Shown here one piece after another: positions 1-37,130 of a stretch of DNA of 37,130 bases (position 1 is the first letter of the stretch; each line of letters starts with the position of its first letter). The position numbers and the translations under genes are program-made. Origin of the DNA: an uncultured Bacteroidales bacterium (lineage in GTDB: Bacteria; Bacteroidota; Bacteroidia; Bacteroidales; Bacteroidaceae); assembly GCA_902776455.1 (NCBI GenBank), contig CACYQI010000047.1:1-37130 (forward strand), read 5' to 3'. A model generated the notes under the pieces. The model had not been told where the DNA came from and searched no databases. It saw only the letters and a program-made list of their open reading frames with translations.

Positions 1-78
1 CCGTGGTAGTACTGGAGTTTTCCCGTGGTAGTACTGCAGTCCCCCCACGGGAGGACTGGCGATGCTCCACGGAGCGTT
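1..78. repeat. Dispersed GTAGTACTGG / CTCCACGGAG repeat
   Basis: Two near-identical stretches containing CCGTGGTAGTACTG lie side by side, followed by a GATGCTCCACGGAGCG segment. The same words recur around 15834-15918, and the CTCCACGGAG core recurs around 26224-26340 and 36024-36130. It lies directly downstream of the stop of the GH127 gene and holds no gene that I can see. Confidence 0.6.
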
Positions 79-2121
79 TTATCGCAAGGGCGGGAAGGCC
101 GAGATGCGAAGCCTTGCGGCACCCATGGGGATGAGTATGAGGCGACGGAGTTTTCCGCGCTCTGCATCGATGTCGGGCAGCACTTGGCAGAGGCCGGTGG
201 CGTCCATGCCCCAGCCTTCGACGGGTGCTCCGATGGCTTTCACCGAGATGGGCGTCCCCTCGTGGCTCCAGGGATAGTTGTTCGCGGGCCACGGCTTGAA
301 TTCAACCTGCATGCCGTCGAGGTTGTCGCGAAGAGCCATGTTCCACGGCGAGTCGGCGTAGATCTCGTAGGTCGGCCATTTGCTCGGGTCGGCTGAGGCT
401 TGCCAGTGGCTGTCGCCGATGGCGGTCGTGCGGCTGTCCTTCTCTTCGTAGCGTTCCTTTATCTTCAGGCTCATCGTGAGCGGGCCGTAGTTCACGGAGA
501 TGGAGTTCTTGTTGAGCGCCCAGATGCGCTTGGTGAGGCGCATGGGGAAGTGCAGGCAGACCTCGTCGCCCTCTGCCCATTGGCGGCTGATGCGGAGCAG
601 ACCGGTGCTGACTTTGCAGTCCACCGTCTCGCCGTTGACCGTGACGTGTGCGCCCTCGGTCCACGTCGGGATGCGCAGGTAGAGCGGGAAGGCGGCCGTC
701 TTCTTCTTGAGGCCGGAGACTTTCACCCTAATGTCTTCGCTGAAGGGATAGTGCGTCTGTACGTCAAGCACAATGTCCTGACCGCCAGCCACCTTGAGCT
801 TGGCCGTGCAGTCGCCGTAGATGAGGAGGGCAGCTCCGCCGTCGGCACTGGCCAGAACGAGGTTCTCGGCATAGTACGGCCAACCCATCGAATGGTTGTG
901 CTGGCAACAGCGGCTGCTGAAGGGGTTCATGCTGAAGAACGGGCCTCCGTTGTCCACGCCCGGATTGTGGTTGCGGGAGTCGCTCTGCACCATGTTGGGG
1001 CAGGTGAGGTAGCGCAAGGCCCGCATGTCTTCCGTCAGGGCGGCGGGGTAGTCGTTGAAGGCCACGTCCTCGAGGTTCTCCATCCAGAGGAGGTCGCCCG
1101 TCTGTGCCATGAGTATCTCGTCGCTGAGCATCTGCTCCACGAAGCCGCAGGTCTCGGTGCCCTGTCGCGGGTCGATGTAGCCGTGGCGGCAGTTCTCGTC
1201 GCTCCCGAACATGCCGCCCGGAACCTGACCGTAAATGCGGCGGATGAGGTGGTAGTTGTTGTATGTGGCTTTGAGGGCCGCTTTGTCTCCGCTCACGAGG
1301 TACCATTCAGCAGGCTCGCGGAAGCACTCCGCCACGTTGACATTATGCCAGTTTGGCAGTCCGCTCTCTTGCATCCAGTTGGCCGTGCAGCGGTGTATCT
1401 TCTTGGCAAGCTCGAGCAGGAACTCGTCGCCAGTGCGGTTGTAGAGCCAGATGACTGAGAGCAGGTTGTCGCCGCCGCGGCTGTTCTCCCAGTAGTCGCG
1501 CAGGAACTTCTCGTCGGGGTACTGGAGCTGCCACTTGTAGTAAGCGGTGAGGACGGGCAGCACGCGCTCGTCGCCGCACCACTCGTAGTAGTCCTGCAGG
1601 ATTTGCAGGGCAAGCATGTTGGCCCAAAGCTCCCTTCTCGTATCTTGCTCTTTGCCCCCTGCTCCCTTATGCTCGTTGACGGGACCGAGGAAACCGTCGG
1701 CCTGACTGCTGCGCAGGATGCCTTCTATCCAAAACTTCGTCTCGTCAATCATCGCCTTGTCGCCCAGGATGTAGGCGAGGTTGGCATAGCCTCGGAGCCA
1801 GTACGGCACTTCCTCCCAGCCATGACCGCCACCGGGTTCGAGCCACGCGTTGCCCTTCTTGTCGAGCCAGTCGCTGATTTCTCCGAGCTGTCCGCTCAGG
1901 CCGTTCTTCTGCCTAACGAGCATCTCGCCCACCCAGCCACGGGGCACGACGGCTGCGGGCGGCAGCTTGATGAAGGGATTGGCAGGCAGCGGCGCACGAT
2001 TGTTCACGTAGAGCGTGCTTGTGCGGCCAATGCTGTCGGCCGTCACCATTTGTGCCTGCTGCCCAAAGAGCGGCAAATGCAGCAACATAGCTGCAAGAAA
2101 GAGAGCATTTTTAACGTTCAT
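79..2121 (-). CDS. Secreted GH127-type (DUF1680) beta-L-arabinofuranosidase
   Basis: Glycoside hydrolase of the DUF1680/GH127 group, which releases beta-L-arabinofuranose from plant glycans and glycoproteins. Residues 1-21 form a signal peptide ending near LFGQQ, so it acts in the periplasm or at the surface. The characterised family members use a zinc-bound cysteine nucleophile: one Glu and three Cys. Here Glu323 and Cys325 (ETCGF) and the adjacent pair Cys405-Cys406 (SRCCQHN) match that set, and Glu309 is a plausible acid/base. The first two thirds is an alpha/alpha barrel, and the C-terminal third is beta-sandwich. The length of 680 residues is normal for the group. It appears to be transcribed alone; a promoter-like pair and a 9-bp tandem array lie upstream. 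Exact substrate (GH127 or the related GH146) cannot be settled by eye. Confidence 0.9.
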   Translation of the reverse strand: MNVKNALFLAAMLLHLPLFGQQAQMVTADSIGRTSTLYVNNRAPLPANPFIKLPPAAVVPRGWVGEMLVRQKNGLSGQLGEISDWLDKKGNAWLEPGGGHGWEEVPYWLRGYANLAYILGDKAMIDETKFWIEGILRSSQADGFLGPVNEHKGAGGKEQDTRRELWANMLALQILQDYYEWCGDERVLPVLTAYYKWQLQYPDEKFLRDYWENSRGGDNLLSVIWLYNRTGDEFLLELAKKIHRCTANWMQESGLPNWHNVNVAECFREPAEWYLVSGDKAALKATYNNYHLIRRIYGQVPGGMFGSDENCRHGYIDPRQGTETCGFVEQMLSDEILMAQTGDLLWMENLEDVAFNDYPAALTEDMRALRYLTCPNMVQSDSRNHNPGVDNGGPFFSMNPFSSRCCQHNHSMGWPYYAENLVLASADGGAALLIYGDCTAKLKVAGGQDIVLDVQTHYPFSEDIRVKVSGLKKKTAAFPLYLRIPTWTEGAHVTVNGETVDCKVSTGLLRISRQWAEGDEVCLHFPMRLTKRIWALNKNSISVNYGPLTMSLKIKERYEEKDSRTTAIGDSHWQASADPSKWPTYEIYADSPWNMALRDNLDGMQVEFKPWPANNYPWSHEGTPISVKAIGAPVEGWGMDATGLCQVLPDIDAERGKLRRLILIPMGAARLRISAFPPLR

Positions 2122-2147
2122 AATATGTCTATTATCTATTTTGCGTG

Positions 2148-2179
2148 TAAAGGTACAACTTTTTTGTCAAAATAGCAAG
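2148..2179 (-). promoter_or_regulatory. Putative promoter of the GH127 gene
   Basis: On the minus strand a TACCTTTA box (2148-2155) sits 20 bases after CTTG (2176-2179), close to the Bacteroidetes consensus TTTG-N19/20-TAnnTTTG. It lies about 27 bases before the start codon at 2121. The final base of the -7 box deviates from consensus. Confidence 0.5.
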
Positions 2180-2209
2180 CTTAGCGAGTATTTTGTTGAT
2201 AAAATGCTG

Positions 2210-2317
2210 ATAGTTTCTATAGTTTCTATAGTCTCTATAGTCTCTATAGTTTCTATAGCTACTATAGCTTCTATAGTCTCTATAGCTTCGATAGTCTCTA
2301 TAGTCTCTATAGCTGCT
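2210..2317. repeat. Twelve-copy 9-bp tandem repeat (ATAGTYTCT)
   Basis: Twelve consecutive 9-base units, mostly ATAGTCTCT or ATAGTTTCT with a few variants (ATAGCTACT, ATAGCTTCG, ATAGCTGCT). It lies just upstream of the GH127 promoter-like pair and downstream of the terminator of the next gene. Because 9 is divisible by 3, one frame stays open on the minus strand as an ETIETIE-like string; I regard that as non-coding. Confidence 0.9.
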
Positions 2318-2335
2318 ATCGTTCCTGCGGCCTCT

Positions 2336-2370
2336 AAAAAAAGCGGGCCTGACATTGCTGTCAAGCCCGC
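2336..2370 (-). terminator. Rho-independent terminator of the T9SS surface protein gene
   Basis: Read on the minus strand, GCGGGCTTGACA pairs with TGTCAGGCCCGC around a GCAA tetraloop and is followed by seven T. It lies 37 bases after the stop codon at 2407. Confidence 0.9.
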
Positions 2371-2406
2371 CTTGGTTTTTAGAAGTTAATAAATGCGGTG
2401 TTGTGC

Positions 2407-5400
2407 TTACTTAACCACAATCTTCTTGCCGCCGATGATGTTCACACCCTTCTGAGTCTTAGTCAGCTTCTGGCCGAGCATGTTGTAGATGCCCTTGCTG
2501 GCCTTCTTGGTGTTGCTGTTGATTTCATCGGTAACGATGCCACGGATTGCGTCGGGATCCTCGATGTCGCCGCCATAGTACTTCAGGCGCCAGTTGTCCA
2601 TTACAATCCAGTCACCGCCAAGTCTGTCTTCCGACCATTCCTTGACTACACCAATGGCAACATGACCTGGGTCGTCCTCTGGAATGTTGAAGGCAATCTG
2701 GTTCTGGTAGAGGCCATACTGGAAGTATTCGTTAGCAGCCTGATCAACAGCAGACATGGGCTGGCCGCCGTATGTGCCAGGCATGGTCAAGCCGCCGAAG
2801 GTGTAACCGATGCCGGGAACCTTGTTGGCTTCGATGTGGATAGGCATGAGAGGCATAGTTTCGCATGCTGTGGGATCGTCGGCGTAGAGATAAGAACCAG
2901 CATAGATAAGTGAACGCTGCAGGATAGGCTCATTGGCAAGAACCTTCTCCACGTGCTTCTGCTCGATGCCGTCGCGATAGTAGCCCTGTACGCTCAGTAC
3001 GTAAGTACCTGCGGGCAGTGCATCCTCTGCTTCTTCCGGCCAGATGTCCTGATAGTTGTCGAACTCTTCGGAGTTGTAGGATTCGAGAACGAAGTTGTGG
3101 TGGTTGTCGCCACGTCCCAATACTTGACCATTGTAGAAAATCCACTGGTCGATGCTCCAGCGCTGGTCGTAGCCAGGATTCTGGATGAGGAAGGAGAGGT
3201 CAACGGGGTTCTTCTCGCTTGCAGAAGCGATGAGGCTAAGCATCTCTTCGCGAGTGACGAACATCCACTGGTTGGTCTCCAGCTCGGGAGTCTTGTTGTC
3301 GGTATCGACTACATAGTGAGAGGGAGTGTATGCGTTGTCGCCGCTACGCAGACCGAGCAACTTCTTCTGGCCGCCGGTGATGACCATCTCCTGAGTCTCT
3401 GTGTAAGTTGTGTCAACCGGGAAGGTCTGGCCGTACTGGGCGATGTTAAATACATTCTCCTTGCCCTCAACGGGAATGATTTCCCAAGTGTTGTTATTCA
3501 TCGGGCAGTCAATGTAGCCGTTCCAGCCCATGAAGTCCATTTCGCCGTAGTTGCCATTCGGACGGAAGGTTTCGATATAGTATGCGCCTTCGATGTCTTC
3601 GAAAATGGGGTTACCGTTTTCGTCTAAGGCATTGTCGCCCGTCTCGGGGTCGATGACTTCCTTCGATGCCTGTACAAGCATCATCGGGTTGGAGACATAC
3701 TCGAGGACGAGGTGTGTGCCCCAGTCTTCGCCGCCGCCGAGGAAGTTCTTTGCGCCTACATTATATAAATAATACTTAGGACGGAAATCCTCTGAGGGGT
3801 CATACTCTCCAACTTCTTCGATGCTGACAGCTTCGGGCACGCTACCCACGTACTTCTCGGTGTGACGCTCCATAGCAGTAGCCTTGCGGGCGTTGCGCAG
3901 AGCTGTGATGTAGGGATTGAGTTGGTTTGCAGTAGCGCAGGTGTCGAGAGCTGCAGCTACATCGGTGAGGGCAGTGCCCCAGTAGCCCTTGTCCTCCATC
4001 TTGCGGCAGATGTCGTAGGTGTCCTTCAAGGTCTTCACGGTGCTGCTGTAAGCGAAGATGGCGTTCACACGCGGCCTGAATTCGCGGGCGAAGCTTCTCA
4101 GCTCGGGAGCGTCGTTCTTGTTCTCCTGGAAGAATGCTTCTGCCTCTGCAATCAGCTCCTGCAAGCTTGCCTTCATGGCGTTGGTCAGCAGGGTGTCGGT
4201 CTTGGCGTACTCAATAGCGTCGTTGAACTGCTTGAGGCAATCGTTGTAGTCAACTTCGGTGACGTTGATACCGCAGTCGTAGAAGCGACCGCCCCAGTTC
4301 TGCTGGATGTAGGTGGCAATGACGTTCTTACCCACATTGAGGTACTTGGCAGGAATGTGAACCTGTACGGGGTTCTTGCCGTCGGTCCAATGCGTGTTCT
4401 TCTGCAGCAGATGACCGTTGACGTATGTCTCATAAACGTCATCGTGGCAGACGTTCAGCTCGTAGGAAACGTGCTCGTTGATCTTGTCAAGCTCGAAGTT
4501 ACGGCGAATCCAGTAGTTGGTGTTGTCGCCGCCGGGCCAGAGGCTCTGCACGTCGATGCCAAAGTAATCGTAAGAGCCGCAGACGGGCATCATCTGGTCG
4601 TCCCACTGAGAGTCGTCGAAGTCAGGCAGTGTCCAGGCCAGAGTCTCTACGCGACCTGTAATCTCGGGAGCTTCGATTGTCTCGTAAGAGAGTTCGGTGT
4701 ATTCGGCATTTTCCTTCTCTTCGTCGGTGCGTGCCTCTCTGTAGCCGCCTACGTTGCCTTCGCCGTCAATAAGTTCGTCGTCCCAAACGAAGTACTTGAT
4801 GTTACGCTTGTGGAAGTCGATGAAGTTGAAGTAGTGTGTGCCTACCCAGAGTTCCTTCATGTCCAATTCGTCTTCTTCGGGGTCGTTGTCAACGAGGGAG
4901 ATGTCCTTGATAGTGATTGTAGCACCTTCTTCGCCGCCGGCAAAGCCGAAGGCAATCTTGAAGTTGTTGGCTATCTCGCCTTCTACGCCGTCGAAGTCGA
5001 GTTCGATTTCCTTTTCAATGTTTGGCTCAAGTTCCACTACTTCGTATGCCAACTCAATGTTGTCGTCGTCGTTATCAGTAAGCTTCACAACTACATTAGA
5101 GAAAGGCTTGTCGGCCAACAGAGTGGTCTTGAAGCGATAGCTGTGGTCTGCATCAATCCTGATGGGGGACTTGAAGTGGAGCTGTTCAGCCCAGAGGCCA
5201 ATCTCGTCTCCTGTTTCCTCGTCAAGGTCTTCGGGATCGCTGGAACCGTTCAGGACGAAGGTGTATTCGTCGCCGGGCTGAGCCTCATAGAGCTTAGACC
5301 AGGGGTGGTAGGGACTGTTGCTTGGCTCTTTTCCATCCCAGTTGTAGCCGCCATAGTTGTTGAAGAGTACTTTGCCTTCCCATGGGGTTGTGTAACCCAT

Positions 5401-6186
5401 GTCGAGGCCGCCTTCAATCTTGGTGTAGAGGCCGCAGTCAGCAAAAGCACCGCCCCAGTTCTGGTGAACGTGGAAGGCAACGACGTTCTCTTCGCCATTC
5501 AGCTTGATGAGTTCCTTTTGCTCATCGGTCAGCTGAATGTACTCGGCGTTGTTCCAACCGTTTGCATAGTGGACGTTGTTGTCGTTGTCAGTCCATTCTC
5601 CTTCGAAACCTGTGCGTTCGAAGACAAGCTTGCCGTTGATGTAGTACTCGCAGGGAGCATCGTCGTGGCCGCAAGCCAGGAAGACGGGGCCGGAGAGCAG
5701 CTGGTTGGTCGTGAATGTGCGGCGCACATAGATGTCGGCCATGATGCTGTTGCCAGTCCATTGATAGGAGGTCTTACCTCCCCACGTTGCGTCGCTGCTG
5801 AAGGGAGCGGTGTGCTCTTCCCACAGGATAGGCGTCTCTTCGCCGGTCTCTACGTCGAAGTCGTCGTAGTTGATGTCGCCTTCTTTCCAACCCATGTCGA
5901 AGCCAGGCTCATACCACTGTCTGCCTTCTGCGTCAGGCCTGGGACCATACTCTTCAGTAAGCGGGTCTATGCCGCAAATGACGTTGTAGTTGGGGTTAGT
6001 GTCGCTCCAGTCTCCGTATTCGGTCTGGGAGTTGTAAACCCATGTCCAGGCCTTCCACTCAATGTCGTTGTCGTAATAAGAAGACGGCAACAGAATCACA
6101 TTTGCGCCGACGGCAACAAGGCCGTCGCCTGCACTTGCCAGCAATGAGCAAAGCATCGCTGCACAAAGAAGTAATGTTTTCTTCAT
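2407..6186 (-). CDS. Large T9SS-exported modular surface protein
   Basis: 1259 residues with a clear signal peptide (MKKTLLLCAAMLCSLLASAG). Two similar galactose-binding-like modules are visible at about 145-257 and 545-650; each carries a HDD(A/V) turn, a Y(I/V)NG strand and an NxVAxxxxQNWGG(A/R)F(A/Y)DCG ending, like the sugar-binding domain of GH2 enzymes. Between them (about 270-440) is a very acidic CBM4/9-like beta-sandwich. A helical, charged stretch follows the second module. The C-terminus GVNIIGGKKIVVK is a type A T9SS sorting tail, so the protein should be carried across the outer membrane and anchored at the surface. I see no catalytic domain, so a binding or adhesive role is an inference. 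It has its own promoter and a strong terminator and is probably monocistronic. Confidence 0.85.
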   Translation of the reverse strand: MKKTLLLCAAMLCSLLASAGDGLVAVGANVILLPSSYYDNDIEWKAWTWVYNSQTEYGDWSDTNPNYNVICGIDPLTEEYGPRPDAEGRQWYEPGFDMGWKEGDINYDDFDVETGEETPILWEEHTAPFSSDATWGGKTSYQWTGNSIMADIYVRRTFTTNQLLSGPVFLACGHDDAPCEYYINGKLVFERTGFEGEWTDNDNNVHYANGWNNAEYIQLTDEQKELIKLNGEENVVAFHVHQNWGGAFADCGLYTKIEGGLDMGYTTPWEGKVLFNNYGGYNWDGKEPSNSPYHPWSKLYEAQPGDEYTFVLNGSSDPEDLDEETGDEIGLWAEQLHFKSPIRIDADHSYRFKTTLLADKPFSNVVVKLTDNDDDNIELAYEVVELEPNIEKEIELDFDGVEGEIANNFKIAFGFAGGEEGATITIKDISLVDNDPEEDELDMKELWVGTHYFNFIDFHKRNIKYFVWDDELIDGEGNVGGYREARTDEEKENAEYTELSYETIEAPEITGRVETLAWTLPDFDDSQWDDQMMPVCGSYDYFGIDVQSLWPGGDNTNYWIRRNFELDKINEHVSYELNVCHDDVYETYVNGHLLQKNTHWTDGKNPVQVHIPAKYLNVGKNVIATYIQQNWGGRFYDCGINVTEVDYNDCLKQFNDAIEYAKTDTLLTNAMKASLQELIAEAEAFFQENKNDAPELRSFAREFRPRVNAIFAYSSTVKTLKDTYDICRKMEDKGYWGTALTDVAAALDTCATANQLNPYITALRNARKATAMERHTEKYVGSVPEAVSIEEVGEYDPSEDFRPKYYLYNVGAKNFLGGGEDWGTHLVLEYVSNPMMLVQASKEVIDPETGDNALDENGNPIFEDIEGAYYIETFRPNGNYGEMDFMGWNGYIDCPMNNNTWEIIPVEGKENVFNIAQYGQTFPVDTTYTETQEMVITGGQKKLLGLRSGDNAYTPSHYVVDTDNKTPELETNQWMFVTREEMLSLIASASEKNPVDLSFLIQNPGYDQRWSIDQWIFYNGQVLGRGDNHHNFVLESYNSEEFDNYQDIWPEEAEDALPAGTYVLSVQGYYRDGIEQKHVEKVLANEPILQRSLIYAGSYLYADDPTACETMPLMPIHIEANKVPGIGYTFGGLTMPGTYGGQPMSAVDQAANEYFQYGLYQNQIAFNIPEDDPGHVAIGVVKEWSEDRLGGDWIVMDNWRLKYYGGDIEDPDAIRGIVTDEINSNTKKASKGIYNMLGQKLTKTQKGVNIIGGKKIVVK

Positions 6187-6226
6187 CTTGTTAGTATTTT
6201 AATTAATAAGAAAGGTATTTCGCCTA

Positions 6227-6258
6227 CAAATTTAGCATTTTTATCATTACGTCCCAAA
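6227..6258 (-). promoter_or_regulatory. Promoter of the T9SS surface protein gene
   Basis: Minus strand: TTTG (6255-6258), 20 bases, then TAAATTTG (6227-6234), a full match to the Bacteroidetes promoter pattern, about 40 bases before the start at 6186. Confidence 0.75.
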
Positions 6259-6274
6259 TAAAATCGTATAAAAA

Positions 6275-6306
6275 TTTGCTTTGTGAGACATAATTTCATA
6301 TCTTTG
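6275..6306 (+). promoter_or_regulatory. Promoter of the MBL-fold hydrolase gene
   Basis: TTTG (6275-6278), 20 bases, then TATCTTTG (6299-6306), followed by CAC, about 23 bases before the start codon at 6330. It is divergent from the promoter at 6227-6258 with about 16 bases between them. Confidence 0.8.
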
Positions 6307-6329
6307 CACGTAAAATGTAACTAAAAAGG

Positions 6330-7133
6330 ATGAAATTCATATCTCTTGGTTCCGGAAGCAGCGGTAACTGCTACCTCTTGCAGTCGGGCGAGACATCCAT
6401 ACTGCTTGATGCAGGCATCAGCACGCGTTCCTTGAAGAAGCATCTCAAGGACATCGGCATGAGTCTGGAGGACGACATCGCCGCTGTGTTCGTCACGCAT
6501 GACCACGCCGACCACATCAAGTCCGTGGGGAACATCGCCCGCGAATGTGGCAAGACGATTTTTGCCACACAGCTTGTGCATGAGGGCATTGCATGCAACC
6601 GTTGTCTGAGAATCGACGTGCCGAACGACCGCAAGGCATTCGTCGAGAAAGGGAAGACGGTAGAGATGGGGAACTTCCGCATCACGCCTTTCGACGTGCC
6701 CCACGACAGCCGCGACTGCGTGGGCTATGTCGTTGAGGCAGATGGTGTTCGCTTCTGCCTCATCACCGACATCGGCCACGTCACCGACACTATTCGCGAA
6801 CAGGTAGGCCTTGCCAACTATCTGGTGTTAGAGGCTAACCACGACATCAACATGCTTATGATGGGCAAGTACTCGCCCTTCCTCAAGGAGCGCATCAGCA
6901 GCGACCGCGGGCACCTGAACAACGAACAGGCTGCCATGTTGCTGGCCGAGTATGCCACACCGCAACTCCGTCACGTCTGGCTCTGCCATCTGAGCGAAGA
7001 GAATAACCATCCCGTGCTTGCACGTAAGACTACAGAGGCAGTGCTCCGGCAGCATGGCATCATCCCAGGGTTGGACTTCGAACTCGACATCCTGAAGCGG
7101 AAAGCACCCTCGGAGTTCTATTCTTTAGATTAA
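6330..7133 (+). CDS. MBL-fold metallo-hydrolase (YycJ/WalJ-like)
   Basis: 267 residues, metallo-beta-lactamase fold. The N-terminus MKFISLGSGSSGNCYLL and the zinc motif THDHADH (57-62, HxHxDH) are typical of the YycJ/WalJ group, putative 5'-3' DNA exonucleases linked to repair and cell-wall signalling in Firmicutes. Further conserved features are the metal-binding His in VPHDS, DIGH near 150, and EANHD. No signal peptide, so cytoplasmic. A purine-rich AAAAAGG lies before the ATG. It stands alone between its own promoter and the tRNA-Lys promoter. The biological substrate in Bacteroidetes is not known to me. Confidence 0.85.
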   Translation: MKFISLGSGSSGNCYLLQSGETSILLDAGISTRSLKKHLKDIGMSLEDDIAAVFVTHDHADHIKSVGNIARECGKTIFATQLVHEGIACNRCLRIDVPNDRKAFVEKGKTVEMGNFRITPFDVPHDSRDCVGYVVEADGVRFCLITDIGHVTDTIREQVGLANYLVLEANHDINMLMMGKYSPFLKERISSDRGHLNNEQAAMLLAEYATPQLRHVWLCHLSEENNHPVLARKTTEAVLRQHGIIPGLDFELDILKRKAPSEFYSLD

Positions 7134-7200
7134 AAAGATGAAGAGTTGAAGGGCTAAAAAGCAAAATAAGCCTGCTGAAACAAAAAAAATCGCCAAAACA

Positions 7201-7232
7201 TTTGGCAGATTAGAAAAAAGTTCATACCTTTG
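7201..7232 (+). promoter_or_regulatory. Promoter of the tRNA-Lys gene
   Basis: TTTG (7201-7204), 20 bases, then TACCTTTG (7225-7232) followed by CAC; full match to the Bacteroidetes pattern, 24 bases before the tRNA 5' end. Confidence 0.8.
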
Positions 7233-7255
7233 CACCCGCAAACAACAAAAGCGAT

Positions 7256-7315
7256 GCGTCCTTAGCTCAGTTGGTAGAGCAATTGACTCTTAATCAATGG
7301 GTCCAGGGTTCGAGA
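7256..7315 (+). tRNA. Truncated tRNA-Lys (anticodon CTT)
   Basis: The 5' acceptor strand GCGTCCT, D-arm (GCTC..GAGC), anticodon arm ATTGA-CTCTTAA-TCAAT with anticodon CTT, the variable loop GGGTC and the 5' T-stem CAGGG with TTCGAG are all present. The expected 3' T-stem CCCTG, the 3' acceptor strand AGGACGC and the discriminator base are absent: after TTCGAG the sequence runs straight into a terminator-like hairpin. I find no displaced 3' half downstream. As written it cannot fold or be aminoacylated. A small deletion or an assembly error are the two explanations. Confidence 0.85.
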
Positions 7316-7316
7316 G

Positions 7317-7345
7317 AAGGATGAACTGGATAACAGTTCATCCTT
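7317..7345 (+). terminator. Hairpin after the tRNA-Lys fragment
   Basis: Perfect 11-bp inverted repeat AAGGATGAACT / AGTTCATCCTT with a 7-base loop, beginning two or three bases after the point where the tRNA is cut. The following T-run is weak (CGTTGTT). It probably ended the original tRNA transcript. Confidence 0.6.
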
Positions 7346-7544
7346 CGTTGTTAAATGGAAGTTAAATGGAAGTTAAAATGGAAGTTAAGCCTGCTATGCA
7401 GGCAGGAAGTTAAGCACTTCGTGCTGGACAATTCTCGTGGGAACTTAAGCTATTGTCCATGAGCGAAGCGAATTAACTTCCACAAGCGAAGCGAGTTAAT
7501 CCCGCTTTAACTACCTTTTTAACTCCCCTAATTAATATAATATA
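7346..7544. repeat. Short-repeat region upstream of aspS
   Basis: About 200 bases without a gene. It holds three GTTAAATGGAA-like units, small palindromes (AGCACTTCGTGCT, GGACAAT/ATTGTCC) and two GAGCGAAGCGAATTAA / AAGCGAAGCGAGTTAA units. No clear promoter for aspS is visible, nor a strong Shine-Dalgarno; the start at 7545 is preceded by an AT-rich run. Confidence 0.5.
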
Positions 7545-9329
7545 ATGTATAGGACAAAGACATGCGGCGAGCTGCGGCTTGCCAACATAGGAGAGAAAGT
7601 CACCCTGGCAGGCTGGGTGCAGAGCGTTCACAACCTGGGTGCGCTTACGTTTGTTGACCTGCGCGACCGTTACGGCATCACACAGCTTGCGTTTAACGAA
7701 GATGCTTCCGACGAGCTTCGCCAGCAGGCCGGACGCCTGGGACGCGAGTACGTCGTGCAGGCAACAGGCACGGTGGCCGAGCGCTATTCGAAGAACAAGA
7801 ACCTTCCGACGGGCGACATAGAGATTCTTGTTACGGAAGTCAACATCCTGAACGAGAGCCTGACGCCTCCCTTCACTATCGAGGAAGAGAGCGACGGCGG
7901 CGACGACCTCAGGATGAAGTACCGCTACCTCGACCTTCGTCGTCCCTGTGTTCGCAAGAACCTCGAACTGCGTCACAAGTTTGCCTTCGAGGTGCGCCGT
8001 TACCTCGACCAGCACGGCTTCCTCGAGATAGAGACGCCCGTTCTGGTGAACAGCACTCCGGAGGGCGCTCGCGACTTCGTTGTGCCCAGCCGCATGAACC
8101 CCGGCCAGTTCTATGCCTTGCCCCAAAGCCCGCAGACGCTGAAGCAGCTGCTCATGGTCAGCGGCATGGACCGCTACTTCCAGATTGTGAAATGCTTCCG
8201 CGACGAAGACCTTCGTGCCGACCGTCAGCCCGAGTTCACGCAGATCGACTGCGAGATGTCGTTCGTTGAGCAGGAAGACATCCTGCAGATGTTCGAAGGC
8301 ATGAGCCGTCACCTCTTCAAGACGCTGAAAGGCATCGACATCCCCGAACTGCCGCGCATGACATGGGCCGACGCCATGAAGTACTACGGCAGCGACAAGC
8401 CCGACACACGTTTCGGCATGAAGTTCGTCGAACTGAAGAACAACCAGCCCGACAATGCCTCACGCGAAATGGTAGAGAGCATCTTCCCGGCAGGCTTCCA
8501 GGTCTTCGACGAAGCCGCCTACATCGGTGCCATCTGCTGCGAGGGTCAGGCCGTCTATACACGCAAGCAGCTCGACCAACTGACCGACTTCGTGAAGCGT
8601 CCGCAGATTGGCGCCAAGGGACTTGTCTATGCCCGTGTGCAGGACGACGGCAGCGTAAAGAGTTCCGTCGATAAGTTCTATACGCCCGACGTGCTCGAGG
8701 TGCTCCGCGAGAAGATGAACGCCAAGGCCGGCGACCTCATCCTCATCCTTTGCGGCCCCGATGCCATGAAGGTGCGCAAGCAGCTCAGCGAGCTTCGCCT
8801 CGAGATGGGTAGCCGCATGGGATTGCGCCCGAAGGACAAGTACTCATGCCTCTGGGTCATCGACTTCCCGATGTACGAGTGGAGCGACGAGGAGCAGCGC
8901 CTCATGGCCATGCACCATCCGTTCACCTCTCCCAAGCCCGAGGACATTCCTCTGCTCGACACCGACCCCGCCAGCGTTCGTGCCAATGCCTACGACATGG
9001 TGGTGAACGGCGTTGAGGTGGGCGGCGGCAGTATCCGTATTCACGATGCTAAGCTGCAGCAGAAGATATTCGAGATACTGGGCTTCACACCCGAACAGGC
9101 ACAGCAGAAGTTCGGCTTCCTGATGAACGCCTTCAAGTACGGCGCACCCCCTCATGGCGGACTGGCTTACGGCCTCGACCGCTTCGTCAGCCTCTTTGCG
9201 GAACTTGACAGCATCCGCGACTGCATTGCCTTCCCCAAGAACAACAGCGGCCGCGATGTTATGCTCGACGCTCCCGGCCCCATCGACCAAAGCCAGCTCG
9301 ACGAACTCCGCATCAAACTGAAGGAATAA
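7545..9329 (+). CDS. aspS: Aspartyl-tRNA synthetase
   Basis: 594 residues, the full length for a bacterial-type class II AspRS; charges tRNA-Asp with aspartate in the cytoplasm. The N-terminal OB-fold anticodon-binding domain (about 1-105) opens with RTKTCGEL and [19 protein letters not shown]. Class II motif 2 is seen in [20 protein letters not shown], motif 3 in GGLAYGLDR at 538-546. The bacterial GAD insertion domain lies between motifs 2 and 3. Whether it is discriminating or also charges tRNA-Asn cannot be told here. It is followed by a long inverted repeat ending in a T-run that probably terminates it. Confidence 0.97.
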
Positions 9330-9416
9330 GACGATTTTGATAGGCTGCCTCAGCCCCTTACCCTCTCTCTCAAAATGGAAGGGAGTCGCAACGACTGAGG
9401 ACGTGCCATAGTTAAC

Positions 9417-9502
9417 AACAACGGATTAAACGGATTCTACGGATTAGCTGATATGCTGATAGCAGCGTTGCTAAAGCCGTGAAATCCGTTTAATCCGTTG
9501 TT
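9417..9502 (+). terminator. 20-bp inverted repeat after aspS (ACGGATT family)
   Basis: AACAACGGATTAAACGGATT (9417-9436) and its exact reverse complement (9483-9502) enclose 46 bases and are followed by TTTATTAT. A related inverted repeat follows the AspT-type transporter (33118-33203), so this is a dispersed gene-end element that may also act as a terminator. Confidence 0.6.
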
Positions 9503-9555
9503 TTTATTATGTTGTATGTGTTTTGCTCCCTCTCTTTTACTTGTATTACGCCTGT

Positions 9556-9616
9556 CACGAATTGCACGAACCTAATCTGCATGACAATCAGAGGCAGGAT
9601 GTTCGTGCAATTCGTG
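9556..9616. repeat. 16-bp perfect inverted repeat
   Basis: CACGAATTGCACGAAC (9556-9571) and GTTCGTGCAATTCGTG (9601-9616) are exact reverse complements with a 29-base loop. It lies in the 340-base gap between aspS and the next leftward gene; I see no gene in that gap. Confidence 0.75.
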
Positions 9617-9669
9617 CAGAGCGTGGTTTTAGCAAGGCGATGGTGCAACAATGCGCCCTGCTGTTTACC

Positions 9670-9846
9670 TTACCACTCGTTGTCCCAGAGGTTGACGTCG
9701 GAGGAGTTGTCCTCCTTGACAAGAATATCGCCAGAGTTTTGGATAGAGGTGCTACTGCCTCTGTTGATAGTCAGCGACTCTGCCATCATCTGTACTGTGC
9801 CGAGCTGAACTGTCAGTGTAGCAGGGGAAATATATGTCTTTTTCAT
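9670..9846 (-). CDS. Small MKKTY-type peptide, 58 residues
   Basis: A short open frame beginning MKKTYISPATLTVQLGTVQM and ending NLWDNEW. I recall similar peptides from Bacteroidales genomes: MKKTY, a proline near position 8, a short hydrophobic stretch, a variable polar middle, and an acidic tryptophan-rich end. No signal peptide or lipobox is evident and the function is unknown. A second member is at 21215-21379. Both lie just downstream of the coding end of a T9SS cargo protein; here about 110 bases separate it from the cargo remnant at 9956. No strong ribosome-binding site is visible. The shared N-terminus of two separate copies is the main support for it being real. Confidence 0.75.
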   Translation of the reverse strand: MKKTYISPATLTVQLGTVQMMAESLTINRGSSTSIQNSGDILVKEDNSSDVNLWDNEW

Positions 9847-9955
9847 AATTTGGAATTTAGATATTATGAGAATTAGAAAATAAGAAAAGGATGCGTACCG
9901 CTATTTCACAAACTGCATACGCAGCCCTTTCTTCTTATTTTTTTTTCTACATTTC

Positions 9956-10065
9956 TTATTTTACCATTACTTTCTTTCCGTTCACGATGTTGATGCCTTT
10001 CTGCATCTTGCCTAATCGTTGGCCAGCCAGGTTGTAAATGTTCACGCCCTTTAAAGGAGAGTTAG
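9956..10065 (-). pseudogene. 3' remnant of a T9SS cargo gene
   Basis: The last 35 or so codons read NSPLKGVNIYNLAGQRL, then GKMQKGINIVNGKKVMVK and a stop. This is the same type A T9SS sorting tail seen at the end of the 2407-6186 and 21395-25633 proteins. Nothing upstream continues a cargo protein: the frame runs into the IS110 element, and the sequence on the far side of the element is the end of the MATE gene. The rest of the gene has therefore been lost from this locus. The boundary at 10065 assumes the predicted element end. Confidence 0.75.
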
Positions 10066-10111
10066 AGCTTTCTATGTTAAATTCCAAATATTTTGACCAT
10101 TATTTTTAATA

Positions 10112-11137
10112 TTATGCTGATAATCTATATTCCGGTTTGTAAACTTGCTTGTTTTTGACCATGGAGGTGACGATATGTAGTAGTTTGTTCTTGACGTTGT
10201 TCATCGCCACAGGCATCTTTTTACCCCGACCGATAAGCCGCTGGTAGTACTGGGCGATGATAGGATTGAAACGGACGGCAGCCAATGCAGCTTGTGTCAG
10301 CATAGCTTTTATGTGCCTGTTGGCCATGTAATGCACATGAGGATCCACATGCACGCTGGTGCCCGAGTCCTGACCGAACGGGGCAATGCCATAGTAGCAG
10401 GCTATGCTCCTTGCGTTATAGTTGAACTTGCGGAAATTGTCTGTATATACCATCAGACACACAGCATTCTGGGTTCCAATACCAGGTACTGAGGTTACTA
10501 TCCTGTACACCTCAGAGAGTTCGTCTGAGGACTCAATGAGTGACGCTATTTTCCTGTCAATCTTCGCTATCTCCTTGTTGAGTTCTGAGACGATATGCTT
10601 TCCGCTCTGGGCAATCACAGTCTTGGCTGCGGACTTCTCCATCATAAGCCTCTTCTCGCCTCTGCGCACCTCAAAACTGCATCTGTGCCTTATCACCATC
10701 TGTCTGTACAGATAGTACTCTCGCAATTGAGTCAGAGATTCACTAAGTGGCTCATAGATAATGGCCTTATCGTGGTTTCTCATTGCGTATTCCGCAATCA
10801 TGGCGGCATCTGCACGGTCAGACTTCAACCGCCTTATTCCTGAGGCATCCTTGATGCATTTGGAGTTCTCCAGCCACATGTCAAATCCCCTGCCGTAGAG
10901 ATGGTTGCACAATGGCTTACTGTAGTCACCGGTGTTCTCTCCACAGAAGAGCCACAACGACGAATCTATGCCGTTTGCATTCTTCTCAACCCACTTGACA
11001 AGCAGCTTGTAACCAGACACGGAGTTCTTGAACTCATTGAAAACCCTCACCGATGTCTCGACCAGTCCTTCTGCAAAAATGACAGCCACATCAACTTTTT
11101 CTTTTGAGAAATCGATGCCAATAAATAAATTTTTCAT
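10112..11137 (-). CDS. IS110-family transposase (DEDD recombinase)
   Basis: 341 residues. The N-terminal RuvC-like domain shows Asp9 (GIDFSKE), Glu67 (CGENTGDY), Asp107 and Asp110 (KSDRADA), the DEDD tetrad of the family. A helical, charged middle (about 130-205) follows. The C-terminal Transposase_20 domain begins at SVPGIGTQNA (216-225) and carries SGTSV with the conserved serine at 261. In IS110-group elements this protein joins target and donor DNA under guidance of an RNA from the element's own 5' non-coding end; that RNA is visible upstream here. The frame is intact, so the element may be active. ATG at 11137 follows an AAAGG-type site. Confidence 0.93.
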   Translation of the reverse strand: MKNLFIGIDFSKEKVDVAVIFAEGLVETSVRVFNEFKNSVSGYKLLVKWVEKNANGIDSSLWLFCGENTGDYSKPLCNHLYGRGFDMWLENSKCIKDASGIRRLKSDRADAAMIAEYAMRNHDKAIIYEPLSESLTQLREYYLYRQMVIRHRCSFEVRRGEKRLMMEKSAAKTVIAQSGKHIVSELNKEIAKIDRKIASLIESSDELSEVYRIVTSVPGIGTQNAVCLMVYTDNFRKFNYNARSIACYYGIAPFGQDSGTSVHVDPHVHYMANRHIKAMLTQAALAAVRFNPIIAQYYQRLIGRGKKMPVAMNNVKNKLLHIVTSMVKNKQVYKPEYRLSA

Positions 11138-11169
11138 ACCTTTGTACTGTTAATTTAATTATTTGAGAA

Positions 11170-11330
11170 TTGGTCAATAGTTGTATGGACTAACACTCTA
11201 AAAAGGCTCCAGGCCGATAACTTTCTATCTGGTCTCTGCAACTATGTCGGGGAGGTCCTAAACAGAAAGTAGCCTCTGCGCTTGTGAAATCTCTGGTTTA
11301 CCTCCTCGACAGACCGATTCTTCCTTCATA
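11170..11330 (-). ncRNA. Candidate bridge RNA of the IS110 element
   Basis: Upstream of the transposase, a TACCTTTG box (11334-11341, minus strand) could start a transcript near 11327. The RNA shows two successive stem-enclosed loops. Loop 1: UGUCGAGGAGGU (11300-11311) pairs with ACCUCCCCGACA (11245-11256) with one mismatch. Loop 2: AUAGUUG (11239-11245) pairs with CAACUAU (11177-11183). This is the target-loop/donor-loop order described for IS110 bridge RNAs. Loop 2 carries AUAGAAAGUU (11219-11228), identical to the right-end top strand ATAGAAAGCT except for one U/C that still allows G-U pairing, and UUAGAGUGUUAG (11190-11201), complementary to the left end CTCACACTCTAA with one mismatch. 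RNA size and ends are inferred. Confidence 0.7.
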
Positions 11331-11497
11331 CAGCAAAGGTAAGAAACTGTCTTGAGTTGTCTGTCATCTTTCTTGTTTTTTTTTTGTTTTTATGCGACTT
11401 CGTCGCAATCCTCCGCAAAGTTAGAGTGTGAGATAAGTTTGCTTTCTGTTTGAGCTAAGTATGCTCTCTGTGCGAGGTAACTTTGATTGTTCACTTT

Positions 11498-12985
11498 TCA
11501 CTTCGCCGAAGGCGAGAATGCTTTGAGCCAGCTGTCGGTGCGGAACCTGAGGAGGAAGATGATACCGCGGAAGCAAAGCTCTACTGTCATGGCGATCCAC
11601 ACGCCACGCAACCCCATCGTGGAGGCCAGGAAGTAGGCCAGGACGATGCGCACGAGCCAGATGCTCGAGAGGTTCATCGTACAGGGAATCAGCGTGTCGC
11701 GTGCTCCGACGAAGATGCCGTAGCAGACGATGCTGGCGGCGAACATGGGTTCGGCGAAGGCTTCGATGCGGAGTATCTCGACCGTAAGTTGCTGCACGGT
11801 CGCATCGGGCGTCATGAGTGTCATCAGGGCGGGCGATGTGGTGTACATCACGATGGCCATCATGGTCATCATGCCCATGCCCATCGAGAGCGTGATGTGT
11901 CCGAAACTGCGTGCCAGCAGGCGTCGGCCGGCTCCGAGGCTCTGTCCGACGAGCGTGGTGGCTGCATCGGAGATGCCGTAGCCTGGCATGTAGCAGAGGG
12001 CTTCTACGGTGATGCCGAAGCTGTTGGCAGCGATGGCTATCGTGCCGAGCGGCGCTACGATGAGCGTGCTCACTATCTGTGCGCCGCACAGGATGACGTG
12101 CTCCACGGCGATGGGTGCTGCGATGCGGATGCTCTCGCGTAAGGTGCTGAGCTGCGGGATGAACGTGCCGCTGTCCTGTCGGAGCGAGAGTTCCTTGCTC
12201 CGCACGACTGTGAAGTAGCACATCAGTCCAGAGCAGATGACGAAGGCAAAGGCTGTGCCCAGCACGGCTCCTGCTACGCCGAGGCCCGCGCCCGGTATCG
12301 TTATTGACCATTGACCATTGACCATTGACCATTCGGAACTGAAATCGGTAAATGGTAAATGGTTAAATGGTAAATGATAGGTGCGTGAGGGGAAGATGAG
12401 GAGCCAGTTGAAGAGGACGTCGAGCAAGCACATGCCAACGTTCAACAGGCTGGGTATGTGCATGTTGCCGCTGCAGCGGAGCATTCCGGCGCAGAGCGAG
12501 TTGAGCATCGAGAAGGGTAGGCAGAGGGAGAAGAACATGAAGTAGAGGCTTGCGTCGTGGCAGATGTCCTCACCTCCGCCCAGCCAGTGGGGCAAGTGGC
12601 TGCTGATGCCTACGCCGATGCCGCTGAGCACGAGGGCAAAGAGGATGCAGGCCAGGAAGCTCTGCCTCAGTACCTGTCGTGCTCCGGCAAAGTCGCAGGC
12701 GCCTATCCTGTGCGCCACTTGGACGTAGAAGCCCACGCTGGCTGCCGAGCAGAGACTGCCGAAGAGCCATATCGTGGTGCTGACCAGTCCGATGCTGGCG
12801 CTGGCATGTGCGCCGAGGCTGCCCACCATGCTCGCGTCAATGTACTGCATGAGGATGTGGACCATCTGCGCCAGCATGCTGGGAAAACTGAGCAAGGCGG
12901 CAAGCTTGACTTGTGCCGTCCAGTCGAGCTTACCGCCTTCGCGTATGAGCGTGAGCAGTTGGTCTTTACTCTGCGTGTAGTTCAT
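11498..12985 (-). CDS. MATE-family multidrug/sodium antiporter
   Basis: 495 residues with about 12 hydrophobic segments, an inner-membrane exporter of the MATE (MatE, NorM/DinF-like) family that extrudes drugs or metabolites using H+ or Na+ gradients. Recognisable parts are PSMLAQMVHILMQYIDASMVG in TM1 (substrate-channel region), YMFFSLCLPFSMLNSLCAGMLRCSGN, and in the second half PIAVEHVILCGAQIVSTL. Residues about 202-231 (TYHLPFNHLPF..SEWSMVNGQWSITI) are not normal family sequence: they are encoded by ATTGACC and TAAATGG tandem repeats inserted in frame in the loop before GLGVAGAVLGTA. Apart from this the length is normal. The substrate is unknown. Confidence 0.92.
   Translation of the reverse strand: MNYTQSKDQLLTLIREGGKLDWTAQVKLAALLSFPSMLAQMVHILMQYIDASMVGSLGAHASASIGLVSTTIWLFGSLCSAASVGFYVQVAHRIGACDFAGARQVLRQSFLACILFALVLSGIGVGISSHLPHWLGGGEDICHDASLYFMFFSLCLPFSMLNSLCAGMLRCSGNMHIPSLLNVGMCLLDVLFNWLLIFPSRTYHLPFNHLPFTDFSSEWSMVNGQWSITIPGAGLGVAGAVLGTAFAFVICSGLMCYFTVVRSKELSLRQDSGTFIPQLSTLRESIRIAAPIAVEHVILCGAQIVSTLIVAPLGTIAIAANSFGITVEALCYMPGYGISDAATTLVGQSLGAGRRLLARSFGHITLSMGMGMMTMMAIVMYTTSPALMTLMTPDATVQQLTVEILRIEAFAEPMFAASIVCYGIFVGARDTLIPCTMNLSSIWLVRIVLAYFLASTMGLRGVWIAMTVELCFRGIIFLLRFRTDSWLKAFSPSAK
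12302..12376. repeat. Simple repeats inside the MATE coding sequence
   Basis: Four units of ATTGACC (12303-12330) and about four units of TAAATGG (12349-12376). Similar TAAATGG/TAAATAG words occur only between genes elsewhere in the window (for example 31292-31365). Here they add about 30 codons to the transporter without breaking the frame. Confidence 0.85.
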
Positions 12986-12998
12986 TTCTTATTGTAAT

Positions 12999-13112
12999 GG
13001 ATGGAGTTAAAGGAGTTAGGGGGAGTTAAAGGAGTTAAAGACGAAACCTTTGGCAGCTTCCAATGCATTTGTCCTTAACTCCTTTAACTCCCTTAACTTC
13101 CTTAACTCCCTC
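12999..13112. repeat. Inverted repeat of GGAGTTAA units
   Basis: Between the MATE start and the DUF3737 stop, four GGAGTTAAAGGAGTTA-type units (12999-13046) are mirrored by CTTAACTCCTTTAACTCC-type units (13073-13112), forming a long imperfect hairpin of about 35 bp. It runs into the last codons of the DUF3737 gene and could terminate its transcription or be a mobile repeat. Confidence 0.65.
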
Positions 13113-13956
13113 TCTCTTCATGGATTGTGCAGTCAGCCGGTGCCTTCTGGTTCTCGTCGATGATGATTTCCCCGATGCGGCCTTCTACGGCGATGCTGCC
13201 GCTGGTGGGGTTCTTGATGCTGTGGACGTTGCCCTTGATGGTGGCTTGGACGGTGCTGTACTCCAGCATGAGGTTGGCATCCTCGCCAAAGGTGCAGTCC
13301 ACGAGGGTGAGGTTCTCGCAGTAGCAAAGCGGCTGTTCGCCCGTGATGTGGCAGCGGATGAGCGTCAGCCCCTTGCTGTACCAGGCGAGGTATTCGCCGT
13401 TGATTTCGCTGTCGGTGATCGTGACGTTTTCGCATTCCCAAAGGGCATCCTTCGTGTTGAGCGCGGAGTTCTTTATCTCTACGTTCTTGCTGTACTGGAA
13501 GCCATAGTTGCCGTCGAGGTGCAGGCGGTCGATGCGGACGTTGTCGGTGTGCATGCCGAAGTAGTCGGCGTTCTGTATCTGGCAGTTGCTGATGCTGACG
13601 CGGTCGCAGTCCCACAGCGTCTCCTGAGCGTCGGTGAAGCGGCAGTTCTGGAGGTCGATGCCTTTCATGCGGCGGAACATCTTTGGTGCATCCACCAGAC
13701 AATCACGGAGCGTGCCGTTCTCGCTGTACCAGAGCGAGGAGCGTGCCGACGCTTCGAAGTGGCACCTCTCGGTAAGGAAGCCGCGACACTCCCAGAAGAC
13801 ATACTTGCCCTGGAACGTGCAGTCGTAGGCTTCGATGTTTCCGCTTTCCTTGATGCTCGACTCGCCAAAGTGTATCGTCACCCTTTCCAGTCGTGCGTCG
13901 TGCAAGGTGTATAGCGGCCTCTCGCCGCCGTATTCTTTATCCTTAATAATAATCAT
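13102..13956 (-). CDS. DUF3737 right-handed beta-helix protein
   Basis: 284 residues, cytoplasmic by lack of signal peptide. The N-terminus MIIIKDKEYGGERPLYTLHD and the regular ladder of short strands (for example IEAYDCTFQGKYVFWEC, VSISNCQIQNADYFGMHT, VEIKNSALNTKDALWEC) are the hallmark of DUF3737, a widely distributed single-stranded beta-helix family of unknown function. Repeat length is close to 20-22 residues with a recurring W-(E/D/Y)-C/S position. The length is normal. ATG at 13956 is the family's usual start. It follows EttA (leftward) after a 110-base gap containing a GGGGCAAG-type inverted repeat, so co-transcription is possible but not certain. Confidence 0.85.
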   Translation of the reverse strand: MIIIKDKEYGGERPLYTLHDARLERVTIHFGESSIKESGNIEAYDCTFQGKYVFWECRGFLTERCHFEASARSSLWYSENGTLRDCLVDAPKMFRRMKGIDLQNCRFTDAQETLWDCDRVSISNCQIQNADYFGMHTDNVRIDRLHLDGNYGFQYSKNVEIKNSALNTKDALWECENVTITDSEINGEYLAWYSKGLTLIRCHITGEQPLCYCENLTLVDCTFGEDANLMLEYSTVQATIKGNVHSIKNPTSGSIAVEGRIGEIIIDENQKAPADCTIHEERGS

Positions 13957-13969
13957 ATTGTAATTATTT

Positions 13970-14066
13970 GGGGCGAGGGGCAGGGGGCAGGGGGCAAGAG
14001 AATACTTTTCTGCATGAGCTTCTAAATGCTATCCTCTTGCTCCTTGCTCCATGCTCCTTGCCCCTT
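13970..14066. repeat. GGGGCAGG / CCTTGCCCC inverted repeat between ettA and DUF3737
   Basis: GGGGCGAGGGGCAGGGGGCA-like units are mirrored by CTCTTGCTCCTTGCTCCATG and CTCCTTGCCCC across about 45 bases. It fills the gap between the two genes and could fold into a long hairpin. Confidence 0.5.
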
Positions 14067-15764
<1,698 letters not shown>

Positions 15765-15833
15765 ATATGAGATTTACGGTTTCTTTGTTTGTTTACGATT
15801 GGGCTGCAAACTATGCTTGCAGGAGTGCTGCCA

Positions 15834-15918
15834 GTACCACCATGGGAAAACTCCAGTACTACCACGGTGGTACTGGAGTTTCTCCACGGTAGTACTGGCG
15901 ATGCTCCACGTGGCGTCA
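15834..15918. repeat. GTAGTACTGG palindromic repeat upstream of ettA
   Basis: AAACTCCAGTAC (15848-15859) and GTACTGGAGTTT (15870-15881) form a perfect 12-bp hairpin, followed by CTCCACGGTAGTACTGGCGATGCTCCACG split over two units. It is the same family as the repeat at 1-78. Confidence 0.7.
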
Positions 15919-15944
15919 TCCGCCTCGCCGAAAAGGGAATCAGT

Positions 15945-16349
15945 TTACTTCAGCTTGTCGTCGCTGAGCTTCATCGCCCTGTAGGCCTGTTGTGTAGTGA
16001 GAACCGTCTTGAACTTAGCGTACCATTTGCGCAAGACTGCCGGTTCCTGTTCCTCTTGTTTCTGCTTCAGTTCGAAGAGCTTGTCGCATTGTGCGGCGGT
16101 GAGCTTGTTGGCGTCGATGACATCCTGCAGCTCGTCCTTGAGGTCCTCATAGGGGTCTTTCACGTCGGAGAGTTCTTTGAGGAAGGCTTCGAGCAGAGGC
16201 TTGAACTTAGCCTCCACGTCGCTTTTGAGTCTGAGGTTCTTTAGGACGTAGGCGACACGAGCGTCGCGTTTGGCTCCTGCCTGGGCGGCAGACGGAGCAA
16301 CGAAGGCCAGACTGACGAGCATGGCCGCAAGGAGCATGAAATGTTTCAT
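15945..16349 (-). CDS. Small exported Spy/LTXXQ-like helical protein
   Basis: 134 residues from the preferred start. The signal peptide MKHFMLLAAMLVSLAFVAPS ends at an AxA site (AAQA, residue 24). The mature part is almost wholly helical and highly charged (KRDARVAYVLKNLRLKSD, LKDELQDVIDANKLTAAQCD, VLTTQQAYRAMKL). The TTQQ and LTAAQ spots recall the LTxxQ motifs of Spy/CpxP-type periplasmic chaperones and sensors, but the match is loose. An earlier ATG at 16388 overlaps the stop of the DUF4270 gene (ATGA), which would couple translation; the ATG at 16349 gives the better signal peptide. Likely in one leftward operon with glycogen synthase and DUF4270. Function unproven. Confidence 0.75.
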   Translation of the reverse strand: MKHFMLLAAMLVSLAFVAPSAAQAGAKRDARVAYVLKNLRLKSDVEAKFKPLLEAFLKELSDVKDPYEDLKDELQDVIDANKLTAAQCDKLFELKQKQEEQEPAVLRKWYAKFKTVLTTQQAYRAMKLSDDKLK

Positions 16350-16384
16350 AGCGGTAGTTGTTTTAGAGAGTAAATATAATAATG

Positions 16385-17899
16385 TCATTTGCCGACGAAG
16401 CGGCTGTAGATGACTTGCATCTTGATGGGATTGGCAGCCGTTCCTCTCACGAGCTTCGTGCTGCAGAGGCTCAAGTCCTGGTTGACCGACACCTCAACGC
16501 CGTCACCCAGGTTGTCGGACGTCGTGGCGATGGTGACGGGGACGAGCACGACGTGGTTCCAGTCGGGGTGTGCTGCTTCCCATTGCTGCTCGGTCATGCC
16601 TGTTGCCTTCATGCCTGCCATCTTCTCGTGCTGGCAGTAGGAGATGAGGCGACCAATGTTGCCGAAGGTGTAGCAGTTGTAGGTTTCGAGGAAGTTGGTA
16701 GTGTAGGACTGTTGCTTGTCGCTTACCTGATGCTTGTCGAAGAAGGTGCTTACGTTCTGCTTGCGCACGAGCAGCAGGTTCTTCGGAATGCCAAGCGCAT
16801 AGTCGTCGTTCAGCGCGTCCTCGTCCTGATTGTTGATGCGGGTGAGGGTAATCGAGGCGCGGGCTATGCTGTCGTTCTCGTGTCCGTTGTAGATGTCGTC
16901 GATGGGCAGCGTCAACTCGGTGCAGATGCCGGCTGGCGTCTTGAGCATCGTGTATTGTTCGTTGCCCATGAGGGCGGCGAGGTTACTGCTCTCGAACTGC
17001 GTGCATTGTATGACTTCCGGCGTGGCGGCGAAGCGGCAGAGCGCCGACAGGATGGAGTCGGGGTAGGCTTCGTTCTTGTATCGGAAGTTGAGATTGATGG
17101 TGCTAACCTCGAGGTTGAGCATAGTGCCGGTGCCACTGACGGTACGGAATAGGAAGCCCGGGCAGACGTGGCGGATGAAGGAGTAGGAGTCGCGGAAGTA
17201 TTCGGGGTGGCTGTAGTACGTCTCCATGATGTTCTCCCCGTACTGTCGCGGCAGCACGATGCGCACGTTGTTCAGGTAGTTGCTTTTGGCCCGCTGTGCA
17301 TCGCTCAGGGTATAGTCAGTCGATGTGAAAACCTTCGTCGTGATGGGGCCTTGCTCGGTGTCGGCGAACTTCCAGAGGTCGGTGTTGGTGAACAGGCTGG
17401 TCGATTCCTGTAGCAGCTTGTCCTGGCTCATGCTGAGGGGCCACACCTCTACCTTCATCGGGTTGTTCTTGTCGCCGAAAGTGCTTTTGACGTAGAGCCG
17501 AACCTCGATGGAGTCGCAGAGGAAGCCGTTGTCGTCGCGTACGATGTCGGCCTTGGCGGGGAAGGTGTAGTTCTCGAAGGTATGGAACTGTGCGGCGAAG
17601 GTGGCAGTGACGGCCTGATCTGTCTCGGGGTCAATGACTTTGCCAAGGTAGCATGTAGTGCTGTTGGCGGGCACTACGGTGTTGAGGATGTCGTTGGAGA
17701 GGACATTAAAGGATGCCGTCGAAGTAGCGGTGGCATCCTCTTGTGGGTACACGCCCAGCGAGCCTGTGTCCTCGGCGCAACTGCTGAGGGCAGCTACAAC
17801 CAATGCTGAAGCAACCCATGTACGTATAATGTTTTCTGCTTTAAGCCTTTTCACTTTTTCTTTTTCCCGTTTTTCTTTTTCACCTTTTTCCTTTTTCAC
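16385..17899 (-). CDS. DUF4270 family lipoprotein
   Basis: 504 residues. A lipoprotein signal ends at Cys41 (VVAALSSC), so it should be anchored in the membrane facing the periplasm or surface. The body shows DUF4270 features: SNDILNTVVPANSTTCYLGK near the start, an RLYVKSTFGD strand, and a C-terminal beta-rich half. In Bacteroidetes this family sits next to glycogen synthase and panC, as here. The GTG start at 17899 is 19 bases after the glycogen synthase stop, so they form an operon. The first 20 residues (KKEKGEKEKREKEKVKRLK) come from a purine-rich GTGAAAAAGG-like repeat; a second GTG at 17854 would remove most of them and leave a conventional lipoprotein signal. Function is not known. 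Confidence 0.85.
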   Translation of the reverse strand: MKKEKGEKEKREKEKVKRLKAENIIRTWVASALVVAALSSCAEDTGSLGVYPQEDATATSTASFNVLSNDILNTVVPANSTTCYLGKVIDPETDQAVTATFAAQFHTFENYTFPAKADIVRDDNGFLCDSIEVRLYVKSTFGDKNNPMKVEVWPLSMSQDKLLQESTSLFTNTDLWKFADTEQGPITTKVFTSTDYTLSDAQRAKSNYLNNVRIVLPRQYGENIMETYYSHPEYFRDSYSFIRHVCPGFLFRTVSGTGTMLNLEVSTINLNFRYKNEAYPDSILSALCRFAATPEVIQCTQFESSNLAALMGNEQYTMLKTPAGICTELTLPIDDIYNGHENDSIARASITLTRINNQDEDALNDDYALGIPKNLLLVRKQNVSTFFDKHQVSDKQQSYTTNFLETYNCYTFGNIGRLISYCQHEKMAGMKATGMTEQQWEAAHPDWNHVVLVPVTIATTSDNLGDGVEVSVNQDLSLCSTKLVRGTAANPIKMQVIYSRFVGK

Positions 17900-17918
17900 C
17901 TTTTCACCTTTCCTTTTT

Positions 17919-18755
17919 TTACTTTTCTTCTTCTTCCTCAGGTTTGTCGGCGTTCCAGATAGTGTCGTAGAAGGTGGGGTAGTAGATGCCGTATTCTTCT
18001 GTGCTGATGGGGCCGATGCAGGGCTTCTCCAGTCCTTCGGCGAACTTTGCCAGAGCTTCGTTCTCAGCGAGGAAGCCTATGCCGTCGGCATACTTGATGC
18101 CCAGCTTGTTGAGCAAGGGCACGAGCTTCTTCTCGCCCAAGCCTCTTATGGCAGATATCGTTGTCCCCCTGAAGGCGATGATGCCCTCCATGTTTGGCGG
18201 AACAGGCGAGTTGAGCATCTTTGTAGAGGGGGTGAAGATTACTTTGCATTCGCGGAACGACGGCTCCTCGGCGTATGCTGTCTTGACGTAGAGGGGGATG
18301 AAGCTGCTCATCCAGCCGAGGCAGTGGATGATGTCGGGCGACCATTTCAGCTTCTTGATGGTCTCCAGCACGCCACGGGCATAGAAGGCGGCACGCTCGG
18401 CATTGTCCTCGTACTCCTTCCCGTTCTCGTCGTATGCCAGTTTCCGCTTGTCGAAGAAGTCGTCGTTGTCGATGAAGTAGATCTGCATTCTGGCAGCCGG
18501 AATGCTTGCCACCTTGATGACGAGGGGGTTGTCTATGTCATCGACTACGATGTTGATGCCGCTCAGCCGGATGACCGGGTGCAGTTGGTTGCGACGCTCG
18601 TTGATGATACCCCATTTCGGCATGAACGAACGAATCTCGCGACTCTTCTCCTGAACCGCCTGAGGCAGGTATCTGCCCATCTGCGCCATATCCGTTTCCG
18701 GCACAAAGGGTAGCATCTCTTGTGTGACGAAGAGTATCTTCTTAGCTTTAGTCAT
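17919..18755 (-). CDS. Short glycogen/starch synthase (GT5 N-terminal domain only)
   Basis: 278 residues. It resembles the N-terminal Rossmann domain of GT5 glycogen synthase: KKILFVTQEMLPFVPETDMAQ (usually with the ADP-glucose Lys-x-Gly loop), then RSFMPKWGIINERRNQLH and SPDIIHCLGWMSSFIPLYVK. The second GT domain is missing, as is normal for the Bacteroidetes homologues beside panC, so synthase activity is doubtful. The ATG at 18755 is chosen because GGGAGA lies just upstream and the promoter TACCTTTG is at 18786; a longer frame to 18899 would run through that promoter. The protein ends in a run of Glu. First gene of a leftward operon with DUF4270. Confidence 0.85.
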   Translation of the reverse strand: MTKAKKILFVTQEMLPFVPETDMAQMGRYLPQAVQEKSREIRSFMPKWGIINERRNQLHPVIRLSGINIVVDDIDNPLVIKVASIPAARMQIYFIDNDDFFDKRKLAYDENGKEYEDNAERAAFYARGVLETIKKLKWSPDIIHCLGWMSSFIPLYVKTAYAEEPSFRECKVIFTPSTKMLNSPVPPNMEGIIAFRGTTISAIRGLGEKKLVPLLNKLGIKYADGIGFLAENEALAKFAEGLEKPCIGPISTEEYGIYYPTFYDTIWNADKPEEEEEK

Positions 18756-18785
18756 CTTTTTCTCCCAAAATACAAAGTATCTGTG

Positions 18786-18816
18786 CAAAGGTACAATTTT
18801 TTTTGCACATGGCAAT
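18786..18816 (-). promoter_or_regulatory. Promoter of the glycogen synthase-DUF4270 operon
   Basis: Minus strand: ATTG (18813-18816), 19 bases, then TACCTTTG (18786-18793) followed by CAC, 31 bases before the start codon. Confidence 0.75.
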
Positions 18817-18864
18817 GGAATTGTTCCCCTTTTCGTTCTTTTTTGAATAAAAATGCGCGGAAAC

Positions 18865-18896
18865 TTTCGATAATTCGCAAAAACTATGTTACTTTG
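18865..18896 (+). promoter_or_regulatory. Promoter of panC
   Basis: TTTC (18865-18868), 20 bases, then TTACTTTG (18889-18896) followed by CA; one mismatch to consensus in each box. Divergent from the promoter at 18786-18816. Confidence 0.6.
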
Positions 18897-18916
18897 CATG
18901 ATTTTCTGTATGTAAC

Positions 18917-19759
18917 ATGGAGATAATAAACACCATTTCTCAACTTCGCGAGCGTCTGGCCCGTCATCGCGACGAGGGACGCTCGGTAGGCCTTGTGCCT
19001 ACGATGGGTGCCTTGCACGAAGGGCACGCCTCGCTCGTCCGCCGAAGCGTCAGGGAGAACGACGTGACGGTGGTCAGTATCTTTCTCAATCCTACTCAAT
19101 TCAACGACCCGAAAGACCTGGAACGCTATCCGCGTACTCTCGATGCCGACTGCCGCTTGCTGGAGCAATGCGGGGCGGACATTGCCTTTGCGCCAAGCGT
19201 GAAGGAGATCTATCCCGAGCCGGACACCCGACGGTTCAGCTATCCGCCTACCGACAGCGTGATGGAGGGAGCCATGCGCCCCGGCCACTTCAACGGCGTG
19301 TGCCAGATAGTGAGCAAGCTCTTCTCCTACGTCGAACCGGACCGTGCCTATTTCGGCGAAAAGGACTATCAGCAGATAGCCGTCATTCGCAGGATGATTG
19401 ATGACCTTGGCTTTAAGTTGGAGGCCGTGCCGTGCCCCGTCGTCCGCCAGGAAGACGGCCTCGCCTTGAGCAGCCGCAACAGCCTTCTCTCCGACGAAGA
19501 GCGCGTCATAGCGGCCAACATCTATCGCGTTATGAACGAGAGCCGTACGCTCGGCCTCCCGGTGCAGCAGACGCACGATTACGTGGTAGATGCTATCAAC
19601 AAGATAGACGGCCTGGAGGTGCAGTACTTCAGCATCGTCGATGGCGACACCCTGGCCGACGTCTCTTCCTGGGACGACGCGCCGAGCATCGTGGGCTGCA
19701 TCACCGTCTTCTGCGGCACAAAACCGATTAGGTTGATAGACCATATAAGATACAAATAA
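18917..19759 (+). CDS. panC: Pantothenate synthetase (pantoate-beta-alanine ligase)
   Basis: 280 residues, full length. Joins pantoate and beta-alanine with ATP to make pantothenate, the coenzyme A precursor, in the cytoplasm. Visible motifs: PTMGALHEGH with the nucleotidyl-transferase HxGH at 34-37, FLNPTQFN, the pantoate-binding MRPGHFNGVCQIVSKLF, FGEKDYQQ, and LALSSRN in place of KMSKS. The ATG at 18917 follows a short leader of about 15 bases after the promoter, without a strong Shine-Dalgarno. panD follows 117 bases downstream on the same strand, giving the beta-alanine supply and the ligase in one transcription unit. Confidence 0.97.
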   Translation: MEIINTISQLRERLARHRDEGRSVGLVPTMGALHEGHASLVRRSVRENDVTVVSIFLNPTQFNDPKDLERYPRTLDADCRLLEQCGADIAFAPSVKEIYPEPDTRRFSYPPTDSVMEGAMRPGHFNGVCQIVSKLFSYVEPDRAYFGEKDYQQIAVIRRMIDDLGFKLEAVPCPVVRQEDGLALSSRNSLLSDEERVIAANIYRVMNESRTLGLPVQQTHDYVVDAINKIDGLEVQYFSIVDGDTLADVSSWDDAPSIVGCITVFCGTKPIRLIDHIRYK

Positions 19760-19761
19760 AG

Positions 19762-19876
19762 CCCCTCTCCCTGACCCTCCCCCAAATGGGAGGGAATTGC
19801 AAGTTGGGGCAGCTAAAAGTAAGAATCATTAATAAGGAATCATATTCTCCCCTTTGGGGGAGTTGAGAGAGGTATT
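19762..19876. repeat. CCCTCCCCCAAA / TTTGGGGGAG inverted repeat between panC and panD
   Basis: CCCTCTCCCTGACCCTCCCC-type sequence after panC is mirrored imperfectly by CTCCCCTTTGGGGGAGTTGA before panD, with a smaller CCCTCCCCCAAATGGGAGGG hairpin inside. It may weaken read-through or set the panC/panD ratio, but there is no clean T-run. Confidence 0.5.
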
Positions 19877-20218
19877 ATGTATATAGAAGTTCTAAAGTCG
19901 AAGCTTCACATGGTCACAGTGACCGAGGCGAATCTCAACTACATGGGCAGCATTACCATCGACGAGGACTTGATGGACGCTGCCGGTCTTATTGCCGGCG
20001 AGAAGGTGCAGGTGGTGGACAACAACAACGGCGAGCGTTTCGAGACGTATGTCATTCGGGGCGAGCGCGGTTCGGGCTGCATCTGCCTCAACGGAGCTGC
20101 GGCCCGAAAGGTCCTGGTGGGCGACACGGTCATCATCATGTCGTATGCCCTGATGGACTTTGAGGAGGCTCGTTCCTTCCGCCCCAGCATTGTCTTCCCT
20201 AAGAACAACCGTGTGTAG
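19877..20218 (+). CDS. panD: Aspartate 1-decarboxylase proenzyme
   Basis: 113 residues. Makes beta-alanine from aspartate for pantothenate. The self-processing site is clear: Gly24-Ser25 in YMGSITID, where cleavage yields the pyruvoyl cofactor. Other family residues: Lys9 in LKSKLH, Tyr22, Arg54-region [13 protein letters not shown], and the [20 protein letters not shown] block. Length is slightly shorter than E. coli PanD (126) but normal for Bacteroidetes. A GAGAGAGG stretch precedes the ATG. Cytoplasmic tetramer expected. Confidence 0.96.
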
Positions 20219-20318
20219 AAGCAGGTTGTGCTTCCTGAGGTGAGTTGCGAGGCTCCGAAGCCAACACTCCATGTTATCTGGCGACTTTCTCCCTGTAGCA
20301 TCGCCCGACACTCCACGC

Positions 20319-20490
20319 ACTTTTGCAAAACACTCGTCACTCGTCATCTTTGGGCGTAACGCAAAGAATATCAATAGAATAGAGGGTGACGAGTGCCTTG
20401 ATGACTCGTCACCCACTCATCACCGTATTACCTGTTAATTATCAGACAATTACGGGCAAAAGTGACGAGTGACGAGTGTTTTGCAAAAGT
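20319..20490. repeat. 28-bp perfect inverted repeat with TGACGAGTG core
   Basis: The arms 20319-20346 and 20463-20490 are exact reverse complements over 28 bases; each contains ACTTTTGCAAAACACTCGTC or its complement. The 116-base interior has more TGACGAGTG words in both orientations, so the whole is a nested palindrome. It could be a small non-autonomous mobile element; I see no target duplication. Confidence 0.8.
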
Positions 20491-20639
20491 ATTACATTTC
20501 TACCCTCACCCGTCACCTTTTGCCCTAACAGCATGAAAATAAACCGATAACGAGGTGACAGTACTGCCACCCTACCGTCACCCTCTCGTCACCCCGCATC
20601 CTGTTGAATCAAAATGCAACTAACGGGGGGCTTGCCAAA

Positions 20640-20862
20640 AGTCCCGAAGGGACGAGAGACCACAGACGGGGGTGTTTTCCGCCTGCGCCTGAGCGAAGCG
20701 AAGAACCCCCGGTACAAGCGCATTAACAAAACTAAGCCCTGAAAGGGCGATAGAATATCTAACTTGTTTAATTTCAACTTGCATTTATTTCTGTCGCCCC
20801 TTCGGGGCTTCTTTGCTTGTCGCACTACTACCGGGGGCTTGCGCCCCCGTCTGTGGTCTGTC
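20640..20862. repeat. Large palindromic block (CCACAGACGG family)
   Basis: GACCACAGACGGGGG (20658-20672) and CCCCCGTCTGTGGTC (20844-20858) are exact reverse complements, with GTCCCGAAGGGAC just outside the left arm and smaller hairpins (GCCCTGAAAGGGC, GCCCCTTCGGGGC) inside. The same words recur at 26048-26072 and 26729-26780. Confidence 0.75.
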
Positions 20863-21149
20863 GCACCTCCGGTGCTTATTTAACGTGAATTCGACGAAAA
20901 ATAATTATTGGAAATTAATGGGCAATCAGCCTCTCCCCAACCCTCTCCCGTGGGAGAGGGAGTTGACTTTCCCTTCGGTCGCCGACCTTTGGTTGACTTC
21001 GTCGACTTTCAGTTCTCCCCCTTTACGGGGGAGTTAGAGGGGGGCTGTAAATGGCTAAATTACTAAATAGTACATAAATAGTAAATTGTAAATCGTCAAA
21101 TTGTAAATTTAATAGGCATGGCAATTATATGTTAAAGATAAAACACGAA

Positions 21150-21190
21150 AAACGCCGCACGGGCATCGTTTGATGACGCGTGCGGCGTTT
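21150..21190 (-). terminator. Terminator of the C10 peptidase-peptide operon
   Basis: AAACGCCGCACG (21150-21161) and CGTGCGGCGTTT (21179-21190) pair perfectly over 12 bp; read leftward the hairpin ends in TTTTT, then CGTGTTTT. It lies 24 bases after the stop of the small peptide gene. Confidence 0.85.
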
Positions 21191-21214
21191 GGTTACAGGG
21201 TGGGTGCGAAGGCT

Positions 21215-21379
21215 TTATTCGTCTTCGCCCCACATGTTCCATTCCTGGGCGCGGGCTTCGCCGTCGCTGCCGGTGCCTGATGACGTCAGGTCAACATTGC
21301 TCTTGAAGCTCTCGCAGATGAGATTAGCGGGTTGTGCATTCTCCACCTGCACAACGGGAGTCATATATGTCTTTTTCAT
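21215..21379 (-). CDS. Small MKKTY-type peptide, 54 residues, beside the C10 peptidase
   Basis: The frame begins MKKTYMTPVVQVENAQPANL and ends EWNMWGEDE. It resembles the 58-residue peptide at 9670-9846: the same MKKTY start, Pro at position 8, a short hydrophobic stretch, a polar middle and an acidic Trp-containing end. It starts 15 bases after the C10 peptidase stop, with a clear AGGAGG site, and is followed by a strong terminator, so it is the second gene of that operon. No signal peptide is visible; a single Cys is present at position 22. Streptopain and staphopain operons often carry a small inhibitor gene next to the peptidase, but this peptide shows no likeness to those inhibitors that I can see. 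Function unknown. Confidence 0.85.
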   Translation of the reverse strand: MKKTYMTPVVQVENAQPANLICESFKSNVDLTSSGTGSDGEARAQEWNMWGEDE

Positions 21380-21394
21380 GTCTGTTTCCTCCTC

Positions 21395-24300
21395 TTATTT
21401 TATGGTTACTTTGCGTCCACTGTTCACGTAGATGCCCTTCATGGTAGGCTTGCCAGCGAGTTTGCGGCCGCTGAGGTCGTACCAGTCGTGGCTCTCGTTG
21501 TTATCAGAGATATCGGAGATGCCGTCGGGGTCGCTTTCGCCGAAGTCCATGATGCACTCCTTGATGCCGGCTTCTGCGCCTTCAATCTCAAAGTAGCAGC
21601 GCATAGCGCCGATGCTGGCACCCGTGAGAGGCCAGTAGAGTTTGTTGCCTGCACCAACGAAGAGGATGCTCTTGTTTTCATTGGCGAAGGTGATGGGATC
21701 GTATGTACCCTTGAAGGTGACACGGATGCCGGAAGTGCGATTGTAGATTTGAGTATAATCTGTCTCGCTTGTGATGGTCACGTTAGCAAATTCGGGATTG
21801 ACGATGTCGTCGCCGTCTGCCCACTTGATGATGTGGGGATAGCCGGCAGAGAAGCTCCAGTAAATGAGGTTGCCGGAGAATTTCAGCGTTACCATACTGC
21901 CATCGACTGTCATGCCGATGAGGCTTTGGAGGTTGCCATTGGCAAGCGGAGAGGCAGCCATCTCTGCAGCATCGAGTTCGAAGGGCAGGAAGATGGTGTT
22001 CCAGCAGTTATCCTTGTAGAATGTGCGGCCTGCGAGCGTGACGTGAGCCTTCTTGCCGTCGAAACGGTCTATCAGGTAGGTGTTGTCGTTATTGTTAGCA
22101 AGCGTGAGCAGTGCGAAGGACTCTACAGGGCTCCATTCGGATGCAGTACCATCCTTGATGCTCTGAATCTGATAGTCGTAGGCGTTGTTGGTGGGAAGGT
22201 AGCTCAGAGTGACGTTCGTGTCGTACACAGCCATTTCTATCCAAGGTCCTGTGGGTATGTTGTAGTCATAGATTGCGAAGTCGTCGATGAAGAGGTAGTT
22301 CTGGTCGATTTCCTCATGGTGAATGGCGATGTAGCCTGTCAGGCCTGCGTATGCGCTCAGGTCGATGACCACTTCGTTCCATTCGCCGTTGTCGGGGCCT
22401 GGCCCCATAGGCTGCAGCACTACGTCGAAGTCTTGGATGTCATTCCCTGTGGTTGAGAGACGGACTTCATAGCCGTCGCGAGCGTATCGGTTTACATTTA
22501 CCCAGAACCTCAGCTCCTTGCCGAGTGTCAGCTGTGGCGTGACAAGCCAGTTGTCGGCATTGCAATTAGTGCTCCATGCACCGGCAAAATGGTCTCCGCT
22601 ATAAGCAGTGGCGATGTTGCTGCTCGATTGTGAGTTCCATCCGTTTGGTCTGGAAGATTCACCCTCGGTATAGATGGTCCACTGGTCCAGCCCGTTCTCG
22701 AAGTCATCGAAGAAGACTGCTTCTGTGTCGCCGGCTGTCCTGTAGCGCACGTTGTAGCTGTCGCCAATGCCTTCCCAGGTGAGTGCCGCGCCGTCGGCTG
22801 CAATGTCGGCTGCTATGTTGTAGGGAACAGGATTGGCCGAAGTCATGTCGAAGGTGACGCTTGCCCAGTCGGAAGTTGCAGAGCCTATCACTGACTGCAC
22901 TTCAACGATGTATGGCGTGTTCTGGGCAAGTCCTGTAAGGGTGTATGGGCTTGTGACGTCCGGCACCTCTGTCCATGTGTCTGGTTCAATGGCGCTTGTG
23001 ACGGTGACGTCGTCGATCATGACGACGTACTTGTTCATATCTTTATGGCGGAAGGCGATGTAGCCCCACTGCCCTGCGTAGTCACTCAGATCGACGGTGT
23101 GCTCTGTCCACTCGTCGGATGCGTCGCCAGGCTCGTAGATCTTTGTGAAGTCAGTTTCGTCGAAGTTGCTTGCATCGTATCCCGTCGTGCAGACATAGAT
23201 GTCATAGTGGTCGTGGTCTGCATTATGGTCGCGCACCCAGTAGGTCATCTGTCCGCCCAACTCAAGCAGGGGCGAAATCAGCCAGTTGTCGGCATCATAT
23301 ACATTTCCTCCGTCCTGGCTGAATGACATGGCTACCCAGTCGCCGCTGTGGTTTGTGACATTCTGCCACATCCTGCCGCTATCCTGATGCCAGATTGACC
23401 AATTGTCGCCTTCGCCATTCTGGATTACGGTCCACTGGCCCAAACCGCTCTCGAAGTCATCGGAGAACAGGACTGTCCCTGGTGTGTAGGTTGCGTAGCG
23501 CAGGTTATAGCTGTCGGCGTTGCCTTTCCAGCTGACTTCGGCAGAAGTAAAGGAGGTGACGTTTACTGCGAGGTCGGTGGGTTTCTGTAAGGAGGCGGTT
23601 ATGAGGTCGAAGGAGACGATGGGCAGGAAGTCTCGCTGGTAAATATAATCGCTAGAACCGTCGTTATATCCGCCCACCGATGCGTCATTGGCAGTAATGC
23701 CGGACCAGCTGCAAGGAACATATGTGCCGTCCGTCACCGTTTGCTTGATGCCTATCAGCAGGTTGCCGCCTTGGTAATGGAAGGCATTGTCGAAGGTCAT
23801 TTCCATCCTGTTCCCCTTGATGGAGAGGCTGCCGGAATAGACTTTCTCCAGCGTGTCCCAGTCCATCAGGGCATCGATGGTGGCATCGCTCACTTCGCTC
23901 ATATAGATGTCGAACTCTGCGGCGCCCCAGCTGACTTCACCTTCATCGGCATAGAACGTCATGCCGTTGATGAACTTGTCCTGCATGCCTTGCATATCGC
24001 TTTCCGCAATGACGAACTGGCTTTTGCTGTATCGGTCGCACCAGCTGCCATAGACGGGAACGACATCGCTTGTTTTAGCTTCGCTTGCATCTAAGACTTC
24101 TACTGTAGCTCTGACCACAAAGTCGGTACTGTATTGTAAATGAGTATCTGGCTCTATGGTCATAAGGTTATATGTTCCTGCCGTAGAGGGGATGAATTCG
24201 GCAACGCAGTCTTTGGTTTCTCCTGCAGGGATGCAGGCTGGGAAAGAACCAAGGAGCTCATAACTAAACTCTCCTTTCTTGTTGGCAAGATCGATCAAGT

Positions 24301-25633
24301 TTCCGTCGAATTCGTCCTCGCCATAGTTGGTGATGTTAACGATGACCCGGACAGGCTGCCCCACGACTGCGATAGGGTTGCAGACCGTTATGGAGTTTAC
24401 AGATATACGGACTTGACGAGTCGGGACATTTGCTATCGTGCCGTCATCTGTTGGCTTCTGGATGCCGATAATGGCATCCTGGTTGTAACGGTAGCCGCCG
24501 TTGCCGGCGCCAATGCCCTGCTGCTGGGGGTCGAGGGCTGAGAGGACAAAGAAGTCGTCGCTCATGCCGCCCCAGCCCCAGTTGATGTGGAAGTAGTCCG
24601 TATCGTCGTAATACATGTAGCCGTCGCACACGAAAGAATGTCCGCCGCCGTTAGATAGACCTCCATAGAGAACAGGACGGGCATTGGCAAGCTCGTGATA
24701 AATCAAGTCTGTCCAGTTGTCGAAGGTGTAAGCTAAGCGCTTAACTTGCGTTGCAGAGCTGTTGTAGCCGAAATAATTCTTGAGCGCATCTGCCACATCA
24801 TCGGAATCGGCTCCGGATGATACTCCATAGTCCATCCGCACAGACCTGCCGCAGTACTGCATCAGCGTGGCTATGGCATCTGCCTCCTCTGCGGTGTAGC
24901 CGGCGGAGTAGTTGACCGACATTTTTGTCCAGTCGAAGGTGGTGACAGGGAGTTCCGGCAAGTCTATGTCAAGTACTTGGGTTTGGGAATGGTATCCCGG
25001 AATGGGTTGCGTCGTTTCGTACGGCCATTGGTGATACATCATCACCTGTGCCATAGCCGTTGCCACACAGCCTGAGGCGCATGTGCCGCTGCCGTAAATC
25101 GGGTCATTTTCAAAAGTGGGACACAGGTCGTTATACGGCGCGCCTTGATCCCATGTCGTGCTAAGCAGCGGGGCGATGTAGTCGGTGCTGTGTGTGCCGA
25201 CCTTGCTGCGTGCCTTTCTCGGGCCGCTTGCTGTGCTGCCGTGCTGCTGCAGCCAGGCAATCTCGTCGGCATATCCCTGGAGCCAAGCCTTCATGTTTTC
25301 GGGCATGCGGTCAGGGTCGAAGCTGCCTGTGTCGCTGAAGCCGAGGACGGGAAGCGTGCGGTCGTCGTTCGAGACGATGACGTAGCCGTCGTTGGCGTTT
25401 ACGTTGAACACATAGAGTCCGCTCACTTTGCCCTGCAGAGTGAGTTGCGGCTTGACGCCCGGAGCGCGGCGCAGGCCGTTGGGACTTGTCGAGCGATGGG
25501 TCAGAAAGCTCATCGCCTCCTCGCGTGCTTGCTCTGCTGTCACATCCTCAGCCCACAGGCCGGAGGTGCCGAACACTGCAATGAACAACAGCATGGCTGC
25601 CCTTGCCAGAATGTTTCTTTTAGAGACTTGCAT
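21395..25633 (-). CDS. T9SS-exported C10 (streptopain-like) cysteine peptidase with adhesin domains
   Basis: 1412 residues. Signal peptide 1-28, then a streptopain-type propeptide (to about 150, with VIVSNDDRTLPVLGFSDTG). The C10 catalytic domain has Cys189 (SGCVATAMAQVMMYHQWP), His332 (GGGHSFVCDGY) and the INWGWGG block at 350-356. Downstream come a CARDB-like domain (about 405-510), fibronectin III-like segments (about 684-720, 885-930 and 935-970), and two choice-of-anchor J domains (about 722-882 and 972-1125, FSDDFESGLGQW and FFDDFENGLDQW). The C-terminus GIYVNSGRKVTIK is a T9SS sorting tail. It is probably a surface protease acting on host or dietary protein, as interpain-type enzymes do. 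The C-terminal part makes it far longer than classical streptopain. A small peptide gene follows in the same operon. Confidence 0.92.
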   Translation of the reverse strand: MQVSKRNILARAAMLLFIAVFGTSGLWAEDVTAEQAREEAMSFLTHRSTSPNGLRRAPGVKPQLTLQGKVSGLYVFNVNANDGYVIVSNDDRTLPVLGFSDTGSFDPDRMPENMKAWLQGYADEIAWLQQHGSTASGPRKARSKVGTHSTDYIAPLLSTTWDQGAPYNDLCPTFENDPIYGSGTCASGCVATAMAQVMMYHQWPYETTQPIPGYHSQTQVLDIDLPELPVTTFDWTKMSVNYSAGYTAEEADAIATLMQYCGRSVRMDYGVSSGADSDDVADALKNYFGYNSSATQVKRLAYTFDNWTDLIYHELANARPVLYGGLSNGGGHSFVCDGYMYYDDTDYFHINWGWGGMSDDFFVLSALDPQQQGIGAGNGGYRYNQDAIIGIQKPTDDGTIANVPTRQVRISVNSITVCNPIAVVGQPVRVIVNITNYGEDEFDGNLIDLANKKGEFSYELLGSFPACIPAGETKDCVAEFIPSTAGTYNLMTIEPDTHLQYSTDFVVRATVEVLDASEAKTSDVVPVYGSWCDRYSKSQFVIAESDMQGMQDKFINGMTFYADEGEVSWGAAEFDIYMSEVSDATIDALMDWDTLEKVYSGSLSIKGNRMEMTFDNAFHYQGGNLLIGIKQTVTDGTYVPCSWSGITANDASVGGYNDGSSDYIYQRDFLPIVSFDLITASLQKPTDLAVNVTSFTSAEVSWKGNADSYNLRYATYTPGTVLFSDDFESGLGQWTVIQNGEGDNWSIWHQDSGRMWQNVTNHSGDWVAMSFSQDGGNVYDADNWLISPLLELGGQMTYWVRDHNADHDHYDIYVCTTGYDASNFDETDFTKIYEPGDASDEWTEHTVDLSDYAGQWGYIAFRHKDMNKYVVMIDDVTVTSAIEPDTWTEVPDVTSPYTLTGLAQNTPYIVEVQSVIGSATSDWASVTFDMTSANPVPYNIAADIAADGAALTWEGIGDSYNVRYRTAGDTEAVFFDDFENGLDQWTIYTEGESSRPNGWNSQSSSNIATAYSGDHFAGAWSTNCNADNWLVTPQLTLGKELRFWVNVNRYARDGYEVRLSTTGNDIQDFDVVLQPMGPGPDNGEWNEVVIDLSAYAGLTGYIAIHHEEIDQNYLFIDDFAIYDYNIPTGPWIEMAVYDTNVTLSYLPTNNAYDYQIQSIKDGTASEWSPVESFALLTLANNNDNTYLIDRFDGKKAHVTLAGRTFYKDNCWNTIFLPFELDAAEMAASPLANGNLQSLIGMTVDGSMVTLKFSGNLIYWSFSAGYPHIIKWADGDDIVNPEFANVTITSETDYTQIYNRTSGIRVTFKGTYDPITFANENKSILFVGAGNKLYWPLTGASIGAMRCYFEIEGAEAGIKECIMDFGESDPDGISDISDNNESHDWYDLSGRKLAGKPTMKGIYVNSGRKVTIK

Positions 25634-25701
25634 AATAATAAAAGTTTTGAGTTATTATGTTGTGTGTATGTTCAGTTGTTGCCAATATACATAATGCGCT
25701 G

Positions 25702-25709
25702 CAAATTTA
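25702..25709 (-). promoter_or_regulatory. Putative -7 box of the C10 peptidase operon
   Basis: Minus strand TAAATTTG followed by CAGC, about 70 bases before the ATG at 25633. No good TTTG lies 19-20 bases upstream, so the call rests on the -7 box alone. Confidence 0.45.
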
Positions 25710-25849
25710 ACATTTTTTGATAAAATGCCATAGGGAAGAGCATCTTTTTTATAGTAATGTGACGTTTATGATACTTTTTGCATCCGTTCAGCGGGTTGAG
25801 GGATGCTATTTTCCGCCGCTTGCGCGGGCGAGATGCCTGTGGCTTTGAC

Positions 25850-26712
25850 CGCAGGCGAGACGCCTGCGTACCAATCTGCCTATCACTGTGGCCCTGACCG
25901 CAGGCGAGACACCTGTGGCTTTGACCGCAGGCGAGACGCCTGCGTACCAACCAATCCAGTCGGCCGCGGTTCCCCTCCCCTGGTAAGTGAGGGGAATGAT
26001 TGGTACGCAGGCGTCCCGCCTGCGGCCAAAGCTTTCGTTGGATTATCTAAAGTCCCGAAGGGACGATAGACCATGTGGCCCTGGCCGCAGGCGAGACGCC
26101 TGCGTACCAACCAATCCAGTCAGCCGCGGTTCCCCTCCCTTCGAAGGGGAGGGGTTAGGGGTGGGGTCTGTAATCCAATGGAAGCGCGAAAATTCTTTAC
26201 TCTATTTTGCGGCTTTGGCAGCTCTTCGCGAGGGCGTGCCGTGGGGTGTCGGCCGATGCTCCACGTTGTGTCGGCCTACACTCCACGGAGTATCGGCCAA
26301 AACGCCGTGCTTCGTCCACCGATGCTCAACGCCGTTTTTTGCCCAAAACTATGCTCCATTTGTCGAGGAGGCAAGCTGTACCGATACTTTCTTTGTATTG
26401 CGCGCGGAAATGCCCCTTTGTAAATCACTGATTCCCAATGCCCATTCGATTTAAGCCCATTTCGTGCCTTCGGGGTAGAAAAGTGCCACAGAAGGCAAAA
26501 GACGCCGTCAGAGAGCGACGGATTGCGAATTATTAGGACAAATAAAGTGTGGCAGCCCCCACCCCTAACCCCTCCCATTGGAGGGGAGGGGAATGATTGA
26601 CCGCAGGCGAGACGCCTGCGTACCAACCAATCCAGTCTGCTGCGGTTCCCCTCCCCTTGTAAGTGAGGGGAATGATTGGTACGCAGGCGTCTCGCCTGCG
26701 GCCAGGGCTTTC
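25850..26712. repeat. REP-like composite palindromes (CGCAGGCG-AGA-CGCCTGCG)
   Basis: Hairpins with an 8-bp stem and AGA loop start at 25850, 25926, 26086 and 26602; a degenerate copy is at 25899; inverted copies are at 26006 and 26682. Twice, a direct and an inverted copy enclose the same spacer (ACCAACCAATCCAGTC, then GGTTCCCCTCCCC and GAGGGGAATGATTGGTA), giving imperfect palindromes of about 100 bases. The layout resembles bacterial REP/BIME elements. No RAYT-type transposase gene is in the window. Confidence 0.8.
26224..26340. repeat. Degenerate CTCCACGGAG array
   Basis: About five units with a spacing near 24 bases, such as GATGCTCCACGTTGTGTCGG, ACACTCCACGGAGTATCGG and GATGCTCAACGCCG. 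It is a decayed version of the array at 36024-36130. Confidence 0.6.
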
Positions 26713-26728
26713 GTTGGATTATCTAAAG

Positions 26729-26780
26729 TCCCGAAGGGACGATAGACCACAGACGGAGTCACCCCCGTCTGTGGTCTATC
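26729..26780. repeat. CCACAGACGG palindrome
   Basis: GATAGACCACAGACGG (26741-26756) and CCGTCTGTGGTCTATC (26765-26780) are exact reverse complements around an 8-base loop, flanked on the left by GTCCCGAAGGGAC. Same family as 20640-20862. Confidence 0.8.
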
Positions 26781-27005
26781 GCGCCTTCGGCGCTTTTCCC
26801 CCGGACACCAATAATAATTTATGGTAATTCGTGTTTCATCTTAAACATATAATTGCCATATAATTGTCCATTAATTTCCATAAATTTCATGATAATTCGT
26901 GAGCAATTTATGGTAATTCTTCGGCAGTCGCGGTTCTCGTCCCTTCATTTGTTCTGCGAAATAAGGTGTCTGGAATCACCTCACGTGGCATCGGGAAATG
27001 GCAAC

Positions 27006-27044
27006 AAAAAGCCCCTCTGCCGGTTTCGCTACCAGCAGAGGGGC
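27006..27044 (-). terminator. Terminator of the mutAB operon
   Basis: Read leftward, GCCCCTCTGC (from 27044) pairs with GCAGAGGGGC (27011-27020) and is followed by TTTTTG. It lies about 85 bases after the mutB stop. Confidence 0.8.
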
Positions 27045-27128
27045 TTAATGAGTGGTAATTGAAGCGTGAGGAACTAACCCTCAATCTTCTTTAGTGCTTT
27101 TATGCATAGAGCAATTTCCAATGTCCAT

Positions 27129-29141
27129 TTATTCTTCGCCAAGGAGAATCTTCATCATCTCGCAAGCGGAGTAGGGGACAGGAGTGCCGGGGCCGAAGAT
27201 GCAGGCCACGCCAGCCTTGTAGAGGAAGTCGTAGTCCTGAGCAGGGATGACGCCGCCGGCGGTGACCATGATGTCCTCGCGGCCCAGCTTCTTCAGCTCT
27301 TCGATGAGCTGAGGAATTAGCGTCTTGTGGCCGGCTGCCAGTGAGCTGGCGCCTACGATGTCCACGTCGTTCTCTACGGCCTGACGTGCTGCTTCGGCAG
27401 GAGTCTGGAACAGCGGGCCCATATCCACATCGAAGCCACAGTCGGCATAACCTGTTGCCACTACCTTTGCGCCGCGGTCGTGACCGTCCTGACCCATCTT
27501 GGCAACCATGATGCGGGGACGGCGGCCTTCCTTCTTGGCGAAGGCGTCGGTCATTTCGCAAGCCTTGTCGAAGAGCTTGTCGTTCTTGCTTTCACTTCTA
27601 TACACGCCTGAAATAGTTCTGATTACTGCTTTGTAACGGCCCACGATGGCTTCGCAGGCATCGCTGATTTCACCCAGTGTGGCACGATGTCCGGCGGCGA
27701 TGACAGCCAGGTCGAGCAGGTTGTGCTCGCTCTTCTTGCCCTCGTTGAACTCGCGTACGCATTCGGTGATGGCCTCGAGGTCCTTCTTCACCTGTGCCTC
27801 GTCGCGCTTTGCCTTGAGCTCCTTCAGGGAAGCCTCCTGCTGCAGACGTACGGCGGTGTTGTCGATCTCGAGGATGTCGATGGGATCCTCATGCTCGAGG
27901 CGGTACTTGTTCACGCCGACGATGGTCTGCACGCCGCTGTCGATGCGGGCCTGAGTGCGGGCAGAAGCTTCCTCGATACGCATCTTTGGCAGACCAGTCT
28001 CAATGGCCTTTGCCATGCCGCCCAGTTTCTCAATCTCCTGGATGTGTTCCCAAGCCTTATGATAGAGTTCGTAGGTGAGTTTCTCCACGTAGTAAGAGCC
28101 GGCCCACGGGTCGATGTGCTTGCAGACTTGCGTCTCGTTCTGGATGTAGATCTGCGTGTTACGTGCGATACGAGCCGAGAAGTCTGTGGGCAGAGCGATG
28201 GCTTCGTCGAGAGCATTGGTGTGCAGCGACTGGGTGTGACCCAACACGGCAGCCATGGCCTCGATGCAGGTGCGGCCAACATTGTTGAAGGGGTCTTGCT
28301 CGGTGAGCGACCATCCAGAGGTCTGGGAGTGTGTGCGGAGAGCCATCGACTTGGGGTTCTTCGCACCGAAGCTCTTCACAATCTTTGCCCACAGCAGACG
28401 GCCTGCACGCATCTTTGCGATTTCCATGAAGTGGTTTACACCGATAGCCCAGAAGAAGCTGAGGCGAGGTGCGAAGGCGTCCACGTCGATGCCGGCATTG
28501 ATACCTGCACGCAGGTAATCCATACCGTCGGCAAGCGTGTATGCCAGCTCGATGTCGGCCGTGGCACCAGCCTCCTGCATGTGGTAGCCGGAGATGGAGA
28601 TGCTGTTGAACTTAGGCATCTTCTGCGAGGTATATTCGAAGATGTCGGCGATGATCTTCATGGAGAATGCTGGCGGGTAGATGTATGTGTTGCGCACCAT
28701 GAACTCCTTGAGGATATCGTTCTGGATGGTGCCTGCCATCTCCTCCAGCTTTGCGCCTTGTTCCAAGCCGGCATTGATGTAGAAGGCCAGCACGGGCAGC
28801 ACGGCGCCGTTCATCGTCATGGAGACGGACATCTTGTTCAAGGGGATGCCGTCGAACAGAACCTTCATGTTCTCCAAAGAACAGATGCTTACGCCTGCCT
28901 TACCTACATCGCCTACGACGCGCTGATTGTCGGGGTCGTAGCCACGGTGTGTGGGCAGGTCGAACGCTACGGACAGACCTTTCTGGCCTGAAGCGAGGTT
29001 GCGGCGGTAGAAAGCGTTACTCTCCTCGGCCGTAGAGAAGCCAGCGTACTGACGAATAGTCCACGGACGGAAGGGATACATCATGCTGTACGGGCCACGA
29101 AGGAAAGGAGGAATACCTGCTGCGAAGTTCAGGTGTTCCAT
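27129..29141 (-). CDS. mutB: Methylmalonyl-CoA mutase large subunit, N-terminally disrupted
   Basis: 670 residues open from [20 protein letters not shown]. The catalytic barrel ([30 protein letters not shown]) and the C-terminal B12-binding domain with GQDGHDRG are intact. It interconverts succinyl-CoA and (R)-methylmalonyl-CoA in the propionate route. Family members are about 715 residues and have roughly 45-55 residues before this start. A natural start is present at 29209, two bases after the mutA stop, reading [14 protein letters not shown], but that frame ends in a stop within 30 codons; the sequence KEDLEGMEH resumes in another frame. So a segment of the N-terminal arm, which contacts the small subunit, appears deleted with a frameshift. 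Confidence 0.93.
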
Positions 29142-29209
29142 GCCCTCGAGGTCTTCCTTTCCTGAATGCCAGCGTAGATATCTATATCTTTAAATGATTT
29201 GCGTGCCAT
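29142..29209 (-). pseudogene. Out-of-frame 5' end of mutB
   Basis: ATG at 29209 begins [14 protein letters not shown], the expected start of a Bacteroidetes large subunit, then reads [12 protein letters not shown] and stops. The downstream part of this same stretch, read in the mutB frame, gives [10 protein letters not shown], which is the family sequence normally about 40 residues later. The expected intervening block (the variable WxTPExIxVKPVYT region) is missing. Confidence 0.8.
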
Positions 29210-29211
29210 AA

Positions 29212-31023
29212 TTAGATGCCGAGTTTTGCGTTGTACTCCTTGAGAGTCTCAAGCTGGTTAGACCTTACGTGGATAAAGTTCTCGATGCCTGCTGCCTTGA
29301 GGTCTTCCGTGCAAGCCGGAGCGCCTGCTACAACGTAGAGAGCGCGGCCGTTCAGATACTTGAAGGCAGGAATTGCGTACTCTGCGTACTCGTCGTCGCT
29401 CGAGCAGATGACCACGATGTCGGCACTTGCGGCGAGGGCTGCGTCAACGCCTTCCTCAACGGTCTTGAAGCCGAGGTTGTCGATGACCTGATAGCCTGCA
29501 GCGGCCAAGAAGTTGCAGCTGAACTGAGCGCGAGCCTGACGCATAGCCAGGTTGCCGATGGTCAGCATGAATGCAACGGGTACCTTCGCAGCCTTCTCTG
29601 TCTTGAGGCGAAGTGCCTCGAAGTCGCTTGCCAGACGAGATGTCTTGATGGCAGGAATCTCGCTCTCGCAACCGCAACTGTTCTTGCAGCAGCACTCGAC
29701 GGGTTCCTTGCCTTCGCTCTTCTCGGTGAAGTTGGGGAACTGGTTCGTGCCGAGCAGGAACTCTTTGCGCTTGTCGGCATTTGCGTGGCGCGTCTTGTTC
29801 GTCTCGTTGATGGTGTTCTGAACAGAGCCAGCCTTTGCAGCAGCCAGGAAACCGCCTTCTTCCTCAACAGCGAGGAAGAGCTTCCAAGCCTGACCTGCCA
29901 GAGCCGTTGTGAGCTCTTCGATGAAGTAGGAACCGCCTGCTACGTCGACCATACGGTCGAAGTGGCACTCGTCCTTCAGCAGCAGTTGCTGGTTGCGGGC
30001 GATGCGTTCTGCGAACTCTGTGGGCACTTCGTATGGCTCGTCGAAAGGCGTGACGACGATGCTTTCTACGCCTCCCAGGGCTGCAGACATCGTCTCGGTC
30101 TGCGAGCGAAGCATGTTGACGTAGCTGTCGAAGAGAGTCTGGTTGTAGGTCGTCGTGAAGGCACAAACGTGCATCTTTGCGCTCTCCTTGCAAGCGGTGT
30201 ACTGACTTACAATCTGTGCCCACAGCATACGAGCGGCACGCAACTTGGCAATCTCCATGAAATAGACGCCGTTGATGCCGAGGTTGAACTTGATGCTCTG
30301 TGCGGCAAGCTCAGGAGCCACGCCTGCTTCCGTCAGCTCAGCCAGGTATTCGTTGCCCCATGCGAGAGCATAGCCGAGGTCCTGATAGCTGTAAGCGCCA
30401 GCGTTGGTGAGTTTGTAGGCATTCACAGCGACGGGACGGAACTTGGGATAAGCGGCAAAGGTCTCAACCAGAGCCTTCGCGTTCTTCAGGGCTTCGGTGG
30501 TGTCCTTGCCTTTCATGAGCATCTTCTCCAAGGGGTCGAAGCTGATGCTGCCTTCAATCTTCTGTGCATCGGCGCCCTTCTTCTGGAAGTAAGCCACGAG
30601 GATTTGAGCCAGTTCGAGCGACTTGCACTGGCAAGTGCAGAAGTTTAGCTCGACGCAATCCACATAGATGCCCTCGAGCAGCTGTTCGATGTACTCTGCG
30701 CTCACCTTCTCCGAGGGGATGCAGAAGCCGAGGCTTGTCACGCCCTTGTTCAGGATGTCGAGCGCCTTGGCGTTAGCCTCTTTGGGGCATTCACACTTGA
30801 TGTCCTGACGGACATACCATTCGTTGTCGGCGGCCTTGTTGCCGCGCACGTAGGGGAACTCACCGGGGAGGGCGTTGACAAGCGGCAGCTTATCTACATC
30901 TTCCTTCAGGTAGAACGGCTCCATGCTGAAGCCTTCGTTGGTTCTCCACACCATTTTCTTCTGATAGTCCGCGCCCTTGAGGTCCACCTCAATCTTGTCG
31001 CGCCATTCCTGACGTCGCGCCAT
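29212..31023 (-). CDS. mutA: Methylmalonyl-CoA mutase small subunit, 5' end duplicated
   Basis: 603 residues open. It is the non-catalytic partner of MutB: the barrel is recognisable (VWRTNEGFSMEPFY, GVYFMEIAKLRAARMLWAQIV, ARNQQLLLKDECHFDRMVDVAGGSYFIEELT), and the C-terminal B12-like domain lacks DxHxxG, having GNLAMRQAR instead, as usual. The linker carries an unusual Cys cluster CCCKNSCGCE. The true start is probably ATG 31079, reading MADSKEKLFSDFTAPSRQEW, but a perfect 17-bp tandem duplication (30998-31031) throws that frame out. Without one copy the protein would be 616 residues, the normal length. The open frame now starts at an ATG inside the duplicated unit (MARRQEWRDK). Stop is two bases before the natural mutB start. 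Confidence 0.93.
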   Translation of the reverse strand: MARRQEWRDKIEVDLKGADYQKKMVWRTNEGFSMEPFYLKEDVDKLPLVNALPGEFPYVRGNKAADNEWYVRQDIKCECPKEANAKALDILNKGVTSLGFCIPSEKVSAEYIEQLLEGIYVDCVELNFCTCQCKSLELAQILVAYFQKKGADAQKIEGSISFDPLEKMLMKGKDTTEALKNAKALVETFAAYPKFRPVAVNAYKLTNAGAYSYQDLGYALAWGNEYLAELTEAGVAPELAAQSIKFNLGINGVYFMEIAKLRAARMLWAQIVSQYTACKESAKMHVCAFTTTYNQTLFDSYVNMLRSQTETMSAALGGVESIVVTPFDEPYEVPTEFAERIARNQQLLLKDECHFDRMVDVAGGSYFIEELTTALAGQAWKLFLAVEEEGGFLAAAKAGSVQNTINETNKTRHANADKRKEFLLGTNQFPNFTEKSEGKEPVECCCKNSCGCESEIPAIKTSRLASDFEALRLKTEKAAKVPVAFMLTIGNLAMRQARAQFSCNFLAAAGYQVIDNLGFKTVEEGVDAALAASADIVVICSSDDEYAEYAIPAFKYLNGRALYVVAGAPACTEDLKAAGIENFIHVRSNQLETLKEYNAKLGI

Positions 31024-31031
31024 TCCTGACG
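30998..31031. repeat. 17-bp perfect tandem duplication at the mutA 5' end
   Basis: TCGCGCCATTCCTGACG occurs twice in direct succession (30998-31014 and 31015-31031). On the coding strand the unit encodes RQEWRD. Seventeen is not a multiple of three, so the duplication shifts the frame. Confidence 0.97.
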
Positions 31032-31129
31032 GCTCGGGGCGGTAAAGTCAGAGAAAAGTTTTTCTTTACTATCTGCCATAAATTGTTATTAATAAAAATA
31101 TATTTGTTGGTTTTGCAATTAAAAGCGCA

Positions 31130-31160
31130 CAAAGTTACGCATTAATATGCAAACGGCAAA
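31130..31160 (-). promoter_or_regulatory. Promoter of the mutAB operon
   Basis: Minus strand: TTTG (31157-31160), 19 bases, then TAACTTTG (31130-31137) followed by TGC. It lies about 50 bases before the ATG at 31079, supporting that ATG as the native start. Confidence 0.75.
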
Positions 31161-31218
31161 ACATTTCTCCTTAAATCGGAAAAAACTTGTGCTTAAAAGC
31201 AAGAATTGCTCTCTCTGC

Positions 31219-31250
31219 GTTGCAACCTACGGCATTATTTCGTAACTTTG
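31219..31250 (+). promoter_or_regulatory. Promoter of the AspT-type transporter gene
   Basis: GTTG (31219-31222), 20 bases, then TAACTTTG (31243-31250) followed by CAC. The leader to the ATG is about 115 bases and contains several GTAAATAGTAAATCGTCAAA units (31292-31365). Confidence 0.7.
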
Positions 31251-31368
31251 CACGCGGAAAAGAGAGTTAAGCCGTAAGTTGGAAAGTGTCAATGTAAATA
31301 GTAAATCGTCAAAAAGGTTACGGCCTTCCGATAAATAGTAAATAGTAAATCGTCAAATAGTAAATGTT

Positions 31369-33075
31369 ATGATGGATTGGTTGCAAGCTTTGTTTACTTC
31401 GACCGATAGTGTGGCGCACATTGTGCTGCTCTACGCGTTGGTCATTTCCGTTGGCATCGGGCTGGGTCGTCTCAAGGTGGGCGGCATCTCGCTGGGTGTC
31501 ACCTTCGTGCTCTTCGCAGGCATCTTGGCCGGACACCTCGGTTTTACCGGTACGCTGAACGTGTTGACCTTCATTCAGGACTTCGGCCTGATTCTCTTCG
31601 TCTATTGCATCGGATTGCAAGTCGGGCCGGGCTTCTTCGAGAGTTTCAAGAAGGGAGGCGTGCAGATGAACGTCATGGCGATGAGCATTGTACTGCTCAA
31701 TGTGGCCTGCTGCATCGGGCTGTATTTCCTTGTGTTTCACGATAGTGGAGCTTCTCCTGCTGCCAATTCGCGCAGCCTTGCCATGATGGTGGGCGTGCTC
31801 TGTGGAGCCGTCACCAACACCCCCGGCCTTGGTGCTGCCACCGAAGCCTGCAACCAGATCTTCGGAGCGAGTGCGCCAGCCATTGCCAACGGCTATGCCT
31901 GTGCCTATCCCCTTGGCGTGTTGGGCATTATCGGAGCAACCCTTGCCCTTCGTTTCCTGTGCCGCATCAGCCTGAAGGACGAGCAGCGGAAGATAGAAGA
32001 GGAGCTGGCTGCCAATCCGCATGCCACGCCTCACCGCATGACGCTCGTGGTGAAGAACGCCTACCTCGCAGGCCGGACGATTCTTCAGGTGCGTCAGTTC
32101 CTGGGTCGCGACTTCGTTTGCAGCCGCATCCTGCAGAACGGACACGTCAGCATCCCTAACCGCGACACCATCATCAGCGAGGGCGACAAGATGCTCATCA
32201 CTTGTGCTCAGGACGATGCCGAGGCCATCCGCGTCTTCATCGGCCCTGAGGAGAACGTGGAATGGCAGGAGCAGGACGTGCCGATGGTGAGCAAGCACAT
32301 CCTCATCACGCAGCCTTCGATGAACGGCAAGACTTTCGGACAGATGCACTTCAGCTCCGTCTATGGCGTCAACGTCACGCGTATCCGTCGAGGCGACATG
32401 AATCTTTTTGCCGAACGCAACTTGCGGATGCAGATAGGCGACCGCATCGTCGTGGTCGGGCCTGAGGATGCTGTGGACCGCGTGGCGCACAAGATGGGCA
32501 ACAGCGTCAAGAAACTCGACCATCCAAACCTTGCTGCCATCTTCATCGGCATCTTTGTGGGCATCATCTTCGGTGCTATTCCCATCGCCATTCCCGGTGT
32601 GCCAACGCCTGTCAAGCTCGGTCTGGCGGGAGGTCCGCTCATCGTTGCCATCCTCATCGGACGCTTTGGCTACAAGGCTAAACTCGTGGCCTACACCACG
32701 ACGAGCGCCAATCTCATGCTTCGCGAGATAGGCCTTGCCCTCTTCCTTGCCAGCGTGGGCATCAAGGCGGGAGCAAGCTTTATGAACACCGTCGTTGAGG
32801 GCGACGGCCTCACCTATGTATGGTGCGGCTTCCTCATCACCATCCTGCCCATCCTCATCGTTGGCCTCGTTGCCCGTCTCTTCTATAAGATGAACTATTT
32901 CACCCTGATGGGCATGATAGCCGGCAGCACCACCGACCCGCCTGCCCTCGCGTTTGCCAACCAGACGGCCAACAACGATGCGCCTGCCGTAGGCTACAGC
33001 ACCGTCTATCCCCTCAGCATGTTCCTCCGCATCCTTACGGCACAGCTCATCATCCTCCTGCTCTGTGTGCTCTGA
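31369..33075 (+). CDS. AspT/YidE-type membrane transporter with two RCK_C domains
   Basis: 568 residues, inner membrane. Architecture of the aspartate:alanine exchanger (AAE) family: an N-terminal membrane half of 5-6 segments (about 15-205, with [20 protein letters not shown] and the duplicated motif [19 protein letters not shown]), two soluble TrkA-C/RCK_C domains (about 225-290 and 300-380), then a second membrane half repeating the motif ([15 protein letters not shown]). Both halves end in a [16 protein letters not shown]-type motif. Family members exchange carboxylates such as aspartate and alanine or succinate, but the substrate here cannot be read. It diverges from the mutAB operon, whose pathway starts from succinate; a link is only suggestive. 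ATG at 31369 or the next codon. Confidence 0.9.
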
Positions 33076-33117
33076 AAAAGCATAAGGGAGTGCGTCAAAA
33101 CACAATCAGATAATAAA

Positions 33118-33203
33118 ACAACGGATTGCTCGGATTTAACGGATTCAAGGCAGACTGAGAATCAGTACCTAAGATAATCCGTCAAATCCGTGTAATCCGT
33201 TGT
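33118..33203. repeat. ACGGATT-family inverted repeat after the transporter
   Basis: ACAACGGATTGCTCGGATTT (from 33118) is mirrored by CAAATCCGTGTAATCCGTTG near 33203, with three CGGATT words in each arm and a few mismatches. It is related to the 9417-9502 element and likewise lies just after a gene. Confidence 0.75.
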
Positions 33204-33264
33204 TGATAATTATGCCCCAAGCCTCTTGTCTCCTTGAACCTTCTGTAGGGATTCCGCTTCCTTT

Positions 33265-34326
33265 CTACGGCCTGAAAACGAGGACTTTGATGTAGTCCTT
33301 CAGGCGAAAAAGTGAGTTGCCGCTGCGGTTCTGCGAGTCAGCTACGAGTAGGAGCGTCTGCCTCCCGTCGGGGAGTTTTGGCCCTAAGCACATGCCTTCG
33401 TAGTTCGCAAAGTTCTTCTTGCCGAAGAGGCGTATGCCGGTGCTGAAGGCATGGAGCGGCGTTTTGGTCAGGAAACTGTTCTCCTCCGCCTCTCGGAGCG
33501 GGAGGGACGTGTCGGCAATGGCTTTTCCGGAATGCGGATTGACGCGGAAAAGGCGGATGCGGCACTTGGCGCGATTGTAGCGACGGGGTATGTTAAGCTC
33601 GCGTTCCATGACTATCAGCGTGCTGTCGTCCACGGCCAGCAGCTCGGGCACGCCAAAGGCGTAGTACCGGGGCTTGCGCTTCGTGGCAGGCAGCTCCGTA
33701 GAGTAGGCATACTGCCGCAAAGGTTGCAGGTCTGGGCCGAAAGACTGCAGGCGCAACAGGGCAGGGGAGGGAGCCTTGGGAGTGATGGGTGCAGCCGCAT
33801 CCGTCTTCAGCCCTTGCTCCGTGGTCGTCCAGAAGATGCCCCCGTCGGCTTGGTACGTCAAGGCCTCGAAGCCGTAGTTGGCGAAGATGTTGGGAGTGCT
33901 GAAGCATGCCGGAACGGCAAGGCGGCGGCCCGTAGGCGTGCCGTTTTCGTCGAGTTCCACTACTTGCTGGTCGTTCTCGGCACTGACGAAGAAGCTTCTT
34001 CCCTCGAGGCAGACGATGCCTTCGCTGTCGCGGGCGTGGCCCGAAGTCCGAGCATCGAAGTGGTGGGCGACGAACCGCATCGTGCCGATGTCGCCGGAGG
34101 GAAGGAAGCTGATGCTCACCTCTGTCCATCCATCTGCCGTCTGCTTGTCGCTGATGAGCGCGTAGCGGTCGCCTCCGATGGGTGCGATGCCGCTGTAGTT
34201 GCCAGCCGGTATGCCCCATTTCTTCATGTTGTGCTGCCTGAATTCCAGCACGTTCTGTGCGCAAAGGCAGGTGGCCAGCAGCCACGTCGCCAAGGCCGGC
34301 AGCCTCCTCCTCGTGCTTGTCATCAT
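33265..34326 (-). CDS. Secreted phytase-like esterase-domain protein
   Basis: 353 residues from the chosen start. Signal peptide MMTSTRRRLPALATWLLATC ending near CLCAQN; export to the periplasm is expected. The mature part is a beta-propeller of the esterase-like phytase family (PF13449-type): YSGIAPIGGDRYALISDK, ARDSEGIVCLEGRSFFVSAE, ANYGFEALTYQADG, and a closing NYEGMCLGP with the acidic calcium-site-like residues. The ATG pair at 34326/34323 is preferred over a TTG at 34344 because of the AGAGGG just upstream. It starts about 35 bases after the sulfatase stop, so the two genes are likely co-transcribed. The substrate is unknown. Confidence 0.82.
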   Translation of the reverse strand: MMTSTRRRLPALATWLLATCLCAQNVLEFRQHNMKKWGIPAGNYSGIAPIGGDRYALISDKQTADGWTEVSISFLPSGDIGTMRFVAHHFDARTSGHARDSEGIVCLEGRSFFVSAENDQQVVELDENGTPTGRRLAVPACFSTPNIFANYGFEALTYQADGGIFWTTTEQGLKTDAAAPITPKAPSPALLRLQSFGPDLQPLRQYAYSTELPATKRKPRYYAFGVPELLAVDDSTLIVMERELNIPRRYNRAKCRIRLFRVNPHSGKAIADTSLPLREAEENSFLTKTPLHAFSTGIRLFGKKNFANYEGMCLGPKLPDGRQTLLLVADSQNRSGNSLFRLKDYIKVLVFRP

Positions 34327-34361
34327 CGCCCTCTTGTCTTTCAATTCTCAGAGTTCACTTT

Positions 34362-35945
34362 TCACTTCGATATAGGCGACGTGTAGGTCGCGCCTTTAGT
34401 GCGTTCCTGTTCGATGTACGCCTGCATCCTGAAGACCACATCCGGTCGTTTGAGGGCGATGTTCTCCTGCTCGTAGGGCTGCTGCATGTCGTAGAGCTGA
34501 GGCTCACGGGAGTAGCCGCTCTCCATGTTCGGCCCCGAGATGACGGCCGGCCCCTTGCTCGGCGGGATGTACTTCCACTCCTTGCTGCGAACCGAGAGTG
34601 TGTGGTTGGCGGCTTGTTCCAGGACGTAGGGACGGTCTTCCTTGTCTTCGCCAAGCAACGTGCCGAGCCGGTTCTCGCTGTCCATAGCGCCGCCTTGGGG
34701 GATGCGGGCGCCGATGAGAGCGCTCAGCGAGGCCAGCCAGTCGATCTGCGACATGAGGGCGTCCGACTCCTGCCCCGCCTTGACCCGTTTCGGCCAAGAC
34801 ACAATCGCCGGAACAATCGTGCCGCCTTCGAAAGTGCTGTACTTGCCGGAGCGGTACGGACCGGCGGGCCGATGGTCGCCCAGCAGTTCGACGGCGCGGT
34901 CCTGATAGCCGTCATCGACCACCGGACCGTTGTCGCTCGACAGGATAATCAAGGTGTTCTGCCTCAGGCCCAGGCGTTCCAGCTCGCCGATGACCTGCCC
35001 TACGGTCCAATCGAACTGCGCGATGGCGTCGCCGCGGAAGCCCATCGGGTTCTTTCCACGGAAGCGGTCGTGCGGGAAGCGAGGCACATGTACATCGTTG
35101 GTAGCCAGATACATAAAGAACGGCTCCTGCCGATGTTTCTGGATGAAGCCGATGGCGTGGGCGGCGATGCTGTCGGCTATGTTTTCGTCCTTCCAGAGGG
35201 CCTTGCCGCCTCCCTTCATGTAGCCGATGCGGCCGATGCCGTTCACGATGCTCTGGTTGTGGCCGTGGCTGGCCTTGAGGTTGAAGAGAAGCTCGGGATT
35301 GTCCTTGCCCGTCGGCTCGCCAGGGAAGTTCTGCTCGTAGCTCACCTGTATGGGAGCCGTCTCGTCGTAGTTCGCCACATGCCCTTGCTCGATGAAGACG
35401 CAGGGCGTGCGGTCAGCCGTAGCGGCCATGATGTAATGGTAGTCGAAGCCGATGTCGCCCAGGTGCATGGGCAGTTGGGCGTTCCAGTCCTGCTCCCCGT
35501 CCCTGTCGCCCAGGCCCAGGTGCCACTTGCCGATGGCCGCCGTGGCGTAGCCCGCGTTCTTGAACGCATCGGCCAGGGTGAACTGCTCGGGGCGGATAAT
35601 CATCCCCGCATTGCCCCGCGCGATGTCCGTACCGGCATGGCGGAAGGCATATTCGCCCGTCAGCAGGCCATAGCGGGAAGGCGTACTCGTGGCAGCAATA
35701 GCATGGACGTTGGTGAAAAGGATGCCGCTCTGAGCCAACGCATTGACGTTAGGTGTCTGGACCCGTGTGGCACCGAAGCACTCCAGGTCGCCATAGCCCA
35801 GGTCGTCGGCATAGAGAATAATCACATTCGGCTGCTGACGGTTGTCAACAGAGGCGTTCCCCTTCTTGCCCTTGGCACAGACGGGAACGACGGGCAGCAA
35901 GGCCGAAGCCAGTGCCCCGTAGCGGAGGAGGGATTCTTTCTTCAT
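34362..35945 (-). CDS. Serine-type family S1 sulfatase
   Basis: 527 residues from the MKKESLLRYG start with a signal peptide, so periplasmic. The S1 sulfatase core is clear: metal-binding Asp47-Asp48 (LYADDLGYGD), the formylglycine site S-T-P-S-R at 87-91 (SRYGLLTGEYA), GKWHLG, and SSDNGP. The modified residue is Ser87, not Cys, so activation needs an anaerobic sulfatase-maturating radical-SAM enzyme, which is not in this window. A longer frame to 36098 is rejected because it runs through promoter and repeat DNA. It probably removes sulfate from a polysaccharide or glycoconjugate. The phytase-like gene follows in the same direction. Confidence 0.93.
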   Translation of the reverse strand: MKKESLLRYGALASALLPVVPVCAKGKKGNASVDNRQQPNVIILYADDLGYGDLECFGATRVQTPNVNALAQSGILFTNVHAIAATSTPSRYGLLTGEYAFRHAGTDIARGNAGMIIRPEQFTLADAFKNAGYATAAIGKWHLGLGDRDGEQDWNAQLPMHLGDIGFDYHYIMAATADRTPCVFIEQGHVANYDETAPIQVSYEQNFPGEPTGKDNPELLFNLKASHGHNQSIVNGIGRIGYMKGGGKALWKDENIADSIAAHAIGFIQKHRQEPFFMYLATNDVHVPRFPHDRFRGKNPMGFRGDAIAQFDWTVGQVIGELERLGLRQNTLIILSSDNGPVVDDGYQDRAVELLGDHRPAGPYRSGKYSTFEGGTIVPAIVSWPKRVKAGQESDALMSQIDWLASLSALIGARIPQGGAMDSENRLGTLLGEDKEDRPYVLEQAANHTLSVRSKEWKYIPPSKGPAVISGPNMESGYSREPQLYDMQQPYEQENIALKRPDVVFRMQAYIEQERTKGATYTSPISK

Positions 35946-35952
35946 AGTGCTG

Positions 35953-35960
35953 CAAAGATA
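35953..35960 (-). promoter_or_regulatory. -7 box close to the sulfatase start
   Basis: Minus strand TATCTTTG followed by CAGC, only seven bases before the ATG at 35945. If used, the mRNA would be nearly leaderless. No good TTTG is found 19-20 bases upstream. Confidence 0.5.
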
Positions 35961-36023
35961 CAACTTTTTCCCGACATGAGAAAAAAAGTGGCAAAAAACA
36001 ATTGCAAAAGGGAGCACAAAAAA

Positions 36024-36130
36024 ACGCTCCGTGGAGCGTAGGCTTTTCCTCCGTGGAGCATCGGCCTTTCCTCCACGGAGCATCGGGCTTTCCTCCACGG
36101 AGCGTAGGACGATGCTCCACGGAGTGTTTT
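36024..36130. repeat. Five-unit CTCCACGGAG array upstream of the sulfatase
   Basis: Five units at 22-24 base spacing: CTCCGTGGAGCGTAGG, CTCCGTGGAGCATCGG, CTCCACGGAGCATCGGG, CTCCACGGAGCGTAGG and CTCCACGGAGTG. Each unit can form a 4-7 bp hairpin. Spacers are short (about 6 bases, mostly CTTTC). Confidence 0.85.
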
Positions 36131-36137
36131 TCTGGCC

Positions 36138-36749
36138 TTATTGCTTCATCCTGAAGATGGCCAGCAGGTCGCCGCTGTTAGCCTCCCACGATTCATCCTC
36201 CAGCACCAGTTCTCCGTCCACATGCAGCTCGTCGAAGCTGAGCTGAAGGGTGCTCACTTGGCTGAAGCCCTTGCTGCCTTCCAGCTTCGCCTTGTCGAGT
36301 ATCTGCATCACGTCACTCTTGAACTTCAGGATGATAGTATGTTCCTGTCCGCCGTAGGTCAGCGTCAGCGGCGTCATCATGTCATACATGCCCCAGATGG
36401 GCGACACTTCGTCCGTGTGGAGAGACCAGCCATAGCGAGCCGTCAGGTCCATGTCCGGCATCTCGGCAAGCGCTTCCTTCAGGGCCTCGTCGCCCTCAAT
36501 GATGTTGCTCAGCATACGGATGGGAAACTTGTGGAACGCAATGCTTCTCAACGTGTTGTCCGTCAAGGTGATGCTCACATTCTCCACCGTCTCCCGCACA
36601 TTCTCTCTCGTCTTGCGTCCGTCCTCCGTCTCGTGCCAAGGCATGGTGCTGTTCGACCACAGGATAATGTAGGAGCCCTCATACTGACCGGCAATTGCCT
36701 TGCCGTAGGTCACCACCAAAGCCGCCATCAAAATCCCTCTGCATCTCAT
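36138..36749 (-). CDS. Small exported protein, possibly DUF4840/calycin-like
   Basis: 203 residues from the chosen start. The signal peptide MRCRGILMAALVVTYGKAIA ends near AIAG. The mature part begins QYEGSYIILWSNSTMPWH and alternates beta strands (VSITLTDNTLRSIAFHKFP, LTLTYGGQEHTIILKFKS, STLQLSFDELHVDGEL), as in the small calycin-like or DUF4840 secreted proteins of Bacteroidales; this family call is tentative. An earlier ATG at 36788 adds an odd aromatic run (YFFFFTFGKL) over AT-rich, promoter-like DNA (TACTTTCG), so 36749 is preferred. No clear partner gene; the sulfatase lies downstream beyond the repeat array. Confidence 0.7.
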   Translation of the reverse strand: MRCRGILMAALVVTYGKAIAGQYEGSYIILWSNSTMPWHETEDGRKTRENVRETVENVSITLTDNTLRSIAFHKFPIRMLSNIIEGDEALKEALAEMPDMDLTARYGWSLHTDEVSPIWGMYDMMTPLTLTYGGQEHTIILKFKSDVMQILDKAKLEGSKGFSQVSTLQLSFDELHVDGELVLEDESWEANSGDLLAIFRMKQ

Positions 36750-36789
36750 CAATTTCCCGAAAGTAAAAAAGAAAAAATAAGTGTTCATG

Positions 36790-37130
36790 GTTTGGATTAT
36801 AAGCGTGTTTGTTTTCCTCCTATATAACGTCCCCCTCCTCGGGATTATTGTCCCCTTAGCATTATTTAACAGTCCCGCCCCGCCCTTCCTCCCCGCCCCT
36901 CCCTCCTTCCCTCCTTCCCTCCCGGCTTTCCTTTTCCCTTCCCTGTTCCGTATGGTGCGATGTCATCGCACCCCCGCCTTCCTTCCCCTTCCTTTTCCCT
37001 TCCCTGTTCCGTATGGTGCGATGTCATCGCGCCCCCGCCTTCCCTTTCCGCCTTCCCTTTAGCTTTGAGCCTCGCCTTCCCTTCTGTCCCGCCGCTGCCA
37101 CTGTGCCTTGCGGTTCTCCGCAAGGCGTGC
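36790..37130. other. Polypyrimidine, gene-free right edge
   Basis: About 340 bases strongly rich in C and T on the plus strand. It contains two 61-base tandem units (starts 36930 and 36991) and ends with a CCTTGCGG-TTCT-CCGCAAGG hairpin near 37101-37126. I see no gene; the frames here are low-complexity. Confidence 0.7.
36930..37044. repeat. 61-bp tandem repeat with GGTGCGATG palindrome
   Basis: CCTTTTCCCTTCCCTGTTCC and then GTATGGTGCGATGTCATCGC occur twice, 61 bases apart, differing at one base (CACCCCC or CGCCCCC). Each unit contains GGTGCGATG-T-CATCGCACC or a one-base variant of it. Confidence 0.85.

Follow-up and report, generated by a model that had tools for sequence, protein, structure and literature searches.

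With high confidence, we find that the window (the whole 37,130-nucleotide stretch analysed here, from an uncultured Bacteroidales bacterium) carries an IS110-group insertion sequence of Prevotella-type Bacteroidota, whose left end would encode a bridge RNA, whose insertion would be set by the guides of that RNA, and which may on rare occasions delete adjoining DNA at look-alikes of its own left end. Comparison between copies and relatives shows the position of the ends, the structure of the predicted RNA, the guide matches and the truncation or replacement of neighbouring DNA.

The recombinase and the ends of its element

The gene at 10112–11137 (on the minus strand, as are all features of the element given below) is intact and encodes a DEDD recombinase of 341 aa with the domains of the IS110 family, matching PF01548 (4.5e-16), PF02371 (3.6e-16) and NF033542 (149.4 bits, cut-off 140) above cut-off. 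Only two relatives were found in the PDB at E 0.001, IS621 (8wt6, E 5.3e-22) and ISCro4 (9t56, E 6.2e-22), over query residues 5–329; the likeness to ISCro4 is one of protein sequence. Residues D9, E67, D107, D110 and S258 align with the catalytic residues D11, E60, D102, D105 and S241 of IS621 (taking an inferred offset for the PDB chain), which is likewise a DEDD enzyme with a bridge RNA in its left end (PMC11208160, PMC11208158). The draft genome, of 94 contigs, holds a single copy (one match by DNA, one by protein), and other genomes carry near-identical copies at different sites. Among the close relatives is L025, from the isolate Segatella albensis DSM 11370. Phages and plasmids gave 25 and 2356 records, every one below 60% identity, and viral contigs gave 29 pattern matches and 0 relatives. 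Two loci show further features: three copies in genome G226 (L056 and two other places) match query residues 1–241 only, two more there being full-length, and at L033 the element appears from its right flank to sit beside or inside another transposase gene, which we take by eye to be IS30-like.

Alignment of copies with unrelated flanks gives an invariant right end, AACATAGAAAGC, beyond which the DNA varies, and a left end without variation inward from about CTCTAA; the ends common to copies with different flanks are TCTAA...ATAGAA(A/T)GC or variants of these. In distant relatives the left flank fits the left target guide through a C, and the right flank fits the right target guide from that same C. 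This exchange point after C, taken together with the constant ends, places the element at 10067–11425 (1359 bp between exchange points, TCTAAC...ATAGAAAGC, outside which copies elsewhere diverge) with a core of x-C. From compared junctions and the guide register, the left core is predicted to be A-C (11426–11427, the A from the target side) and the right core G-C (10067–10068, the G from the donor side). The left end is the longer (288 nt before the ATG vs 45 nt after the stop), and insertion is sequence-specific with no target duplication beyond the core, a single shared C, as in the IS110 family.

An earlier note on this DNA, made from its letters alone, had put a CT dinucleotide at each end and the element at 10068–11430. 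Other copies bear out an element at this place and shift both of its limits: the CT at 11432–11431 is flank, the true left end being 11425 with the core x-C at 11427–11426, and the T of the right-hand CT (10066) is also flank, the base after AAAGC being G or A in 9 of 10 other loci (T in L019). The window's right flank reads CTCTAAC because a left-end look-alike lies there in a host gene. Excision would yield a circle of 1359 bp whose junction, in place of the one that the note predicted, would be ATAGAAAGC|TCTAAC.

The core is N-C, with exchange predicted after the C, and not CT. The donor core is GC; most left target guides end in AC (the rest in GC, TC or AT) and most right target guides in GU (the rest in GC or AU). 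Right donor guides, L040 excepted, already have a GU before the left-end complement is complete, and left donor guides have GU in the window clade and GC, GA or GG in other elements. Right junctions read C and then mostly G or A, with T in place of C in two (L040, L047). An IS621-like CT core was found in neither donor nor target; it was rejected because the base following the C is not the same in left and right guides, nor from one junction to another. The second core base is C in nearly all junctions seen, from which it would follow that this clade exchanges after it; right ends were found with patterns derived from ends already seen, and because C and T are the sole bases that the search pattern admits after the end, the tally of C is not an independent one, and the raw letters were inspected separately. 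An intermediate reading of the core, C plus A, was ruled out once more divergent copies placed the exchange after C. The exchange point agrees with a relative of L059 that lacks the element and, by eye, with a nearby copy of the target palindrome at L051; also by eye, the uninterrupted site can be read from the mirroring second arm of the target hairpin at L038 and L039. IS621 differs in having a CT core in donor and target, the second T being almost invariant in IS621 and related orthologues (PMC11208158), and in its top strand being cut after that second core T (PMC11208158, PMC11208160).

Throughout these comparisons L001 and L031 (both the window) and L002 (the same locus as L023) were not counted twice, nor was L032 counted, its length and match position suggesting L021 found again; L028, L029, L041, L044 and L046 were used for ends only or left out altogether, and L003 and L015 (one genome, guides cut by contig ends) were inspected by eye only.

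The bridge RNA, its guides and its sites

Covariation and a covariance model place the predicted bridge RNA, with putative 5′ and 3′ ends, at 11166–11343, in the left end, as in the IS110 group and not the IS1111 group; the latter shares the recombinase family and has bridge RNAs, and differs in carrying the RNA in the right end and in its longer subterminal repeats (PMC11208160). Like that of IS621, the RNA consists of a 5′ stem-loop, a target loop and a donor loop, with left and right target guides and left and right donor guides that each include the core (PMC11208160, PMC11208158). The 5′ stem-loop (11323–11340, CCUU/AAGG) has U-A in place of C-G in L045. A stem closing both loops is present here, the outer stem pairing 11312–11321 with 11166–11175 (two-sided changes in 8/9 pairs); within it, the target-loop stem pairs 11300–11310 with 11246–11256 (two-sided changes in 8/10 pairs) and the donor-loop stem pairs 11239–11245 with 11177–11183 (helices 5 and 6), the 3′ strands being assigned by covariation. 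The earlier note had proposed just such an IS110 element, its 5′ non-coding end folding into two loops, and these two loop stems are borne out at the positions given.

A structure of 40 pairs, set by hand from the window sequence, was tested on a MAFFT alignment of 23 homologues, in which both loop stems are conserved and 87.0% of cells are paired (32.7–51.3% when slid by 1–3 columns). Changes on both sides occur in 27 of the 40 pairs, against 14.9 in shuffles, and of 500 shuffles 0 did as well on four of five measures and 11 on the fifth. Unguided RNAalifold on the same homologues gave 21 pairs, 14 with two-sided changes, most of them lying in the donor loop, the outer stem and the 5′ stem. 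Of the covarying stems that close the loops it supports the donor-loop and outer stems only; it does not predict the target-loop stem, at which the alignment rows of several distant homologues are out of step. An alignment fitted to the model, biased to the structure by construction and with one antisense row (L043), is 90.4% paired. With model R1 the held-out homologue L039 scores 161.2 bits and the window, a training sequence, 216.9 bits; with matches admitted up to E 1, the RNA model did not find L030 (30% identity). Folded alone, the window sequence is unremarkable (z -1.23, 23/200 shuffles as good); the support for the RNA, which would have to be expressed to act, comes from the comparison of homologues. 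At Rfam gathering scores the window gave only one tRNA, at 7256–7325 (+).

The donor guides mirror the element's own ends. The left donor guide, AUAGAAA-GU (11220–11228), equals the right end ATAGAAA-GC save for a wobble at the C, and the right donor guide, UUAGA-GU (11195–11201), is complementary to AC|TCTAA. Across the elements compared, all of those with both a left guide and a right end (33 of 33) show the two to be identical over 8 nt, in five versions (ATAGAAAG, ATAGAATG, ATAGAAAA, ATAGGAAG and TTAGGAAG). In 33 of 34 the right guide contains a perfect complement to the 6 nt that open the left end, across four left-end versions (CTCTAA, CTTTAA, CCCTAA and CCTTAC); both counts include several rows copied from one genome. 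L040 is the sole exception, its right donor guide UUAGAAU failing to complement the core of its left end. The segments that the earlier note had picked out, AUAGAAAGUU at 11219–11228 and UUAGAGUGUUAG at 11190–11201, are present, and its order of left guide then right guide stands; of the second guide the part about UUAGAGU holds, and the CTCACA that had been paired upstream of it is flanking DNA that differs between copies.

The target guides track the DNA beside each copy. In the window, with a register taken from 31 elements, the left target guide is AGAGAUUUC-AC (11284–11294, core AC at 11285–11284) and the right target guide UACUUUCU-GU (11262–11271), whose GU would pair with the core AC. 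Leaving the core C out of the counts, left guides match their own flank at a mean of 6.52/8 positions, compared with 2.28 for the guides of other elements, and right guides at 4.06/6, compared with 1.76 (31 elements on each side); at least 6/8 are matched in 23/31 own and 12/898 swapped comparisons on the left, and at least 4/6 in 22/31 own and 69/896 swapped on the right. When one element was kept per distinct guide (21 distinct on each side, some of the rows being copies within a genome), 0 of 100,000 permutations reached the observed sum (left 134 vs a maximum of 94, right 82 vs 69). The guides were assigned manually by a reader who knew the flanks, their register being fixed by the conserved frame of the loop; the left comparison omits L021 (7 nt of flank), L026, L039 and L052, and the right one L004, L027 and L042 (no right end or a broken transposase gene) and L056 (right end found, guide not entered). 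Guides thus match insertion sites across the family, and the window copy is among the poorly fitting ones, at 4/8 plus one wobble on the left and 2/6 on the right. Fits below 6/8 on the left number 8 of 31 (the window and L022 at 4; L004, L023, L027, L045, L051 and L057 at 5 each), and fits below 4/6 on the right 9 of 31 (the window, L023, L033, L035, L040, L047, L050, L054 and L059).

Several sites are palindromic intergenic repeats (L038, L039, L045/L051/L057 and L048/L054), comprising GGGGAC hairpins and GACGCGTCG- and CTCGAGTGAA-type palindromes, as is described for IS621 and REP.

IS110 circles are reported to rebuild a promoter across their junction (PMC11208160), and a promoter of Bacteroidetes type, in difference from IS621, probably forms across the junction here. 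The left end holds TAACTTTG (11416–11423), similar to the -7 box of the Bacteroides consensus, TAnnTTTG with TTTG near -33 (PMC7366714), and the right end holds TTTG (10085–10088), a putative -33 box lying 20 nt upstream of it across the circle junction. Among 21 distinct junctions TTTG lies at 19–20 nt in 10, TTG at 19–22 nt in 6 more and neither in 5; this likeness is a resemblance, not a test, and the boxes would act as a promoter on the predicted circle. TACCTTTG at 11334–11341 was set aside as a promoter of the RNA because it forms part of the 5′ stem, with a compensatory change in L045, and TAACTTTG is the better -7 candidate. At the start of the recombinase gene (11135–11145, and the same place in 23 homologues) the start codon follows CAAAG (CAAAA in L025 and L042) and 2–3 bases ending TATG; in reverse complement most of the 23 rows read CATAnCTTTG, a -7-like box pointing back into the bridge RNA.

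Right flanks that resemble the left end

The window's right flank, TCTAACTC, has six bases identical to the element's own left end. The flank is the last 36 codons of a host gene (9956–10066), joined to the right end at a TCTAAC equal to the left end, and in the genes of other genomes (L113, L115) the same sequence is ordinary coding DNA (...ACCCTC|TCTAACTCTCC...). The gene belongs to a family with the C-terminus NIYNLAGQRLxKMQKGINIVNGKK (window 9956–10066); the joined query matched 132 of 139 genomes of the genus at E ≤0.001, some of them in the tail.

Five copies have such a flank: the window; L050, with 6/6 to its own left end and a right-guide fit of 2/6; L059, with 5/6 to its own, different left end (CTTAC) and a fit of 2/6; L040, with 5/6 (offset set by hand) and a fit of 3/6; and L035, with 4/6, or 10/12 over a longer stretch by eye, and a fit of 1/6. 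The four lowest right-guide fits of the 31 are those of the window, L035, L050 and L059, L040 tying at 3 with L023, L033, L047 and L054. The remaining 25 of 30 elements (L039, having no left end, is absent from this list) have right flanks that share 3/6 or fewer with their own left ends. A match of at least 5/6 has a background of about 0.35–0.5% per C, and its occurrence in 4/30 gives a binomial probability of ~1e-5, the count having been made once the pattern was already apparent. Among elements with both ends, none has a left flank resembling the right end at 5/7 or better.

Relatives show that DNA to the right is missing or replaced in the window, L035, L050 and L059. For the window this amounts to about 4.2 kb: in the relative G124, ~4.3 kb separate a MATE-type gene (PF01554) from the point where the right-hand gene ends, and a complete gene of 1130 aa (no Pfam match) lies between them; the window has ~68 nt besides the element between the two blocks aligned to G124. 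At L059 the element-free G607 has the other half of the palindrome plus ~230 nt before the shared downstream DNA, at which point L059 goes straight into the look-alike; G607 itself differs there, which prevents an estimate of the length deleted. A search of 299 genomes at E 1e-15 gave no intact homologue of the right-hand gene except in the host and G607. At L050 a TonB receptor gene starts at its native codons SKYDY and matches PF00593 only from profile position 123; its frame is 388 aa. Of 18 homologous places in other genomes, 15 have open frames of 689–743 aa and the other three have shorter frames. A search of the rest of the L050 genome for the absent N-terminal portion did not find it, the best match being a 710-aa paralogue (a diverged fragment could be missed), and inversion in place of deletion was rejected on this ground. 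In L035 and its G725 counterpart the left-hand gene, a Mob_Pre relaxase, lacks its first part (profile from position 86); this part follows directly in relatives L138–L143 (75–78% identity) and is absent to the right of the element in L035/L137.

Possible origins of the flanks and their meaning

These observations would fit the following course of events. The left donor guide would match the right end and core, and the right donor guide would be complementary to the core and left end; the recombinase would excise the circle with junction ATAGAAAGC|TCTAAC, which would insert at sites of the form left target guide–AC–right target guide, with exchange after the C. In normal excision the right junction would recombine with the left junction. 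At low frequency the right end may instead join a chromosomal look-alike of the short left end (5–6 nt after a C), and a look-alike satisfying only the short right donor guide would leave the element in place and remove the intervening DNA; the window copy appears to carry the scar of such a deletion. From the flanks, then, we infer that the right end recombined with chance look-alikes of the left end and that the recombinase made the deletions. One-sidedness would follow because the left donor guide is longer than the right (~5–6 nt), and look-alike recombination would explain the one-sidedness, the flush joint and the poor right-guide fit together. The window's left fit of 4/8 is not explained by a deletion and may reflect either guide drift or further history.

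The same flanks could have arisen in a single step had the element simply inserted, with no deletion, into sites whose right half is TCTAA, a half-site with which the right donor guide could pair. We regard this as improbable, as the Mob_Pre gene of L035/L137, which continues in relatives L138–L143, does not resume on the right side of the element, the element-free relative of L059 has the palindrome's other half at the junction, and the right-hand genes of the window and L050 are broken off at native codons, the left flank being another gene or intergenic DNA. More credible, yet still doubtful as a general account, is that the left flank of one copy became fused to the right flank of another, whether through homologous recombination of two direct copies or through a false join when the metagenome was assembled: for the window either event is possible, since it comes from a draft of 94 contigs, other genomes contain near-identical copies and recombination between copies would yield unmatched flanks. 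Neither event explains why a right flank should copy the element's own left end (the post hoc ~1e-5 above, for at least 5/6 in 4/30). The genomes of L050 and L059 are recorded as 2 and 1 contigs, the left end copied at L059 is a different one (CTTAC), and the genome of the window has one copy.

The conserved structure itself could be a 5′ leader that regulates the recombinase and not a guide RNA. Structured leaders are common in general, and this one stands directly upstream of the ATG; a leader leaves unexplained the loop sequences that track the flanks and ends of each copy, and we hold this reading to be very improbable. We consider it rather probable that one-sided deletions occur in nature through bridge-RNA elements, whose short right donor guide would accept chromosomal look-alikes of the left end while the element stays.

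Bridge RNAs in IS110 elements and the agreement of their guides with flanks are already published (PMC11208160), and the putative left-end-like deletion scars are a difference of the present elements from IS621. In the literature searched, which covered few subscription papers and no preprints, one-sided deletions of this kind are not mentioned, including in passages of a paper that treats adjacent deletions for ISRm22, an element it lists as IS4 family (PMC1525189). What emerges is a clade of bridge-RNA elements in Bacteroidota whose target guides come in 21 distinct left and 21 distinct right forms, most of them fitting their sites, and whose core is not CT. If the deletion reading is true, recombinases of this type could remove neighbouring DNA via matches to a donor half-site while the element stays where it is; genomes of Prevotella and related bacteria could change in this way, and engineered bridge recombinases would need checking for such an off-target mode.
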